Below are positions 1 through 64,000 of a stretch of 64,000 bases of DNA, one piece after another. The stretch is from NCBI RefSeq assembly GCF_026013615.1, contig NZ_JAPDPI010000019.1:1-64000 (forward strand), written 5' to 3'. The notes under the pieces were generated by a model. That model did not search any database. It worked only from the letters and a program-made list of their open reading frames with translations, and was not told the DNA's origin. The position numbers and the translations under genes are program-made. Each line of letters starts with the position of its first letter. Position 1 is the stretch's first letter. This DNA is from Plebeiibacterium marinum (GTDB taxonomy: Bacteria; Bacteroidota; Bacteroidia; Bacteroidales; Marinilabiliaceae).

Positions 1-155
1 ATGTGCTTAATCAGGTGCAGCTCTTTGATTCGGACAATTTCCTCAAACTTGGCTATGTCACTTGATTTAGGTTTACGGAATTTACTATTAAGGCATATAC
101 CTCCAATAATTCCAATAGTTAAGGCCAAGGTTGGCAACAATAATTTACTCTTCAT
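1..155 (-). CDS. Start of an unknown membrane-anchored protein (partial)
   Basis: The reverse strand opens with an ATG at 155 and stays open for 51 codons to the window edge, so only the N-terminus is visible. It begins MKSKLLLPTLALTIG, giving a hydrophobic segment of about 20 residues after a short basic start, which fits a signal anchor. A charged stretch follows (around FEEIVRIKELHLIKH). This resembles the start of DUF4230-type Bacteroidota proteins, but too little is present to assign a family. About 1 kb of gene-free DNA separates it from the next gene. Confidence 0.5.
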   Translation of the reverse strand, partial: MKSKLLLPTLALTIGIIGGICLNSKFRKPKSSDIAKFEEIVRIKELHLIKH

Positions 156-1183
156 AGTAAAAGTGGTTTTAATTTTTGTTATTTGATATATCCACTATCT
201 GTTTTATTATAAATACAATATTTTTCAAAAATACGTAACTCACTGATATAGGTATTGCTGCAACTTGCAGCAAGGTTTCCCCAACCAGGGAAAGTCCCCT
301 GCAATCTGTAGCAAAGATTCCCCAACTGTAAAAACCAACTGCCAATTTTTCTGATAATTGTAATCATTCGTTAACTCATTTATAAAACCTTTACTTACAT
401 AAAATAGCATTGAAATATTTATCATACTACAAGGTTTTGACCTATTGTATATTTTTATTTGCATCGTTTTAGAATGCGATGCAATCGCCCATTAGCGGGG
501 GGCATTAAAATCACTGGCAATCGCACTTTTCAACCATTATTTGCCCAACCGGAAGGAAGCGGCTACCCTTTTTATCCATCAAAATGTTATATTTTGCACG
601 AGAATCGGTCTTTAAAACCATTAAAAACACACAGTTCTATTAACAATCGGTCTTTTAAATCATCAAAATCATATACAGCTATTTAAAATCGATGTATCAA
701 ATGGTTAATTCCCTATAGTTCAATCAATAATGTACTATGTAAATCACAAAAAACATATGTTTTTTGTGAAAAAGTATGTTTTTGACGGAAAAAATCGAGC
801 CTCTCCATTGGAAATCGCCCCAAATAACCATTTTTATGCAAAAAAAGCCCTGGGCAACATTATATTTATGCATTTTAATGGTATATATTAAAGGATACAA
901 ACCATTCTGATGGTTTTTTACCCTAATTTCCCATGACCATGCTATTTATAATGGTCAAAATGATACATTTCCCTCAGCGAGATCCTTTTTTATCCGTTAA
1001 AAAGCAGTATATTTTTTGATATGGATGATTTTGACGGTCAGAATGATGCATTTCCATTGACGAGATTCATATTTAACGGTCAAAACCATGTGTTTTATAG
1101 AGTGTTGGCATGGTTGTGCATAAAAATGCAAAAAACAATTGTTTAAAAAGGTTTTGGCGCACTAGTCTTGCAGCGGCTGTGTA
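156..1183. other. Gene-poor stretch with decayed short repeats
   Basis: About 1 kb without a convincing gene; open frames here are short and look random. It holds a 9-bp perfect palindrome at 255-273 and several degenerate direct repeats. AATCGGTCTTTAAAACCAT at 603 recurs in altered form at 645. A 33-bp block at 953-985 recurs at 1036-1068 with about 8 changes. The phrase CTTTTTATCC followed by TATATTTT appears near 567 and 985. Function is unknown; it may be a decayed repeat array or old mobile DNA. Confidence 0.4.
255..273. repeat. Perfect 9-bp inverted repeat
   Basis: TTGCTGCAA-C-TTGCAGCAA is a perfect dyad with a 1-nt centre, about 100 bp upstream of the partial minus-strand gene. A diverged direct copy of the right arm with its flank (AGCAAAGATTCCCCAAC) lies at 310-326. 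It could be an operator or a remnant of a repeat; no regulator is adjacent. Confidence 0.35.
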
Positions 1184-1981
1184 TTACTGCCCCCTTTTTT
1201 TATTGCCCCATGGAATCTGGTATTCCACAACATATGAAAAACCAAGGCTAATATTATTGCTGCCCCTTCCAAATCCCGGAATCCTATATGGCTCCATCAC
1301 TTTGGAGTTATTTGATGCCAGTTTGGTTTTTAACCTCACATACAGGTTTAAATACAGGTTGTTAAATAATTCAGTTCTTAAGCCACTTACAAGTTCTAAC
1401 CAGTGGGTTGTAACTGAGTAGGTAGAAATGGAAGTTGTATAATATCCCCAGTGGTCGTCTGAAATAGTGATTTGATCAGCACCATGTTCTTGTGTGGCAA
1501 ATCCATACCTGAATCCAAATAAAATATTGTCATTGTTGTTTTCTTCTTCAACAACAAATATGTCGTAGTCGAACCCAACCCGGCCATAAATACCTGTCGA
1601 TTCGTAAGAATAGGGCTTGCCGTCCTTTGGTGGGGTGTTGGTTGATTCGTCTTCAAATGAAACACTCTCAAATCCTAAAGAGCCGGCCAAAAACATTCTT
1701 TTTTTATAGTTTGTTTTTAAATTGGCTTCAAAGGCAATTCTGTCGTTATCTAAAACCGGAACCAAAAACCTGCTCACATCAACCCCAATCGACAATCCCC
1801 TTTCTTTGTCGGGGTATGGCAGTTTTTTCTTTTTCTTTTTAGGAGTGCCCTCTTGCTGGTTGTCCTGTTGGTTTTGACCATAACTTTGCTGGTTAGATCG
1901 TGTTTGGTTTGTATAGTTTTGGGCGCATAGAGCAGCGGTAAAACCAATAAACAGTATATTAATAAAGAAAAATCTTAACAT
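1184..1981 (-). CDS. Outer-membrane beta-barrel-like protein, DUF6048 type
   Basis: 265 residues. A signal peptide (to about residue 20, ending ALCAQ) is followed by a Gln/Asn-rich linker and a run of six lysines (about 48-53). The rest alternates polar and aromatic residues as in an outer-membrane beta-barrel and closes with a strand-like tail (SLGFSYVVEYQIPW). I place it in the DUF6048 family from memory of such proteins next to DUF6452 lipoproteins; the family's role is unknown. Its start lies 23 bp inside the upstream lipoprotein gene, so the two are almost certainly co-translated. Confidence 0.6.
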   Translation of the reverse strand: MLRFFFINILFIGFTAALCAQNYTNQTRSNQQSYGQNQQDNQQEGTPKKKKKKLPYPDKERGLSIGVDVSRFLVPVLDNDRIAFEANLKTNYKKRMFLAGSLGFESVSFEDESTNTPPKDGKPYSYESTGIYGRVGFDYDIFVVEEENNNDNILFGFRYGFATQEHGADQITISDDHWGYYTTSISTYSVTTHWLELVSGLRTELFNNLYLNLYVRLKTKLASNNSKVMEPYRIPGFGRGSNNISLGFSYVVEYQIPWGNKKRGQ

Positions 1982-2438
1982 TCTCAGTGCTTTCGTTGTA
2001 CTTAATTGAGGTATAATCTATAGCAACAGAATCTATAAAAGAGATGTCTGTATAAATAACGGTATCTAATTCAAAACTAAAAACAAATCCACATTCCTCA
2101 GAAACAAAGCTCAGTTCTTTGGAATGTATAAAAGTGATGGTGTCTTTTTGGTTTAGGATCTTCACCAGATATTTGGTAGTGTCACTGGCCATTGATAAAG
2201 GTAAAAAGCTATTGGATAGCGACTCCGAGTTATATAGCGTATCGTTTTCCAAAATAATGCCATCGCCGGGTAAGCTGATAAAGGAAACATCACTAACCGT
2301 AGAGTCGTTACCGGTTTCAGCTGAGTAAAACCCTGCCTGAACTGATTGTTGGTTCGAAAGACAAAAGTCATCGCTTTCGTTACAGGCTATAACCAAAACT
2401 ATTATTGCTAAAAATAAGGTCTTTATGATGATCTTCAT
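1959..2438 (-). CDS. Small lipoprotein, DUF6452 type
   Basis: 159 residues. The N-terminus has a hydrophobic signal and a lipobox ending VIAC (Cys19), so it should be a lipoprotein. The mature part is rich in short beta strands and Ser/Asp/Thr. It resembles DUF6452 proteins, which in Bacteroidota are commonly paired with DUF6048, as here. It overlaps the downstream DUF6048-type gene by 23 bp in the same direction, indicating one operon. The gene is divergent from the thiamine operon, leaving a 354-bp shared upstream region that carries the TPP riboswitch on the other strand. Confidence 0.6.
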   Translation of the reverse strand: MKIIIKTLFLAIIVLVIACNESDDFCLSNQQSVQAGFYSAETGNDSTVSDVSFISLPGDGIILENDTLYNSESLSNSFLPLSMASDTTKYLVKILNQKDTITFIHSKELSFVSEECGFVFSFELDTVIYTDISFIDSVAIDYTSIKYNESTENVKIFLY

Positions 2439-2597
2439 ATATAAAGGAGTTCTTAAATTTTTGACTTTGCAATATTAGCAAAAATAGAACCATTCATCAT
2501 GTTGTATATGGGTTTTATTTTTGGAGAATGGGGATATTGTGATAAAGCTTTGGTTAAACATGATAAATTAGTTGGTACTATTTTCATCAAATCCTAT

Positions 2598-2605
2598 TAT
2601 CTTTG
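2598..2605 (+). promoter_or_regulatory. Promoter -7 box of the thiamine operon
   Basis: TATCTTTG matches the Bacteroidota TAnnTTTG consensus exactly and sits about 12-15 bp ahead of the first conserved base of the TPP riboswitch. A TTG at 2572-2574 is a possible -33 element, though the 23-bp spacing is slightly long. Confidence 0.5.
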
Positions 2606-2616
2606 CATTTTGAAAT

Positions 2617-2713
2617 ATTGGGGTGCCTTAACAAATCGGGCTGAGATCATACCCTTTTATCAACGATGGCGGTTGGTAATGAACCTGATCCGGATAATGC
2701 CGGCGTAGGAAAC
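2617..2713 (+). promoter_or_regulatory. TPP (THI-box) riboswitch
   Basis: The conserved THI-element parts occur in order: GGGGTGCC at 2620-2627, CTGAGATCATACCC at 2641-2654, and GAACCTGATCCGGATAATGC starting at 2681 with the closing CCGGCGTAGGAAA to about 2713. The 5' GGGGTGCC and the CTGAGA and ACCTGATC cores are diagnostic of this class. It lies 80 bp upstream of the TonB receptor start, so it should shut off thiamine-uptake genes when thiamine pyrophosphate is plentiful. Whether it acts on transcription or translation is not obvious, as no T-tracted terminator follows directly. Confidence 0.95.
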
Positions 2714-2792
2714 TTGTGAATTAACTCTTCACCTTTTGATCTTTATGAATACCTCATTTTAATTAATATTTAATTTTTAACTATTTATTTAA

Positions 2793-5255
2793 ATGATTAA
2801 GAAGATGGTAAACTTTTTATTTAAAAGAGTTTTGGTTGTTTGTGGTTTACTGTGGTTTGGATCCGGGATTTTTGCACAGTTTACTATAAGCGGAAGAGTG
2901 ACGGATAAAAAAGGGAATAGCTTGCCTGGTGCTACAGTTGCTGTTAAAGATTCCTACCAGGGAACGGTAACAAATTCATCCGGATATTATCAGATAAGCA
3001 ATCTGAAAAAAGGAGATTATGTATTTGTGGTTTCGTACCTGGGTTATGAATCTGTTCAAAAAAGTATTGAGGTCAGCGAATCTATATCCTGTGATTTTAC
3101 ATTGGAGTCCTCGTCTATTTTTACCGATGAGGTAATCGTTTCTTCAACACGAGCAGGGAGCCGAACGCCGGTTGCCGTTACAAATATTTCACAGGGGGAT
3201 TTGGTAAAGGAAAATACAGGGATGGATATTCCCTATCAGCTGAGCCTGACCCCTTCACTGGTGGAATCTTCAGAGGCCGGTAATGGCATTGGATATTCTG
3301 CTTTAAGAATCAGGGGTACGGATGCTTCTCGGATTAATGTTACTATAAACGGGATACCTTTAAATGACTCTGAGTCTCAAGGTGTATTCTGGGTAAATAT
3401 GCCCGATTTTTCTTCCTCAGTAGACAATATACAAATACAACGGGGGGTTGGAACTTCAACAAACGGGGCTGCGGCTTTTGGTGCTACCATTAATTTTCAA
3501 ACGGAAAAGGTAAACAGGGAGGCCTATGCTGAGGTGCAAAGCGTGGTAGGTTCGTTCCATACTTATAGAAACACTTTGAAAGCCGGGACAGGGATTATAG
3601 ATGGAAAGTATAGTTTTGATGCCCGTATCTCAAAGCTCAAATCTGATGGTTATGTGGATAGGGCCTTTTCTGATCATGAGTCGTTTTTTGTTAGTGGTAC
3701 ATACTTTTTAAACGGGGGGATGATAAAAGCTAACCTTATTAATGGTGATCAGGAAACCGGAATCAGTTGGTGGGGTAATCCCGGATATGATATCGCAGGA
3801 AAGGTTACTGACCGCACTTATAATCCGGCAGGGGAATATCTCAATAAAAATAGGGAAGTAAAATATTATCCCAACCAAACAGATAACTACAAGCAAACGC
3901 ATTATCAGTTGTTTTATTCGCAGGTATTGTCGCCTTATATTAATGTAAATACAGCGCTTCATTATACCCAGGGACATGGTTATTTTGAACAGTTTCAGGA
4001 TGATGATAATGTTTATCATGATACGGATTATAGTTACTATGGGCTTGATAACCCAATTGTGGATGGAGTTGAAGTGGAAAAGACGGATTTGACCCGCCAA
4101 AAATGGCTCGAAAATGATTTTTATGGTTTTACATCTTCTGTTAATTATAAAAGGGACAAGGTGGAAGCCACCCTTGGGGGTGCATGGAACAGGTATAAAG
4201 GCGATCATTTTGGAAATATCCTTTGGGCACAGTCTGGAGGTGTAGATAATGGGTATCAATGGTATTTTAACGATAGTGAAAAAACAGATTATAATATTTA
4301 TGGCAAGGTTAATTATTATTTAACCGACAAGCTGAATGTTTATGGTGATATGCAATACCGTCATATCGATTATGAAATGGATGGGATTGATGATGACCGT
4401 CTGGATTTGATACAAAAGCATCATTTTAATTTTTTCAATCCAAAGTTTGGGGTTTTCTATAAACTTAACAGCAGGCAGGATGTTTACACTTCCTTCTCGG
4501 TAGCCCAAAGGGAGCCTACCCGTACAAACTTTAAGGATGCAAAAGCTGATCCGGCATCTTATCCGGTGGCGGAAACTTTATATGATTATGAGCTGGGGTA
4601 TAATTATTCATCGGCAAAAGTAAAAGCTGGGATAAATATGTATTATATGTATTATCGCGACCAGCTTGTTCCAACCGGGGAGAAGAATAGTGTTGGTTAC
4701 GATATTATGACCAATGTGGATGAGAGCTATAGAGCCGGTATTGAACTTGTTTGGGGTGTTAGGTTGCTCAAAAACCTGAAATGGGATGCCAACTTTACTT
4801 TAAGCCAAAATAAAATAAAAGACTTTGTGGAATATGCCACTTATTACGATGCCGACTGGAATAAAGAATTCAAAGGGAAGAGTTTGGGATCTACAGATAT
4901 AAGTTATTCTCCGGGTGAAGTGGGAAGTAGTATTGTTTCCTGGGATGCATTTAAGGGTTTTGATGTTAGTTTTGTTAGTAAATATGTGGGTAGCCAATAT
5001 TTCGATAATTCATCCAGCAATAATCTTAAACTGGATGCCTATCATGTGCATAATGTTCGGGTTCATTACTCGTTGGATCCTGTGTTGTTTAAAGAAATGT
5101 CTTTTTATGTGCAGGTAAACAATGTTTTTAATGAGAAATATGAAAACAATGCTTATGGTGGGAAATGGTACGAACAGGGAGAGGAACTAATATGGAAGTA
5201 TTATTACCCACAGGCTGGAACTAATTTTTTATGTGGGGTAAATCTTAAGTTTTAA
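2793..5255 (+). CDS. TonB-dependent outer-membrane receptor, probable thiamine importer (OMthi type)
   Basis: 820 residues. A signal peptide ends near residue 28 (FAQ), then a carboxypeptidase-regulatory-like domain (about 30-112), a plug domain (about 118-235, with VNITINGIPLNDSESQG and IQIQRGVGTSTNGAAAFGATIN) and a 22-strand-type barrel ending in the typical C-terminal Phe. TonB receptors move scarce substrates through the outer membrane. Substrate is inferred from context: a TPP riboswitch precedes it, and a PnuT-like permease and thiamine pyrophosphokinase follow. The same trio is described in Bacteroides thetaiotaomicron (OMthi-PnuT-Tnr3). Confidence 0.9.
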   Translation: MIKKMVNFLFKRVLVVCGLLWFGSGIFAQFTISGRVTDKKGNSLPGATVAVKDSYQGTVTNSSGYYQISNLKKGDYVFVVSYLGYESVQKSIEVSESISCDFTLESSSIFTDEVIVSSTRAGSRTPVAVTNISQGDLVKENTGMDIPYQLSLTPSLVESSEAGNGIGYSALRIRGTDASRINVTINGIPLNDSESQGVFWVNMPDFSSSVDNIQIQRGVGTSTNGAAAFGATINFQTEKVNREAYAEVQSVVGSFHTYRNTLKAGTGIIDGKYSFDARISKLKSDGYVDRAFSDHESFFVSGTYFLNGGMIKANLINGDQETGISWWGNPGYDIAGKVTDRTYNPAGEYLNKNREVKYYPNQTDNYKQTHYQLFYSQVLSPYINVNTALHYTQGHGYFEQFQDDDNVYHDTDYSYYGLDNPIVDGVEVEKTDLTRQKWLENDFYGFTSSVNYKRDKVEATLGGAWNRYKGDHFGNILWAQSGGVDNGYQWYFNDSEKTDYNIYGKVNYYLTDKLNVYGDMQYRHIDYEMDGIDDDRLDLIQKHHFNFFNPKFGVFYKLNSRQDVYTSFSVAQREPTRTNFKDAKADPASYPVAETLYDYELGYNYSSAKVKAGINMYYMYYRDQLVPTGEKNSVGYDIMTNVDESYRAGIELVWGVRLLKNLKWDANFTLSQNKIKDFVEYATYYDADWNKEFKGKSLGSTDISYSPGEVGSSIVSWDAFKGFDVSFVSKYVGSQYFDNSSSNNLKLDAYHVHNVRVHYSLDPVLFKEMSFYVQVNNVFNEKYENNAYGGKWYEQGEELIWKYYYPQAGTNFLCGVNLKF

Positions 5256-5282
5256 TCCTGTAATTTTTAGAATAGGAAAATA

Positions 5283-5891
5283 ATGGAATGGATTGTCAGT
5301 AATATAGTTGAGATTATCGGAACGGTTTCGGGGCTGTTGTATCTTTATCTTGAAATAAAGCAGAATAAATGGTTGTGGCCAGTAGGTATCTTAACATCGG
5401 TAATGTACATTTTTGTGTTTTATACATCAAAGTTTTATGCAGATATGTCGTTGCAGTTTTATTACGTACTCATAAGTGTATACGGATGGATTTTATGGTC
5501 GAGGGGAAAATCATCAGATCAAAATGAAGAGTTGCAGGTGAGGAGTGTAACCAGGCCCTTATTCATGGGGCTGGTTCTTTGCAGCCTGGTTATTTATTTG
5601 GGAATATCCTATGTGCTTGTTGAGTTTACAGATAGTCCGTTGCCTTATTGGGATGCCTTTACAACGGCATTGAGTATTGTTGCTACCTGGATGCTGGCCA
5701 AAAAAATATTGGAACAGTGGATTGTTTGGGTCATTGTTAATGTGGTATCCCTGGCGTTATATATTTATAAAGGACTGTATCCAACATCAGTATTATTTTT
5801 CTTTTATGCAGCATTATCTGTTGTAGGATATCTTCAGTGGAGAAAAGATTTGGTGGTAGTGAAGCTGGATATGGCAGAGAAAAAATTGTAA
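5283..5891 (+). CDS. pnuT: PnuC-family thiamine transporter (PnuT)
   Basis: 202 residues with about seven hydrophobic helices, the PnuC/SWEET-like transporter architecture; EIKQNKWLWPVGI near residue 25 and the W-rich helices fit the family. PnuC proteins facilitate uptake of nicotinamide riboside, and PnuT variants take thiamine, which is trapped by phosphorylation. The position between a riboswitch-controlled TonB receptor (27 bp upstream) and thiamine pyrophosphokinase (2 bp downstream) points to thiamine. It should sit in the inner membrane. Confidence 0.9.
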   Translation: MEWIVSNIVEIIGTVSGLLYLYLEIKQNKWLWPVGILTSVMYIFVFYTSKFYADMSLQFYYVLISVYGWILWSRGKSSDQNEELQVRSVTRPLFMGLVLCSLVIYLGISYVLVEFTDSPLPYWDAFTTALSIVATWMLAKKILEQWIVWVIVNVVSLALYIYKGLYPTSVLFFFYAALSVVGYLQWRKDLVVVKLDMAEKKL

Positions 5892-5893
5892 TC

Positions 5894-6511
5894 ATGAAGA
5901 AAAAGGCGGTTGTATTGGCCAATGGTGCCTTCCCAACTCATCATATACCTTTGGCTGAGCTTGAAAATGCCGATTTGATTGTTTGCTGCGATGGGGCAGT
6001 AAATAAACTGGATGCAGCAGGTTTTATGGCCGATATAATTGTGGGAGATCTTGATTCGGTACAAGGTCATTTGAAGGAAAAATATACTGGCAAGATGTTT
6101 CATAGCAGCGATCAGGAAACAAATGATTTAACTAAAGCTGTTAACTGGTGCATCAATCATGAAATAGCTGAAGTGGTTATTTTAGGGGCTACAGGATTGC
6201 GCGATGACCATATGATAGGCAATGTGTTTTTGTTGCCAACTTATGTCGGCCATATCGCGGTGAGCATGTTGACTGATCATGGAGTTTTTACCCCAATAGT
6301 GGCCTCTGAGCAATTTAACAGTTATGTGGGGCAGCAGGTTTCGTTGTTTTCATCGCATCCGGATGTAATAATAACTACCGAAAACTTAAAATATCCTGTA
6401 AAGAACCAGAAGTTTAGCATGTTGTGGCAGGGTACCTTAAATGAGTCAACTAGCAATTGCTTTACTTTAAATATAGAAGGTGGTTGTTTAATTGTATTTC
6501 AAAAATATTGA
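5894..6511 (+). CDS. tnr3: Thiamine pyrophosphokinase
   Basis: 205 residues from the ATG at 5894; a longer frame from 5837 would overlap pnuT by 55 bp, and the family start is MKKKAVVLANGAFP. The catalytic core is clear: CCDGAVNKL, the acidic DIIVGDLDSV motif and DQETNDLTKAV, followed by the thiamine-binding C-terminal beta domain. It transfers pyrophosphate from ATP to thiamine, giving TPP and trapping imported vitamin in the cytosol. It is the last gene of the operon and is followed by a strong hairpin. The symbol follows B. thetaiotaomicron usage; the Pfam families are TPK_catalytic and TPK_B1_binding. Confidence 0.92.
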   Translation: MKKKAVVLANGAFPTHHIPLAELENADLIVCCDGAVNKLDAAGFMADIIVGDLDSVQGHLKEKYTGKMFHSSDQETNDLTKAVNWCINHEIAEVVILGATGLRDDHMIGNVFLLPTYVGHIAVSMLTDHGVFTPIVASEQFNSYVGQQVSLFSSHPDVIITTENLKYPVKNQKFSMLWQGTLNESTSNCFTLNIEGGCLIVFQKY

Positions 6512-6535
6512 TCCCGATAAAATTTAGAATGATTT

Positions 6536-6671
6536 TATATTTGCCTGGATACAGGATGTAAATATTCGCTTTCGCTGAATTAGTCGGGGTTCTGATATAG
6601 TTATACTAAAGGCTTTTATATATAGCAAGATACTCCAGTTAAAGGTTGACGTATTTTATGTCAACCTTTTT
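6536..6671 (+). ncRNA. Possible small RNA or 3' leader unit ending in a strong terminator
   Basis: An exact TAnnTTTG box (TATATTTG) lies at 6536-6543, just after the thiamine operon. About 100 nt later comes a perfect 10-bp hairpin, AAAGGTTGAC (6641-6650), 9-nt loop, GTCAACCTTT (6660-6669), followed by T residues. It may simply terminate the operon, or the box and hairpin may bound an independent small RNA. Its 3' part (AGAT, then AAAGGTTGA) loosely recalls the two units at 40.7 and 44.5 kb. Confidence 0.3.
6641..6671 (+). terminator. Rho-independent terminator after the thiamine operon
   Basis: Perfect 10-bp stem with a 9-nt loop and a T-rich tail (CCTTTTTCTTT). It lies 130 bp after the thiamine pyrophosphokinase stop and 51 bp before the next gene. 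Confidence 0.75.
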
Positions 6672-6722
6672 CTTTCGTTTATGTTATAGTTATAAACATT
6701 AATCGTAAAAGGAGGAGTAGGC

Positions 6723-7658
6723 ATGAAACGGGTTTTGATTTCTTTGTTGTTTGCAATTGCAGTTGTAGGGTATCTAAGAGCGTTTAATAAAGAGGTGTAT
6801 TTTGTTTCCAGTGCTTATATCAACTTTGACCAAAATTCAGAGGCTATTTCTAATGTTATTGACACAAGCGGAAAGCTTTCCTTATATAAAGTGGAAAGAA
6901 TCAAAGACTCTTTACAAGTTGCAAAAGCCAATTTGGGAGGTATGCTAATGGATTATAAATCATCAGATGTTCGGGATGTGTTGTTTTATGTTCATGGTTA
7001 TGGCAAAGAGCTTGTTGATGTTTATGAAAGAGCCTTGTCGATTGAGGAAACCTATGATGTGGCAGTGGTGTTTTTTTATTGGCCTTTTAAAAATTCAAAA
7101 GGAAAACCTTCAAATTTAATGCAAGCCAAAAGAAAAATTGAATCCAGTATACCTTCGTTTAAAGCATTTGTTGGGTTAGCAGCTGAAGTAAGGAGATCCG
7201 GAGAGTTTGGAAATGTTTCCTTGTTGGCACATAGCCTCGGAAATTACTTTCTGGAAATCTATTCGGAGGAGGATAACTCTGATTTTTATACTTTCGACAA
7301 CCTAATTTTGAACAGTGCGGCTGTAAACGATAAAAAGCATAGTGAATGGCTTAATAAAATAGATATTCAAAGACGTATTTATGTTTTGTATAACAAGCAT
7401 GATTTTTTGCTAAAAGGTCTGCAGTTTTTTACACGGGCCAGACGCCAATTGGGTAATAGCGTAAGCCATGTTGCATTGCCATCAGTGAATTATATTGATA
7501 TGTCGCCTTTAGTAAAGTTTCAGTTTCCAATAGGTAATACACATTCTTATTTTACAGGAGAAGTGCCGGATAATACAGAACAGGTTAGGGGGATCTATTC
7601 AACATTAATCAAAGGAAAACCCATTGGCGATTATGCGTATTTTTCTGTAAAACAATGA
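6723..7658 (+). CDS. Alpha/beta hydrolase of the DUF900 type, exported
   Basis: 311 residues. The first 20 are a signal peptide or anchor. The protein has the DUF900 alpha/beta-hydrolase layout: oxyanion-region VLFYVHGYGK (about 86-95), VVFFYWPF, and the nucleophile elbow LLAHSLGNYF with Ser near 170; a late His (NTHSYF) could complete the triad. Substrate is unknown. It has an unusually strong Shine-Dalgarno (AGGAGGAG, 5-12 bp before ATG), rare in Bacteroidota. It stands alone: terminator before, 139 bp to the next gene. Confidence 0.7.
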   Translation: MKRVLISLLFAIAVVGYLRAFNKEVYFVSSAYINFDQNSEAISNVIDTSGKLSLYKVERIKDSLQVAKANLGGMLMDYKSSDVRDVLFYVHGYGKELVDVYERALSIEETYDVAVVFFYWPFKNSKGKPSNLMQAKRKIESSIPSFKAFVGLAAEVRRSGEFGNVSLLAHSLGNYFLEIYSEEDNSDFYTFDNLILNSAAVNDKKHSEWLNKIDIQRRIYVLYNKHDFLLKGLQFFTRARRQLGNSVSHVALPSVNYIDMSPLVKFQFPIGNTHSYFTGEVPDNTEQVRGIYSTLIKGKPIGDYAYFSVKQ

Positions 7659-7797
7659 AATATTCGACCTTTATTTAAAGTTATTCTAAATAATGTAGTG
7701 GTTCGGGTTAATTTTTTATAATATATTTATTTATACCTAGATTTTGTTTTCTTTGCATTTTGATAAAAAACAACCTTAAGTGTGTAATATTTAAATT

Positions 7798-9345
7798 ATG
7801 ATTGACCTTAGTGCTGAGAAAGACCTCACCATTGAAGTGGTTGAGGGTATACTATTTGGGAATCAAGAAATTAAGATAGATTCGAAAACAAAACAAAAAG
7901 TAAAACAAAGTTACGAATTCCTTAAAGGATTTGCCGAAAATAAAGTTATATATGGAATCAATACCGGATTGGGTCCTATGGCTCAATATCGTATTGATGA
8001 TGACAAATTGGTAGACTTACAATATAACCTTATTAGAAGCCATTCTGCCGGAGCGGGACAAAAAATTCCTGACGTTTACGCCAAGGCTTCTATGTTGGTT
8101 CGCATGAGAGCCATTATGCAAGGTTTTTCAGGAATTCACCCATCTTGTCTTGAACTACTCGAAACTCTTATTAATGCAGATGTATATCCATTTTTGCCAG
8201 AACACGGTGGTGTTGGTGCAAGTGGTGATTTAGTGCAGTTGGCTCATCTGGCCCTGGTGTTGATTGGTGAAGGTCACGTTACTTACAAAGGTGAATTCAG
8301 ATTGACCAAAGAAGTTTTTAAAGAGCTTAATATCAAGCCTATTGAAGTAAAGTTGCGTGAGGGGCTTTCTTTAATAAATGGCACTTCGGTTATGACAGGG
8401 GTTGGTTTGGTTAATGTAATCAAGGCAAAGCAGTTGTTAAACTGGTCGCTAATGGCTTCCGTTATGCTGAATGAGATTGTGATGTCGTTTGATGATCACT
8501 TCTCGGTAATTCTGAACTCTGTTAAAAAGCATGAAGGGCAAAACAAAATAGCAGAATCAATGCGACTGTTGTTAAAGGATAGTGAGTTGATTGCCCGTCG
8601 TGAAGATCACTTTTTTTCAGGAAATGTGGATGAAAGGATCTTTAAACGAAAAGTACAAGAATATTACTCGTTAAGATGTGTTCCTCAGATATTAGGGCCT
8701 GTTTATGAGGCTGTTGAGTCGGCCATTAAAGTAGTGGTAAATGAAGCTAACTCAGTGAGCGATAATCCGATTGTTGATGTTGAAAACGAAAATGTATATC
8801 ACGGTGGTAATTTCCATGGCGACTATGTATCCTTGGAAATGGATAAGCTGAAGCTTGCCGTTACCAGGGTTTCAATGTTGTCTGAGCGCCAAACAGCTTT
8901 CTTGTTCAATAGCAAAATCAACGAGATTTTACCTCCATTTGTAAATCTGGGTGTGCTGGGCTTAAATCTTGGTATGCAGGGTGTTCAGTTTACAGCAACA
9001 TCAACAACAGCCGAAAACCAGACTCTTTCAAATTCAATGTATGTTCATAGCATCACCACTAACAACGACAACCAGGATATTGTTAGTATGGGAACCAACA
9101 GTGCGTTGTTAACTAAAAAGGTTATTGATAATGCCTATCAGGTACAAGCTATTGAGATGATGGCTTTGATTCAGGCAGTTGATTATCTAGATGCGTCATC
9201 TAAGCTATCTACCTCTACAAAGAAAGTATATGATGAATTAAGAAATATTGTTCCAAAGTTTGTGGAAGATACTCCATTTTACGAGGAAATCGCCAATGTG
9301 GTAGATTATTTATTTAATAACAATGTAGAAATTCCTAAAGAGTAG
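7798..9345 (+). CDS. Aromatic amino acid ammonia-lyase (HAL/TAL family) for polyene starter
   Basis: 515 residues, a full-length MIO-dependent lyase. The Ala141-Ser142-Gly143 triad that forms the MIO cofactor is in GGVGASGDL; the catalytic Tyr lies in VIYGINTGLG (Tyr52), and NSVSDNP and QDIVSMG motifs are present. It removes ammonia from an aromatic amino acid. No hutU/hutI neighbour exists, and it opens a polyketide-like gene run as in flexirubin and aryl-polyene clusters, where this enzyme makes 4-coumarate or cinnamate. Caveat: the substrate-selectivity pair reads Ser81-His82, as in histidine lyases, not the His-Leu of Rhodobacter tyrosine lyase, so specificity is not proven by sequence. 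Confidence 0.9.
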   Translation: MIDLSAEKDLTIEVVEGILFGNQEIKIDSKTKQKVKQSYEFLKGFAENKVIYGINTGLGPMAQYRIDDDKLVDLQYNLIRSHSAGAGQKIPDVYAKASMLVRMRAIMQGFSGIHPSCLELLETLINADVYPFLPEHGGVGASGDLVQLAHLALVLIGEGHVTYKGEFRLTKEVFKELNIKPIEVKLREGLSLINGTSVMTGVGLVNVIKAKQLLNWSLMASVMLNEIVMSFDDHFSVILNSVKKHEGQNKIAESMRLLLKDSELIARREDHFFSGNVDERIFKRKVQEYYSLRCVPQILGPVYEAVESAIKVVVNEANSVSDNPIVDVENENVYHGGNFHGDYVSLEMDKLKLAVTRVSMLSERQTAFLFNSKINEILPPFVNLGVLGLNLGMQGVQFTATSTTAENQTLSNSMYVHSITTNNDNQDIVSMGTNSALLTKKVIDNAYQVQAIEMMALIQAVDYLDASSKLSTSTKKVYDELRNIVPKFVEDTPFYEEIANVVDYLFNNNVEIPKE

Positions 9346-9398
9346 GTTTGGGAATATTTCAAATTGCCTTAATTATTAAAAGTAAATAAAAGACACAT

Positions 9399-10124
9399 AT
9401 GAAATACGCATTGGTAACAGGAGGATCCAGAGGAATTGGGAAAGCCATTTCTTGTCATTTGGCTCAACAAGGTTTTTATGTCCTTATTAATTATAGATCG
9501 GCACATGAAGAAGCTCAAAAAGTAAAAGCTGAAATTGAGCAGGAGGGTGGACAAGCCGAATTGCTTCCTTTTGATGTATCCGATCCTCAAAAAGTTGAAG
9601 AAGTTTTGGGAGGATGGATGAAGCAAAACGATAAATACATTGATGTATTGGTAAATAATGCAGGTATTACCAGCGATAACCTGATGGTTTTCATGAGTAA
9701 TGAGGAATGGAATAAGGTTATTTCAACGAACCAAAACAGCTTTTTCTTTGTTACACGTCAGGTATTGGAAGGGATGATCGTGAGTAAGTGGGGACGCATC
9801 ATAAACCTTGTTTCCCTTTCAGGACAAAAAGGCCATCCCGGACAGGTGAATTATTCTGCTTCTAAAGGTGCTGTAATGGCTGCTACCAAATCATTGGCAA
9901 TGGAAGTGGGTAAAAAGAAAGTAACAGTGAATTGTGTTGCCCCCGGGTTTATTAAAACCGAGATGACAGAAAATATCAGTGAGAAGGACTGGAAACGTCA
10001 TATTCCATTGAACCGCTTTGGAAAAGCTGAAGAGGTAGCCAGTGTGGTTGGATTTCTGGCATCTGAAGGCGCTGCATATATTACAGGAGAAACGATTGCC
10101 GTAAATGGTGGAATGTATAGCTAA
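9399..10124 (+). CDS. fabG: 3-oxoacyl-ACP reductase (FabG-like)
   Basis: 241-residue short-chain dehydrogenase. It has the NAD(P) motif TGGSRGIG (8-15), NNAG (about 86-89), and the catalytic Ser-Tyr-Lys set in SLSGQKGHPGQVNYSASKG. It should reduce the beta-keto group of the growing polyene acyl chain on ACP in the cytosol. It is the second gene of the cluster, 53 bp after the lyase and 15 bp before a ketosynthase; ketoreductase dedicated to the pathway is normal for aryl-polyene clusters. Confidence 0.88.
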   Translation: MKYALVTGGSRGIGKAISCHLAQQGFYVLINYRSAHEEAQKVKAEIEQEGGQAELLPFDVSDPQKVEEVLGGWMKQNDKYIDVLVNNAGITSDNLMVFMSNEEWNKVISTNQNSFFFVTRQVLEGMIVSKWGRIINLVSLSGQKGHPGQVNYSASKGAVMAATKSLAMEVGKKKVTVNCVAPGFIKTEMTENISEKDWKRHIPLNRFGKAEEVASVVGFLASEGAAYITGETIAVNGGMYS

Positions 10125-10139
10125 ACAGACTTTAAAAAA

Positions 10140-11366
10140 ATGGAAAGAAGAGTTGTAATTTCAGGAATGGGGATCTATTCTGTACTAGGTAAAAATTTAG
10201 AAGAAGTTACCTCATCATTATATAAGGGTAAGTCAGGAATTGGTTTGGATCTAAAGCGTAAAGAGCTTGGCTTCCGTTCCATGCTTACAGGTGTTTTAGA
10301 GCGACCAAATCTTAAGAAACTATTAAATCGTCGTCAAAGAGTTGGTATTCCTGAGCAAGGAGAGTATGCCTATATGGCTACTTTAGAGGCTTTTGAGAAT
10401 GCTAAAATTGACATGGATTTCCTGGAAAAGAACGAAGTGGGAATCCTGTATGGGAATGATAGTTCTTCAATCCCTGTGATTGAATCGATTGACAGGGTTC
10501 GTGAAACAAAAGATACAACATTGTTAGGCTCGGGTTCTATTTTTCAGAGCATGAACTCAACTATTACCATGAACCTTTCTGTAATTTTCAAACTCAAAGG
10601 AATCAACTTCACCATCAGTGGGGCTTGTGCCAGTAGTTCACACGCTGTTGGGATGGCTTATTTCCTGATTAAACATGGTTACCAGGATATTGTTTTATGT
10701 GGTGGAGGCCAGGAGATCAATCCGGAATCCATGGGAAGTTTTGATGGCTTGTCTGCATTTTCGGTTCGCCATGATGCCCCACAGCAAGCATCCCGACCAT
10801 TTGACCGGGACAGGGATGGATTGATCCCTAGTGGAGGAGGCGCTTCTTTGGTGGTAGAAAGCCTTGAGTCAGCTTTGAATAGAGGGGCTGATATTGTTGC
10901 AGAAATCAAAGGGTATGGTTTTTCTTCAAACGGCGACCATATCTCAGTGCCCAATGAAATCGGGCCAACTATTTCGTTAGAACGTTGTTTGAAAGATGCC
11001 AAAATGGCTGCTAAGGAAATTGATTATGTCAATGCACATGCAACTTCTACGCCGGTAGGTGACAGTATGGAAGGCAAAGCCCTGGGTAAATTGTTCAGCG
11101 ATCTGCAAACACCAATCAGTTCAACCAAGTCGATGACTGGGCATGAAATGTGGATGGGAGGAGCCAGTGAGTTGATTTATAGTTCGCTGATGATGCATAA
11201 TTCTTTTATTGCACCAAATATCAATTTCGAAAACCCTGATGAGGTTTCTGCAAAATTGAATATCATAAATAAAACAACTGAAAAAGAGTTGGATACTATC
11301 CTTTCGAATTCCTTTGGATTTGGGGGTACTAACTCAACTATCATTTTGTCAAAATATAGAAAATAA
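10140..11366 (+). CDS. Beta-ketoacyl-ACP synthase I/II-type (KS1)
   Basis: 408 residues, FabB/FabF fold. The catalytic triad is intact: Cys163 in SGACASSSH, His300 in NAHATSTPVGD and His335 in TGHEMWMGGASE, with the C-terminal GFGGTNSTI motif. It performs decarboxylative Claisen condensation of malonyl-ACP with the growing chain. The following gene is an ACP only 8 bp away, its likely partner. Three other KS-family genes follow in the cluster, so this one may have a distinct task such as initiating on the aryl starter. Confidence 0.88.
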   Translation: MERRVVISGMGIYSVLGKNLEEVTSSLYKGKSGIGLDLKRKELGFRSMLTGVLERPNLKKLLNRRQRVGIPEQGEYAYMATLEAFENAKIDMDFLEKNEVGILYGNDSSSIPVIESIDRVRETKDTTLLGSGSIFQSMNSTITMNLSVIFKLKGINFTISGACASSSHAVGMAYFLIKHGYQDIVLCGGGQEINPESMGSFDGLSAFSVRHDAPQQASRPFDRDRDGLIPSGGGASLVVESLESALNRGADIVAEIKGYGFSSNGDHISVPNEIGPTISLERCLKDAKMAAKEIDYVNAHATSTPVGDSMEGKALGKLFSDLQTPISSTKSMTGHEMWMGGASELIYSSLMMHNSFIAPNINFENPDEVSAKLNIINKTTEKELDTILSNSFGFGGTNSTIILSKYRK

Positions 11367-11374
11367 ATATAGAA

Positions 11375-11614
11375 ATGGAAAGAAGCAAGATTAAGGAAAT
11401 CGTTGTAGAGTTTTTAATTGACGAGTTTGAAATAGATGAAGAAGTGATCACAGATGATGCTCATTTAATTGATGACCTTGGATTAGAAAGTCTTGATTTT
11501 GTGGATATAGTTGTCATCATTGAGAAGGAGTTCGGGTTTAAAGTGAAGCGTGAAGAAATGAAAGATATCCGCGTATTAAATGACCTATACAATTATATTG
11601 AAAGTAATATATAA
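11375..11614 (+). CDS. Acyl carrier protein (ACP1)
   Basis: 79 residues, acidic and helical, with the phosphopantetheine site GLESLDFVDI (Ser39) and the flanking hydrophobic pattern of helix 2. It should carry the starter or growing polyene as a thioester. Its stop codon overlaps the next gene's ATG by one base (TAATG), showing translational coupling. A second ACP lies at 16.9 kb, so the two may serve different steps. Confidence 0.9.
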   Translation: MERSKIKEIVVEFLIDEFEIDEEVITDDAHLIDDLGLESLDFVDIVVIIEKEFGFKVKREEMKDIRVLNDLYNYIESNI

Positions 11615-12513
11615 TGGCTAAATGGACAGGCAAATCAAAAGGAACGCCATTGGGTTATAGAATTTTTATTGGCTTAATAAAAATTGATATCCGGATGGCA
11701 TACATGCTCCTTAAGCCTGTTTCATTCTTTTATCTGTTGTTTTCTGATAAAAAATCCATTAGTTACTTTTATAGGGTAAGATTGGGGTATGGCAAGCTTA
11801 AAACCATAGTCAGCATTTATAAAAACTATGTGTTTTTAGGCAAAGTGCTTATCGACAAAATTGCAATCCTTTCAGGCCAAAAGGATAAGTTTACTTTTAA
11901 TTTTGAAGGTGAAGAATATCTGCATCAGATTGTAAAAGATCAAAAGGGAGGCTTGTTGCTTGGAGCCCACATGGGCAACTGGGAAGTAGCCGGAGAACTT
12001 TTAGAAAGAGTTGATTCTGTTATCAACATACTTATGGTTGAAGCAGAACATGATAAGCTAAAAGATGTTTTGCATGAGGCCATTGGCGATAAAAAAGTAA
12101 ATATAATACCAATTAAGGACGACATGTCGCATATTTTTGGTGTTATAGATGCCTTTAAAAGAAAGGAAATTGTTGCCATGCATGGCGATAGGTTTGTGGA
12201 AGGAAACCAAACAGTGAAAATCCCTTTTTTAGGCGAGTTGGCTGAGTTTCCGATTGGGCCTATGGTTTTGGCGAGCAAATATTCCATACCCATTACTTTT
12301 GTTTTTAGTGTAAAAGAAACCAATACCCATTATCATTTCTTTGCTACTAAAGGAAAAGTTTATCCAAAAGAAAGAAAACCTGCTTTGCGGGATGAGTCAA
12401 TAAAAGTAATGTTAACCGATTATGTGAATCGTTTGCAGGATGTGGTAGAGCAATTTCCTTTGCAATGGTTCAATTATCACCCATTTTGGGAAAACGAAAA
12501 AAATAAATCCTAA
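11614..12513 (+). CDS. LpxL/HtrB-like acyltransferase
   Basis: 299 residues. The lipid A acyltransferase signature is visible: GAHMGNWEVAGELL (about 109-122) with the HX4E motif, then AMHGDRFVEG and the C-terminal FPLQWFNYHPFW. Family members move acyl chains from ACP to a membrane lipid. In aryl-polyene clusters such enzymes are thought to attach the polyene to a lipid. It overlaps both neighbours by one base, in a coupled string with ACP1 and the methyltransferase. Confidence 0.8.
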   Translation: MAKWTGKSKGTPLGYRIFIGLIKIDIRMAYMLLKPVSFFYLLFSDKKSISYFYRVRLGYGKLKTIVSIYKNYVFLGKVLIDKIAILSGQKDKFTFNFEGEEYLHQIVKDQKGGLLLGAHMGNWEVAGELLERVDSVINILMVEAEHDKLKDVLHEAIGDKKVNIIPIKDDMSHIFGVIDAFKRKEIVAMHGDRFVEGNQTVKIPFLGELAEFPIGPMVLASKYSIPITFVFSVKETNTHYHFFATKGKVYPKERKPALRDESIKVMLTDYVNRLQDVVEQFPLQWFNYHPFWENEKNKS

Positions 12514-13580
12514 TGTCTGTTACCTACGGAAAAGATAACAAAACTGCCCTTCAGGCAAAGTACGATGCACAAAAGATTGCATTCGCCCCAATTATGTTCC
12601 AGGCAGCCCTTTCGCTGCGAAATCTTGGAATCCTTGAATTAATCAAGAAGAAGAGAAATGGTATAACTATCGAAGATATTGCTTCAGAACTGGATTTGTC
12701 TGTTTACGGAGTAAAAGTTTTGTTAGAAGCCGGATTGAGTATGGAATTAGTTACTGTGGAGGATGATATTTATAAAATCACCAAAACAGGTTGGTATATT
12801 CAATGTGATGAACTTACCCGTGTTAACATGGATTTTACCCAGGATGTTAACTACGAAGGTATGTTTACGTTAGAGGATTCAATTAAGGAAGGTAAACCGA
12901 CAGGCTTAAAGGTGTTTGGCGAGTGGCCAACTGTTTACGAAGGTTTGGCTCACCTACCTGAGAAAGTAAAGGAAAGCTGGTTTGCTTTCGACCACTATTA
13001 TTCTGATTATGCATTTCCTGAAATTATGCCTTTGGTATTTAAAAACAATCCAAAGCAGATTTTGGACGTTGGTGGAAATACCGGAAAGTTTTCTATCCAA
13101 TGTGCGAAGTATAACGAAGAGGTTAAGGTAACCATTCTTGATTTACCCGGACAGCTGAACGTAGCCAGAAAAAATATTGAAGAGAACGGCTTTAGCGATA
13201 GGGTTGATGGGCATCCAATCAACTTATTGGATCATTCTAACCCATTCCCTAAAGGTGCTGATATTATCTGGATGAGCCAGTTTCTGGATTGTTTTTCTCA
13301 GGAGGATATCTTACAGTTATTAACCCGTTCGTACAACGCACTGGATGAAAACGGAAGAGTATATATCCTTGAAACTTATTGGGATGATCAGGAATTTGAA
13401 GCGTCAACTTATAGTTTGCATGCTACTTCATTGTATTTTACCAATATAGCAAATGGATGCAGTCAGATGTACCATACAGAAGATATGCTGAAGTTAGTGG
13501 AAAAGGCTGGTCTTGAAGTTGAAGAAACAGTTCAGAATATTGGAGTTAGCCATACACTATTGATCTGTAAAAAGAAGTAA
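12513..13580 (+). CDS. SAM-dependent methyltransferase with winged-helix N-terminus
   Basis: 355 residues. The N-terminal 100 residues form a dimerisation winged helix (GITIEDIASELDLSVYGVKV), followed by a class I SAM domain with motif I ILDVGGNTGKFS (about 187-198), the layout of small-molecule O-methyltransferases. Likely target is the aryl ring or its hydroxyl. The start overlaps the acyltransferase stop by one base (TAATG). It may give the aryl head a methoxy or methyl substituent; the exact position cannot be read from sequence. Confidence 0.75.
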   Translation: MSVTYGKDNKTALQAKYDAQKIAFAPIMFQAALSLRNLGILELIKKKRNGITIEDIASELDLSVYGVKVLLEAGLSMELVTVEDDIYKITKTGWYIQCDELTRVNMDFTQDVNYEGMFTLEDSIKEGKPTGLKVFGEWPTVYEGLAHLPEKVKESWFAFDHYYSDYAFPEIMPLVFKNNPKQILDVGGNTGKFSIQCAKYNEEVKVTILDLPGQLNVARKNIEENGFSDRVDGHPINLLDHSNPFPKGADIIWMSQFLDCFSQEDILQLLTRSYNALDENGRVYILETYWDDQEFEASTYSLHATSLYFTNIANGCSQMYHTEDMLKLVEKAGLEVEETVQNIGVSHTLLICKKK

Positions 13581-13606
13581 GTTTTAATCCATATCAATTA
13601 TTAGCC

Positions 13607-14020
13607 ATGCAGTGGAGCATTGAAGAATTAATACCCCAAAGACCTCCCTTTGTTTTTGTAGATAAAGTGTTGGATTTTTCAGAAACGGAAGTCAGAACAT
13701 CTTTTGAAATAAAAGAGGACGCAACTTTGGTTTTTGATGGGAGACTGCAAGAGGCCGGATTAATTGAAAATATTGCCCAAACGGCTGCAGCCCTCGAAGG
13801 GTGTAATGCCAAAAGTAATGATTGTGAGGTAAAGGTTGGGTTTATTGGTTCTGTAAAACAACTGGAGATTGTAAAATCACCTGAGGTTGGAGAGGTGCTG
13901 GAGACACAAGTGAAGATTTTAACCAATGCAATGGGGGTGAACGTAGCAGAAGGAATTGTGAAGAGCTCTGATGTAATGGTTGCCAAATGTGTGCTTAATA
14001 TCTTTTTGAAAGAAGATTAA
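13607..14020 (+). CDS. Hotdog 3-hydroxyacyl-ACP dehydratase-like protein (DH1)
   Basis: 137 residues with a single hotdog domain. The start LIPQRPPFVFVDKVLDF and GLIENIAQTAAALEG resemble FabZ/ApeI-type proteins. The normal FabZ GHFP catalytic His is not evident here (DGRLQEAGLIEN at that place), so it may need the second hotdog protein (21.3 kb) or be non-catalytic. The expected job is dehydration of hydroxyacyl-ACP to make the conjugated double bonds. A 146-bp gap follows, the largest in the cluster. Confidence 0.7.
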   Translation: MQWSIEELIPQRPPFVFVDKVLDFSETEVRTSFEIKEDATLVFDGRLQEAGLIENIAQTAAALEGCNAKSNDCEVKVGFIGSVKQLEIVKSPEVGEVLETQVKILTNAMGVNVAEGIVKSSDVMVAKCVLNIFLKED

Positions 14021-14166
14021 AGGATAAGAGGTCGTTCGTTTTTAGATATCAGATATAGGATAGATTTAATTTTATTGATGATGGGTCGTAATACATACGA
14101 TGTAAGTCAATCTAATGTATGAAAATACAAGACCTGTTTACTTTAAATAACCTAAAAAAATAAATT

Positions 14167-14817
14167 ATGGAAGCCATCAAAAGGATAATGCCAGTTCTGT
14201 TTGTTTGTGCCATGTTTATTAATGGAAGGGCTCAAACAACCAAAGACCTTTTTACCGAAAACAATTACCAATATGTGTGGTTGGGGGTAGATTATTCAAA
14301 AGTAAAGCTTATTGGAGATTTTTATGCCGTTAATATGGGTGCTGAAAATCCCAAAAACTTTATTAAAGATAGATATTTTAAAGCCTGGAATGATTTGATT
14401 AAGTATGAACGGCAAAAATTCAGTGTCGAAAAAATGCTTAGAAAATCATCGGTTACTTATGACTTGAGGATGATGGAGGCTGTTAATAAAACAGGTTCAT
14501 ACGAAAGCCTGGAGGCAGAAACCGGAGTCAATCTGAGTGCTGATGTACTTTCGCAAATACTTTCGGGTTATCAAATAGATTATACTGATGGTATTGGAAT
14601 TGTTATTGTTGCCGAATATATGGATAAAGCCTATGTGCAAGCTTCGTATGTTTTGGAGATATTTAACATTGCTACCAGGGAAAAGTTAATTGAAGAAAGG
14701 TTTATTACTAAACCGGTAGGTTTTGGTGTGAGAAATTACTGGGCAGGTTCTTTATATTATATTTTTAAAGAGGTGACCGGAAAACGTTACAAAGCCTGGA
14801 AAAAACAATATAAGTAG
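14167..14817 (+). CDS. Exported protein of unknown function in the polyene cluster
   Basis: 216 residues. A signal peptide (to about 23, ending GRAQ) precedes a mixed alpha/beta domain with YVWLGVDYSKVKLIGDF and GIGIVIVAEYMDKAYVQASYVLEIF. No catalytic motif is recognised. It should be periplasmic or surface-facing. It has its own 146-bp upstream space, which may hold a secondary promoter, and ends 3 bp before the thioesterase. A role in envelope delivery or stability of the pigment is inferred only from its place. Confidence 0.55.
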   Translation: MEAIKRIMPVLFVCAMFINGRAQTTKDLFTENNYQYVWLGVDYSKVKLIGDFYAVNMGAENPKNFIKDRYFKAWNDLIKYERQKFSVEKMLRKSSVTYDLRMMEAVNKTGSYESLEAETGVNLSADVLSQILSGYQIDYTDGIGIVIVAEYMDKAYVQASYVLEIFNIATREKLIEERFITKPVGFGVRNYWAGSLYYIFKEVTGKRYKAWKKQYK

Positions 14818-14820
14818 AAA

Positions 14821-15240
14821 GTGAAAGAATTAGTCAATATAACCAACGTAAAGGTCCGTTTTAGCGAGGTGGATTCCATGCATATTGTATGGCATGGCAA
14901 CTATGTTAAGTTTCTGGAAGACGGAAGGGAGGCTTTTGGTAAGCAATATGGATTGGGCTATTATGACGTTTACGAAGAAGGTTATATGACACCCATTGTA
15001 AAAGTGGATATCGATTACAAAAACCAGGTTCGGTATGGCGAAGAACTTCAGGTGAAAACCATATTCGAAAGTGTTGATGCAGCCAAAATACGTTTCAGAT
15101 ATGAAATTTCTAAAGTAGCTGATAGTGTTATTGTTGCAAAAGGAACTACAATTCAGGTGTTTTTAGATACTGAGGGCGAGTTGCAATTGACAAACCCCCC
15201 GTTTTATCTAACCTGGAAAGAAAAATGGGGAGTGCTGTAA
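14821..15240 (+). CDS. 4-hydroxybenzoyl-CoA-type thioesterase
   Basis: 139 residues starting at GTG. It has the 4HBT hotdog signature VRFSEVDSMHIVWHGNYVKF (Asp-His region at about 17-24) and YKNQVRYGEELQVKT. It should hydrolyse an acyl-CoA or acyl-ACP thioester, perhaps releasing the finished chain or editing wrong intermediates. Thioesterases of this kind occur in most aryl-polyene clusters. The stop shares a base with the next gene's ATG. Confidence 0.82.
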   Translation: MKELVNITNVKVRFSEVDSMHIVWHGNYVKFLEDGREAFGKQYGLGYYDVYEEGYMTPIVKVDIDYKNQVRYGEELQVKTIFESVDAAKIRFRYEISKVADSVIVAKGTTIQVFLDTEGELQLTNPPFYLTWKEKWGVL

Positions 15241-16358
15241 TGATTATAGTTGGAGCAAATAATATTATTTCACCGCTGGGATGGACCAGCGAGGAAAATT
15301 ATAAAAACGTAATTGCCGGTAAAAGTGGGATCTCAATTCAGGATAATACTGAACTCTCAGATGCTGCTTTCCCTGTGGCTTTAATTGATAATAATATTCT
15401 TGCCACTGCCTTGGATGCTAATATGGATATTAAGGGATATTCCAGGTTGGAACAACTTTCTATCTTATCTTTAAAAGAAGTGGTTTCCTCAGTTGATGTA
15501 AAGTCTCCTGAAACGGGGTTTATTTTCAGTACTACCAAAGGGAATGTAGAATACCTTAATAGTGATGCTGGCAATCAGGGATTATATTTAGCCCATACTG
15601 CTCAGAATATTGCAGATTACTTCGGATTTGTTAGTACTCCTTATGTTATTTCAAATGCATGTATCTCCGGAGTGGCAGCATTGGTTACGGCTAAGCGATT
15701 GATAAGTTCGGGTATATACAATAATGTGGTTATTCTGGGAGCAGATATCTTATCAAAATTTGTGGTCTCCGGTTTTCAGAGTTTTCAGTCGTTAAGTGCT
15801 GAGCCTTGTAAACCATACGATGCCAACCGTGATGGATTATCATTGGGAGAAGCTGTCGCTTCTGTTGTTATTTCAAAGACAGATGGGCAAGTAAAAAATG
15901 GTGCTGTTGAATTGGTGAATGGGGCCATTAGCAACGATGCCAATCATATTTCGGGACCCTCAAGAACCGGAGAAGGCTTGTTCAGGGCTATTCAACAGAC
16001 CTTAAAGGATGGAGGAAATGTAGATGTTATTTCATCGCATGGAACGGCCACGCCATATAATGACGATATGGAATCACATGCCATCAGCAGGTCCGGGTTT
16101 TCAGAAGTTCCTGTAAGTGGGCTAAAAGGATATTTTGGCCATACCCTTGGAGCGGCGGGAGTACTCGAATCAATTATTTCCATATGTGGATTAAAAGAAA
16201 ATAAAATAATTGCAACCAAAGGTTTGCAGCAACAAGGGGTAGTGGAGCCAATAACTGTGGCAACTGAAAATATTACTGCACCAATTAGAGGGCTGCTAAA
16301 ATTAATGTCGGGTTTTGGTGGATGTAATGCTGCCGTATACTTTAAAAAACATGAGTAA
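15240..16358 (+). CDS. Beta-ketoacyl-ACP synthase (KS2)
   Basis: 372 residues when started at the ATG overlapping the previous stop (TAATG at 15239); a start 15 bp upstream is possible. KS catalytic residues are kept: Cys in SNACISGVAAL, His in SSHGTATPYND, His in GYFGHTLGAAGVLE, and a shortened C-terminal GFGGCNAAVYF motif. It is shorter than FabF. It lies directly upstream of a KS-remnant-like gene, with which it may pair. Function should be chain extension. Confidence 0.82.
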   Translation: MIIVGANNIISPLGWTSEENYKNVIAGKSGISIQDNTELSDAAFPVALIDNNILATALDANMDIKGYSRLEQLSILSLKEVVSSVDVKSPETGFIFSTTKGNVEYLNSDAGNQGLYLAHTAQNIADYFGFVSTPYVISNACISGVAALVTAKRLISSGIYNNVVILGADILSKFVVSGFQSFQSLSAEPCKPYDANRDGLSLGEAVASVVISKTDGQVKNGAVELVNGAISNDANHISGPSRTGEGLFRAIQQTLKDGGNVDVISSHGTATPYNDDMESHAISRSGFSEVPVSGLKGYFGHTLGAAGVLESIISICGLKENKIIATKGLQQQGVVEPITVATENITAPIRGLLKLMSGFGGCNAAVYFKKHE

Positions 16359-16899
16359 AGTAATTAAGGAGCTGATAATTGAACAAGGTTTGGTTCAGCT
16401 AAATGGTGAAACGTTTTTTAAAGGGGATACCAATGAAACAGTGACGTTTCTTAAGTCATTGTATAAGCATATTGGTTTAAAATACGGTAAGTTTTTCAAA
16501 ATGGATAGCCTGTGTAAACTGGGATTCCTGGCTACAGAAATATTATTGGATGGCGTAGAAGACATCAAAACAGAGACTGATGAAGTTGCCCTGGTTTTTG
16601 CCAATGCTTCTTCTTCGCTAAACACCGATGTTAATTATCAAAATAGTATTGCAGAAATACCTAGTCCTGCAGTGTTTGTGTATACCTTGCCCAATATAGT
16701 TATCGGAGAAATTAGCATCCGGCATAAGTTTTATGGCGAGCATATGTTTTTTATACAAGAAAAGTATAATAAGGAAGAGCTGTTGAAATATACCGACAGC
16801 CTTTTTGCCGAAACGCAAACAAAATTTGCCGTTGTGGGATGGCTTGAAATGGGTATGAATAATGAATATAGTGCACAACTTATGTTGTGTTCCAAATAA
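16351..16899 (+). CDS. Small KS-like protein without active site
   Basis: 182 residues from the ATG at 16351, which overlaps KS2 by 8 bp; an upstream ATG at 16315 would overlap more and is unlikely. The middle (ALVFANASSSLNTDVNYQ, then SPAVFVYTLPNIVIGEISI) resembles part of a thiolase-fold ketosynthase core, but no Cys-His-His set can be found and it is half normal length. It may be a structural partner or a shrunken chain-length-factor. The family name is uncertain; it is known to me only as a recurring small protein beside KS genes in Bacteroidota pigment clusters. Confidence 0.55.
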   Translation: MSKVIKELIIEQGLVQLNGETFFKGDTNETVTFLKSLYKHIGLKYGKFFKMDSLCKLGFLATEILLDGVEDIKTETDEVALVFANASSSLNTDVNYQNSIAEIPSPAVFVYTLPNIVIGEISIRHKFYGEHMFFIQEKYNKEELLKYTDSLFAETQTKFAVVGWLEMGMNNEYSAQLMLCSK

Positions 16900-16919
16900 T
16901 TGAATAAACTAAAAATGTT

Positions 16920-17177
16920 ATGAGCGAATTAAAAGAAGAATTAAAAGCAAAATTAATAGAGCAGTTGAACCTTGAGGATTTTGAAGTTTCTGATATCGAG
17001 GATAATGATCCTTTATTTGCAGATGAAGGTTTGGCCTTGGATTCAATTGATGCATTGGAGATTATCGTTTTGCTTGAAAAAGAATACGGAATTAAATTAG
17101 ATGATCCTAAAAAGGGAAAAGACATCATGCAGTCAGTTCAGACTCTTGCTGACTTCATTGAAAAAAATAGAAAATAA
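16920..17177 (+). CDS. Acyl carrier protein (ACP2)
   Basis: 85 residues with the phosphopantetheine site GLALDSIDALEI; the Ser lies near residue 41. The acidic helices (VLLEKEYGIKLDDP) match ACPs. It is in the middle of KS2, KS-like, KS3 and CLF-like genes and is therefore the likely carrier for polyene extension, leaving ACP1 for the starter or transfer to the acyltransferase. This division of labour is inference. Confidence 0.9.
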   Translation: MSELKEELKAKLIEQLNLEDFEVSDIEDNDPLFADEGLALDSIDALEIIVLLEKEYGIKLDDPKKGKDIMQSVQTLADFIEKNRK

Positions 17178-17206
17178 TTAGTTAGTCGGGGAAATACGAA
17201 TAATCT

Positions 17207-18385
17207 ATGTCGGATAACATTGCAGTAACCGGTTTTGGTGTTATTTGTTCCATTGGGACCAATGCCCAGGAGTGCTTTGAATCACTTGTGAATAAGCGTA
17301 CCGGAATTGATAATATCAAATATCTGGAGACAGTTCATAAAGATGCTTTTAAGCTTGGTGAAGTGAAGCGTAGTAACGAGGAATTGGCAGAAATGCTTGG
17401 CTTGACTTCTATTGAGGGGGTTAGCCGTACTACATTGTTAGCTATGGTTGCAGCCAAAGAAGCCCAGGAACTTGCCATACAAAACAACGGAACGAAATCC
17501 AGAACAGGGATTGTTTCTTCAACTACGGTTGGAGGCATGGATGTTACCGAACAAAATTATCTGAAGAAAACAAAGGATTATTCGTATTTGTATTCCCACC
17601 CCTGTGGTGATTCAACAAAAAAAGTGGCAGAGTTGATTAGTGCCACCGATTATTATACAACTTTGAATACAGCCTGTTCTTCAGGAACCAATGCTTTGAT
17701 ACATGGTGTACGGTTGTTAAAATATAAGGTGCTCGACAGGGTTATTGTGGGTGGGGTTGATGCCTTAACCATGTTTACCCTGAATGGCTTTAATTCACTT
17801 AAAATATTAGATCAGGATTTTTGTAAGCCCTTTGATGCCGGGCGCAAAGGATTAAACCTTGCGGAAGGTGCCGGTTATGTGGTATTGGAAAGAGCTGATG
17901 AGGTTGACAAATCATATTGTAAGGTGAGTGGCTTTGCCAATGCCAATGATGCATACCATCAAACGGCTTCTTCACCAGATGGGGAAGGGGCTTATCTATC
18001 TATGAATGAAGCATTGGACATGAGTGGGCTGAATCCGGAGCAGATTGATTATATCAATGTTCATGGCACGGGAACTGATAACAATGACCTTTCCGAAGGA
18101 ACTGCCATCAACCGTATTTTTGGAATTGGGAAAGTACCTCCGTTTTCATCAACAAAATCGTATACAGGTCATACTTTGGCTGCTGCTGCAGGTATCGAAG
18201 CTGTATTTTCTGTCATGTCAATAGTTAATAATGTGATTTACCCCAACTTAAATTTTAAAACCCCGATTGAAGGATTAAACATGGTTCCCAACACTGAGGT
18301 TTTAAAGGATAAGGCGGTGAAACATGTATTGTCAAATTCTTTTGGGTTTGGAGGAAACAACTCAACCGTGATTTTTTCTGAATAG
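17207..18385 (+). CDS. Beta-ketoacyl-ACP synthase (KS3)
   Basis: 392 residues. The active-site set is intact: Cys in LNTACSSGTNALIHG, His in NVHGTGTDNND, His in SYTGHTLAAAAGIEA, and GFGGNNSTV near the end. It is followed, after one base, by a Cys-less KS homologue, an arrangement like the KS-alpha/KS-beta (CLF) pairs of type II polyketide systems. This pair is the best candidate for the main iterative polyene synthase. Confidence 0.87.
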   Translation: MSDNIAVTGFGVICSIGTNAQECFESLVNKRTGIDNIKYLETVHKDAFKLGEVKRSNEELAEMLGLTSIEGVSRTTLLAMVAAKEAQELAIQNNGTKSRTGIVSSTTVGGMDVTEQNYLKKTKDYSYLYSHPCGDSTKKVAELISATDYYTTLNTACSSGTNALIHGVRLLKYKVLDRVIVGGVDALTMFTLNGFNSLKILDQDFCKPFDAGRKGLNLAEGAGYVVLERADEVDKSYCKVSGFANANDAYHQTASSPDGEGAYLSMNEALDMSGLNPEQIDYINVHGTGTDNNDLSEGTAINRIFGIGKVPPFSSTKSYTGHTLAAAAGIEAVFSVMSIVNNVIYPNLNFKTPIEGLNMVPNTEVLKDKAVKHVLSNSFGFGGNNSTVIFSE

Positions 18386-18386
18386 T

Positions 18387-19370
18387 ATGGATATCTATAT
18401 TAAGTCATCAGATGCTATAAGTGCTCAATTGAGTTTTGAGAAGGGGCTTCCTGAATATTTTGAATCTGGGGAAGAATCTTTTTACAATTGTGTTAAGCCG
18501 GAATATAAAAAGTATATAAGCCCAAAATTGCTTCGCCGGATGAGTCCTATTATCCGTAATGGAGTAGCATGTAGCCTTTCGGTATTAAAGCAGGCCGGAA
18601 TTGAACAGCCGGATGCCATTGTGGTAGGAACCGCTTTGGGATGCCTCAGGGATACAACTAGCTTTTTAACTCAGCTGATCGAGGAAAAGGAAGAACTTCC
18701 CAATCCTACGCATTTTATTCAGTCAACTCACAATACCATTGCCGGACAAATTGCCTTGTTGCTAAAGTGCCATAATTACAATTTTACTTTTTCACAAATG
18801 CACAATTCATTTGAAACAGCATTGCTCGATGCTCAGATGTTGATATTGGATGGAAAAGCAAGCAATGTATTGGTTGGGGGAGTAGATGAAATGTCGGAAA
18901 CTACTTATGATTTGATTAAAGGGCTGGATTGTTATAAAGGTACAAAGCCAGGTGAAGGAGCCGGCTTTTTTGTATTGAGCAGAGAAGAATCAGTAGTTAA
19001 GTTTGAAGGTGTCCGGATTATTAACTCAGATAAGGTGGATTTTGAGAAAGAATTAAAGGACATGGGCCTGGAGCTTGATGAAGTAGATTTGGTGATCGGG
19101 GGAAACAACCAGGAAGATGAAGCAGGATATATGGATTTTTGTTCGGTTATTGGCAATAAACCATATTTGTGGTATAAACCTTTTGTGGGTGAATATGGAA
19201 CCGCATCGTCTTTTGCCATGTGGATGGCATGTAAGGTAATTGAGGAACAGAAGGTTCCGGAGTGCTGGATGAAAAACCGAATTGCTTCCGAAAAGTATAA
19301 CAAAGTGTTGATATACAATAAGGTTGGAAATGAGCATAGCCTCATGTTAATGACTAAAAACAAGGTGTAA
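18387..19370 (+). CDS. KS homologue lacking the catalytic Cys, chain-length-factor-like
   Basis: 327 residues, thiolase-like fold: IVVGTALGCLRDTTSFL, HFIQSTHNTIAGQIALLL and LVGGVDEMSE. At the nucleophile elbow the sequence reads FSQMHNSFETALLDA, so the usual ACSS Cys is replaced by Asn or His. The C-terminal part is also short. This is what is expected of a KS-beta/CLF partner that sets chain length without condensing. It begins one base after KS3, suggesting a stoichiometric heterodimer. Confidence 0.75.
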   Translation: MDIYIKSSDAISAQLSFEKGLPEYFESGEESFYNCVKPEYKKYISPKLLRRMSPIIRNGVACSLSVLKQAGIEQPDAIVVGTALGCLRDTTSFLTQLIEEKEELPNPTHFIQSTHNTIAGQIALLLKCHNYNFTFSQMHNSFETALLDAQMLILDGKASNVLVGGVDEMSETTYDLIKGLDCYKGTKPGEGAGFFVLSREESVVKFEGVRIINSDKVDFEKELKDMGLELDEVDLVIGGNNQEDEAGYMDFCSVIGNKPYLWYKPFVGEYGTASSFAMWMACKVIEEQKVPECWMKNRIASEKYNKVLIYNKVGNEHSLMLMTKNKV

Positions 19371-19372
19371 TT

Positions 19373-20113
19373 ATGAGGTTTTGGATTCTGTCAGCAATTT
19401 ATTCAGGGATGCTTACAGGCATCTTTTTTGTTGATGCAGGTATCCAGAATTTATGGGTTCCGGTAGCTCTTATTACGGTTGTTTATTCAATCATTGTAGT
19501 GCTGGGAGTTTCAATCATCAGGTTAAACCTATTTATAAAATCATTATCCAGTTTTAAAACATCAGAGAATGAAATTGCATTAACCTTTGATGATGGTCCG
19601 GACAATGAACTTACCCTGAAAGTGCTCGATCTGCTAAAGGAATATAAGGCCAAAGCAACTTTTTTTTGCATTGGAAATAAAGTTGAAGACAATGAACCTA
19701 TTTTGAAAAGGATGCTGGCAGAAGGGCATTCCATCGGGAATCATACCTGGGAACATGCTAACTCATTTCCTTGGTGGAGTGTTAAAAGGATTACGGATTC
19801 AATTGCCAAAACCGACAATGCCTTGAAAGCTATTGGTATTGAAAAATGTACTATTTTTCGTCCTCCTTTTGGAGTGACTAACAATTTGATAGCAGCAGCA
19901 ATAAAAAGGAGTAATAAAAAGTGTGTAGGATGGAGTATCCGGACAAAAGATACATGTAAAAGTATAGAAGAGGTTGTTGATAAGGTAAAACGAAATATTA
20001 AGCCTGGTGATATTGTTTTGTTGCACGACACCAATAAAAACATCCTGACAGAGTTAAAAGAAATATTAGATTTTTGTAACCAAAAGGGTTTAAAATCAGT
20101 TGCTATAAATTGA
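19373..20113 (+). CDS. Polysaccharide deacetylase (NodB homology) family protein
   Basis: 246 residues: two hydrophobic segments at the N-terminus (about 1-50), then a NodB domain with TFDDGPD (Asp73-Asp74), FFCIGNK, and the metal-binding HSIGNHTWEH, RPPFG and IVLLHD motifs. Family members remove N-acetyl or related groups using a metal. Being membrane-anchored and inside a pigment cluster, it may deacylate a sugar or lipid head group that carries the polyene. Target unknown. Confidence 0.82.
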   Translation: MRFWILSAIYSGMLTGIFFVDAGIQNLWVPVALITVVYSIIVVLGVSIIRLNLFIKSLSSFKTSENEIALTFDDGPDNELTLKVLDLLKEYKAKATFFCIGNKVEDNEPILKRMLAEGHSIGNHTWEHANSFPWWSVKRITDSIAKTDNALKAIGIEKCTIFRPPFGVTNNLIAAAIKRSNKKCVGWSIRTKDTCKSIEEVVDKVKRNIKPGDIVLLHDTNKNILTELKEILDFCNQKGLKSVAIN

Positions 20114-20143
20114 TATACAAACAATAGGGTAATTATACGAAAT

Positions 20144-20776
20144 ATGATAAAAAAGCTGATTTTTGGAATATTGATATTTGTTGTGGCAGTTCAATTGTCT
20201 GCACAAGAAAATGGTACGACTATTAGTGTAGATAAGCTCCAGCAGATAATGAAGACTAAAACAGCCGGAGTAAATACCATAAGCTGTGACTTTATTCAGG
20301 ATAAGCACATGGAATATCTTGAAACAGTTATTACTTCAAAAGGGAAACTGTTTTTTGATAAAAGCAACCGTCTGCGTTGGGAATATAAAGAACCATTTGA
20401 ATATTTGATTACCATTAACAATGGCAAGTTCACTATTAAAACAGATGGTGAAACCAGCAATTATGATATTGAATCAAATCAAATGTTTTCAAAAGTTAGC
20501 GAATTGATTATTAGTTCGGTAAACGGAACCATTTTTACTGATGAAAATTTCAATGTTAAAGCATACGAAAGGGATACCCAATATCATATTTTTTTAGAAC
20601 CTAAAGTTGCCGAGTTAAAAGAGGTTTTAAATAAGATAGAGATGCTGATTGCCAAAAAGGATTTTTCTGTGGATAGGGTAATCATGTTTGAAATGGATGA
20701 TAATTATACTGAGATTAATTTTATCAACAAAAAGTTCAATGAAAATTTACCTGACCATATTTTTTCTGCTAAGTAA
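20144..20776 (+). CDS. LolA-like outer-membrane lipoprotein carrier protein
   Basis: 210 residues. Signal peptide to about 22 (VQLSAQ), then a LolA-like half-barrel with FIQDKHMEYLETVITSKGKLFFDKSNRLRWEYKEPFEY, given here only as the family's FxQ...G...F...LRW pattern. Aryl-polyene clusters regularly carry a LolA homologue, thought to ferry the lipidated pigment across the periplasm. It is adjacent to the MMPL exporter genes, consistent with this. The next gene starts 38 bp before its end in another frame. Confidence 0.8.
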   Translation: MIKKLIFGILIFVVAVQLSAQENGTTISVDKLQQIMKTKTAGVNTISCDFIQDKHMEYLETVITSKGKLFFDKSNRLRWEYKEPFEYLITINNGKFTIKTDGETSNYDIESNQMFSKVSELIISSVNGTIFTDENFNVKAYERDTQYHIFLEPKVAELKEVLNKIEMLIAKKDFSVDRVIMFEMDDNYTEINFINKKFNENLPDHIFSAK

Positions 20777-21326
20777 CCTTTTATGCCATTCAATAAATAT
20801 TTCAAAAGAGGGGCAAAGTACGTCAAGTGAGATTGAACAGCCGCTGTTAAGGGGACATAAAACTGCATTGTATAAGGCTAAGATGCAGGTGTTTGGCAAA
20901 GTATTTTCCGGATTGGTGTTGTTTAAATACAATCAATCCCAAAAGGATTATAATATCGTTCTGCTTACAGAGGTTGGAATTACTTTATGCGAATTTTATT
21001 GTGTTGATAATAACATAGTTGTTAAAAAGGCCAGTAGCCTGTTTCAAAGTAAAATGGCACAAAAAACACTCTCCGAGGATTTTAGTTACCTGATATATAA
21101 TGTGGGAAAGGTAAAAAAGGTAGCTAATGGGAAGTATAAAAATTTGCAAAAAATACGATATACCTTAGATGTGGATGGTGAATTAGAACAAATCCGCAAA
21201 AGAAGGCTTATCAATGGGGTCATTGTTAACCTTGAGGATTATAGTAAAGGTGTACCCTCGGGCATACATTTTAAACACCGTGGAATTAAGTTTGATATGA
21301 AACTATCTCTTTTAAAAGTTAGCTGA
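20739..21326 (+). CDS. Exported protein of unknown function
   Basis: 195 residues from the ATG at 20739, chosen because it begins a clean signal peptide (MKIYLTIFFLLSNLL); the frame is open 51 bp further upstream, inside lolA. The rest holds beta-rich segments (KMQVFGKVFSGLVLFKY, RYTLDVDGELEQIRK) and lacks a lipobox. Aryl-polyene clusters often have a small exported protein at this position beside LolA, and this may be a divergent one. It overlaps lolA by 38 bp and is 1 bp from DH2. Confidence 0.55.
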   Translation: MKIYLTIFFLLSNLLCHSINISKEGQSTSSEIEQPLLRGHKTALYKAKMQVFGKVFSGLVLFKYNQSQKDYNIVLLTEVGITLCEFYCVDNNIVVKKASSLFQSKMAQKTLSEDFSYLIYNVGKVKKVANGKYKNLQKIRYTLDVDGELEQIRKRRLINGVIVNLEDYSKGVPSGIHFKHRGIKFDMKLSLLKVS

Positions 21327-21327
21327 T

Positions 21328-21693
21328 ATGTTGTTAAATGATTTTTTTACATACAAAGTGATTGATAAGGCAGAGGGAGTATGGACTCTTGAATTAACAT
21401 TCAATGCCAGCCATGATATTTATAAGGGACATTTCCCCGGATTGCCTGTTACACCAGGTATATGCCAGGTGCAAATGGTGCAGGAGATTATTAGCAACGA
21501 ACTTAACGAAGCGTATCGTTTAAAGAGTGCCAGGGATATAAAATTCCTGAATTTTATTGATCCTTCAAAAACTCCAGGGCTACAATTGCAACTCACAATA
21601 AAACAGAAGGAGGAAGAAACCCTTGCTGTTAGTGCGCTTATGAAAAATGATGAGGTGAATTTTTTGAAGATGAGATCAGTTTTTAGTAAGTAA
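21328..21693 (+). CDS. FabZ-like 3-hydroxyacyl-ACP dehydratase (DH2)
   Basis: 121-residue hotdog protein with the active-site region GHFPGLPVTPGICQVQMVQEI in family terms (GHFPG...PG...Q.M.Q), where His is the FabZ catalytic base. FabZ has a Glu near the end of this helix, which is present as QEI. It should form trans double bonds on the polyene. DH1 at 13.6 kb lacks this His, so the two may work as a pair. It is tightly coupled to its neighbours. Confidence 0.82.
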   Translation: MLLNDFFTYKVIDKAEGVWTLELTFNASHDIYKGHFPGLPVTPGICQVQMVQEIISNELNEAYRLKSARDIKFLNFIDPSKTPGLQLQLTIKQKEEETLAVSALMKNDEVNFLKMRSVFSK

Positions 21694-21695
21694 CG

Positions 21696-22892
21696 ATGGG
21701 CAACGGGATAAAGGATATACAATTGGCAGGGGAGTTTGATGCATTAAAATGCTGTGTCATTATCCCAACATATAACAACGAAAAATCATTGGCACAAGTA
21801 ATTGCTGATGTTAAGAGGTATACCTCAAACATTATTGTTGTTAATGATGGAAGTACAGATTCTACTGCCAAAATATTGAGTGAGGTTGATGGAATAGAGA
21901 TTGTTAGTTACCCTGCTAATAAAGGGAAAGGGTACGCTATCCGGCAGGGATTTAAAAAAGCTTTGGAGTTAGATTATCACTATGCCGTCACTATGGATTC
22001 AGATGGTCAGCATTATGCAAGTGATCTTGCCACTTTCATCCAGGCTGTAAAAGAAGATCCCAATAGTTTGTTTATCGGTTCCCGGTTTATGGAAGGCAAA
22101 GACCAGCCTAAATCCAGCGGGTTTGCCAACAAGTTCTCAAACTTCTGGTTTTGGGTTGAAACGGGCCTGAAGCTACCGGATACCCAATCTGGATATCGTC
22201 TTTATCCGATCAGGGCCATGGAAAAAAAGAAATGGTTTTGCAATAAATATGAGTTCGAAATAGAAGTGATTGTACGTGCTGCCTGGAAAGGTATCAAAGT
22301 GGCCTGTGTTCCTATAGATGTTTATTATCCATCGCAAGAAGAAAGGGTAACTCACTTCAGACCATTTAAGGACTTTTTCCGGATTACCGTACTGAATACT
22401 ATATTGGTTACACTGGCCTTTTTGATTCACCGCCCAAGAATGATTTTCAGGGAATTTAAAGGCAAAAGCCTTAAAGAAATCTATATTACCTATGTTAAAA
22501 ACGCAAATGAAACCAAAGGTAAAATTGCTGGGGCAATTGGCTTTGGCGTGTTTATGGGTATTTTTCCTATTTGGGGTTATCAGTTATTGATTGGTTTTTT
22601 GTTGGCTCATTTGTTCAAACTCAATAAAGCTATCTTTTTTATAGCAGCTAATATTAGTCTCCCACCCATGATCCCCTTTATTTTGTATCTGAGTTATGTT
22701 ACAGGGAGCTATTTAATGGGACAAGGAAGCTGGAAGGTTGATGCAGACCTTGATATTGCTTCCATATCGGCTAATATTAAGCAGTATATAATAGGGGCAA
22801 TAGGGCTTTCATTCATTATGGGAAGTGCATTTTATGTTTGTTCTTATCTTATTATTTCACTCTTTAAATCGTTGAAAAAACAAAATGCATAA
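21696..22892 (+). CDS. Family 2 glycosyltransferase with C-terminal DUF2062
   Basis: 398 residues. The N-terminal 230 form a GT2 domain: CCVIIPTYNNEKSLAQVI, VVNDGSTDST, the metal-binding MDSDGQH and QSGYRLY, as in polyisoprenyl-phosphate mannosyl transferases. The C-terminus (about 265-398) has three to four membrane helices with GVFMGIFPIWGYQLLIGF and ANISLPPMIPF, the DUF2062 pattern. It is likely an inner-membrane enzyme that glycosylates the lipid carrying the polyene. It overlaps the next gene by 8 bp. Confidence 0.85.
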   Translation: MGNGIKDIQLAGEFDALKCCVIIPTYNNEKSLAQVIADVKRYTSNIIVVNDGSTDSTAKILSEVDGIEIVSYPANKGKGYAIRQGFKKALELDYHYAVTMDSDGQHYASDLATFIQAVKEDPNSLFIGSRFMEGKDQPKSSGFANKFSNFWFWVETGLKLPDTQSGYRLYPIRAMEKKKWFCNKYEFEIEVIVRAAWKGIKVACVPIDVYYPSQEERVTHFRPFKDFFRITVLNTILVTLAFLIHRPRMIFREFKGKSLKEIYITYVKNANETKGKIAGAIGFGVFMGIFPIWGYQLLIGFLLAHLFKLNKAIFFIAANISLPPMIPFILYLSYVTGSYLMGQGSWKVDADLDIASISANIKQYIIGAIGLSFIMGSAFYVCSYLIISLFKSLKKQNA

Positions 22893-25800
22893 GTTCTTTT
22901 CGCTGATATATAGTGTTGTTGCAACCCGTAAAAAGTGGGTATATGCATTTGTGATTATATTAATAGGGCTGATTTCTTATTGTACTACCCAGGTTGAATT
23001 CGAAGAGGATATTACATCTTTGATTCCTATGGATGAGCGGATTGCGGAAATGAGCGAAACTTTCTCCAATTCACAATTTGCCGATCAGTTGGTTTTTACG
23101 GCCTCTCTTCAGGATACATCTCAGATAAATGCAGGACGGTTAATTGAGGTAATCGATTCTATAGCGCATTATTTAAGGCAGGATACGGTACTGGTTAAAA
23201 ATGTAAGAAACAGGGTAGATGAATCATCCACAGCTAAGGTATATAATTATTTTTACCGTAACCTTCCCATTTATATGTCGGATGCTGAGTACGAGTATCT
23301 TGATACAATCCTGACTCCGGAAAAGCTGGATGTGCTAATGAAGAAAAATTACAGGAGTATTATATCGCCAACTGGTTTTGGGGCAGGTAAATACATTCTG
23401 AATGATCCTTTAAGTTTGGTGCCCAGGTTTTTGAAACGTTTAAAGGCTTTTCAGCTGGATAAGAATTTTATATTGTACAGGTCGCATATTTTTACCAGGG
23501 ACAAAAAGCACATCATGGCTTTTGTTGATCCTGAATTCTCTTCAAAAAACACCAGGCAAAACAGAATTCTGATCGATAAAATTGATCAATATTTAAATGT
23601 ATCGTTTTCAGGAGATGTGCATGTAGAATATTATGGAGGTACGGCTGTTGCAGTGGCAAATGCCAATAGGGTGCAAAAAGATATTCTCATTACCATCAGT
23701 ATTGCAGTTGTACTATTGCTGCTTTTATTTGTTTTTATTTTTAAAAACCTGAAGGTCCTTGTCAAATTGTTTTTCCCAGTTATACTGGGTGTTGGAATAG
23801 CCATTGTAATGCTTTCTTTAATGTATCCTACCATCTCTGTCATCGCATTAGGGGTAGGAGCTATTTTAATAGGAATCTCAATCGACTTTTCTTTGCATTA
23901 CTTTTCTCATGTAAGGATGGGACATGATGCAAGGGGGATTATTAAGGATATTTCTGATCCGGTTATAATGAGTAGCTTAACTACAGCTAGTGCATTTTTA
24001 TGTTTGAATGTAGTGAATTCTCAGGCATTGAATCAACTTGGAATGTTTGCAGGGATGAGCGTTTTTGCATCATCAGTACTTGTGCTGGTTTTGTTGCCCA
24101 TTATGTTTAAAAAGAAAGCAAATGTTTTTGAGACGAACCAACATACTGTTGTGGATAAGTTTGCTTCATATGATTTTCATAAAAAGAAGGCCTGGATACT
24201 GGCAGTTTTTATTTTAACTATTGTTTTATCGTTTGCAGGAAAAAATATAGGATTTGATGCGGATATAGCCAATTTAAATTACTTGCCCGATGATTTACAA
24301 AAGGCGGAGCAGAACCTAAAGAGTATAAGCTCAGAGGCTGCCAGTGCTATTTATGTGGTAACTTCGGGTAATAACCTGGAGGATGCCCTGCAAAAACTAG
24401 AGAATAACAAGGAGGTATTCAATAAACTCACCAATGATGGTGTAATTGGTTCACTTAGCAGTGTAAATACCTTGTTGGTTTCGGAACGCTCGCAACAGGA
24501 GAGGATAAAGCGATGGAATGACTTTTGGGATAGCAAGAATAAAGAAACCGTTGCCCGGGATATTGATAATGCCGGAAGGGATCATCATTTTAAGGAGGGT
24601 ACTTTTCGTTCTTTTTTTAAGGTGCTTCAAAAAGAGTATGATTATATCAGTACCGAGGATATTGGTTTGGTGAAAGATTTGTTTTTAAGTAACCTTATCA
24701 ATGAAAAAGATTCAGCTATTTCTTTGGTGTCTATCTGTAAAGTTGATCAGTCAAAAAAAGCCGTGTTTTTTAATGAGCTGGGCAAAGCATCCGACCTGTT
24801 GGTACTCGACAAGCAGTATTTTACCAATCAGTTTTTTGAAATTTTAAGAGAAGATTTTGATAAGCTGATCAGCTACTCCATGATTGTAGTCTTTTTGATT
24901 GTTCTGGTATTTTGGGGAAGGTTTGAACTGGCTTTGTTAACATTTGTGCCCATTGTTGCCAGTTGGCAGTGGACAGTTGGGTTGATGGGCATATTTGATG
25001 TGGAGTTTAATATTTTCAATATAATCATTTGCACTTTTATTTTTGGATTGGGTATTGATTACTCCATTTTTGTTATGCAAGGTTTAATCAATAATCATAA
25101 ATATGGCGGCAGGAGTATTTTGCCTTATAAAGTGTCTATAATACTGAGCGTAACCACAACTCTTATTGGTGTTGGAGTATTGATTTTTGCCCAACACCCC
25201 GCTCTGAAATCAATTGCCCTGGTCACTATTTTCGGGATTCTTTCGGTTATAATAATCACTTTTACCCTACTGCCCTTTTTGTTTAACCTGCTCACGCAAA
25301 CCAAAGGTAAAAAACGTGTTTTCCCAATCATATTAGTCGATGTTGTGGTTTCTCTGGTTTCGTTTGCCATTTTCCTGTCAGGCGTGCTGGTTTTGTCGGT
25401 TTTGGTATTGGTGTTTAAATACACCCCCTTATTTGCCGATGCTAAAAAGAAACTGATTCACTACCTGCTGTATTTGAACTGTAAATTGGTGGTGGGCATA
25501 AATTTCTTGTTTAAAAAAGATTATGTCGATAAGCATAAGTTTGATCTTAAAGAGCCTGCAGTGATTGTCTGCAACCATCAGTCGCATCTTGATATTGCAC
25601 TTATCTTGTTATTAAACCCTAAAATTTTTGTACTGACGAATGAGTGGGTATGGAAAAACCCTTTTTATGGACTGATCATCAGATATATTGATTTTTATCC
25701 TATATATACGGGTATTGATAATGGATATGAAAAGATAAAGCAAAAGGTAGACAAGGGGTATTCGGTATTGATATTCCCTGAAGGCACCAGGACTAAAGAT

Positions 25801-26721
25801 GGCAAAATAAATCGTTTTCATCAGGGGGCCTTTAGTCTGGCCGATTATCTGGGTCTTGACATTCTCCCGGTAATACTTCACGGGGCTTATAACTGTATGC
25901 CAAAAACAGAGTTTTTCTTAAGGGCTGGTCACGTTACCCTGAAGTTTTTTGACAGGGTAAAAGTTGATGCTGCCGATGTTGAAAATGGCATTACCTATCG
26001 TCCCCAGGCAAAAAAAATGACCGCTTTTTATCGTGAACAATACGCTTTGATGCGCCAGGAAAGAGAAGATGTTGATTTTTTTGCCCGTAAGCTGATAAAC
26101 CAATATGTATTTAAAGGGCCGGTGTTGGAGTGGTATTTAAGGGTGAAAATCAAATTGGAAAAGAACTATCGCTTTTATGATGAATTATTGCCAAAGCAAG
26201 GAAAAATAATCGATGTTGGCTGTGGCTATGGCTTTATGGCTAATATGTTGAGTTATACCTCCGAGCAACGGGAATTGGTTGGATGGGATTATGATGGCGA
26301 AAAAATTGCAGTGGCAAAGGAGGTAGCAATAAATTCAAATCGTGTTTCTTTTGAAGTAAAGGATATTGTTACCGAAAATTTTGAATTTGCTGATGTTTTT
26401 GTTTTTAATGATGTGCTTCATTATTTTTCAGAAGAGCGGCAAATAAAAGTGCTTTCCAAAGCTTTTGAAAAGCTGAATAATAATGGCTGTATTATAATCC
26501 GTGATGCAGATACCGAACTAAAAAAGCGTACGCGCATTACACAATTAACAGAGTTCTTTTCTATTAAACTGTTAGGTTTTAATAAAATGGATTACGAGTT
26601 GTCCTTCTTTTCATCCAGGAATATTGAGAAGTTTGCACAGGACCACAACCTTTCTTTCAGGAAAGTTGACAATGCAAAATACACCTCTAACTTAATTTAC
26701 ATCCTAACTAAAGAAGAATAA
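22885..26721 (+). CDS. MMPL/RND exporter fused to PlsC acyltransferase and methyltransferase
   Basis: 1278 residues, three parts. Residues 1-830: MMPL-type RND exporter with two six-helix sets and membrane Asp residues in GISIDFSLHYF (Asp334) and GLGIDYSIFVM (Asp725). Residues about 860-1070: PlsC acyltransferase with CNHQSHLD (His898-Asp903) and FPEGTRTKDG. Residues about 1085-1278: class I methyltransferase with IIDVGCGYGFMAN (Asp1110). The frame is continuous, so it is a real fusion. It plausibly acylates, methylates and exports the polyene lipid in one protein. It overlaps the GT2 gene by 8 bp and is 1 bp from the oxidoreductase. Confidence 0.88.
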   Translation: MHKFFSLIYSVVATRKKWVYAFVIILIGLISYCTTQVEFEEDITSLIPMDERIAEMSETFSNSQFADQLVFTASLQDTSQINAGRLIEVIDSIAHYLRQDTVLVKNVRNRVDESSTAKVYNYFYRNLPIYMSDAEYEYLDTILTPEKLDVLMKKNYRSIISPTGFGAGKYILNDPLSLVPRFLKRLKAFQLDKNFILYRSHIFTRDKKHIMAFVDPEFSSKNTRQNRILIDKIDQYLNVSFSGDVHVEYYGGTAVAVANANRVQKDILITISIAVVLLLLLFVFIFKNLKVLVKLFFPVILGVGIAIVMLSLMYPTISVIALGVGAILIGISIDFSLHYFSHVRMGHDARGIIKDISDPVIMSSLTTASAFLCLNVVNSQALNQLGMFAGMSVFASSVLVLVLLPIMFKKKANVFETNQHTVVDKFASYDFHKKKAWILAVFILTIVLSFAGKNIGFDADIANLNYLPDDLQKAEQNLKSISSEAASAIYVVTSGNNLEDALQKLENNKEVFNKLTNDGVIGSLSSVNTLLVSERSQQERIKRWNDFWDSKNKETVARDIDNAGRDHHFKEGTFRSFFKVLQKEYDYISTEDIGLVKDLFLSNLINEKDSAISLVSICKVDQSKKAVFFNELGKASDLLVLDKQYFTNQFFEILREDFDKLISYSMIVVFLIVLVFWGRFELALLTFVPIVASWQWTVGLMGIFDVEFNIFNIIICTFIFGLGIDYSIFVMQGLINNHKYGGRSILPYKVSIILSVTTTLIGVGVLIFAQHPALKSIALVTIFGILSVIIITFTLLPFLFNLLTQTKGKKRVFPIILVDVVVSLVSFAIFLSGVLVLSVLVLVFKYTPLFADAKKKLIHYLLYLNCKLVVGINFLFKKDYVDKHKFDLKEPAVIVCNHQSHLDIALILLLNPKIFVLTNEWVWKNPFYGLIIRYIDFYPIYTGIDNGYEKIKQKVDKGYSVLIFPEGTRTKDGKINRFHQGAFSLADYLGLDILPVILHGAYNCMPKTEFFLRAGHVTLKFFDRVKVDAADVENGITYRPQAKKMTAFYREQYALMRQEREDVDFFARKLINQYVFKGPVLEWYLRVKIKLEKNYRFYDELLPKQGKIIDVGCGYGFMANMLSYTSEQRELVGWDYDGEKIAVAKEVAINSNRVSFEVKDIVTENFEFADVFVFNDVLHYFSEERQIKVLSKAFEKLNNNGCIIIRDADTELKKRTRITQLTEFFSIKLLGFNKMDYELSFFSSRNIEKFAQDHNLSFRKVDNAKYTSNLIYILTKEE

Positions 26722-26722
26722 T

Positions 26723-28207
26723 ATGGCACGGTATGATATTGTTGTTGTAGGAAGCGGGCTGGCAGGATTGCAATGTGCATATCTTTTAAGCAAGGAAGGA
26801 TATAATGTTTGTGTGGTTGATAAAAACGACCGTATTGGGGGTATGATGCAGTCATTTGCTCGTGATGGGGTGGTTTTTAATACAGGGCTGAACTATACCG
26901 AAAGCCTTGGTGATGGGGAGGTGTTGAACAGATACTTCAAGCTGTTTGGCTTGATAGGGAATATTTCACTGAAGCAGCTGGATCAGGATCAATCTGATAT
27001 TATCTCTCTTGGAGATAAGGAGTATAGCATTCCCCAGGGACACGAAGCCTATATTGAAAAACTCAGCTCCTATTTTCCAAAGGAGGCAGAGGGTATTCAG
27101 AAATATGTGAATAAACTTTCAGAAGTATGCAACTCATTTCCTTTATATAAACTCGAAGATAAATATACCGGCTTTGCTATGGATAGTCCGTATATGGAAC
27201 AGTCTGCTTCGGGGTTTATCAATGAAATGGTGTCAGATCCCGACTTAAGGGGGCTGTTGGCCGGAACCAATATATTGTATGCCGGACAAAGAGATATTAC
27301 GCCATTATATACCCATTCATTAATTAGCTATTCTTTTATAAAAAGCTCGTGGAGAGTTCAGGAAGGTGGTAGTGGAATTGCAAATGTATTGGCTAATGGA
27401 GTCCGGGCAAATGGTGGTTCTGTAATCAGAAATGCCGAAGTAACTAAAGTTAAGGTAGAGGAAGGAAGAGTGTCAGGGTTACAATTGGCAAACGGGGAAA
27501 TAATTGAGGGTAAAGAGTACATTTCTAGTCTGCACCCCAAAACCTTGATTCCGCTTGTGGAAGAAGGTGGGTTAAAAAAGGTATTTAAAAAGCGTATCCA
27601 ATCATTAGAGGATTCCATTGGAATGTTCTCGGTTTATATTGTACTGAAAAAAGGTGCTGTGAAGTACCAAAATTACAATCATCATTATTTTAAAAGTAAT
27701 AATGTTTGGACTACAGAAACAAAAGACTGGCCGGAGAATTTTCTTTTATATACTCAGTATAATAAAAAAACAGGTGAGTATGCTGATGGTTTAACGATCA
27801 TTACCTATATGAACTACAAGGAGGTTGAACGATGGAGCAATACCCATATTGAGCAACGCGGAGACGACTATCTTAATTTTAAGGAGGAAAAGGCTCAGCA
27901 GTTGATAGATATGGCTGAAAAGAAGATTCCAGGATTGAGAAATCATATTCAGTCTTATTATACTTCAACCCCATTAACTTATAAAGACTATACAGGTACG
28001 GCAAATGGTTCGGCTTATGGGTTAATCAAAAACTATAGAAATCCTTCCTATTCTATTGTTGTACCCAAAACCAGGTTAAAAAACCTTTACTTTACGGGTC
28101 AAAACCTGAATATGCATGGAATTCTTGGGGTTTCAATAAGTTCAGTACTTACATGTTCCAGTCTGCTGGGAGAAGAGTATTTGTATAACAAGCTGATAAA
28201 TGTGTGA
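26723..28207 (+). CDS. Phytoene-desaturase-like FAD oxidoreductase (1)
   Basis: 494 residues. An N-terminal Rossmann FAD motif VVVGSGLAGLQCAYLL with VVDKNDRIGGMMQSF is followed by a long amine-oxidase/CrtI-type domain and a C-terminal FAD-site LYFTGQNLNMHGILGVSIS. These proteins saturate, desaturate or isomerise lipidic substrates. A similar second copy follows at once, so they are tandem duplicates. Similar pairs are present in flexirubin-type clusters; their step is not established. Confidence 0.82.
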   Translation: MARYDIVVVGSGLAGLQCAYLLSKEGYNVCVVDKNDRIGGMMQSFARDGVVFNTGLNYTESLGDGEVLNRYFKLFGLIGNISLKQLDQDQSDIISLGDKEYSIPQGHEAYIEKLSSYFPKEAEGIQKYVNKLSEVCNSFPLYKLEDKYTGFAMDSPYMEQSASGFINEMVSDPDLRGLLAGTNILYAGQRDITPLYTHSLISYSFIKSSWRVQEGGSGIANVLANGVRANGGSVIRNAEVTKVKVEEGRVSGLQLANGEIIEGKEYISSLHPKTLIPLVEEGGLKKVFKKRIQSLEDSIGMFSVYIVLKKGAVKYQNYNHHYFKSNNVWTTETKDWPENFLLYTQYNKKTGEYADGLTIITYMNYKEVERWSNTHIEQRGDDYLNFKEEKAQQLIDMAEKKIPGLRNHIQSYYTSTPLTYKDYTGTANGSAYGLIKNYRNPSYSIVVPKTRLKNLYFTGQNLNMHGILGVSISSVLTCSSLLGEEYLYNKLINV

Positions 28208-28209
28208 GG

Positions 28210-29775
28210 ATGAGCAAGAATAGCACATACGATATTGCCATAATAGGATCAGGGTTGGGAGGCCTTGCATGTGGAAGCATTCTGAGCCAGAGAGGCTATA
28301 AAGTAGTGGTGTTGGAAAAGCACTATCAGATAGGGGGCTGTTTGCAGCATTTTAAGCGTAAAGGTGTGTTGTTTGACACCGGGATGCACTATATAGGGAG
28401 TTATGAGGATGGGCAAATATTAAATACGCTGTTCAGGTATTTTGATATTTATGACAAGATAGATGCTTCAAAACTGGATGAAGACGGTTTTGATATATTG
28501 AATATTGGAGGCGAGCAATTTAGCATACCCCAGGGAGTTGAAAGATTTAAGCAAAAATTGGTTCTTCAATTCCCCGGAGAGGAAAAGGCTATTGGTTTAT
28601 ATTTTCAGAAACTTCAGGAAATTTATGATGCCGTAGATGTTTTGAACCTGAGAGATATGCCAACAGATGACCTTCCAAGGAAAAAGGGTCTGGATGAAAA
28701 TGTATATGATTTCGTGGCCTCTATTACCCAAAACACCGACTTGCAAAATATCCTTTGCGGACTGAATTCGTTATATGCCGGAAAAAAGGAATCGGCTACC
28801 ATGTTTATCCATTCAATTATAAACCTCTTTTATTTGCAAAGCGCCTGGAAACTGGAAAAAGGCGGAGGTCAGATTGCAGAAGCATTCAAAACGGTTATAG
28901 AGCAGCATGGTGGCAAAGTGTTCACCAAATCAAAAGTAACTCAATTGTTATGTGAAGATGGCTGTGTAAGCATGCTTAAGCTTGCTTCAGGTGATGAAAT
29001 TAAGGCTAAAAAATACATCTCCGACATTGATCCATTGACAACCATGGAAATGTTGGAAGGAGCAAATATCCGCAAAGTCTTTTTACGAAGGCTGAAAGAT
29101 CAGGAGCAAACCATATCATGCTTTAGTGTATATATTGCATTAAAGGCGAATAGCTTTAAATATTTAAATGCCAATTACTATTTTTACCGGGAAAATGATG
29201 TGTGGGCCCTGGATAGCTATTCGGAACAGAATTGGCCTCAAGGCTACATGGTATATTCAAACGAAAGCCAAACGGACAAGGGATATGCCGAAAGTCTTAC
29301 CATTTTAACGCCAATGGAATATGCTGAAATGACAGAATGGGAAGATACAAGCATTGGTCAAAGGGGGACAGGGTATGAGGAAATGAAGAAACAAAAAGCG
29401 GAACAGCTTATTCAAGCGCTCGAAAAGCAATTTCCTGATATTCGCAACTGCATAGAAGCCATATATACTTCAAGTCCGCTGACATACCGGGACTATACTG
29501 GTGTCAGGAGGGGCGCCATGTATGGTGTTTTAACGGATAGCAGAAATCCATATGACTCACAGATCATGCCTAAAACCAGGGTCAGGAATCTTTTTTTAAC
29601 AGGGCAAAATATTAATATGCATGGTGTTTTAGGCGTATCAATAGCAGCGTTACTTACATGTGGTGAAATTGAAGGAATAAACAATTTGCTCAAGGATGTA
29701 CGTAAGCATAAGGTTAGCACCTGCAGTTTGGAAGAAAGAGAAGTGCAGGACGAAAATTTAGGATTTAAAGAATAG
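28210..29775 (+). CDS. Phytoene-desaturase-like FAD oxidoreductase (2)
   Basis: About 521 residues from the ATG at 28210; a GTG at 28204 is the alternative. FAD motif IAIIGSGLGGLACGSIL and VVLEKHYQIGGCLQHF at the start, LFLTGQNINMHGVLGVSIA at the end. It is colinear with the preceding oxidoreductase over its whole length (for example YTSTPLTYKDYTG versus YTSSPLTYRDYTG), which marks a tandem duplication. Divergence is large enough that they probably do different jobs or form a heterodimer. Confidence 0.82.
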   Translation: MSKNSTYDIAIIGSGLGGLACGSILSQRGYKVVVLEKHYQIGGCLQHFKRKGVLFDTGMHYIGSYEDGQILNTLFRYFDIYDKIDASKLDEDGFDILNIGGEQFSIPQGVERFKQKLVLQFPGEEKAIGLYFQKLQEIYDAVDVLNLRDMPTDDLPRKKGLDENVYDFVASITQNTDLQNILCGLNSLYAGKKESATMFIHSIINLFYLQSAWKLEKGGGQIAEAFKTVIEQHGGKVFTKSKVTQLLCEDGCVSMLKLASGDEIKAKKYISDIDPLTTMEMLEGANIRKVFLRRLKDQEQTISCFSVYIALKANSFKYLNANYYFYRENDVWALDSYSEQNWPQGYMVYSNESQTDKGYAESLTILTPMEYAEMTEWEDTSIGQRGTGYEEMKKQKAEQLIQALEKQFPDIRNCIEAIYTSSPLTYRDYTGVRRGAMYGVLTDSRNPYDSQIMPKTRVRNLFLTGQNINMHGVLGVSIAALLTCGEIEGINNLLKDVRKHKVSTCSLEEREVQDENLGFKE

Positions 29776-29777
29776 GA

Positions 29778-31454
29778 ATGAAAAAATTAAAGTACATATT
29801 GATTTTTTTCGCGGTACTGGGTATCATATTATATTTCTCATTCAAATCCATGGTAATGGATCCTCCGGAGATTGAAGACCAATCGGCCTTGAAACTGGAG
29901 GTTGAAACAATTACGGATAGTTTGAGTTTTTGCGGAGATAGCTGGTTGCACAAAAATCATGGTGGGGTTTATGAGCTGATGGTTTCCGGGACTCCTTTTG
30001 AAATGGGGGTGAAAAATGGTAAGCTAACCCATAAATTAGGGGCCGACCAGGAAAAGTATTTTTTTGAATTTATAAAAAGCCTCATCCCATCAGAACGAAC
30101 ACTTAATTATCTTAAATATTTTATTACCATTTTCAACAAGGATCTGGATGAGTATGTGCCTAAGGATTTACTTGAGGAGATTTATGGAATATCCCTGTTT
30201 GCATCTGAGGATTTTAGTTTTATCGGAGACCCCTATCACCGCACGCTTAATTATCATGCAGCACACGATATAGGACATACTATTCAAAATATGAACCTTG
30301 TAGCTTGTACCGCTTTTAGTGTTCAGGATGAGCTGACTCATGACAGTTCGATTTATGTTGGCAGGAACCTTGATTTTTCGGCAGGTGATAATTTTGCCAG
30401 GGAAAAGATTGTAGCCTTTTGCAAACCATACAAGGGTTATAAGTTTGCATATATTACCTGGGCTAGTATGATTGGTGTACTGTCGGGAATGAATGAACAT
30501 GGGCTGACCATAAGCTTAAATTCTGCCAAATCAGGAATCCCGTTTTCAGCTAAAACACCGGTTTCGTTGGTGTCGCGGCAAGTTCTTCAATATGCTAAAA
30601 CTATTCAGGAGGCTTTTGAGATTATTGAGCGTAACGAAACTTTTGTTTCCGAATCGTTCTTTGTTAGCTCAGCGCTAGATCATAAAGCGGTAGTTATTGA
30701 AAAGTCTCTGGATAAAACAGCGATATATGATTCCAACAAGTCGTGTCTGGCATTAACAAATCATTTTCAGAGTAAGGAATTGGTTAACACCGAGCTTAAT
30801 CAGGAATCAATTAATGAAAGCTGTAGTCTATATAGGTTAAATCGGACTTACGAGTTAATTGAGAAGAAGGAGAATATAGCATATAGGGATGTTGTGGAAG
30901 TACTAAGGGATAAAAATGGGCTAAAGGGTAAAGATATCGGACTGGGTAACGAATCAGCCCTGAATCAGCTTATTTGCCATCATGGAGTGGTGTTTAACCC
31001 GAAAAAATTGCTTATGTGGGTTTCACAATTCCCATATCAGGAAAATGGTTTCTTAGCCTATGATCTCAACGAAGTTTTTGCGGATTCGTTTGATATTAAA
31101 AAACAGGGGGCTTGTATAGACTCTCTTGCAGTTCCTGCTTCAGAGTTCTATAAACAGGGAGGTGTAGATAGATATTGGGATTATAAAAATCAGGTGAAAA
31201 ACATTTTGGAAGGAATTTCAGAAAAGGATAAGATTACTGTCTCTGACGAGGATATTCAGGAAATAGTATCATTAAACCCTGATTATTACTATAGTTATTA
31301 CGTACAAGGATTGTATTATAAAAGGAAACAGGATTATAATAAGGCATTAGAGTGTCTGAACAAAGCCTTGAAATATCAAATTCCAAGAAAGGTGGATAAA
31401 GATCAGATTATTGAAGTTATTAACGAAATAAGGGATAGTATAGATGACAAATAA
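29778..31454 (+). CDS. C45-type autoproteolytic acyltransferase/hydrolase
   Basis: 558 residues. N-terminal membrane anchor (about 5-25), then an Ntn-hydrolase domain of the acyl-CoA:6-aminopenicillanate acyltransferase type. The presumed self-cleavage nucleophile is Cys177 in LVACTAFSV, followed by YVGRNLDFS and GMNEHGLTISLN. The last 60 residues look like one TPR (YYVQGLYYKRKQDYNKALEC). It may transfer or remove an acyl group from the pigment on the periplasmic side. It overlaps the next gene by 11 bp. Confidence 0.78.
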   Translation: MKKLKYILIFFAVLGIILYFSFKSMVMDPPEIEDQSALKLEVETITDSLSFCGDSWLHKNHGGVYELMVSGTPFEMGVKNGKLTHKLGADQEKYFFEFIKSLIPSERTLNYLKYFITIFNKDLDEYVPKDLLEEIYGISLFASEDFSFIGDPYHRTLNYHAAHDIGHTIQNMNLVACTAFSVQDELTHDSSIYVGRNLDFSAGDNFAREKIVAFCKPYKGYKFAYITWASMIGVLSGMNEHGLTISLNSAKSGIPFSAKTPVSLVSRQVLQYAKTIQEAFEIIERNETFVSESFFVSSALDHKAVVIEKSLDKTAIYDSNKSCLALTNHFQSKELVNTELNQESINESCSLYRLNRTYELIEKKENIAYRDVVEVLRDKNGLKGKDIGLGNESALNQLICHHGVVFNPKKLLMWVSQFPYQENGFLAYDLNEVFADSFDIKKQGACIDSLAVPASEFYKQGGVDRYWDYKNQVKNILEGISEKDKITVSDEDIQEIVSLNPDYYYSYYVQGLYYKRKQDYNKALECLNKALKYQIPRKVDKDQIIEVINEIRDSIDDK

Positions 31455-32310
31455 ATTTTTAGTTCCTTTGCTGTCTTTTACAACCTTTGTCATTGTAGGT
31501 TTGTGTGTATGGGCATTCCGCGATATTAGGTACTTCTTCCTTTTCACAGGTATCGGTATAACCGAATTCATTGTGCGAAGCCTGGTGATTAAGTATCCCG
31601 ATAAACGGCAGTTCCTCAGGTTGATTGTACAAGCCATTATTGGTGGTTTTTTATTGTTTTACCTGAGCCTGGTTATAGGGGTAAATTTTCAATACTCCGA
31701 AATTATTTTTGATACCGCTGAGGGTGTGGTAACCGGTGCTTTGATTCAGGCAGTTATTGCCCGGGTGGCTTTACCTTTTTTGTTAGGAAATGCTTTTTGT
31801 TCCAGGGCCTGTTGGACGGGTTTGTTCTTTGAACTAACCAATACCAAAAGCTGTAAAAAACCTGTAGAGCGCAATAATTATGTGTCATGGGCATATCTTG
31901 TCATAGTGTCTCTCCTTGCAGTTTTAATTGTTGTTTACTATGTCAATCCTGCTGCAGATGAAGCATTGCGAAAAGTATTTATCATTGGCGAAAATATCTA
32001 TGTTATATCTACAGGGTTCTTTTTAACCTTCTTTTTGGGGAGCCGGGCCTATTGTCGTTTGCTTTGCCCATTCCTTACTATATCGGGAATTTTTTCGCCA
32101 TTTTCCTTTTTTAAGGTATCTCCGGTAGAAGATGCCAACTGTACGGGATGTAACCAGTGCACACAGGCATGCCCGATGTTAATTGATGTCAGGCAATACG
32201 TAAAAGAGGATAAGGCGATAGATCATCGGCAATGTATATTGTGTGAGAGATGTATCAGCTCATGTAAGCATAATGCCATAAAGGTAGATCATAATAAAAG
32301 AAATAGGTAG
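31444..32310 (+). CDS. Membrane 4Fe-4S ferredoxin-type protein (NapH-like)
   Basis: 288 residues. Five or so membrane helices in the first 215 residues, including CSRACWTG and AYCRLLCPF motifs typical of NapH/CcoG-like proteins. Then two classical 4Fe-4S clusters: CTGCNQCTQACP and CILCERCISSCK. It would pass electrons to or from a membrane partner. In this cluster it may feed the FAD oxidoreductases or a ring-modifying step; this is inference. It overlaps the C45 gene by 11 bp. Confidence 0.82.
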   Translation: MTNKFLVPLLSFTTFVIVGLCVWAFRDIRYFFLFTGIGITEFIVRSLVIKYPDKRQFLRLIVQAIIGGFLLFYLSLVIGVNFQYSEIIFDTAEGVVTGALIQAVIARVALPFLLGNAFCSRACWTGLFFELTNTKSCKKPVERNNYVSWAYLVIVSLLAVLIVVYYVNPAADEALRKVFIIGENIYVISTGFFLTFFLGSRAYCRLLCPFLTISGIFSPFSFFKVSPVEDANCTGCNQCTQACPMLIDVRQYVKEDKAIDHRQCILCERCISSCKHNAIKVDHNKRNR

Positions 32311-32311
32311 T

Positions 32312-33553
32312 ATGATTGTGAAAAGGATTGGGTGTTTAATTATTATTGTTTTACTGTGTGTACACATAGGTGCGCAACATAAAGGATCTTCTTTTTTACC
32401 AGAGCCAACAGGCTCTTACTCCATAGGCACTAGGTCTTATGAAATAACATATCCTGTTGTTACAAAGAGAAGTTCAAGAGAGGATAAAGTGTTTGTAAAA
32501 ATATGGTATCCAAGTGATAGTGTGGTTGATGTTTCCCATCATAAAAAATATTTAGAAGGGTATAACCTGGATGAAATTTACAATAATTTTAAAACCAAAG
32601 GAATCACAAAGGAAGAGATAGAGGATATCAGCAATTATTATACTAATACAACCGAAAACCTTCCGATCTCATTAAAGCAAAAAAACTTTCCTGTGATATT
32701 GTTTACCCCGGGTTATTATTTTGGGTTGAGTGATATTTATTCCTCGTTTACCGAAAACCTGGCCAGCAATGGTTTTATTGTATGTAGCATAACGCACCAA
32801 CATCAGCAAATTAATGTAGAAGGAAAGAAAGGAGAGGATAACTCGCTGCAAAAAGCCAAATCAGCGTTGCCCTTCCTTCAGTGGTGGTGGGTCAGGCAAC
32901 GTTCCTTGTCCGACTTTGAAAAACCAAAGAACCAGGAGCGCCTTACTAAATATTACCTGAGAAACTTAAGGCGGTTTGACAGGGTAATAAGGAAATGGGA
33001 AGCTAGTTCGATGTATTGTGTTGATTATTTCAGGGATAGGGTAAGTCAGGATCCGGTTTTTGCAAAAATGGACTTTGAAAGGGTTGGTGCTTTTGGACAA
33101 TCTATTGGCGGGGCCTTATCAAATCATTTATGTGTAAAACACAAAATAATCAAAGCTGGAGTAAGTATGGACTGCTTCCAGTTTGGAGATGTTATTTCCT
33201 GCCAACAGGAAAAACCACTGATGCTCATTGAAAGCGATCACCAATACAGTTGGCAAATTGGTAACGAATATATTTATCGAAATTATAAAGAGCTCGAATA
33301 TTTGAGAATTAAAGGGGCGCTTCACTTCCTGTTCTGCGATGTGCCCTATTATGATGTGGTAACAAGTGATGAAAAGATTGAGGGATTCATAGGCGAAACC
33401 CAAGGGAAAATTGCAGTTGAAAAAATCAACCAGTCCGTTCTTTCTTTTTTTAACAGGCACCTGAACCATACAAAATGCAATACAGATGAGCTCTTTGTGC
33501 ATAACAATTTATTTATACATCAAATCAATAATCAATGTATATTCCTGAAATAG
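32312..33553 (+). CDS. Exported PAF-acetylhydrolase-like lipase
   Basis: 413 residues. Signal peptide to about 21 (HIGAQ). Alpha/beta hydrolase with oxyanion-side FPVILFTPGYYFG and nucleophile elbow GAFGQSIGG (Ser264); SDHQYSWQ and LHFLFCD near the end may supply Asp and His. Family members release short acyl groups from phospholipids. A role in lipid remodelling around the pigment is plausible. It overlaps the next gene by 19 bp. Confidence 0.75.
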   Translation: MIVKRIGCLIIIVLLCVHIGAQHKGSSFLPEPTGSYSIGTRSYEITYPVVTKRSSREDKVFVKIWYPSDSVVDVSHHKKYLEGYNLDEIYNNFKTKGITKEEIEDISNYYTNTTENLPISLKQKNFPVILFTPGYYFGLSDIYSSFTENLASNGFIVCSITHQHQQINVEGKKGEDNSLQKAKSALPFLQWWWVRQRSLSDFEKPKNQERLTKYYLRNLRRFDRVIRKWEASSMYCVDYFRDRVSQDPVFAKMDFERVGAFGQSIGGALSNHLCVKHKIIKAGVSMDCFQFGDVISCQQEKPLMLIESDHQYSWQIGNEYIYRNYKELEYLRIKGALHFLFCDVPYYDVVTSDEKIEGFIGETQGKIAVEKINQSVLSFFNRHLNHTKCNTDELFVHNNLFIHQINNQCIFLK

Positions 33554-34827
33554 AAACCAAGACACAGAAAGAAATCAAACAGTTTCAAGAAGGAAAGCTA
33601 AAAGAACTGTTGAAATACCTTAGTCAGAATTCAACTTACTATAAGCGCTTTTTTCAAAAGCATGGTATTGATATTAATGAGATTCAAACGCTGGAGGATC
33701 TGGCCAAAATTCCAACAACCTCAAAAGGAGACCTGCAAGAGTTTAATGCTGATTTTTTGTGTGTGAAACAAGAACGTATAATTGATTATTTAACCACTTC
33801 AGGTACGGCCGGCGATCCGGTTGTGTTTGCAGAAACGGAAAAAGATTTGCAGCGTTTGGCCTATAATGAGTATATATCTTTTGCCTGTGCCACAGCAAAA
33901 CCGGATGATATCTTTCAGCTTATGGTTACTCTCGATCGCAGGTTTATGGCTGGGATGGCCTATTATGAGGGGATAAGGAAACTGGGCGCTGCAGTGGTAA
34001 GGGTAGGTCCTGGTAACCCGGGACTACAGTTTGATACCATCGAAAGGATTAAGCCTACTGCCCTTGTTACAGTGCCTTCATTTTTGCTAAAGTTGATAGA
34101 ATATGCCGAGAAGCATGGTATCGATTATATGAACTCAAGCATCAAAAAGGCTGTTTGTATTGGTGAGAGCCTGAGGAACGACGATTTTACCTTAAATACA
34201 CTTGGACAAAGGATTAAGGAAAAGTGGGATATAGAACTGTATTCTACTTATGCTTCTACCGAAATGGGAACCGCATTCACCGATTGCGAGTGCCAAAAAG
34301 GAGGGCATCACCATCCGGAAATGATTATTGTAGAGTTTTTAGATGAGCATGGAAAAAACGTTCCCCCGGGCACAGCAGGAGAAGTTACCATAACAACCCT
34401 GGGTGTGGAAGGAATGCCTTTGCTTAGATTTAAAACGGGAGATATATGTAATTACCATGTGGAACCTTGCGAATGTGGCAGGACCACCATGCGTCTGGGG
34501 CCAGTAATAGGACGAAAAAACCAGATGATTAAATATAAGGGAACAACCTTATATCCCCCTGCGCTTTACGATGTGTTAAATGATATTGAAGGGGTTGAGA
34601 ACTATATTGTGCTGGTTGACCAAAATACCATAGGGACAGATGATATAGAAATACATATTGGAGCTAAAAATCCATGTGATGCGCTTGAAAAATCTATAAA
34701 AGATCGTTTTAGAGCCAAACTACGTGTAGCTCCGTCGGTAAAATTTTATAGCCCGATAGAAATTGCGAAACAACAGTTCCCTGAATTGAGTAGAAAACCC
34801 ATAACTTTTATTGATAAGAGAATATAA
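33535..34827 (+). CDS. PaaK-like phenylacetate-CoA ligase family protein
   Basis: 430 residues, AMP-binding fold of the PaaK family: TTSGTAGDPVVFAET is the P-loop-like motif, YSTYASTEMGTAF the adenylate motif, LRFKTGDIC the hinge region. It should activate an aryl acid, most simply the cinnamate or coumarate from the ammonia-lyase, as acyl-AMP for loading onto CoA or ACP. It overlaps the lipase gene by 19 bp. That lyase and ligase stand at opposite ends of the run supports one pathway. Confidence 0.85.
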   Translation: MYIPEIETKTQKEIKQFQEGKLKELLKYLSQNSTYYKRFFQKHGIDINEIQTLEDLAKIPTTSKGDLQEFNADFLCVKQERIIDYLTTSGTAGDPVVFAETEKDLQRLAYNEYISFACATAKPDDIFQLMVTLDRRFMAGMAYYEGIRKLGAAVVRVGPGNPGLQFDTIERIKPTALVTVPSFLLKLIEYAEKHGIDYMNSSIKKAVCIGESLRNDDFTLNTLGQRIKEKWDIELYSTYASTEMGTAFTDCECQKGGHHHPEMIIVEFLDEHGKNVPPGTAGEVTITTLGVEGMPLLRFKTGDICNYHVEPCECGRTTMRLGPVIGRKNQMIKYKGTTLYPPALYDVLNDIEGVENYIVLVDQNTIGTDDIEIHIGAKNPCDALEKSIKDRFRAKLRVAPSVKFYSPIEIAKQQFPELSRKPITFIDKRI

Positions 34828-34829
34828 TT

Positions 34830-35990
34830 ATGATTAAGCTTGAAGAAATCTATGATGAAATGCGCCCTTACCGGGATTTTGAGGTTGCGGATGCGTTAAA
34901 GAGGATATTGGCAAAAGAAGAGTTTCATGCGGTATTAAAATATATTTTCTTTCGTAGGAGTGTTGAGGAATCACTGGCTGAAATGCAAACAATCAGAACC
35001 ATTGATGACTTTCAGCAAAAATTTAGCGGACCGGCAGTGGCATCTGTGCTGGAGCAAACCAGTACAGAATTTTCTTATTCAGGGTTCGAAAATCTGGATA
35101 GGGATACGTCCTACCTGTTTATTTCAAACCATAGGGACATTGTGATGGACAGTGCCATATTACAATATGTCTTGAACAAACATGGGCATAGAACATCGCA
35201 AATTACCTTTGGAAGCAACCTGATGAGCAGCCAGTTTATTATTGATGTAGGTAAAATCAATAAAATGTTTACTTTTTATCGGGGTGGTTCCAGGGTAGAT
35301 ATTTATCGCAATGCATTAATCCATTCTGCGTATATCAAAAAGGTGTTAACCGAAGAAAAAGAGTCGGCCTGGATTGCTCAACGGGATGGGCGTACTAAAG
35401 ATGGGTTCGATAAAACACAGCTCTCGCTGTTAAAAATGCTTACCATAAAAGAAAAAGACCATATTTCAGCCTTAAAAAAGTTCAATATTTGTCCGGTTTC
35501 TATTTCTTACGAACTGGAGCCCTGTGATATTTTTAAAGTAAAAGAACTTTTGGCAACAGAAGATGGTGAATATACAAAAGCCCGGGATGAAGATTTCCAT
35601 AGTATTTTAAATGGCATTGTAGGGTCAAAGGGTAAAGTCCATATTGCCTTTGGAAAACCGGTTAACAATTATATTGATAAATATTTTGACGAGCTGGATA
35701 ATTCAAATGTTCATGAAAAGGTATGTGATTATATGGATAGCCAGATTTGGCACGATTATAAACTAAACCCATTTAATTATTTGGCTTTTGATATATTAAA
35801 TACCAGTCAGCAACATATCGGAATAAAATATGAGCAGGCGGATATTGAGAATTTTTATGAGATGCTCGATCAAAAGGTAAATGGGGAATCAGATCCCATA
35901 AAAGTAAAAAAACAGAAGGATGGACTCCTGAAGATGTATGCAGCGCCAGTTGAAAATTATTTTAAGGTAAGCGATGAGGTTGAGGGTTGA
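34830..35990 (+). CDS. PlsB/PlsC-type glycerol acyltransferase-like protein
   Basis: 386 residues. Acyltransferase motifs: SNHRDIVMD (HX4D), FYRGGSRVD, WIAQRDGRTKDGFDKT and CPVSISYELEP. The layout resembles glycerol-3-phosphate acyltransferases. It should acylate a lipid acceptor, perhaps linking the polyene to glycerol or another backbone. It is the last gene of the run and is followed by a hairpin, marking the cluster end. Confidence 0.8.
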   Translation: MIKLEEIYDEMRPYRDFEVADALKRILAKEEFHAVLKYIFFRRSVEESLAEMQTIRTIDDFQQKFSGPAVASVLEQTSTEFSYSGFENLDRDTSYLFISNHRDIVMDSAILQYVLNKHGHRTSQITFGSNLMSSQFIIDVGKINKMFTFYRGGSRVDIYRNALIHSAYIKKVLTEEKESAWIAQRDGRTKDGFDKTQLSLLKMLTIKEKDHISALKKFNICPVSISYELEPCDIFKVKELLATEDGEYTKARDEDFHSILNGIVGSKGKVHIAFGKPVNNYIDKYFDELDNSNVHEKVCDYMDSQIWHDYKLNPFNYLAFDILNTSQQHIGIKYEQADIENFYEMLDQKVNGESDPIKVKKQKDGLLKMYAAPVENYFKVSDEVEG

Positions 35991-36022
35991 GGAATCCTAT
36001 TAGAATATTGTACTACAGAAAC

Positions 36023-36056
36023 AGAGAATCACAAAAGGATAACCTTGTGGTTCTTT
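36023..36056 (+). terminator. Imperfect hairpin at the end of the polyene cluster
   Basis: The arms AGAGAATCACAAAAGG and CCTTGTGGTTCTTT pair over 14 bp with a 2-nt bulge and a 4-nt loop (ATAA). T-rich DNA follows, with TCTTTTTTCT from 36068. It lies 33 bp after the last acyltransferase stop. Confidence 0.45.
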
Positions 36057-36233
36057 GTTATTTATAGTCTTTTTTCTCCTGGATTCTTCAAATACATCTA
36101 TAAAAATGCATTTTTATTTAACCCATCCGCTATTTCATCAGTCAAAACACCTACATTTACCGTTTCAAACAGAACATAGAGGCCTTTATCAGATAATAGT
36201 TTCATGTATTTGTTCTAATCATATAAAACTATT

Positions 36234-36710
36234 ATGAAATTGATGTTGGATATTGAATGTATTAGGCGTATTTCAAAAGAAAAACGCATAGAGAATAAAG
36301 CCTTTGTTGCATATCTTAATGATGGTGATTCTGATAAAGTAGATAATATAGTTCATCGACTTTATGAAAAAGTTGCTTCGCAGATAGATTGTGTTATGTG
36401 TGGTAATTGTTGTAGAAACATCAGGCCTCCTGTAAAGGATGAGGTGTTGCAGTTATATTTAACTAAAGAAGATCTTTCCAAATATAAGTATGCCTGGGGG
36501 TTTACTTGTAAAAACCTGGATGGCAACAAATGTAAAATCTATACCGACCGTTATGATGAGTGCAGGTTATTCCCATATCTCGATCAAAATAATTTTATAT
36601 CCAGGATGCCTGGAGTACTTCAGAATTATGAAATATGCCCCATTGTATTTAATGTTGTTGAACAATTAAAGGTGGAATTAAATTGGAAATATGACTTACA
36701 TGCTTTATAG
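36234..36710 (+). CDS. YkgJ-type cysteine-cluster protein
   Basis: 158 residues. The cysteine pattern CVMCGNCCRNIRPPV, then FTCKNLDGNKCKIYTDRYDECRLFP in family terms (CxxCGxCC...C...CxIYxxRPxxCRxFP), matches the YkgJ/Fe-S-cluster-like family (zinc or iron binding). Function in the cell is not known. It has its own 240-bp upstream region and stands alone between the pigment cluster and a histidine kinase. Confidence 0.8.
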   Translation: MKLMLDIECIRRISKEKRIENKAFVAYLNDGDSDKVDNIVHRLYEKVASQIDCVMCGNCCRNIRPPVKDEVLQLYLTKEDLSKYKYAWGFTCKNLDGNKCKIYTDRYDECRLFPYLDQNNFISRMPGVLQNYEICPIVFNVVEQLKVELNWKYDLHAL

Positions 36711-37038
36711 TTTGTTGTTGCTTGTAAATTTATAAGGGAACATTAACCTGAGCCCTATGATTTTAATTGAATTGAGGTTGTTAAACTATAGCAATAATGC
36801 CTCATGCAATGTATTGTACTATCCAAATTATATCCAACTAACCACTTTTGTCAATACATAAAATTATCTGTGGATTTTGATTAGGAGACGTATAAAATTT
36901 AATGCTAAATATTCCCTCTGCTCTTGCAATATTTATTTATAGCGGTTATATTTAATACTATGCCGAATTTCTGAATGCTTTGCATATAAATAGGTTAAGT
37001 GTTTCAGGTTTGGCTTCAGGATAAATATAGTTGGGTTT
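36711..37038. other. Gene-free stretch upstream of the histidine kinase
   Basis: 328 bp, AT-rich. I see no gene, strong dyad or T-tracted hairpin. A weak TGCTTTGCA box near 36975 could be a -7 element of the kinase gene. Confidence 0.3.
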
Positions 37039-40000
37039 ATGTTAAAGTATTGTTTAACCATATTGTTCTTAGGACTTCTGTTGCTGGCAGATGCTCAATA
37101 TAAGTTTACTCCGCTTGAAACAGATGTGGGAATTGATATGACCCGGTCAATATTCCGTGATCATAGGGGGTATGTGTGGATTGGCAATCAGCGTCTGGGA
37201 TTAATGCGTTATGATGGCTATGAAATCAGGAGGTATCTTCATCAACATAATGATACTGCCTCAATGAGTAGCAATGCCATTTATTGTATTTTTGAAGACT
37301 CAAAGAAACAGCTTTGGATTGGGACAGAAGATGGGCTGAACAGGTATGTTGAAGAGGTGGATGGATTTGTGAACTATTATTTTAAACAACCTGGCCAAAC
37401 CAACCTGTCCAGTAGTTTTATCAATAAAATTGCAGAAGCACCTGATTCCACTTTGTGGGTGCTTACCCAAAATGGCTTGTTATCCTATGATAGGGGTAAC
37501 GATAAGTTTATTTACCATGTAAATTCTGCACAAAGTGACAATGCCTTTACTTGTATTGACTGGGATAGTAAAGGGCGCATGTGGTGTGGAACAAATAATA
37601 CAAATGGGCTCTATCGGTTTAATCCCCTTCAAAGTTCGTTTTTGTTCTTCCCCGATGCTCATCCCTCAAGGCAGGTAATAGGCAAAAAAACTCTTTTTAT
37701 AGATTCAGCAGATAATTTCTGGTATGGGCATATGGGGGTGGGCCTGGCAAAATTTCATCCAGACAAGGGAAACTACGACTATTACCCGGATGGGAATACA
37801 TCCACGGGTACTAATGGGAACATTATTTACGATATACTTGAGGTGGATAGTATCAATTTATTTATTGGTATCGACCAGGGGGGTATTAGTATATTAAACC
37901 GTGAAACAGATAAATTCCACCATGTTACAAACAATAATTTCCGTTACGGGAATATTGGTTCCAACGGTGTATATTGTTTGCATAAGGATTATGAGGGGAT
38001 TATCTGGGTTGGAACTTCCAGGGGAGGGGTCAGTTTTGCTAATCCTAAGGAAGCTCGTTTTGATACGTATTACCCAATGCATTTTGCACAGGTAGGAAAT
38101 GACCAACAATCTTATTATCCTTCCTATGGATTTAACAGTTGCTTTTTGGAAGATTTTGAGGGGGATATCTGGATAGGAATGGATGGAGGAGGGGTAAATG
38201 TATTTAACCGGAAATCAAAGAAATTTACCTTGCTCAATAAGTTGCTTGATCTGAATTTAAAAGTTGTGCGTTCCCTGTGTCAGGATTCAGATGGGAATAT
38301 TTGGATTACTTACTGGGAAGGAAAAATCATTAAATATAATCCCCAAAATAATAGCTATACCCTGGAAGAATTTCAGCCTCCTGAACTGGTACAGTTAAGT
38401 GCCAATTCTTATATGAGAATGTTCATTGATAGTAAAAAAAGGTTTTGGTTGGCTTATACCTTTGGCGATGTGGCCTGTTATAGACCGGATAAATCTTTTA
38501 TAAACCAATATTTTATCGGGGACTCTGTCAGGTACATGGATCCTGTATTGTATGAGTCTGACGATGGTGAGATATATGCTGCATCTAAAGATGGTGTTTT
38601 TTTATATGATGAACAAAGTGACACCATGCATAAGATAGTTGATGTTGACAATGTGGTAAGTATGGATTTTGGTGGAGAAAACGATATTTGGTTCGGAACC
38701 CTTGGTGGCGATTTATACAGTTGTAACCTGGAAGGCAAGGATTTAAAAAAACATATAATCCATAAAAATACAGCAGGCCTATCCATTAAGGCGGTAGCAT
38801 ACGTTAATAAGCAGGTGTGGATTTCAACTGATGCAGGAATCGTTATTTATCATACAGAAACCCATACAACTTCTGCTTTTGATAAGAATGATGGCTTGCA
38901 TGGGAATAATTTCTTTATGCAATCTGTCCTGAAAGCTAATGATGGGCAATTGTTTTTTGGTGGTGACAATGGCTTTAGTGCCTTTTATCCGGAAAAGATG
39001 CATAGCAATGATTTTGTTCCTCCGGTATACATAACCGATTTGTATCTGTCTTCTGAAAAAAAGAGCCTGAAAGATTCCATTTTATCCAGGCAACGAACAG
39101 AGTTTGTCAATACGGTGGAATTGGACTGGAAATCAAAATTAAAGCTTGAATTTAGGTTTGTGGCAATCAACCTGACCTTTCCCGTAAAAAACCAGTATAA
39201 GTTTATGTTGGAAGGTTTTGATTCGTCGTGGAATGATGCAAGCCCCCTTTCCAGAAAAGCGGTATATACCAATCTTAATCCAGGGGAGTATGTTTTCCGG
39301 GTAAAGGCTAGTAATAACGATGGCCTTTGGAATGAGGAAGGAGCAGGTTTGTCCCTGATAATTAATCCTCCATTTTGGAAAACAACCTGGTTTGTTGCCA
39401 TAGAAGTTCTCATAGTCTTTATTCTGCTGTATTCGTTCATTTTGCATAGAGAACGCAAAATGATACGTGATAAAATGAAGTTGCAGGAAAAAGTTACGCA
39501 AAGAACCAAACAGATAGAGGAGCAAAAGGAAACGTTGGATAAGCAAAACCGACTTCTTGAACAGCAAAATGATGAGCTTGAGTCCAAACAAGAGGAGCTT
39601 CAGGTGCAAAACGAGGAACTTAACAGGCACAGGAACCACTTGCAGGAATTGGTTGATGAACAAACTGAAGATTTAATAGAGGCAAAAGAAAAGGCAGAAG
39701 AGTCGGAGCGTTTAAAATCATCATTTTTGGCTAATATGTCGCATGAAATCAGAACACCCATGAATGCGATTATTGGATTCTCCACCTTGTTGACTACACC
39801 TGAAATTAGTGATGATGAGAAGGAAACTTTTGTTCCGATGATTCGCGACAATAGTGAAGTCCTGCTCCACTTAGTTGAGGATATTCTCGATTTTTCGCTT
39901 ATAGAAAGCAATCAGATTAAAATCAACTGCAAGGAGTTTAATCTTAATGATTTGATTGAGAATGTATTTGCAAATTTTGTTTTTGATGATAAAGTGAAGG

Positions 40001-40401
40001 GGCTTGACCTGAGATTGAAAAATACGGTTGAAAGTGAGGAGTTGCATTTGTTTTCGGATGAGTACAGGATCCGGCAGATATTATCCAATCTGATGAGCAA
40101 TGCGCTGAAGTTTACGCAAAAAGGCTTTGTGGAACTTGGCTCCAGAAAAAAAGATGGCATGTTGGAATTGTACGTAAAAGATAGCGGTGTTGGGATGACA
40201 GTAGAAGAGCAGGAAGTTATCTTTAGGCAGTTTGTAAAACTTCAGAAAGATCAATACAGCAATATCCGGGGGATAGGTCTTGGGCTTTCCATTTCAAAAC
40301 GACTGGCAGATTTATTACACGGCCAACTCAGTGTTTTCTCAAAAAAGGATGTAGGATCAGAGTTTGTATTGACCCTTCCCGTTGAAAAATTACCTTCTTA
40401 A
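37039..40401 (+). CDS. Two-component sensor kinase with beta-propeller input (reg_prop/Y_Y_Y)
   Basis: 1120 residues. Signal peptide to about 19; two seven-bladed-type propellers made of reg_prop repeats (DSKKQLWIGTEDGLNRY, DYEGIIWVGTSRGGV and others) to about 665; a Y_Y_Y domain (about 700-770, YTNLNPGEYVFRVKASN); one membrane helix (about 783-803); a long coiled coil (810-890); HisKA with phospho-acceptor His902 in MSHEIRTPMNAIIGF; HATPase with N box (LSNLMSNALKFT) and GIGLGLSI. It ends there: no receiver or AraC domain, unlike the usual Bacteroidetes hybrid. Glycan-linked targets are typical for the family, but no such genes are nearby. Confidence 0.88.
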   Translation: MLKYCLTILFLGLLLLADAQYKFTPLETDVGIDMTRSIFRDHRGYVWIGNQRLGLMRYDGYEIRRYLHQHNDTASMSSNAIYCIFEDSKKQLWIGTEDGLNRYVEEVDGFVNYYFKQPGQTNLSSSFINKIAEAPDSTLWVLTQNGLLSYDRGNDKFIYHVNSAQSDNAFTCIDWDSKGRMWCGTNNTNGLYRFNPLQSSFLFFPDAHPSRQVIGKKTLFIDSADNFWYGHMGVGLAKFHPDKGNYDYYPDGNTSTGTNGNIIYDILEVDSINLFIGIDQGGISILNRETDKFHHVTNNNFRYGNIGSNGVYCLHKDYEGIIWVGTSRGGVSFANPKEARFDTYYPMHFAQVGNDQQSYYPSYGFNSCFLEDFEGDIWIGMDGGGVNVFNRKSKKFTLLNKLLDLNLKVVRSLCQDSDGNIWITYWEGKIIKYNPQNNSYTLEEFQPPELVQLSANSYMRMFIDSKKRFWLAYTFGDVACYRPDKSFINQYFIGDSVRYMDPVLYESDDGEIYAASKDGVFLYDEQSDTMHKIVDVDNVVSMDFGGENDIWFGTLGGDLYSCNLEGKDLKKHIIHKNTAGLSIKAVAYVNKQVWISTDAGIVIYHTETHTTSAFDKNDGLHGNNFFMQSVLKANDGQLFFGGDNGFSAFYPEKMHSNDFVPPVYITDLYLSSEKKSLKDSILSRQRTEFVNTVELDWKSKLKLEFRFVAINLTFPVKNQYKFMLEGFDSSWNDASPLSRKAVYTNLNPGEYVFRVKASNNDGLWNEEGAGLSLIINPPFWKTTWFVAIEVLIVFILLYSFILHRERKMIRDKMKLQEKVTQRTKQIEEQKETLDKQNRLLEQQNDELESKQEELQVQNEELNRHRNHLQELVDEQTEDLIEAKEKAEESERLKSSFLANMSHEIRTPMNAIIGFSTLLTTPEISDDEKETFVPMIRDNSEVLLHLVEDILDFSLIESNQIKINCKEFNLNDLIENVFANFVFDDKVKGLDLRLKNTVESEELHLFSDEYRIRQILSNLMSNALKFTQKGFVELGSRKKDGMLELYVKDSGVGMTVEEQEVIFRQFVKLQKDQYSNIRGIGLGLSISKRLADLLHGQLSVFSKKDVGSEFVLTLPVEKLPS

Positions 40402-40881
40402 CTTTTATTTCCTAAACATTTCGGGTGCCTTTGGGCATTTAATATTGATTTTTAGTGTTCTAAATGGTAATTTTTACGTTTTTCCTGATAGTATCGTAGA
40501 AAACAATAAAAAGTCAATAATCTTGATATTTGATTCTCTTCTGGTTTTCCAACCTGGGATTTGTTGAAAAAAACGAACTCAATCATGCTAAAATATAAAC
40601 ACCTGAAAGTTTTTTGCAAGAGCTAAGTGGGTTGAAAATAAGAAGATAGTGTATTTTGATATTGATAATTGCAAAAATAACGTAAACTATTAAGTACATA
40701 TATGGAAAAATGTGTTATTTTTGTTGGCATAAAAGTGATACCGCAAAGAAACCCATCTATAGATTATTCTTAAGGTGAAGCTCCAATGACTTTTCTGGTT
40801 TTTGGTACTTCACCTTTTTTGTTGTCCCTAATCTGCAACTTTTATTAAAAACTAATTCAACTATTTTGTGTTTTATATGCA
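40402..40881. other. 480-bp intergenic stretch holding a small-RNA-like unit
   Basis: No gene is seen. The right part carries the promoter-hairpin unit described separately (40716-40820), which is repeated at 44.5 kb. The left part (40402-40710) is AT-rich without clear structure. Confidence 0.4.
40716..40820 (+). ncRNA. Candidate small RNA, copy 1 (promoter plus terminator hairpin)
   Basis: A perfect TAnnTTTG box (TATTTTTG, 40716-40723) is followed 33 bp later by TCTATAGATTATTCTTAAGG (from 40756) and a terminator: AAGGTGAAG (40772-40780) pairs with CTTCACCTT (40808-40816), then a run of T. CCAA and TTGG extend pairing inside the loop. The same box, the TATAGATTAT block and an AAGGTGA/TCACCTTTTTT hairpin recur at 44.5 kb. 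The transcript would be about 90 nt. It could instead be a leader of the photolyase gene 62 bp downstream. Confidence 0.45.
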
Positions 40882-42177
40882 ATGGCAAAAGAAAAGGTTA
40901 GTATATTCTGGTTTAGAAGAGATTTACGCTTAGATGACAATTACGGTTTTTATAAATCTCTTAACGGTAATTACCCCGTTTTACCTCTTTTTATTTTTGA
41001 TACAGATATAACCGATAAACTTGCGGTTGATGATTCAAGGATTGGTTTTATTTATGAATTGCTTTCAGGTCTTTCTGATGCGTTGCGCAGTTATTCCAGT
41101 GGTATTCTGGTTAAAAAAGGAAAACCATATGAGGTATGGAATGAATTGCTGGGTGAATATGATGTCCGGTCTGTTTATGCTAATGAGGACTATGAACCAT
41201 ACGGTATTCAACGGGATGAGCTGGTAAAAGATCTTCTGTCTTGGCGTAGTATTCCTTTCTCGTTATATAAAGATCATGTGATTTTTGCTAAGGCAGATGT
41301 TTTAAAAAATGATGGATCGCCTTATGCCATGTATACCGCCTATAAAAACAGGTGGTTACGTAATTTGGCAGAATGCCCGTTTGATGAGTTTCCCTTGGTT
41401 GAAAATGCGAACTTTATAAAACGACGCTTTAATATACCGACATTAACAGACTTGGGATTTGTACCATCAGGTATTAAAGTTGTGCCGTATTCCTTTGATT
41501 GTTTGAAGGATTATGATGAAACCCGCGATTATCCTGCCCTGAATGGGAGTAGTAAACTGGGGCCTTTTCTTCGGTTTGGTGCTTTGAGTATCCGTAAAGT
41601 GTTTAGACAGGCAAGGTATAATGAAACATTTTTAAATGAATTGATTTGGCGTGAGTTTTTTATTCAGGTATTATATCATTTTCCATTATCGGCTAATAAA
41701 AATTTTAAAGAAAAATATGATGGTATAAAATGGAGGAATAACCTGGAGGAGTTTGAAAAGTGGAAATGCGGGGAAACTGGTTATTTGTTGGTTGACGCAG
41801 GAATGAGGGAGTTGAATGCCACCGGATATATGCATAATAGGGTGCGTATGGTAGTTGCCAGTTTTTTGTGCAAACATTTGTTGATTGATTGGAGGTGGGG
41901 AGAACGGTTTTTTGCAGAAAAACTATTGGATTTTGAACTGGCTTCCAATGTGGGTAATTGGCAATGGGTGGCTGGTACAGGTTGCGATTCGGCGCCTTAC
42001 TTTAGGGTGTTCAATCCTATTCAGCAAGCTGTAAAGTTTGATCCGCAAATGGAATATATTAAAAAGTGGCTTACTGCAAAGGAAATTAAATGTGCCAAAC
42101 CAATGGTTGAGCACAAATATGCGCGCGAAAGGGCAATTTATACTTATCGTGCAGAATTAAAACCCGACAGGAGATAA
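40882..42177 (+). CDS. phrB: Deoxyribodipyrimidine photolyase (class I)
   Basis: 431 residues. The N-terminal photolyase alpha/beta domain begins VSIFWFRRDLRLDDN; the FAD domain has WREFFIQVLY, GETGYLLVDAGMREL, TGYMHNRVRMVVASFL, DWRWGERFF, NWQWVAGTG and FNPIQQAVKFDP. It binds FAD and uses blue light to split pyrimidine dimers in DNA. The length and motifs fit a CPD photolyase better than a signalling cryptochrome. It stands alone and is convergent with the TetR gene. Confidence 0.92.
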   Translation: MAKEKVSIFWFRRDLRLDDNYGFYKSLNGNYPVLPLFIFDTDITDKLAVDDSRIGFIYELLSGLSDALRSYSSGILVKKGKPYEVWNELLGEYDVRSVYANEDYEPYGIQRDELVKDLLSWRSIPFSLYKDHVIFAKADVLKNDGSPYAMYTAYKNRWLRNLAECPFDEFPLVENANFIKRRFNIPTLTDLGFVPSGIKVVPYSFDCLKDYDETRDYPALNGSSKLGPFLRFGALSIRKVFRQARYNETFLNELIWREFFIQVLYHFPLSANKNFKEKYDGIKWRNNLEEFEKWKCGETGYLLVDAGMRELNATGYMHNRVRMVVASFLCKHLLIDWRWGERFFAEKLLDFELASNVGNWQWVAGTGCDSAPYFRVFNPIQQAVKFDPQMEYIKKWLTAKEIKCAKPMVEHKYARERAIYTYRAELKPDRR

Positions 42178-42213
42178 ACCAAAGAGCCTCCTGTCGGAAT
42201 TGTATAATATTAG

Positions 42214-42942
42214 TTAATACTTGTGTATTAAAGTGTTTACCCGGTTTTTTGATAAACCTGTAATTTCCACAATATCATCAACCTCCATGCCTTTTTGGTG
42301 TGCTTTTATGGCAACATCATCCATTTTATTGTCGGTTTCCAGTTTATCAAAAACAAGATCGATGAGCCAATTCAGGGTTTTTATAAACTCTTCAACATCC
42401 TGCTTTTCCGTAAAATCAAATTCACCAAAGGTAGATTTTTCCTTGTGCAGTATCAGGTAATATATGCCAGCAATAAAAAAGGCATAAATCATGTTGGCGT
42501 TGATGTTATATCTGTTGAATACATCGCGGGCCTGCGAGTATAATCCCTCGGCAAGTATCTCTCTTTGGATGGCAACCGAAGTGGTAAAGCCTTCCTTGTC
42601 TCCCAGTTCCCAAATTAAGAACTGCTGAAGCTCTTCATTGTTGTAAATATCGTTAAACTGGTTAATAAGGAGCCCTTTCATAAACTCACGGTGGTCTTCA
42701 ATCTGGTGCCCCTCCAGTTTCGACAGGTTTTTAAGCCAATAGTCCTGTTGGTTGATATAGGCTTTTAAAAGTCCGTCAAAATCAGTATAGTGGCGGTAGA
42801 TAAAAGCTTTGTCTACTCCTGATTCTTCTGAAATTAAGTTGATGCTTAATTTGGAGTACCCTCTCTCTTTGAGTACCAGCCCAATGGTCTTGATTAACTT
42901 GAGTCTTGATGCAATTGCTTTTTTTTCTCTTATGCTAGGCAT
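42214..42942 (-). CDS. TetR/AcrR family regulator with C-terminal helix-turn-helix-like tail
   Basis: 242 residues. N-terminal TetR DNA-binding domain (about 10-57): LSINLISEESGVDKAFIYRHYTDFDGLL in family terms (helix-turn-helix then YxHYxxxxxL). The middle is an all-helical ligand/dimer domain. Unusually, the last 30 residues (AHQKGMEVDDIVEITGLSKN and onward) look like another short HTH of the kind used to read DNA or to end Bacteroidota regulators. Targets unknown; its nearest same-strand neighbour is the PLP enzyme gene 80 bp upstream. Confidence 0.82.
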   Translation of the reverse strand: MPSIREKKAIASRLKLIKTIGLVLKERGYSKLSINLISEESGVDKAFIYRHYTDFDGLLKAYINQQDYWLKNLSKLEGHQIEDHREFMKGLLINQFNDIYNNEELQQFLIWELGDKEGFTTSVAIQREILAEGLYSQARDVFNRYNINANMIYAFFIAGIYYLILHKEKSTFGEFDFTEKQDVEEFIKTLNWLIDLVFDKLETDNKMDDVAIKAHQKGMEVDDIVEITGLSKNRVNTLIHKY

Positions 42943-43021
42943 TTTGTAAATGATTATTGTGTTTATTAAAAGGTTTACAGTTATTGGTTTTCAATGTCTG
43001 AGCAGGGTTCCTGGGAGCGTT

Positions 43022-44287
43022 TCATGTGTTTCTTGAAATGCCAAGTCCATACTCATTATTGATTTTGGCCAGCAAGTTACAAAATTTATCTAAGTCTGAA
43101 AGAGTGTGTTGCGCAGTAACGCTTACCCGAAACCTGGAATCGTTTATTTTTACTGCCGGATAAATAGCCGGGACAACATAAATACCATTTTCTAATAGTT
43201 TTCGTGCGGTAGACAGAGTTTTTTCATCATCCCTTATCATTAATGGGGTAATAGGGGTTTCAGAATGGCCGGTGTCGTAACCCATATCAGCGAGTTTTGT
43301 TTTCAGGTAATGGGTGTTTTTCCAAAGGTTTTTAATGTGTTCAGGTTCTTCTGAAAACAAGTCGACTGCTTTTGATGCTGCAGCAACAACTGCCGGAGCC
43401 ACGGAAACGGAGAAGATGTTGGATCGGGAGAAGTGTCTCATATATTCGATCAGCTTTTCTGAGCCGGCGATATATCCGCCTGCGGTCCCCATTGACTTGC
43501 TGAAAGTTCCGATAACCAGGTCAACGCGGTTTTCAACGCCAAAATGGTCCAGGGTGCCTTTGCCATCTTTCCCTAATACGCCGGCTCCATGGGCATCATC
43601 AACAAAAACCATGGCGCCATATTTTTCTGCCAGGTCGCAAATATCTGGTAGTTTTGCCAAATCACCGTCCTGAGAAAATACCCCATCAACCACTATCGTC
43701 ATGTTACGGTATTTTCCTTGCGACCTTTTTAAAACCAGCTCAAGGTAATTCATGTCGTTGTGCTTGTATATTTTAACGTTGGTGTTGTTTCGTAATCCAT
43801 CGTAAATACTGGCATGTACATACATATCAGCAAAAACAATATCTGCTTTGTTGAACATATTCTGGAATACGCCAATGTTGGCCGAATAACCTGAGGTAAA
43901 TAGTATGGCCTTTTCCTGACCGTGCAGGCGGGCCAGTTTTTCTTCCAGTTCTTTGTGAATATCAATATAACCTCCTATTGGCGGTGCGGCACAGGTGCCC
44001 GCTCCATATTTATCGATGGCATCTTTGGCTGCTTGCTTTACTTTTGGGTGCTGCGATAATCCCAGGTAGTTGTTTGATACAAAGCTCGTGGTTTCAAAGA
44101 CTTCATGGGTGTAGTAATCCTTTACAGTCATTTTGTTGCCTACTGCTGATTGTGCCATAAAGCCATAAGGATAAGTTTTGTTGTGGTTAAACTGCTCCTT
44201 AAATCTTTCAAAGTTTTCTACTGATGCATGGGTATCCATATCCGGAATATCGATAAACTCCCTCATGCTCATAAATTGTTTTTCCAT
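43022..44287 (-). CDS. Alpha-oxoamine synthase (KBL/serine palmitoyltransferase/BioF family)
   Basis: 421 residues, PLP-dependent. Key sites: NNYLGLSQHP, GTCAAPPIGGYIDIH, HASIYDG, FVDDAHGAG (Asp231/His233) and the PLP lysine Lys264 in GTFSKSMGTAGG. The family condenses an amino acid with an acyl-CoA or acyl-ACP and releases CO2. Candidates are serine palmitoyltransferase (sphingolipids, common in Bacteroidota), glycine C-acetyltransferase or BioF. The 40-residue N-terminal extension and lack of tdh or bio genes nearby favour a sphingolipid-like or specialised role, without proof. Confidence 0.82.
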   Translation of the reverse strand: MEKQFMSMREFIDIPDMDTHASVENFERFKEQFNHNKTYPYGFMAQSAVGNKMTVKDYYTHEVFETTSFVSNNYLGLSQHPKVKQAAKDAIDKYGAGTCAAPPIGGYIDIHKELEEKLARLHGQEKAILFTSGYSANIGVFQNMFNKADIVFADMYVHASIYDGLRNNTNVKIYKHNDMNYLELVLKRSQGKYRNMTIVVDGVFSQDGDLAKLPDICDLAEKYGAMVFVDDAHGAGVLGKDGKGTLDHFGVENRVDLVIGTFSKSMGTAGGYIAGSEKLIEYMRHFSRSNIFSVSVAPAVVAAASKAVDLFSEEPEHIKNLWKNTHYLKTKLADMGYDTGHSETPITPLMIRDDEKTLSTARKLLENGIYVVPAIYPAVKINDSRFRVSVTAQHTLSDLDKFCNLLAKINNEYGLGISRNT

Positions 44288-44672
44288 ACTATTAAAAATT
44301 ATAACGATGATTATTTTAGTTCGTTTTTACAATAATAGTAAATAGATGCAAGTATTTGTTTTAATAATTGACTTTCATGGCGGTAGTTTGGTATCGCCCT
44401 TTTTATGAGTGTGTTTTTGTTTTTGAAATAGTAGTGGAGGTCTTTGTGTTTTATGGGATAAATGTGTTGGTTGGTTTATTTATATGTAATTTAACGAACC
44501 ATAAAGTATGAAAAATAAATAATGTTATTATTTTTGATGTCGATTTGATTCCATAAGATTATAGAATCCCTACTATAGATTATCCTGAAGGTGAGAGATG
44601 AAGTGTTGCATAAACGGATTGCAATTTCATCATCACCTTTTTTTCTGCATAAAAATTGGGTGATGGAATTAA
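44288..44672. other. Intergenic stretch holding the second small-RNA-like unit
   Basis: 385 bp between two minus-strand genes with no coding frame. Its main content is the plus-strand unit at 44529-44645, oriented against both neighbours, so it is not a leader of either. Confidence 0.4.
44529..44645 (+). ncRNA. Candidate small RNA, copy 2
   Basis: TATTTTTG (44529-44536) is an exact TAnnTTTG box. About 36 bp later lies CTATAGATTATCCTGAAGG (from 44573), nearly the same as in the 40.7-kb copy. A terminator follows: AAGGTGA (44588-44594) pairs with TCACCTT (44633-44639), GATGAA with TTCATC and TTGCA with TGCAA further in, then a T run. The long stem differs in sequence from copy 1 but keeps its shape. 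No plus-strand gene follows, so an independent RNA is the simplest reading. Confidence 0.5.
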
Positions 44673-45113
44673 TTATTTGGACAAAAGATTAATAATATCG
44701 TAGAGGCTTTGTTTGAGTGTTAATAAGTCATCCAGTTTAATGTTGCTGTTTAACAGGCGTTTTGCAAGTTCTTCAGGAATTTTTGAAGCTTTTTCTTGTA
44801 GCTCCTTGCCTTTGTTGGTTAGCTGCACAAGTACTTTCCGCTCGTCTTTGTCCGAACGACTTCTGTAAATCAGGTTTTGCTGCTCCATTCGTTTAAGCAG
44901 CGGCGTTATGGTATTGGTATTGAGGATCAGTTTTTTTGCAATATCATTAACCCCAAGGCAGTCATTCTCCCATAAAACCATTAAAACTAAATATTGTGGA
45001 TAAGTGATGGATAAACTGTCTAAAAATGGTTGGTATTCCCTTGTGATCAACCTTGATGCTGCGTAAATAGGGAAGCACAATTGATTTTTCAGTTTAAGCT
45101 GTTCGTATGCCAT
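44673..45113 (-). CDS. OhrR-like MarR family redox regulator
   Basis: 146 residues, winged-helix MarR. The N-terminus LKLKNQLCFPIYAASRLITREYQPFLDSLSITYPQYLVL in family terms carries the OhrR hallmark Cys (Cys13) and the Tyr pair in the following helices (Tyr27, Tyr38/41); recognition helix near NTNTITPLLKRME and the wing DKDERKVLV. OhrR proteins release DNA when the Cys is oxidised by organic peroxide. Glutathione peroxidase lies just upstream on the same strand. A perfect 19-bp dyad in the 70-bp gap suggests autoregulation. Confidence 0.85.
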   Translation of the reverse strand: MAYEQLKLKNQLCFPIYAASRLITREYQPFLDSLSITYPQYLVLMVLWENDCLGVNDIAKKLILNTNTITPLLKRMEQQNLIYRSRSDKDERKVLVQLTNKGKELQEKASKIPEELAKRLLNSNIKLDDLLTLKQSLYDIINLLSK

Positions 45114-45151
45114 GTTAAATAGTTATGGAGAATGAACTGCAATATTACAAA

Positions 45152-45170
45152 AAATTGAATAATTCAATTT
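45152..45170. promoter_or_regulatory. Perfect dyad, probable MarR operator
   Basis: AAATTGAAT-A-ATTCAATTT is a perfect 9-bp palindrome with a single central base, 39 bp upstream of the marR start. It is AT-rich like known OhrR operators. A TAATATTG box (minus strand, 45147-45140) lies 17 bp downstream of a TTG inside the dyad, so binding would cover the -33 region. Confidence 0.55.
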
Positions 45171-45183
45171 AGTGAGGCCTGTT

Positions 45184-45813
45184 TTATAGGGCAATTTCTT
45201 TTAAAAAGCCATCCTCCAAAGGGGAAACGGAAGGCCCGAAATAGTGAGTCAATATACCATTTTCATCAACCAGGTATTTGCTAAAATTCCAGTCGGGTTC
45301 ATGATCGTTCCAGCCGTTTAACCCCTTGCTCGAAAGCCATTTGAAAATCGGCTGTTGGTTTGTTTTTGGGGTTACACAACCTTTAGGGGCAACAGGGAAT
45401 GTTACTCCATAGTTGATGGTGCAGAATTGAGCTATTTTTTCATCATCACCTTTTTCCTGGTTTGCAAAATCGTTAGAGGGGAAAGCTATTATCTGTAATG
45501 TTTTGCCAAATTTTTCATGTAGTGTTTGTAGTTCTTTGTATTGCCCTGTATAGCCACAATCGGAAGCTGTGTTTACAAGCAAAACCTTTTTGCCTTTGTA
45601 ATCTGAAAAGTCAATTACAGTGCCGGTTTTTAAGGTCAATTTCAAGTTGTAAAAAGAGTTTTTAGGACTGGTTTTGTCTGGGTTGGCTATCACAACCCCG
45701 TTTTTTCCTTTTTTCCCGATTTTGCGTATCGTGGGATACAACTTTCGTAGCAGTCTTTGCTTAAATGTTTCCTGCTTTACCTTGCTGGTAGTGTTTGAAT
45801 CATTTGTTTTCAT
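45184..45813 (-). CDS. Glutathione peroxidase family protein
   Basis: 209 residues. Core motifs of the non-selenium GPx/thioredoxin-peroxidase type: NTASDCGYTGQY (peroxidatic Cys86), AFPSNDFANQE (Gln) and DWNFSKYLVDENG (Trp-Asn). It reduces hydroperoxides, in bacteria usually with thioredoxin. The first 50 residues are an extension rich in Lys/Arg not seen in typical 160-residue enzymes and not a signal peptide. Its promoter carries tandem palindromes, and an OhrR-like gene follows 70 bp downstream, so peroxide control is likely. Confidence 0.9.
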   Translation of the reverse strand: MKTNDSNTTSKVKQETFKQRLLRKLYPTIRKIGKKGKNGVVIANPDKTSPKNSFYNLKLTLKTGTVIDFSDYKGKKVLLVNTASDCGYTGQYKELQTLHEKFGKTLQIIAFPSNDFANQEKGDDEKIAQFCTINYGVTFPVAPKGCVTPKTNQQPIFKWLSSKGLNGWNDHEPDWNFSKYLVDENGILTHYFGPSVSPLEDGFLKEIAL

Positions 45814-45853
45814 AAAGAAATATTTAATTGATTATTTTAATCAAGAGATAAAA

Positions 45854-45903
45854 TGTCGTGCACGACACAAAAGTAATAAATATTTAATATGTCGCAAGCG
45901 ATA
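45854..45903 (-). promoter_or_regulatory. Glutathione peroxidase promoter overlapped by two related palindromes
   Basis: On the minus strand a TTG (45897-45895), a 19-bp spacer and TACTTTTG (45875-45868) make an ideal Bacteroidota promoter. A perfect 14-bp palindrome TGTCGTGCACGACA (45854-45867) covers the expected start site. A second, weaker one (TGTCGCAAGCGATA, 45890-45903) covers the -33 box. Centre spacing is 36 bp. This is the geometry of a repressor-controlled promoter. Confidence 0.6.
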
Positions 45904-46086
45904 TAAAAAGGTTTCTTTTGAATTTGTTTGATTATAAAATAATACTTGAGTAATTGGCGAAATGGTTTAAGTGCATGTGAAGGAGTGACTTGCGAATTTA
46001 TGTGTGTGATAAAAGCATATTTGTGAACTTTTATCTCAACCCTTTCGTGTTGGTTATCTTTTTTAGGATAGGGGGCAAAACAAGAA

Positions 46087-46147
46087 ACCTCCAGTGTTTA
46101 ATCGGGCGCGAATGATAATGTTATAATATTGCCCAAACACTGGAGGT
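46087..46147. terminator. Long inverted repeat downstream of the DUF4914 gene
   Basis: ACCTCCAGTGTTT (46087-46099) and AAACACTGGAGGT (46135-46147) are a perfect 13-bp pair separated by 35 nt, 35 bp past the stop of the minus-strand gene. T-rich sequence follows on either strand, so it may terminate in both directions. Confidence 0.5.
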
Positions 46148-46181
46148 GTTTCTATTTTAATACAAACCTGTTTCTTTGTTC

Positions 46182-48110
46182 TTATAGGTTTTCTATGGTT
46201 TTAAATGAATACTCATATTCAAAACTCATAGGAACAATCTTGTTGTACTCATCAATGGATGCATCGTTTAGGCAGGCCTCAATAATGCGCCTTCCTGTAT
46301 CCAGTAATCCTGGTTGTAAGTATTGCTTCAACTCTTTTTTGAAGAATTCAGTAAGCTCTGCAGCTCCTGCATCGTAACCTTCAACCCCTACTTCTGGCTG
46401 TTTGTATACTTTCAATAATGGTTTAGGAATCTTCGCTCCTTCAATGGTAAGGTAGTTTAACTCGTAACCCAATAACGGACAACGGGAATCCTGATATTGG
46501 TCTTCGCGTAGTTTGGCAGCACCACGGCGAGTCATATACTCACGCATTAACAGCTGGGGCTTAAAACCAACCTTCCATACACCAATATTTTGGTTAGGCA
46601 CCAAAGTAAAGGTGGTGCGTGGGGTATCAATGATTTGCTTTAGCAGCATGTTGGCGTGGTCTACCATTTTACCGGTTGCAAATGGCCAGTACGATCCAAC
46701 ACCCTCGCTTTGCATAGTGCCATCACTTACAATACTTGGGTTTTTATGGCCGCGAGGTGCAACCAGGCGCCATAGCCATGCCAATGCAGGTGGTAAGATA
46801 TGGAACATACCCGCAATACCGTAGCTTGGCTCACCTTTGGTACATTGCGGTGCACGTAATCCAAAGCTACGCACATCAACCGCTACGGGACGGTCAATTA
46901 CATTTGGCATAATTTTACGGGGGATTACCACACGTGGGTTCGGACATTTTTTACCTGGCTCGTCTTCAATGTGATCCCAGATTAATGCTGTAGAGTCCGG
47001 GTTGGTATTGATGTTTAAGAACAACAAAGGCTCTTTAGGTGTGATGGTGGTCTTTTCCAGTGTTGGGTCGTCGCCATACTGGTTTACCGAATCAACACGA
47101 ACAAACCATGAGTTTTCTGCATCTACAATACGCAATTTTCCGTCTTTTTCCTGTACAGATGGGTGACAGAAGGCCATATCGTCGGCAACGGGACGGAAAG
47201 CACATGACTTTGGAATTTCAATATGCTTGGTTTCTCCTGTAACAGAGTTTTGTCCTAATAATACGGCTCCTTCCGGCTCGCGTAAAATATGTTGGTGCAA
47301 CTCTGATTTACCACCGCCCGAGGCACCCTCGTGCATAAAAGTAGTAATGTTATCATAAGGTGAAATGGCTTCAACAGCCGAACAGTGCGCTGTTATCCAG
47401 CCCTCTTTTTCTCCTTGTGTCAGCAATACACCATATACGCCTTTTTTGGCCGAAGGGCCTGGGTATAAGTTGTATGAATATAATTCGTGAACATCCTCAG
47501 TGCGGTTGTGTACCACCACTTGCTTACCATCAAAGTGGGTGTGGCGGAATACAGGGGCTACAAAAATTGATGACTTAATCTCCATACCGTCCTCAAGCTC
47601 TTCCAGCGACTTCATTTCCTGTAACATGGCCAGGCCTAAAGCAAAGAAACCTGCATTGGCCGGGGCAATGGCAATACCCAGCGAGCCAATCCCTGCGCGA
47701 CCGGCAAAATAAAAGAACACAGCCAGATCCTGGGCCTTCAACCATTCAAAAGTTTCATCCTGTACCTTTGAAAATTCGTAGCCAAACTTATCTTTAAAAA
47801 GCGTTTTGTCAGTTGGTTTGTTGTCGGCAATTACCATGGTTCCCGGATCCCTGCGGCGCATATATGGCTCAGTGTAGTTGGCCGAGATCCCGTTTTTTAC
47901 ACGGTGTACAATGGCTTCGGTGTATTCACCTTTGCCGGGGATATCGTATTTAACCTCAAATTCTAAATTTTCTTTGCCGTTTGTTGCTGCATCAGCCAGC
48001 TCTTCTGTTGTGTTGAAAAAAGAAACGCTTTTGGCTTCTTTTAGTAAGGTTGAAACGTTTTCTGGCAATGTGATGCCTTTGCCCTTCAATACTTCAATTA
48101 AATCTGTCAT
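46182..48110 (-). CDS. DUF4914 protein, PEP-carboxykinase-like P-loop protein
   Basis: 642 residues. I place it in DUF4914 from memory. The clearest motif is a kinase-type P-loop GASGGGKSELHQHI (262-275), as in PEP carboxykinases and HPr kinases; VDVRSFGLRAPQCT and MANMLL-type stretches are well formed but not diagnostic. Some PEPCK-like enzymes use ATP or pyrophosphate to phosphorylate small substrates, so a kinase role is conceivable; the substrate is unknown. The gene stands alone, with a long hairpin downstream and a 276-bp upstream space containing CTGTCCGTCCGGACAG. Confidence 0.6.
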   Translation of the reverse strand: MTDLIEVLKGKGITLPENVSTLLKEAKSVSFFNTTEELADAATNGKENLEFEVKYDIPGKGEYTEAIVHRVKNGISANYTEPYMRRRDPGTMVIADNKPTDKTLFKDKFGYEFSKVQDETFEWLKAQDLAVFFYFAGRAGIGSLGIAIAPANAGFFALGLAMLQEMKSLEELEDGMEIKSSIFVAPVFRHTHFDGKQVVVHNRTEDVHELYSYNLYPGPSAKKGVYGVLLTQGEKEGWITAHCSAVEAISPYDNITTFMHEGASGGGKSELHQHILREPEGAVLLGQNSVTGETKHIEIPKSCAFRPVADDMAFCHPSVQEKDGKLRIVDAENSWFVRVDSVNQYGDDPTLEKTTITPKEPLLFLNINTNPDSTALIWDHIEDEPGKKCPNPRVVIPRKIMPNVIDRPVAVDVRSFGLRAPQCTKGEPSYGIAGMFHILPPALAWLWRLVAPRGHKNPSIVSDGTMQSEGVGSYWPFATGKMVDHANMLLKQIIDTPRTTFTLVPNQNIGVWKVGFKPQLLMREYMTRRGAAKLREDQYQDSRCPLLGYELNYLTIEGAKIPKPLLKVYKQPEVGVEGYDAGAAELTEFFKKELKQYLQPGLLDTGRRIIEACLNDASIDEYNKIVPMSFEYEYSFKTIENL

Positions 48111-48386
48111 GTGTCTAAATTTTGTTTTTCAATTGCCACATTCCTGTCCGTCCGGACAGACGGGGAACTCGCCAGTTAAATCAGGTGCTGTTGTGCATTA
48201 AAACTCATCCTGGCTCGTTTCATTTTATAATGGTTATATGTTTATTACTACATATCTGTTTTTGGGTGCGAAAATATTTCGGATACAAATATATTAATCA
48301 AGGCTTAAAAAATGAAGTGGTAATTTATTTAAATTAAGTTAAAATTTACACTATTAAGCCATACTTAATGCAATAGGCAAAAAAAA

Positions 48387-48938
48387 CTAACTGAATGATG
48401 GGGTTGAAACCAATAAAATCATTGATTCCGTGCTGGTTGTGTTTGTAATTACATGTGGTCTGTTTGCGTTTAAATAAAAGCTGTCGTTTTGTTCCAGCAA
48501 ATAGTTTTTGTTCTCCATATCCACCATTACTTTACCGGCTAATACAAATAAAAATGTTTGTCCCGGATGCATATGGATTAACCCTTCGGAACTGGCGTTG
48601 GGCTTGAGTTTTAGTAGCAAGGTGTCCATGTGTTTGTTGGGGCCGTGGTTCGACAATAAATATGAGGAACAGCCCGAGGCATTTTCTTCTACAAATGAAA
48701 TATCATCAAACTTTTTTAAGGGATTGTTTGATAGGGTTTCGTTTTCACCAATCAGCTCCCCAACGGTAGTGTGTAAATGATCGGCAATCAGTTTTAAGTT
48801 GGTAATAGAGGGCAGTGCTTTTGCTTTTTCAATTTGCGAAAGTGCACTGGAACTGATCCCTACCTTTTTTGCTAACTCGTTGAGTTGCAGGTGTAATTCT
48901 TCTCTTTTGCGTTTGATTCGTTCTCCAAGGCGTTTCAT
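48387..48938 (-). CDS. XRE-type regulator with cupin sensor domain
   Basis: 183 residues. N-terminal XRE/Cro helix-turn-helix (about 5-62): LGERIKRKREELHLQLNELA and VGISSSALSQIEKAKALPSI. C-terminal cupin (about 108-178): MHPGQTFLFVLAGKVMVDM and NRPHVITNTTSTE. Such regulators sense a small molecule in the cupin pocket and often control catabolic or polyamine genes. It lies upstream of, and in the same direction as, the DUF4914 gene with a 276-bp gap, so control of that gene is possible but not shown. Confidence 0.85.
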   Translation of the reverse strand: MKRLGERIKRKREELHLQLNELAKKVGISSSALSQIEKAKALPSITNLKLIADHLHTTVGELIGENETLSNNPLKKFDDISFVEENASGCSSYLLSNHGPNKHMDTLLLKLKPNASSEGLIHMHPGQTFLFVLAGKVMVDMENKNYLLEQNDSFYLNANRPHVITNTTSTESMILLVSTPSFS

Positions 48939-49193
48939 GGTATACTATTCAATTTTCGCAACAAAGATACAAATTCGGCAAATCAAACCATCAGAGGGGT
49001 AAAATATTAAACAATACTTCACATCTATTTACAAATAGTTACATATGGTTGTTGTATAATCATGAGAATTGTCATGTTTTTATGGCCTTTATTACTATCA
49101 ATGCCAATTGTTGCGTTAAGAGTTGTGTGAAGCTTACTTATGCAATGCCGGGAAAAGCAATAATCTTTATAAAAAAAATCTGCCTGATAAGAT
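48939..49193. other. Gene-free stretch before the repeat array
   Basis: Upstream region of the XRE-cupin gene. No gene is supported; the frame spanning 49025-49294 runs into the repeats and has no family features. Confidence 0.35.
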
Positions 49194-49674
49194 ACTATCA
49201 GTTTTAAAGTAACCCCTTCTAATTCACCCCTATATCCCCTGAAGGGGACTTTGCCCCTTCCCGGAACCAAAACTTTTACAGCACGTAATAACAAAGCTGT
49301 AAATCAGAAGCCCCTTTAGGGGTTTGGGGTAGTGCAAGCTGTAAATAATTTTGAGAAACTATCAATTTTAAAGCATAACCCCTTCTAATTCACCCCTATA
49401 TCCCCTGAAGGGGACTTTGCCCCTTCCCGGAACCAAAACTTTTACAGCACATAATAACAAAGCTGTAAATCAAAAGCCCTTTAGGGTTTGGGGTAGTGCA
49501 AGCTGTAACTAATTTTGAGAAACTTTCAATTTTAAAGTAACCCCTTCTAATTTACCCCTATATTCCCTGAAGGGGACTTTGCTTCTTCTCGAAACCAAAA
49601 CTTGTACCACTCATAATAACAAAGCTGTAAATCAAAAGCCCCTTTAGGGGTTTGGGGTAGTGCAAGCTGTAAAT
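49194..49674 (+). repeat. Three tandem 164-bp hairpin repeats left of the DUF559 gene
   Basis: Units start at 49194, 49358 and 49522 (period exactly 164 bp); the third lacks its last dozen bases. Each contains CCCCTGAAGGGG, an 8-bp dyad TTTACAGC/GCTGTAAA (lost in unit 3) and GCCCCTTTAGGGGTTTGGGG. In unit 2 the last dyad is one base shorter on both arms (CCCTTTAGGG), a compensating change that argues for a selected stem. Orientation is opposite to the nuclease gene that follows. Confidence 0.9.
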
Positions 49675-49709
49675 CCAGGATCATACACTGATAAAAACTT
49701 TAAATCATT

Positions 49710-50114
49710 CTAATCAATTGTATATCCCATTTCAGATTCTCTTTCTTTTATTGCCTTCCGAATTTTTAATATTACATTTTCCAACAGCTCCATTACTTCT
49801 TTATTTGTAAACCTTAAAATTCTAATACCATAAAACTGCATTTCATGTTCCCTGCCACTGTCATACTCTTTCTGTCCTATATGAATCTTCCCATCAACTT
49901 CTATTACTAGCTTTAAACTATGACAATAAAAATCAGCAATAAATATATCTATAGGATGTTGTGCTCTAAATCGGTAGCCTCCCACCTTTTTATTCTTCAA
50001 TTCATCCCATAACAGTTTTTCTGCTGAAGTCATATTCTTTCTTAAAAATTTGGCTTTTTCAAAGATTATAGGCTTTGCCCCATAAAACATATTTCTTTCT
50101 ATAGTATCAGACAT
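49710..50114 (-). CDS. DUF559 (Vsr-like) endonuclease domain protein
   Basis: 134 residues, the full family length. It has the DUF559 pattern: FLRKNMTSAEKLLWDELK, then FRAQHPIDIFIADFYCHSLK and the PD-(D/E)XK-like active site with Asp61, Glu72, Asp74 and His78 (VIEVDGKIH). The fold is related to Vsr mismatch endonucleases and restriction nucleases. The gene is embedded in an array of about 165-bp hairpin repeats on both sides. Such genes occur scattered in Bacteroidota; their function is unknown, and a repeat-linked mobility role is possible. Confidence 0.85.
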   Translation of the reverse strand: MSDTIERNMFYGAKPIIFEKAKFLRKNMTSAEKLLWDELKNKKVGGYRFRAQHPIDIFIADFYCHSLKLVIEVDGKIHIGQKEYDSGREHEMQFYGIRILRFTNKEVMELLENVILKIRKAIKERESEMGYTID

Positions 50115-51171
50115 AAAGACTTAGAATTTATTATCTATCAAAATCTAATTTAAAGGATATTATCTGGACGCTAGTACAAATTCTAAACTAAAAATATAAT
50201 GTTGGCATATTTCTACCCCTGTATCCCCAAAACAGAAGGTGTCAAAGCAGATAAATAATTTTGAGAAACAATCAGTTTTAAAGCATACCCCCTTCTAATT
50301 TACCCCTATATCCCCTGAAGGGGACTTTGCTTCTTCTCGAAACCAAAACTTGTACCACTCATAATAACAAAGCTGTAAATTAGAAGCCCCTTCAGGGGTT
50401 TGGGGTAGAGCAAGCTGTGAGTAATTTTGAGAAACAATCAGTTTTAAAGCATACCCCCTTCTAATTCACCCCTATATCCCCTGAAGGGGACTTTGCCCCT
50501 TCCCGGAACCAAAACTTTTACACACATAATAACAAAGCTGTAAATCAGAAGCCCCTATAAGGGTTTGGGGTAGAGCAAGCTGTAAATAATTTAGAGAAAC
50601 TTCCAATTTTAAAGTAACCCCTCTTCATTAAAAGAGTTTTTACACTCCCTGTAACGCCATATGTGTTCTAAAAACCTATCGGTATAGTGTAAGTGTAGTT
50701 TAAAAGTAGTTATTAATTAACCATGAAAATTTATATTGTAAATATTTATACATGGACAAATAGGCATTAAATCAGGCTTTAATGTGTTGTTGACTTGTGT
50801 TGTGTTGATAAATATAATTCGTTATCTGAAACCTATAATAATTTTAAACGTACCTTAGGGTGCGCAATTAACTTTGTATAATTGTGATATTAATTTCACA
50901 GATTAGGTTTATAATTTAGTGTGGTATGGGAAGAGTTATTTTTTTCTGTGCCGCACTTTTATTGGATAAATAAATCGTGGCTATGGATAAAAGGGTTGTG
51001 AGTAACAAAGGATATACTTTACCACTCGCTTTTGCATGCCAAAATGGTATATGTAGTGAATTGGTTTAAGTATGTTATAATTTAAATATAAATGTAGTTC
51101 GGTTTAACCAGATGTTGTGCGGCGTTGTATGAAACTGAGTTGCAAATAAGAAAGTATATAGATTTTAGAGA
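50115..51171. other. Intergenic stretch: repeats, then AT-rich DNA
   Basis: The first 510 bp hold the right-hand repeat copies (separate entry). From 50640 to 51171 no gene is seen. Notable items are a 16-bp look-alike of the IS66 right end (51016-51031) and TTGTGCGGCGTTGTATG at 51115, a phrase similar to CGTTGTATG before the next orphan gene. Confidence 0.35.
50212..50626 (+). repeat. Right-hand copies of the hairpin repeat
   Basis: A decayed partial unit (50212-50267) is followed by two full units at 50268 (166 bp) and 50434 (165 bp) and a truncated start at 50599. They have the same orientation as the left array. Dyads: CCCCTGAAGGGG in both; CCCCTTCAGGGG in the first, and CCCCTATAAGGG in the second. 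Confidence 0.88.
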
Positions 51172-52059
51172 ATGGAATTGATTCAACCAGCAGAGATTTC
51201 TGGAAAAATAATGACATTGTTTGACCAAGCGAAAGAGGAGATAATTATTGTTTCACCCTATAATAAATTCACATATTGGAAAAAACTGACCCAAAGGATT
51301 GAAAAAGCAAAACAAAGGGGAGTAAAGATAAAGTGGTATATACGCAAGAACGTGGATAATAATGTGGAACAAATTCGTCAAATTGGTATTGAGCCAATAG
51401 AGATTGATAATTTGCATTGTAAACTATACTTAAATGAACAACATGCGGTTGTTACCTCAATGAATTTGCATGAATATTCGGACACTTCCTCTATCGACAT
51501 TGGATACTATATTACAGAAGAGGATAAATACAAAGAGTTGACAGATTTTATTGACGTTTACATTGATAGTTGTTATGTCACCGAGAGTAAGGGAATTGAA
51601 GCAATCAATAGAGAATCGGCAACAAAAAAAGTGGATTTCATTGACTCTTTAGTTACTTTTCTGCTCGAAATGGGATTTGAAAAAGGAAATTTAAAGACTA
51701 ATGAAAACAGATATGGAACAGTAGTAACGATTAATGAGTTTATGGAAAATTTCGAATTAATTCTTGAGCCTAAAGGAGTTTATTATCGCATTGACCTAAG
51801 AATTAATTATCCCTACAAGATTAAAAATGCCATATATGAATTTTTAAGATCTAATGAAAATGTATTAAATCGATTGATTGGTTTTGAAATTGATTTTGGT
51901 CGACAAATGAAACGGCTTAAATTAGACTTGGAGATTTTTGAAAATTACGAGTATGAAAACTGGGACAATGATGAATTTGAAAAATTGAAACCAATACTGA
52001 TTAACTTGATAAAAGTATATAAAAGTCAAATAAACAATGCTATACAGCTATATGTATAA
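51172..52059 (+). CDS. PLD-like (HKD) protein with unknown C-terminal domain
   Basis: 295 residues. Residues 1-125 form a single phospholipase-D-like unit: EEIIIVSPYNKFTYWKKL, VKIKWYIRK and LHCKLYLNEQHAVVTSMNL with His82, Lys84 and Asn98. One HKD per chain implies a dimer, as in Nuc-type nucleases. Residues 150-295 are not recognised. Single-HKD proteins with extra domains include nucleases and phage-defence proteins. It is isolated by AT-rich gaps in accessory DNA. Confidence 0.7.
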   Translation: MELIQPAEISGKIMTLFDQAKEEIIIVSPYNKFTYWKKLTQRIEKAKQRGVKIKWYIRKNVDNNVEQIRQIGIEPIEIDNLHCKLYLNEQHAVVTSMNLHEYSDTSSIDIGYYITEEDKYKELTDFIDVYIDSCYVTESKGIEAINRESATKKVDFIDSLVTFLLEMGFEKGNLKTNENRYGTVVTINEFMENFELILEPKGVYYRIDLRINYPYKIKNAIYEFLRSNENVLNRLIGFEIDFGRQMKRLKLDLEIFENYEYENWDNDEFEKLKPILINLIKVYKSQINNAIQLYV

Positions 52060-52244
52060 GAAATGATAATTTTTGTGGGTATTGAAGTGGTGGTTGCTCT
52101 AATCAGCTCCGCCAGATCTGTCGATTTGACTATTTAGTTTAGGTGCAGCTTTGGCTACATTGTAACTTGAAACTAAACCGCATTTAAGTTCGCTACAGCT
52201 TATATTATAAACGTTGTATGTAGTTTTTTAAAAAAAGAGAAAAT

Positions 52245-52919
52245 ATGGAAGAATTCGAATTTGACAATTTCAATTTTTCAATTGAATTGCCGGATGAAAA
52301 GGATAAATTATTCAAGGAATTCAATATTGAGTATTGTCATAATGCTGAATTAAAATCTGGGAAGAAATGGTTTTTAAGGTATTCAGAAGGATATCGTTTA
52401 GCATCAGAGAAATTATTTGCTCAATTGGATGGAAGTGCTCATAATGCAAATTTATTAGTTTATCCAATTGTATTCATATCTAGACAATATATTGAACTAA
52501 GTCTAAAAGAATTAATTAATGGTCTGAATTATATAAGAATAGAAAAATATACATTCCCTTGTGACCATAAGTTGACAGATCTATGGAAGGAATTTCATAG
52601 ATTGAGTGTAAGCATAGATGAATCGCAAAAACCACAAGAATCGATTTTAAAAAACATCGAAAGGTTAATTGTTGAATTTGATGAAATCGATAATTTTTCA
52701 ATGAATTTCAGATATCCAACAGATAACTCAAAAGAGAAAGCACCTTCACTAAAAATTACAAATATAGATTTAGATAATTTTCGAATTACAATGAATAAAA
52801 TCTCTAATTTTCTCACATGGCAGAGTAATGCAATTTATCATTTGATAGATAATAAAGAGGCTTTTTATTATGATTTATGGAGAAAGTTTGATAAGAACTA
52901 CAATCCCAATGACAATTAA
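52245..52919 (+). CDS. Unknown helical protein in accessory region
   Basis: 224 residues, mostly helical. Visible pieces are YPIVFISRQYIELSLKELI, CDHKLTDLWKEF and FSMNFRYPTDNS. Proteins with this [FY]RQYIELxLKE...HxLxxLW pattern exist in bacterial accessory DNA, but I cannot name the family. A HEPN nature was considered; the diagnostic RxxxxH is not clear. It follows the PLD-like gene after 185 bp and is followed by an unusual dyad. Confidence 0.5.
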   Translation: MEEFEFDNFNFSIELPDEKDKLFKEFNIEYCHNAELKSGKKWFLRYSEGYRLASEKLFAQLDGSAHNANLLVYPIVFISRQYIELSLKELINGLNYIRIEKYTFPCDHKLTDLWKEFHRLSVSIDESQKPQESILKNIERLIVEFDEIDNFSMNFRYPTDNSKEKAPSLKITNIDLDNFRITMNKISNFLTWQSNAIYHLIDNKEAFYYDLWRKFDKNYNPNDN

Positions 52920-52927
52920 CAAAAACT

Positions 52928-52975
52928 ACATCCAATCTGAGGCAAAACATGCAGATATAGTTGTGTTTTGGATGT
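52928..52975. repeat. Bulged hairpin after the unknown gene
   Basis: The right arm TGTTTTGGATGT (52964-52975) pairs with ACATCC (52928-52933) and AAAACA (52944-52949), skipping a 10-nt bulge. It starts 9 bp after the stop codon. No T-run follows directly, so it is not a typical terminator. Confidence 0.4.
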
Positions 52976-53126
52976 TGTAAAGTGTTTTTGAATAACGCCA
53001 AATCTTTGTGCTTTAATTATGAAAAGATAAAAACAAATAAAATTTTAGCTCAGTAACGTCTTGAAAGGTTTGCTTGTTTAATCTCCATAAGCTTCATCTA
53101 TCCACCATTGGTATTAATTGAGAAAG

Positions 53127-53134
53127 GATTCACT
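53127..53134. repeat. IS66 target-site duplication, left
   Basis: GATTCACT, identical to the 8 bp after the right end of the element (55732-55739). Eight bp is the size IS66 elements duplicate. Confidence 0.9.
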
Positions 53135-53207
53135 GTAACCAGCCGCTGAACCCCGTCTAAAATCAAGCATTTCATTTTTTAAGTTTGAAGGCTTAAAAAC
53201 TATTTAA

Positions 53208-53570
53208 ATGCTAAACGAAAATAAATTCAGAGAGATTTACGAAGGTTTTGTTACATCCGGATTAACAGCAAAAGATTACTGTAGCAACCTGGGGTTGGCA
53301 GAAGGTACATTTTATTACTGGCAAAATAAATTGAAAAACACCTTGCCACCTAAAAACGGATTTGTACCTGTAGTACTGAAAACTGAAAGAAATGAAGCTT
53401 CAATTTCGGATAATAGAAAAAAGCAGTACCTGATTAATTCAAAACAATCACCGGAACATATAAATAAAACAGGTTTATTGGAAATTTGCTATCCAAATGG
53501 AGTCCGGGTAAGACTAGATAATGGTGCTGATCTAGAAACATTACGTTCATTGATAGAGTTAATTCATTAA
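53208..53570 (+). CDS. tnpA: IS66 TnpA accessory protein
   Basis: 120 residues. The N-terminus is a helix-turn-helix of the kind seen in IS66 OrfA (FVTSGLTAKDYCSNLGLAEG, then TFYYWQNK). The end, LEICYPNGVRVRLDNGADL, is also typical of this protein. It is needed with TnpB for efficient transposition. First of three genes, starting 73 bp from the left IS end. Confidence 0.85.
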   Translation: MLNENKFREIYEGFVTSGLTAKDYCSNLGLAEGTFYYWQNKLKNTLPPKNGFVPVVLKTERNEASISDNRKKQYLINSKQSPEHINKTGLLEICYPNGVRVRLDNGADLETLRSLIELIH

Positions 53571-53572
53571 AA

Positions 53573-53932
53573 ATGTTTAGTCTTACTTCATCAATGAATT
53601 ATTATCTGTATGCCTATCCTACAGATATGCGTAGAAGTTTTTATACGCTAAGCGGAATGATTACAAATCAGATGGGCAGGAATGTTCAGGACGGGGATGT
53701 GTTTATCTTTATAAATCGGAATTGTACAAGCATGAAAATTCTGCATATGGAATGTGGAGGATTAGTCATTTACCACATGAAACTGGAATCAGGATCCTTT
53801 AAACTCCCTTTTATGGATGAAAACAGTAATACATTACAAGTTAATTGGCAGGATTTAATGAGCATTGTACAAGGTTCTCCTACAGTGGCAAAACCAAATA
53901 AAAAGAGTTGGAAAAAACCTGAAAAACAATAA
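53573..53932 (+). CDS. tnpB: IS66 TnpB (Orf2) protein
   Basis: 119 residues. It matches IS66 Orf2: YAYPTDMRRSFYTLSGMI, DGDVFIFINRNCTSMKILHM in family terms (D...FvF.nR....kiL). The family's basic tail appears as NKKSWKKPEKQ. It starts 2 bp after tnpA. The biochemical role is not known but it is required for mobility of the family. Confidence 0.88.
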   Translation: MFSLTSSMNYYLYAYPTDMRRSFYTLSGMITNQMGRNVQDGDVFIFINRNCTSMKILHMECGGLVIYHMKLESGSFKLPFMDENSNTLQVNWQDLMSIVQGSPTVAKPNKKSWKKPEKQ

Positions 53933-54003
53933 TTATCATACTGTTATTTTCTTCCGTATATCGCTGAATTTAAGTATATTTACAGTGCTTACAAAAAGAA
54001 GAA

Positions 54004-55629
54004 ATGACAAACGAAGAAGAGGCTTTTTTACAACAACTTTTGCTTGAACGAGATGAGTTTTACAGGGAGACATCCAGGCTAAAAGGCCAGATTGCTGACC
54101 TAAAAAACTTTGCGGAAGAAAAAAGCTCTTTTCAACAACAAATAGGCGAAAAAGACCAGCTTATCCATAAGCTGCAGCAACAAATACAGTGGCTTCAACG
54201 AAAAGTTTGGGGGAAATCGAGTGAAAAATATATCAAAGAAGATCCCTTACAAAGAAAGCTTGATTTTGATGGAGTCGATTTACTACCTGAGGAGAAAGAT
54301 CTTGCAACAACAGCAAAGGAAGAGATAGAACAGTACAAATTAAAACGAGTTGTTGTAAAAGAAAAGAAGCATCCGGTTAGAAAACCTCTTCCGGAAGGCC
54401 TTCCAAGGGAAGAATGCCATATATATCCCGAACATATTGACTATAAGAATTGCGTTGAACTTGCTCCTGAAATCACTGAGATTTTAGAAAAAAATCCGGC
54501 CAGATATTATGTACGAAGAATCATCCGTCATAAATATGTCTTAAAAGCAGATACCGGCAATGAACAAAATACTGTTGTTACTGCCCCTATGCCAGCTTTA
54601 CCAATAGCTAAAAGTTATGCAGGTTCTTCAATATTAGCTGATCTTATCATTAATAAATATGTATATCACCTTCCTCTTTATCGTCAGCTTCAAATGCTTA
54701 AACAAGAAGGCTTATTCATTCCGGCATCCACAGTTAATGATTGGATACCGGGTGTAGCAGATTTAATGCGTCCTGCATATTATAGATTAATGGAATTGAT
54801 TCTAAAATCCGGTTATGTTCAAAGTGATGAGACAACCATCCCGATTGTCAATGATGAAAAGCACAAAACAGTAAAAGGATATATCTGGATGTTACGTGCA
54901 GTGATACCTAAACTAGTCCTGTTTTATTATGATCAGGGTTCTCGTGCACAAAAGGTCGCATTGCATCTGTTTAAAGATTACCAAGGTGTTATCCAAACGG
55001 ATGGCTATGCAGTCTATGATATATACGAAAATAAGAAGGGAGTATTGCCTATTGGTTGCTGGGCACATGCCAGAAGGAAGTTTGAAGAGGCTTTAAAAGA
55101 AGATAAGGCTAGGGCTTCTTATGCCTTGGAACAAATAGGTCTGCTTTATGATGTGGAAAGACAGGCTGATCAGGAAAATCTTTCGGATGAGCAACGTGCA
55201 GACTTACGTACTCGTTTGGCATATCCAATTATGGTAGCTTTTGAAAAATGGTTAGTACAGGAGTGTCCTAAGGTACTACCTAAAGGAAGGATTGGAAAAG
55301 CGATTGGATATACCTACAACATATATCACAAATTAACCCGTTATCATCTGGATGGAAGATATAAATTAGATAATAACCTCGCTGAAAACGCAATTAGACC
55401 TATCGCCTTGGGCAGAAAGAATTGGTTGTTTTGTGGAAATCATGAAGCAGCAGAAAATGCAGCTATTATATACTCTATGCTTGGTTGTTGTAAAGCTTGT
55501 GATATCAACTTTAGAGACTGGCTTATCTATTTTCTGAATAATGTGCATGACTATGATAATGATTACACAAAAGATCTGGCAGAACTTCTTCCGCACAATT
55601 TTAAACCTAATGCTGATAAAGCAAATTAA
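54004..55629 (+). CDS. tnpC: IS66 transposase (TnpC)
   Basis: 541 residues. N-terminal coiled coil (residues 1-75), a Zn-finger-like region reduced to remnants around 135-150, then the DDE domain: VQSDETTIPI, GVIQTDGYAVYD and the final NLAENAIRPIALGRKNW with the catalytic Glu; GCWAHARRKFEEA is present between. The IS66 C-terminal helix (SMLGCCKACDINFRDWL) is intact. It should be active. Confidence 0.93.
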   Translation: MTNEEEAFLQQLLLERDEFYRETSRLKGQIADLKNFAEEKSSFQQQIGEKDQLIHKLQQQIQWLQRKVWGKSSEKYIKEDPLQRKLDFDGVDLLPEEKDLATTAKEEIEQYKLKRVVVKEKKHPVRKPLPEGLPREECHIYPEHIDYKNCVELAPEITEILEKNPARYYVRRIIRHKYVLKADTGNEQNTVVTAPMPALPIAKSYAGSSILADLIINKYVYHLPLYRQLQMLKQEGLFIPASTVNDWIPGVADLMRPAYYRLMELILKSGYVQSDETTIPIVNDEKHKTVKGYIWMLRAVIPKLVLFYYDQGSRAQKVALHLFKDYQGVIQTDGYAVYDIYENKKGVLPIGCWAHARRKFEEALKEDKARASYALEQIGLLYDVERQADQENLSDEQRADLRTRLAYPIMVAFEKWLVQECPKVLPKGRIGKAIGYTYNIYHKLTRYHLDGRYKLDNNLAENAIRPIALGRKNWLFCGNHEAAENAAIIYSMLGCCKACDINFRDWLIYFLNNVHDYDNDYTKDLAELLPHNFKPNADKAN

Positions 55630-55731
55630 AGTATCTCTAAAAACTTTTAAAGTTCTTTGAATGTTTTGCATAAACTTTTAAAGAACTTCAAGTATTTCAA
55701 TTTTACAATACGCACTTTACCACTTGCTTAC

Positions 55732-55739
55732 GATTCACT
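55732..55739. repeat. IS66 target-site duplication, right
   Basis: GATTCACT, the match to 53127-53134. Only 15 bp remain between this copy and the ATG of the next gene. Confidence 0.9.
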
Positions 55740-55754
55740 AATAATATAAATAAT

Positions 55755-57137
55755 ATGAGAGAAAGAATATTGTCACAGAAAGAGATACTAGATTTTTCGG
55801 ATAGAGAGGAAAGTCATTTTTATGATAATAAAGCCTTTGGAATCAAAGGAAATAAAATACAAAAAATCTCAGTAGCATTTGCAAATGCAGACGGAGGAGA
55901 GTTTATTATTGGAATTAAAGATAAAAAAGACGAACCTGACATTTCAAAAAGGTGGGAAGGAATTGAAGATAAAGAAACTTTTAATTTCGTTTTTCAAAAC
56001 ATTATTGAACTATCACCTTCAATTCCCCACTCTTTTGAATTTCTAAAAGATAGTAATGATAATTATGCTTTAAGGATAATAATTGAAAAGAGTGAATCTG
56101 TGCATAAGACCGCTGATAATACTATTTATGTACGGCAATCTGCACAATCAATTCCAATTAAAGACCCTGCACAAATACAAGCATTGTCTTTCTCTAAAGG
56201 TGAATCTTCTTTTGAGGATACAATTGTTAATTCTGCGCTGGCTGAAGATATTTTTGAATCAAATGAAATTAATAAGTTCTTAAATGATTATTCACCACAA
56301 TCAGATGCTATTGATTTTACAGTTAATCAAAATCTTGTTGATAGAAAGACATATGACCCACGAACCGCTGGCATACTGATGTTTAGCGATAATCCAATTC
56401 CTTTATTGCCCAAAAGGTGTGGTATAAAAGTAAGTAGGTATGATACTTCTGAGGAGGTGCCGGAAAGAATCCATTTGAAAGAACAGTTTTCTATTGAGGG
56501 TTGTTTGAATGAACAGATTAATCAAGCCGCTTCAAAGATTACTGAAATTATGGAATCTGTTCAAATTATGGGAGCAAAAGGTTTAATGAAAGTTAGCTAT
56601 CCACCAGAAACAATTTGGGAAATATTAGTTAATGCAGTTATTCATCGTGATTATTCAATATCGGATGATATACATGTTTTGATTTTTAATAATAGGATTG
56701 AGATTAAAAGTCCGGGGAAACTACCTGGGTATGTGACAATCGATAATATTTTAGATGCTAGGTTTTCTCGTAATTCAAAAATTGTAAGGGTTTTGAATAA
56801 ATATAAAAATCCCCCAAATAAAGACATGGGTGAAGGTTTGAACACCGCCTTTCAAAGAATGGAGGAGTTTAGATTAAAACCACCTATAATTCAGGAGGAA
56901 GGAAATTATGTAAATGTTACAATTGCTCATACACCTTTAGCTTCCCCTGAAGAAACGATTATGGAGTATTTGGAAGTAAACGCTCAAATTAAGAATCGTG
57001 AAGCAAGAGAAATTACTGGTGTGAAATCAGAAAATGTAATGAAACGTCATTTTTATAATCTTAGGGATAGTGATTTAATTGAGCCGGTAATGAGTCAGAC
57101 TGGAAATAAGATTATTGCCTGGAAGAAGAAAAGCTAA
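55755..57137 (+). CDS. Schlafen/AlbA_2 domain ATP-binding protein
   Basis: 460 residues. AlbA_2 (Schlafen-like) domain at about 1-130: EESHFYDNKAFGIKGNKIQ and AFANADGGEFIIGIKD. HATPase_c_4 at about 280-385: EILVNAVIHRDYSISDDIHV and MGEGLNTAFQRMEEF. A winged-helix-like end follows (NREAREITGVKSENVMKRHF). Proteins of this type are annotated as DNA-binding regulators or RecG-like and are frequent in defence and mobile islands. The IS66 right end lies 23 bp before the ATG, so the native promoter is displaced and transcription now depends on the IS or read-through. Confidence 0.85.
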   Translation: MRERILSQKEILDFSDREESHFYDNKAFGIKGNKIQKISVAFANADGGEFIIGIKDKKDEPDISKRWEGIEDKETFNFVFQNIIELSPSIPHSFEFLKDSNDNYALRIIIEKSESVHKTADNTIYVRQSAQSIPIKDPAQIQALSFSKGESSFEDTIVNSALAEDIFESNEINKFLNDYSPQSDAIDFTVNQNLVDRKTYDPRTAGILMFSDNPIPLLPKRCGIKVSRYDTSEEVPERIHLKEQFSIEGCLNEQINQAASKITEIMESVQIMGAKGLMKVSYPPETIWEILVNAVIHRDYSISDDIHVLIFNNRIEIKSPGKLPGYVTIDNILDARFSRNSKIVRVLNKYKNPPNKDMGEGLNTAFQRMEEFRLKPPIIQEEGNYVNVTIAHTPLASPEETIMEYLEVNAQIKNREAREITGVKSENVMKRHFYNLRDSDLIEPVMSQTGNKIIAWKKKS

Positions 57138-57499
57138 TGCAACACTTTGTATAAGTTGCAGCGCTGAAAGAATTTAATGTCTTGGTTTTTAGGCCGTATT
57201 ATTTTTGGCTGACATCATGATAGACTTGAACTTCGTAGTTCCTTACTAAATCATACACTCACCGTCCGCTATCCTTTATTAACAAATCACCCAAAATACA
57301 TGAAAAGATATGCCTTCCTTTTGGAAAAAGAATTAAAAATAAGCATCCGAATATCAATCCAAACAAAGTATGTGTTTGGGTAGTTTTGCTGAATAAATAA
57401 AGAAAAACACCAATGCCAAACCTTCCGGGTTTATTTACATCATGCCAATAAACCCGGAAGGTTTTTTTAAGCCAATTAATTAAAACATAAAATACAAAC
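57138..57499. other. Intergenic stretch with terminator
   Basis: 362 bp with no supported gene. The only clear structure is the long hairpin at 57418-57464. Confidence 0.35.
57418..57468 (+). terminator. 18-bp perfect hairpin upstream of the lipoprotein gene
   Basis: AAACCTTCCGGGTTTATT (57418-57435) and AATAAACCCGGAAGGTTT (57447-57464) pair perfectly around TACATCATGCC, then TTTT. It is a strong terminator, 32 bp before the lipoprotein ATG. Nearly the same hairpin stands after that gene. Confidence 0.8.
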
Positions 57500-58444
57500 A
57501 TGAAGATCATTAAATTTTTATTTGCGACATTATTAGCAGTCGCCATTTTTTCTTGCGAAAACGATAAAGAGGAGGATGTGCAAAAAATAGGAGTATTGCC
57601 TGAAATGGATATGTTGATAGAGGAATATGGATTGTCGGGCGACGGCGTTGCTTATGATGGGTGTTCCTTGGGGTTAGACACCAATATTATATATTTTAAT
57701 GGCCGCATGGGCGGGCGCTTGTGTATTGAAAGCTTTGACAGGACAAATAAAAACAATTTGATTTCGTGGCAAGGTAGTGAAGCATTGCAGTTGTTGTATC
57801 AGGAAGATAAGGGGTATGGGGAAAGTGCAGATTATGAGATTTCGGATTTTGGCATAAAGAAACCATATCGTTTTAATGGTTATCATGCATTCATTTTAGA
57901 AGGAAAAGGAAATGGGCTGGTAAATGAAATTGTATCCCGTAATCTTTATTTTATTTCAAGTGACAATTGTAAAAAGATTGAAAGCCTGGCATACCCAAGC
58001 GGACGTGACACCTACATTTTTTACAATATTATCCCTTGGTATCAAAATCATATATTGGTATTAAAAGCTTCGATTGAGCCAGGTAATTTGGATAGCTGTT
58101 TTTGTTATTCAATGGATGGAAATGAAATGTATAAACTTGAAAAATCAGCTAATTATCTTTCCGACAAGAATTTTATAGTAGTAGATATAGCAAAATATAT
58201 TGAGTTCGGGGATGATGTTCTGGGAACGTTTGTGTGTAACGATATAATAAATGAAGAAGAAATATGGGAAAGTGAAATGCCCTTAAATGATTTACCTGAG
58301 GATGCTAGAATCGATAAAATAGAGTTTAGCGTATATGATTCCAGTAGCATCTTGTGTAAGTTTAATTACACCTTGTATTCAGGAGAAACCGGAGTTCGAG
58401 ATGTAGTTGTTGATACAGCGACAGGTGTCTTAACCAAAAAATAA
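57500..58444 (+). CDS. Lipoprotein of unknown function
   Basis: 314 residues. Signal and lipobox ending IFSC (Cys19), then an acidic stretch and a beta-rich body (GVAYDGCSLGLDTNIIYF, NLYFISSDNCKKIESLAYP). No domain is recognised; DUF4934-like 6-bladed proteins are one guess. It is bracketed by two near-identical hairpins 1.08 kb apart and starts only 32 bp after the first one, so a promoter within or before that hairpin is needed. Confidence 0.6.
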   Translation: MKIIKFLFATLLAVAIFSCENDKEEDVQKIGVLPEMDMLIEEYGLSGDGVAYDGCSLGLDTNIIYFNGRMGGRLCIESFDRTNKNNLISWQGSEALQLLYQEDKGYGESADYEISDFGIKKPYRFNGYHAFILEGKGNGLVNEIVSRNLYFISSDNCKKIESLAYPSGRDTYIFYNIIPWYQNHILVLKASIEPGNLDSCFCYSMDGNEMYKLEKSANYLSDKNFIVVDIAKYIEFGDDVLGTFVCNDIINEEEIWESEMPLNDLPEDARIDKIEFSVYDSSSILCKFNYTLYSGETGVRDVVVDTATGVLTKK

Positions 58445-58494
58445 AAAGGGTATAAAAGCTATCTAATCAGGATAGATTCTTAAATACCTCACTC

Positions 58495-58544
58495 AAACCT
58501 TCCGGGTTTATTTGCGCTATGCCAATAAACCCCGAAGGTTTTTA
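58495..58544 (+). terminator. Second copy of the hairpin, after the lipoprotein gene
   Basis: The left arm AAACCTTCCGGGTTTATT is identical to the first copy; the right arm has one change (AATAAACCCCGAAGGTTT); loop TGCGCTATGCC against TACATCATGCC. A T run follows. It lies 51 bp after the stop. Confidence 0.8.
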
Positions 58545-58673
58545 AACCCTAAAAACTAACCATGATGCAAACCACCAAATTCTACGTTGCTCATTTTTAT
58601 ACCAGTTAAACTTTTTCGTTAAAATCAGGTTGTGTTATTATATAAAGATTTATCGTCTTGATACTATTAAGAA

Positions 58674-59147
58674 ATGAAAACAACACTATTCCGATTCATC
58701 CTGTTTTTGGTTATTAACTTTGGGGCACTTGCTGTGGCCGGAATTTTTACCGGGAAAGGCGTGCCTTCTGAATGGTATGTTAATTTAAGCAAGGCTCCAT
58801 GGACGCCCCCGGGTTGGATGTTTGGTTTGGCCTGGACTACCATTATGATATGCTTTAGCCTGTACCTGATGTACTTGTGGCCCCTTGATTACAATAAAAA
58901 ACGGTTAATAGGATTATTTGTGCTTCAATGGGTTTTGAATATAAGCTGGAGCCCGGTCTTTTTTCACTTTCAGAAGGTGTGGGCAGGATTAATAATTATT
59001 GGTGGACTAACCATAGTTATAGGGGTGATGTTGGTGGTGTTCTGGCCTTTGTTAAAGACAAAATCTATTTTATTGCTCCCGTATTTTTTATGGCTGCTTA
59101 TAGCCACATCGTTAAACGCATATATTTTAGTTCACAATACTAACTAG
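58674..59147 (+). CDS. tspO: TspO/MBR family tryptophan-rich sensory protein
   Basis: 157 residues with five membrane helices. The family signature is seen: WYVNLSKAPWTPPGWMFGLAWT, then LQWVLNISWSPVFF and WLLIATSLNAYIL. TspO proteins bind porphyrins and are linked to stress responses and pigment regulation in bacteria. It is monocistronic, downstream of a terminator, with a 130-bp upstream region. Length and motifs are normal. Confidence 0.92.
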   Translation: MKTTLFRFILFLVINFGALAVAGIFTGKGVPSEWYVNLSKAPWTPPGWMFGLAWTTIMICFSLYLMYLWPLDYNKKRLIGLFVLQWVLNISWSPVFFHFQKVWAGLIIIGGLTIVIGVMLVVFWPLLKTKSILLLPYFLWLLIATSLNAYILVHNTN

Positions 59148-59285
59148 GGTTGGTACAAAGATGTGTTGTTCATTAGTGAGTTCATTACTGCCTGGTCATA
59201 AAAATTAAATATATATTAGTATATATATTAGAAAAGTAATAAAGACCTTCTATTATATGCAAAAATGTAAAAATAAGAGAGCGAG

Positions 59286-59341
59286 TAGCTTATAGTTGAT
59301 AGCTTATAGCCGGTAGCCTATAGCAGATAGCCAATAGGATC
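59286..59341. repeat. Four tandem 14-bp units
   Basis: TAGCTTATAGTTGA, TAGCTTATAGCCGG, TAGCCTATAGCAGA, TAGCCAATAGGATC, exactly in phase. Degenerate copies like these suggest a slipped-strand microsatellite. Confidence 0.75.
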
Positions 59342-59432
59342 CGATCTTTATAAGCACTTTGTAAATAAGATCGGTTCCTTATTGAAATTGCATCACTTTC
59401 TGCGTATGGTTTATATCAAAAAATGAATAAAA

Positions 59433-59464
59433 AAAGGCTGCTAAAAATAAATTTAGCAGCCTTT
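59433..59464 (-). terminator. Terminator of the chemoreceptor gene
   Basis: AAAGGCTGCTAAA and TTTAGCAGCCTTT form a perfect 13-bp stem with a 6-nt loop (AATAAA). On the minus strand it is followed by a T run. It lies 45 bp past the receptor stop codon. Confidence 0.85.
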
Positions 59465-59508
59465 ATCAGTAACATAAATGTCGCCTGGTCCAATATTATG
59501 ATTTAGTC

Positions 59509-61332
59509 CTATATTTTAAAGAATCCTATTGCTTCAGATAAACCTTTTGACTGTGAGGCTAATTCATCGGCAGCAGAAGCTAATTCTTCAGATGATGCAG
59601 AGTTGCGTTGAGTAACATGGTTCAGTTCCTGAATAGCACCATTTACCTGGTTTACACCATTGTCCTGTTCCTTACTTGCGGCAGCTATCTCCTGTACTAA
59701 ATTTGAAGTTTTTTCAATTTCCGGAAGTAATTCATTGATTTTATCTAAAGATGCAGTTGAAACCTCAAAACTTTGATTAGCCAATTCTACAATTTCTACT
59801 GCAGCTCTGTTACTCATTTCTGCTAATTTTCGTACTTCACCTGCAACTACAGCAAATCCTTTTCCTTGTTCTCCTGCTCTTGCAGCTTCCACGGCTGCAT
59901 TAAGGGCCAAAATATTTGTTTGAGCAGCAATATCCGTAATAACTTTTATTTTTTCACTAATAGCCTGGTTGGCTTCTACTACTTTTTCTGAATGATTTTT
60001 TACATCTGTCATTCCCTGGGTTGCACTATTTGCAATTTTATCCGTATTAACAGAGTTCTCGGTGTTTTGACTGATTGATGAAGTGATCTCTTCCACTACA
60101 GAGGATATCTCTTCTAATGAGGAAGCTTGTTCTGTTGCTCCCTGAGATATATTCATTGCATTGCTGGCAACTTCAGATGTGCCACTTTCAATTTGTTCGG
60201 CACCTTGATTTATTCCCTTTACAATATTAGTTAGTTTATCAATCATGCTATTGTAAGCATCTGATAATTCACCTATTTCATTATTTAGTTTTATTTCAGA
60301 TTTTCCCGAAAGATCACCATTGGCCATTCTGTTGATTAATCCGTTAAGTATGATGATAGGTTTTGTTGTTCTTTTGGCTAAAAAGTAAGCGTAAGTCCCG
60401 CCAATACTAATGAATACAAATAACAAAATAAATGAACTGATTAGATTTGTTCTTATGGGATCTTTATATACGCTGGCAGGAATGTATGTTATAGCCGTTA
60501 AACCATGATTCATTGCTGAATAATAACCAATACACTCTTCACCATGGATTTCAAATTCGCTTACTCCGTTTTCTGTTTCTTCAATTTTATTTGCCAAACT
60601 TTTAAGTGATTCGCCTTCTTTTTTAAAGTTAAGTTTATAAATCAGGGAGGTGTCAGCTGCTGCAATAACATTTGTGTTGGCATCAACTATAATAGTTTTA
60701 AATTCTTTCCCTAAGTCGCTTTTTACAAGATCTATAGAAAAACCGTTAAGTTCAGTTGCGAAACCAAACAAGGATAAAAGCGAGTTGTCATCATCAAGGA
60801 TTGGATTGCTAACTACCATTACCGGCTGTCCTGTTACAGGCGATTGGGTGATATCAGCTATATGAACTTCTTTAAGTTGACATGTATTTATATACCAATC
60901 GTTTACTTTAGTCATATCCATTCCTTCCGAAGCACCGTTTAAAGCATCTATAAATACTATTCCATTATATGTAAAAAATAAGTTTTCACAAATATTATTG
61001 TGTAATGCTAGTTTTTGGCTTAATGACGTTCTTATTTGGGATTTGAGTTTTTCGTCAATATCTCCGGTATTTACATTTTTGAAAAAATTTCGAATGTAAT
61101 TGTCATGAGAAATATTTATTGCCAGAGTGCTTATATCTTCCAGTTTAGCATCAAATTGTTTGCTTCTTTCTATAGAGATAGAAGAAAGTTCACTGGTTAG
61201 ATTTTGTTTTATTTGACCTGCACTGTAATTGGTTGAAAGAAATATCAATATAGATATTGATATGGCCATTGATATGGTAACTGACAAAAATATACTCCTT
61301 GCCAGTTTTGAAGAAAGTAAACTATTATTCAT
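59509..61332 (-). CDS. Methyl-accepting chemotaxis protein
   Basis: 607 residues. Membrane helix 1 (about 13-33), a periplasmic sensor of Cache type (about 35-300), helix 2 (about 305-327), HAMP (about 328-385, [14 protein letters not shown]), and the signalling domain with its tip [20 protein letters not shown] and [17 protein letters not shown]. It ends right after the methylation helices without a CheR/B tether. No che gene is near, so it must share kinases elsewhere or serve a non-motility pathway. Ligand unknown. Confidence 0.92.
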
Positions 61333-61486
61333 GTTATGCCTATTTTTTTATAGTTCCTGATTGTGATGATTTAATTCATCAAAAAACCATCTTATATGCG
61401 CAAGTTGTTCTACTATAAATGCAAGGAAAAGTTTCTAAATTTGTGTTGATGTATAGTAAAAAATGATAAATAATTGTAAAAGTTAG

Positions 61487-62620
61487 ATGATTAAGTCAGT
61501 CCTGTTTGTTGTGATGTTGGTTGTATTCGGCTGTAATATGAATAATGGCCATAATAACCTGATTCTGAAAAAAGACAATCCTTTTCAAACACTTATTGAT
61601 AGTGTTGTGGTTTCAAACGGAGGAGTTGCCGGAATTATTATCCATATTGAAAGCCCGGGTTTAAATATATCGTGGACTGGTTGCGCAGGGGCTGACAAAG
61701 TTGATTCCGCGCCAAACTTAAAAACTGACCAGCCTTTTAGGGTTGCAAGCATCACCAAAACCTATGTTGCAACTGCCATTTTATTACTGGCTGAACAAAA
61801 CAAACTAAACATTGATGATTCTGTTGAGCTGTATTTATCCGGTGAATCAACCGGAATGTTAAAAAGCGAAGGTTACCAAACAGGTAAAGTCACAATCAGG
61901 AGTCTGTTAAACCATACCAGTGGGATTTTTGATTATGCCATGTCAGATTACTATTTTAATAAAATCAATGCCGATCCCAATCATAAATGGAGCAGAAAAG
62001 AGCAATTGGAAATAGCGATGCAATATGGGGAACCATTAGGAGAACCCAATGAGCAATTTCATTATTCAGATACAGGGTATATTTTATTGGGCGAAATCAT
62101 AGAATCCATTACCGGAAAGACTTTGGCAAAATCTTTACGGGATTTAATAGGTTTTGAAAAATCAGGTCTCAATGCAACATGGACAGAGTTCATAGAGCCT
62201 AAACCTAAGGAGATGCCGGATATAGTCCATCCATATTACAGCGGAAAGGATTTTTATGCTACACACCCTTCCATTGATTTGTTTGGTGGTGGGGGTTTGG
62301 TTTCTACAGCTCCTGATTTGGCGCATTTTTTCCAGTTATTATTTTCGAATGGAGTTTTTACAGAGCACTCAACCCTTGAAACAATGCTGGCAAAAACAAA
62401 ACTCCCCAATAAACTTCAAGCTGTCCAGGATTATCGGTTGGGGATTCAGGTAACTGAAATAAATGGTTATGAAGTATATTACCATATGGGGATTTGGGGT
62501 ACAATAGCGGCATATATACCTGAATTAAATAGCACGGTAGTAAGTAATTTTACTAATAGTTATGATCCTGAAATAATTGTAAAAAGTATTTCTATACTCG
62601 AAAACCTAACGAAAAAATAG
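61487..62620 (+). CDS. Beta-lactamase-type serine hydrolase lipoprotein
   Basis: 377 residues. Lipobox VVFGC (Cys16). Class C beta-lactamase fold: Ser88-Ile-Thr-Lys91 (SxxK) in ASITKTYVATAIL, LLNHTSGIFDY, then Tyr193-Ser-Asp where YSN is usual, and HMGIWG near the end as the third box. Family members are D-Ala-D-Ala peptidases or esterases of the envelope. The Asn-to-Asp change is common among esterase-like members, so it is probably not a resistance enzyme. Confidence 0.85.
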   Translation: MIKSVLFVVMLVVFGCNMNNGHNNLILKKDNPFQTLIDSVVVSNGGVAGIIIHIESPGLNISWTGCAGADKVDSAPNLKTDQPFRVASITKTYVATAILLLAEQNKLNIDDSVELYLSGESTGMLKSEGYQTGKVTIRSLLNHTSGIFDYAMSDYYFNKINADPNHKWSRKEQLEIAMQYGEPLGEPNEQFHYSDTGYILLGEIIESITGKTLAKSLRDLIGFEKSGLNATWTEFIEPKPKEMPDIVHPYYSGKDFYATHPSIDLFGGGGLVSTAPDLAHFFQLLFSNGVFTEHSTLETMLAKTKLPNKLQAVQDYRLGIQVTEINGYEVYYHMGIWGTIAAYIPELNSTVVSNFTNSYDPEIIVKSISILENLTKK

Positions 62621-62621
62621 T

Positions 62622-62684
62622 ATGAAAGAGGTAAATGCCTATTTTCTAAAAGAACTTGACCTGGGAAGTAAGGATATGCAGTAG
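62622..62684 (+). CDS. Possible 20-residue peptide or gene remnant
   Basis: ATG one base after the serine hydrolase stop opens MKEVNAYFLKELDLGSKDMQ and then stops. The composition looks like real coding sequence, perhaps the head of a decayed gene. Nothing supports expression. Confidence 0.2.
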   Translation: MKEVNAYFLKELDLGSKDMQ

Positions 62685-62763
62685 GATAGTATACTTAAGT
62701 TTAATGTAGTTTGTGATATATACACCTCCCATGTTTATTTTGAACAAAATAATATGAGGTATA

Positions 62764-63396
62764 TTAGTTTAAGTCTATCCAAAAATGATATAAACAAATA
62801 TCGTTCTTTGTAATTCTTTTATGTATTGATGTGAAATCTGAAAGCTCGGTGTTTGGTATTAACTTGTCTTGTTCGTTCCATTCAATATCTGTGTCTTTTG
62901 CAATAAGGTCGCTAATCCAAGAGTTTATTCTTGTATTCCAGTATGAAGCATTATAATCTTGAATGTAGCCTATCATTGCTCCTTGGTTTAGATGTTTACC
63001 AAATTGTTCTTGCTCTCTTTTGATTCTTTCAATTCCTCCTGTACCGCCAGAGACATAATCATAATGTTTTTTTGAGAGTCTTTTTGCTTCAATCATAAAT
63101 ATGGAGGATGCACCCATGATGAAAGGATGTGCTAAAAACACAGTGAAATCAACTCCTTTCTTTTCGTTGAACTGGAACAATAGATTTTTTGATCTTGATT
63201 TATCATTAAAAAAACGTAGTAGCTCTTTTGAAATATCATCTTCTAATCGAAAATTTACATTGCTGTTTTTAAATATTGTTTCAAATTCAGGTAAAGTATT
63301 TTTTATAAATAGAAGTATTCGATGAACTGTTTGATTCTTCTCCATAGAGAAATCTGATATATGCGCTGAATGTGTATGTGATTGATTGCTTATCAT
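62764..63396 (-). CDS. Putative PD-(D/E)XK nuclease-like protein
   Basis: 210 residues. A nuclease-type core is visible: Asp83 in KKGVDFTVFLA, then Glu103-Ala-Lys105 in SIFMIEAKRL, the D...ExK pattern of restriction enzymes. The segment GGTGGIERIKREQEQFGKHL then AMIGYIQDYNASYW follows. Its ATG overlaps the stop of the upstream gene (TAATG), so the two are translationally coupled. A restriction or defence role is inferred from the ExK core and coupling; the family is not recognised. Confidence 0.6.
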   Translation of the reverse strand: MISNQSHTHSAHISDFSMEKNQTVHRILLFIKNTLPEFETIFKNSNVNFRLEDDISKELLRFFNDKSRSKNLLFQFNEKKGVDFTVFLAHPFIMGASSIFMIEAKRLSKKHYDYVSGGTGGIERIKREQEQFGKHLNQGAMIGYIQDYNASYWNTRINSWISDLIAKDTDIEWNEQDKLIPNTELSDFTSIHKRITKNDICLYHFWIDLN

Positions 63397-64000
63397 TAAT
63401 AACCACTGTTTATAAAGTCATTCATTACATCACTTGCATCTCTGAGAGCAATTGATTTTAACCAATACTTCAGGGTATTTGGTTTAATCAGAAAAACAAT
63501 GTCTTTTTGATAAAGCCTTAGAACTCTTCTATAATGAACAGATTCGTTTTGATTTTCCATTAATTCAGATAAATCACCATCTTGTATTTTTGTGGATATC
63601 TGAGGCCTAAAATTATCATCGCCATAAGCAAATGGGAAACAGGTGTATGAAAGAGTCTGTATTGGAGTAAGTGGATTAAAACTTTTATTACCATTCTGAT
63701 AAATTGGGTTTAAACTATTACAGAATGCTTCTCCAAACTGCATTAGCTCAGATTCGGAAACTGTTTGTATATTGATTTTTGCTTTTTCTCCCTTCGATAA
63801 TTCTTCTAGTTTGTAATTAAGAACATCTTCTTTTATTATCTCTTCATGGTAAGAGAGCTTTAAATCACCTTCATTTTCGGGGTATGGTAGGTTGAATATA
63901 TCTTTCATATTTAATATATATCCTCCAGAACGATGAATACCACCTTTTGCACTATTCGCAAGTGCATACATTTTTAATATACTATAATATGAATCCCAAT
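63396..64000 (-). CDS. C-terminal part of a large gene, possibly DNA-modification related
   Basis: The reverse frame is open to the window edge; upstream of the internal ATG at 63971 it still reads WDSYYSILK without a stop, so the gene continues beyond 64000. Visible part: KMYALANSAKGGIHRSGGYI, NLPYPENEGDL and the end KYWLKSIALRDASDVMNDFI. This style resembles the target-recognition end of Eco57I-like adenine methyltransferases and similar large defence proteins, from memory only. It is coupled to the ExK nuclease-like gene by TAATG. Confidence 0.5.
   Translation of the reverse strand, partial: WDSYYSILKMYALANSAKGGIHRSGGYILNMKDIFNLPYPENEGDLKLSYHEEIIKEDVLNYKLEELSKGEKAKINIQTVSESELMQFGEAFCNSLNPIYQNGNKSFNPLTPIQTLSYTCFPFAYGDDNFRPQISTKIQDGDLSELMENQNESVHYRRVLRLYQKDIVFLIKPNTLKYWLKSIALRDASDVMNDFINSGY

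Follow-up and report, generated by a model that had tools for sequence, protein, structure and literature searches.

A DUF559 nuclease gene between paired tag-and-hairpin repeats in Plebeiibacterium marinum: a candidate one-gene mobile element

Elements of the IS200/IS605 type are short and carry hairpins near both ends. For REP sequences and their RAYT enzymes, enzyme and repeat are said to coevolve (Quentin et al, 2018; PMC6006769). In Escherichia coli the BoxC/PIT motif has been described as an intrastrand triplex motif; MG1655 contains 23 copies, each of the five inverted pairs among them combines type A with type B, and such motifs have been linked to instability (Holder et al, 2015; PMC4666352). 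The BoxC/PIT/triplex-motif repeats first came to notice in E. coli in the 1990s, and many bacteria are reported to contain them in abundance. Spread through repair of a break is a known mode of homing, and the homing endonuclease I-Bth0305I forms a dimer on a target almost 60 bp long (PMC3943268). As for the DUF559 domain, the Caulobacter DUF559 protein VsrA has been proposed to be a VSP repair enzyme (PMC12907096), DUF559 segments adjoining a transposase are among putative recombination hotspots of Legionella, for which the authors themselves call for confirmation (PMC12308824), and a cyanobacterial genome paper assigned a DUF559 gene to the EDxHD homing endonuclease family (PMC9403480). In titles, abstracts and passages of the mainly open-access literature, we found no report linking DUF559 to palindromic or triplex repeats.

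The window analysed here, a 64,000-nucleotide stretch of the P. marinum genome, contains a small DUF559 gene inside an array of hairpin repeats (Table 1). The original prediction had named the enzyme a Vsr-like nuclease rather than a Y1 transposase, and this identification stands: the sole Pfam match of the gene is PF04480. An alignment of 38 proteins (the window protein and 37 relatives) contained 26 invariant columns, including H78 and D61, E72 and D74, the last three of which we take to be the residues expected of an active PD-(D/E)XK site. The predicted structure (pLDDT 82.6) was nearest in Foldseek to 3HRL, a DUF559 protein, and then to the catalytic domain of I-Bth0305I (3R3P), the latter with moderate scores (E 1.5e-3 and 2.5e-3, TM 0.59 and 0.65 by target); mitoribosomal proteins followed more weakly. 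A profile search returned the same two entries, with E 8.7e-4 for 3R3P. DUF559 also occurs inside open frames of ~1080-1320 aa (L021-L025, L029, L032), and around the domain in these frames no shared repeats were found within 1.5 kb, which is mostly coding.

Table 1. Coordinates of the nuclease gene and the repeat features of the window.
Feature	Position	Strand	Basis
DUF559 / PD-(D/E)XK (Vsr-like) nuclease gene, 134 aa	49710..50114	-	PF04480, 109.8 bits
Repeat unit 1 (core), LE..RE in gene orientation	49210..49345	-	
Repeat unit 2 (core); LE hairpin one base shorter per arm	49376..49509	-	
Repeat unit 3 (core); RE hairpin with one base changed	49537..49673	-	
RE-like end remnant (CTACCCCTGTATCCCC, plus strand), immediately upstream of the gene	50213..50240	-	by eye
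Inter-unit spacer copy from the array (fragment)	50252..50284	-	repeat family D5
Repeat unit 4 (core)	50285..50421	-	
Repeat unit 5 (core); LE hairpin partly decayed	50451..50586	-	
Beginning of a further unit (fragment)	50587..50626	-	repeat families D5 and D6
Unit 1 RE-type half: tag, 5-nt linker, hairpin; plus strand CCCC-TATAT-CCCCTGAAGGGG	49227..49247	-	
Other RE-type halves	49393-49413, 49555-49575 (one change), 50303-50323, 50469-50489	-	
Unit 1 LE-type half: tag, 3-nt linker, hairpin; minus strand CCCC-AAA-CCCCTAAAGGGG	49311..49329	-	
Other LE-type halves	49477-49493, 49639-49657, 50387-50405	-	

The gene is bracketed by direct repeats that are spaced 162-166 bp apart within each side and share a single orientation. 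The predicted layout was borne out, with three units to the left (~49194-49674), two units plus fragments to the right (50252-50626) and the gene on the minus strand, opposite to the repeats as they had been described. Each unit carries two short hairpins, CCCCTGAAGGGG and CCCCTTTAGGGG, altered in units 2, 3, 4 and 5, and a third dyad (TTTACAGC..GCTGTAAA) is found in units 1 and 2, in agreement with the two or three dyads per unit that had been described. The halves of a unit are unequal, having the linkers AAA and TATAT, and read from LE to RE along the strand of the gene. With its gene between whole units, plus an RE remnant, the window copy is an array-type locus. The second hairpin of unit 2 has indeed lost one base from each arm (CCCTTTAGGG), which had been read as a sign of selection on the fold; in unit 5 the stem of the second hairpin is instead partly lost, which leaves the paired loss as a single example. 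The folding energies of the five units, expressed as z against dinucleotide shuffles, were -1.88, -1.91, -1.23, -2.56 and +0.31 for units 1-5, only mildly better than the shuffles or not better at all. Single-unit folding energy was consequently dropped as evidence for structure (z -2.56 to +0.31), and the case for selection on structure is made by comparison between loci. An Rfam search of the window matched no family. Next to the array lie a PLD-like gene (51172-52059; a weak DrmC match, below the cut-off) and a gene trio (53208-55629) that we take to be IS66-like; synteny with the relatives G007 and G004 is lost in this region.

Association of such repeats with stand-alone DUF559 genes was analysed in two sets of loci, the first consisting of 80 fetched from 504 confirmed DUF559 relatives in GTDB genomes and the second drawn from the P. 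marinum genome (G000) and 60 relatives. A repeat was counted as shared when the 500-bp flanks matched each other by blastn at E <= 1e-4. In the first set, repeats common to both flanks were present at 54 of the 70 testable DUF559 loci (direct at 47, inverted at 14), compared with 1 of 30 control genes, namely other ORFs of the same loci (Fisher p 1e-12). In the second set 17 of 19 stand-alone DUF559 genes had them, both P. marinum genes included, compared with none of 23 HNH genes (7 more untestable; p 7e-10) and 11 of 28 Y1 transposase genes (2 more untestable; p 7e-4). The counts of the two sets (16/70 and 2/19 loci without shared repeats) are partly dependent, as L018/L109 and L030/L047 are the same loci in both and other pairs are orthologous. 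The DUF559 input of the second set was 26 loci, made up of the 19 stand-alone genes and 7 fused ones that lay outside the 1.5-kb-flank test; L017, L033, L042 and L044-L046 were left out as fused, edge or partial, and some further DUF559 places yielded no locus.

The hairpins themselves were scored by a signature, a pyrimidine 5′ arm ending in CT. Around 89 DUF559 loci, out to 400 bp, such pyrimidine-arm hairpins reached 2.82/kb, 28 times the 0.100/kb in the distal parts of those loci; reversed sequence gave 0.028/kb. At least one was present in 63/89 loci and both sides carried one in 42/89, and none was found at the 23 HNH or the 28 Y1 loci. A common source with the REP sequences of RAYTs was considered and rejected, because the hairpins of the latter, viewed at 10 of the 11 positive Y1 loci, are of another kind. 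On viral contigs, where 80 of 119 relatives were kept (a few of them near-identical), shared repeats were present at 19 of 69 testable DUF559 loci and the hairpin signature at 0.073/kb. Plasmid records with a DUF559 match numbered 38, from which 13 loci were fetched. By eye, halves or units flank the gene on both sides in Picosynechococcus (L370, L375), Pseudanabaena (L373) and Deinococcus (L372, L379), with the TAAAT linker again in the three cyanobacterial loci, and a similar motif lies on only one side, within ~200 bp, in Azospirillum (L371, L382), Synechocystis (L374, L376), Photobacterium (L377) and Sinorhizobium (L381). Of the remaining plasmid loci, L378 encodes a fused protein and L380 was left out.

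Across loci the ends share a common anatomy. A half-unit is built of a hairpin joined to a C/G-run tag by a short linker, and units are inverted pairs of such ends. At 27 of 88 loci one such pair directly encloses the gene, with one half 16-81 nt ahead of the point where the gene match begins and the other, inverted, close to where it ends; an LE-gene-RE locus of this kind is an IS-like element of ~0.5 kb. The alternative layout is a gene between whole units, as in the window. Among these 27 loci the linkers are 3 nt on the left and 5 nt on the right in 17 (nearly always AAA and TAAAT) and 2 and 5 nt in three more. A 5-nt linker is combined with one of 2-3 nt in 34 of at least 74 gene-less units, and unequal linkers are not universal. 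A first, cruder scan of the nearest halves over 45 loci gave R..F in 14, F..R in 7 and a mixed arrangement (R,R or F,F) in 24. Where the arms are heterogeneous, the tag mirrors the hairpin arm at no fewer than 6 of 7 positions in 79/153 entries versus 36/153 for a direct copy, entries that come from at most 23 loci with each hairpin entered on both strands. The mean score of the mirror tag was 5.22, compared with 4.64 for other arms (highest of 200 draws, 4.75). Such a mirror tag matches the layout of an intrastrand triplex. In the window, C-arm, loop, G-arm, loop and mirror G-arm follow one another on one strand (CCCC-TTTA-GGGG-TTT-GGGG), with stems of 4 C/G pairs and one T-A pair; type B loci have longer hairpins.

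Hairpin form follows the enzyme. Four types, set up after the hairpins had been seen, were distributed over 88 loci as 52 A, 9 B, 3 C and 12 D, with 12 loci having none. When mapped onto a tree of the 88 DUF559 proteins, the types required 4 changes, the minimum being 3, compared with a mean of 22.8 after shuffling; none of 200 shuffles was as low. Between families, protein identity and repeat similarity were correlated (rho 0.48, 1545 pairs; highest of 300 permutations 0.21) in a Mantel test that defined ‘different family’ by a mix of NCBI names and group codes that are not matchable. Labilibaculum, Carboxylicivirga and Marinifilum each contain genes of two clades, and every gene has the hairpin type of its own clade. 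Both types are present in the single genome of Labilibaculum NORP351, type B at L089 and type A at L096. Together, the association, the recurrent ends and the match of type to clade are hard to explain by chance or by simple hitchhiking.

Copies of the repeat are not confined to the nuclease gene. A BLAST search of the P. marinum assembly (5.62 Mb, 187 contigs) with the unit gave 14 matches. Five lie in the window, and the nine others are all shorter (24-137 bp) and mostly decayed. Half-unit motifs were found beside the window gene in 7 of 47 cases; with an even spread, 0.04 would be expected no more than 1 kb from either stand-alone DUF559 gene of this genome, although tandem copies are not independent. 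The expectation that copies would be more frequent near DUF559 genes than elsewhere was therefore upheld only in part, since the other 40 of the 47 lie elsewhere and some motif-rich genomes have no DUF559 match. The second stand-alone gene (C116:30571-30879; L016 ~1001-2350) has hairpin units on both flanks, in an array that differs from that of the window in having ~215-bp units with ACCCCCATCCC / GGGATGGGGGT ends. Among the relatives, G035 and G025 have 176 and 56 pattern matches, respectively (overlaps counted), without any DUF559 match. Of 21 genomes with a stand-alone DUF559 gene, 12 contained the motif, as did 16 of 40 others (Fisher p 0.28; tallied by eye from two tables); the 40 include 8 whose only DUF559 matches were partial or weak and 3 in which DUF559 occurs only in fused proteins. 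Presence of the motif and presence of DUF559 are thus uncorrelated across the 61 genomes, although absence of DUF559 from motif-bearing genomes is uncertain because some contigs terminate in arrays. When the ORF lists of the G035 arrays were inspected by eye, no other resident enzyme was recognised; some of the contigs stop in or just past an array. The many motif copies far from DUF559 genes, or in genomes without one, argue against strict dependence.

P. marinum also contains dispersed MITE-like units of ~170 bp, with GCAAGAAAACT-like terminal inverted repeats and an LE/RE-like pair mid-unit (L225, L244, L245, L255, L256, L258-L260, L262-L264, L267-L269), located away from both stand-alone DUF559 genes. 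In several units (L244, L255, L262, L263, L269 and also L066) the right hairpin is interrupted by a different palindromic repeat (GAGCYTGTCCCGA..CGGGAG), inserted near CCCCTTTA^GGGG. Some of the MITE-like units may have been moved by another enzyme.

These observations bear on a model in which a Y1 or DDE transposase acting in trans, or replication slippage, moves or destabilises the repeats, and DUF559 genes merely land among them. Motif copies without DUF559 and the MITE-like units with terminal inverted repeats are what such a model expects, Y1 genes are present in several copy-rich genomes (G000, G025, G035, G049; G022, with 15 copies, has none), and Holder et al tie triplex motifs to instability (PMC4666352). 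We nevertheless consider it unlikely: HNH genes were never found between such repeats (0/23), pyrimidine-arm hairpins were absent from all 28 Y1 loci, hairpin type tracks the DUF559 tree even inside one genus, and the LE-gene-RE geometry recurs across genera.

Several comparisons suggest that the gene and its ends move together. The same gene block was found in unrelated flanks at three pairs of loci: L077/L078 (titled Bacteroidales and Vicingaceae), 81% over ~417 bp; L056/L059, 87% over 511 bp; and L087/L113, 82% over ~420 bp. In genome G031 a gene and its array occupy 1.70 kb between two conserved blocks, the left of which aligns at only 68% over 217 bp with that of the congener G013, where the junction is 417 bp long, lacks a DUF559 ORF and shows, by eye, no unit of this kind. 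In Deinococcus NW-56 a segment of ~520 bp with the gene lies between an oxidoreductase gene and hpaE; the same junction is contiguous in D. proteolyticus, which has a homologous 421-bp block (79%) beside hpaB instead. The comparison of orthologous loci proposed in the original prediction thus yielded two conserved junctions at which one genome has the element and another lacks it. The window locus itself gave no clean comparison: G007 and G004 keep the DUF4914 and HTH-cupin genes up to ~49043, but the right side does not align. At the site of L028, G031 carries a run of N, and for the C116 locus no member of the genus aligned to both sides of the array on one contig. The E. coli gene ycjD was tried as an empty/occupied pair and rejected as a simple insertion, because other genes adjoin sapF (SMI1/KNR4 in one, efflux/MFS genes in two) in three of the genomes outside the 3333 of 5426 E. 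coli genomes in which a place covered at least 80% of a fabI-ycjD-sapF query.

Sixteen of 108 loci scanned lie downstream of permease genes on the same strand (L052, L054, L055, L058, L060, L061, L064, L065, L068, L070, L071, L074-L076, L086, L122), which from their C-terminal motif we take to be of the FtsX type, and in 9 of them a second copy of the permease 3′ end lies beyond the element. When 8 of these second copies were tested, three matched the left copy of their own locus at 95-96%, compared with a mean of 73-77% to the others; one tied for best and four were closer to other loci. Target duplication at insertion is thus not general, because the right-hand copy is clearly locus-specific in only 3/8 loci. 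The ~57-bp FtsX copies are reminiscent, and no more than that, of the length of the I-Bth0305I target. They also bear on single-strand transposition of the IS200/IS605 kind, in which the nuclease would excise and insert LE-gene-RE as a transposase does, without host recombination. The LE-gene-RE layout, the unequal hairpins near the ends and the presence of the element at new junctions would suit such a process; we regard it as quite improbable, as flanking direct copies of the FtsX 3′ end resemble repair more, and PD-(D/E)XK hydrolases form no covalent intermediate with which to rejoin strands.

We propose instead that DUF559 genes and hairpin repeats make up one kind of minimal mobile element, and that the nuclease probably drives its spread by cutting combined with host repair. 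In this model the two ends are unequal, LE having a 3-nt and RE a 5-nt linker between the C/G-run tag and a pyrimidine/purine hairpin that could alternatively fold as an intrastrand triplex, and units of 130-170 bp would be gene-less satellites built from both ends. The PD-(D/E)XK nuclease most likely recognises the ends and cuts or nicks there or at the target, and the break would be repaired through host recombination from another copy, thereby copying the gene between repeats and enlarging tandem arrays, as homing endonucleases do. What the comparison of loci shows is the association, the end anatomy, the match of type to clade and the presence or absence of the element at two conserved junctions; the action of the nuclease on the ends, the repair of breaks by recombination and the origin of the arrays by this route are inferred.

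A mismatch-repair (VSP-like) enzyme or local regulator, with the hairpins as operators or terminators, is a very unlikely alternative to this model of cutting and repair. The LE hairpins, 16-81 nt ahead of the gene match, do occupy a position where an operator might be, and VsrA of Caulobacter has been proposed as a VSP repair enzyme (PMC12907096). However, arrays, gene-less units, presence and absence at junctions and differing sites would all be left unaccounted for. A wider form of the proposal, which we advance tentatively and hold to be somewhat doubtful, is that DUF559 nucleases might constitute a separate, bacteria-wide class of one-gene mobile elements with triplex-motif ends, that the BoxC/PIT/TM repeats of E. 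coli, cyanobacteria and others might be their satellites, and that the nuclease might read the triplex or hairpin form. A matched nuclease would offer a testable origin for the previously unexplained BoxC/PIT/triplex-motif repeats, a function for the large ‘unknown function’ domain DUF559, and an example in which enzyme and repeat coevolve with no classical transposase involved.

Compared with known systems, the elements share with IS200/IS605 a short length, hairpins near both ends and a single gene, and differ in having no Y1 transposase TnpA. With the homing endonuclease I-Bth0305I (EDxHD) they share a likeness of fold in the catalytic domain and of profile (3R3P), and with homing endonuclease genes in general the flanking copies of a target-like repeat. 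Free-standing homing endonuclease genes differ in that here there is no intron, intein or single allelic site, only a candidate target. To our knowledge, repeats and satellites are absent from known homing elements.

The likeness to REP sequences and their RAYT, with which the original prediction had compared the layout, holds in part. As in REP/BIME systems with TnpA_REP, a single small enzyme gene lies between paired, inverted tag-and-hairpin repeats, with satellites elsewhere, and the comparison supports a partnership (17/19 against 0/23 for HNH, the 28-fold hairpin density, the tracking of type with clade, the differing sites). It fails for the enzyme, a PD-(D/E)XK hydrolase and not an HuH/Y1 protein (PF01797), and the Y1 loci of relatives bear other hairpins. 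As for a GTAG-type tag, which in REP sequences usually lies 5′ of the hairpin, window units do end in GGGGTAG, but on the strand that reads so the tag follows the hairpin on its 3′ side.

The triplex motifs TM_ECO, BoxC and PIT resemble the repeats described here in being intergenic and in consisting of a tag and a pyrimidine/purine hairpin (PMC4666352). Their layout of C-arm, loop, G-arm, loop and mirror G-arm on one strand is found in the window, although the window hairpins, with 4 C/G pairs, fall short of the 6-15 nt stem of the ITxF search and hence of its 6-nt minimum (PMC4666352). That paper describes no mobility gene at its E. coli sites, and the terms endonuclease, Vsr and ycjD do not occur in its main text (PMC4666352). 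Motif no. 9 of Holder et al (1,351,204-1,351,239) and ycjD, the DUF559 gene of E. coli (1,351,407-1,351,760), are 168 bp apart; by eye, the gene has a full motif on one side only. A 71-bp query around motif no. 9 was found in 5375 of 5426 E. coli genomes, with a median of 16 places in each (range 1 to 29). Triplex motifs are reported to be abundant in E. coli and cyanobacteria, and their two versions pair as inverted repeats, just as LE pairs with RE in the elements described here (PMC4666352).
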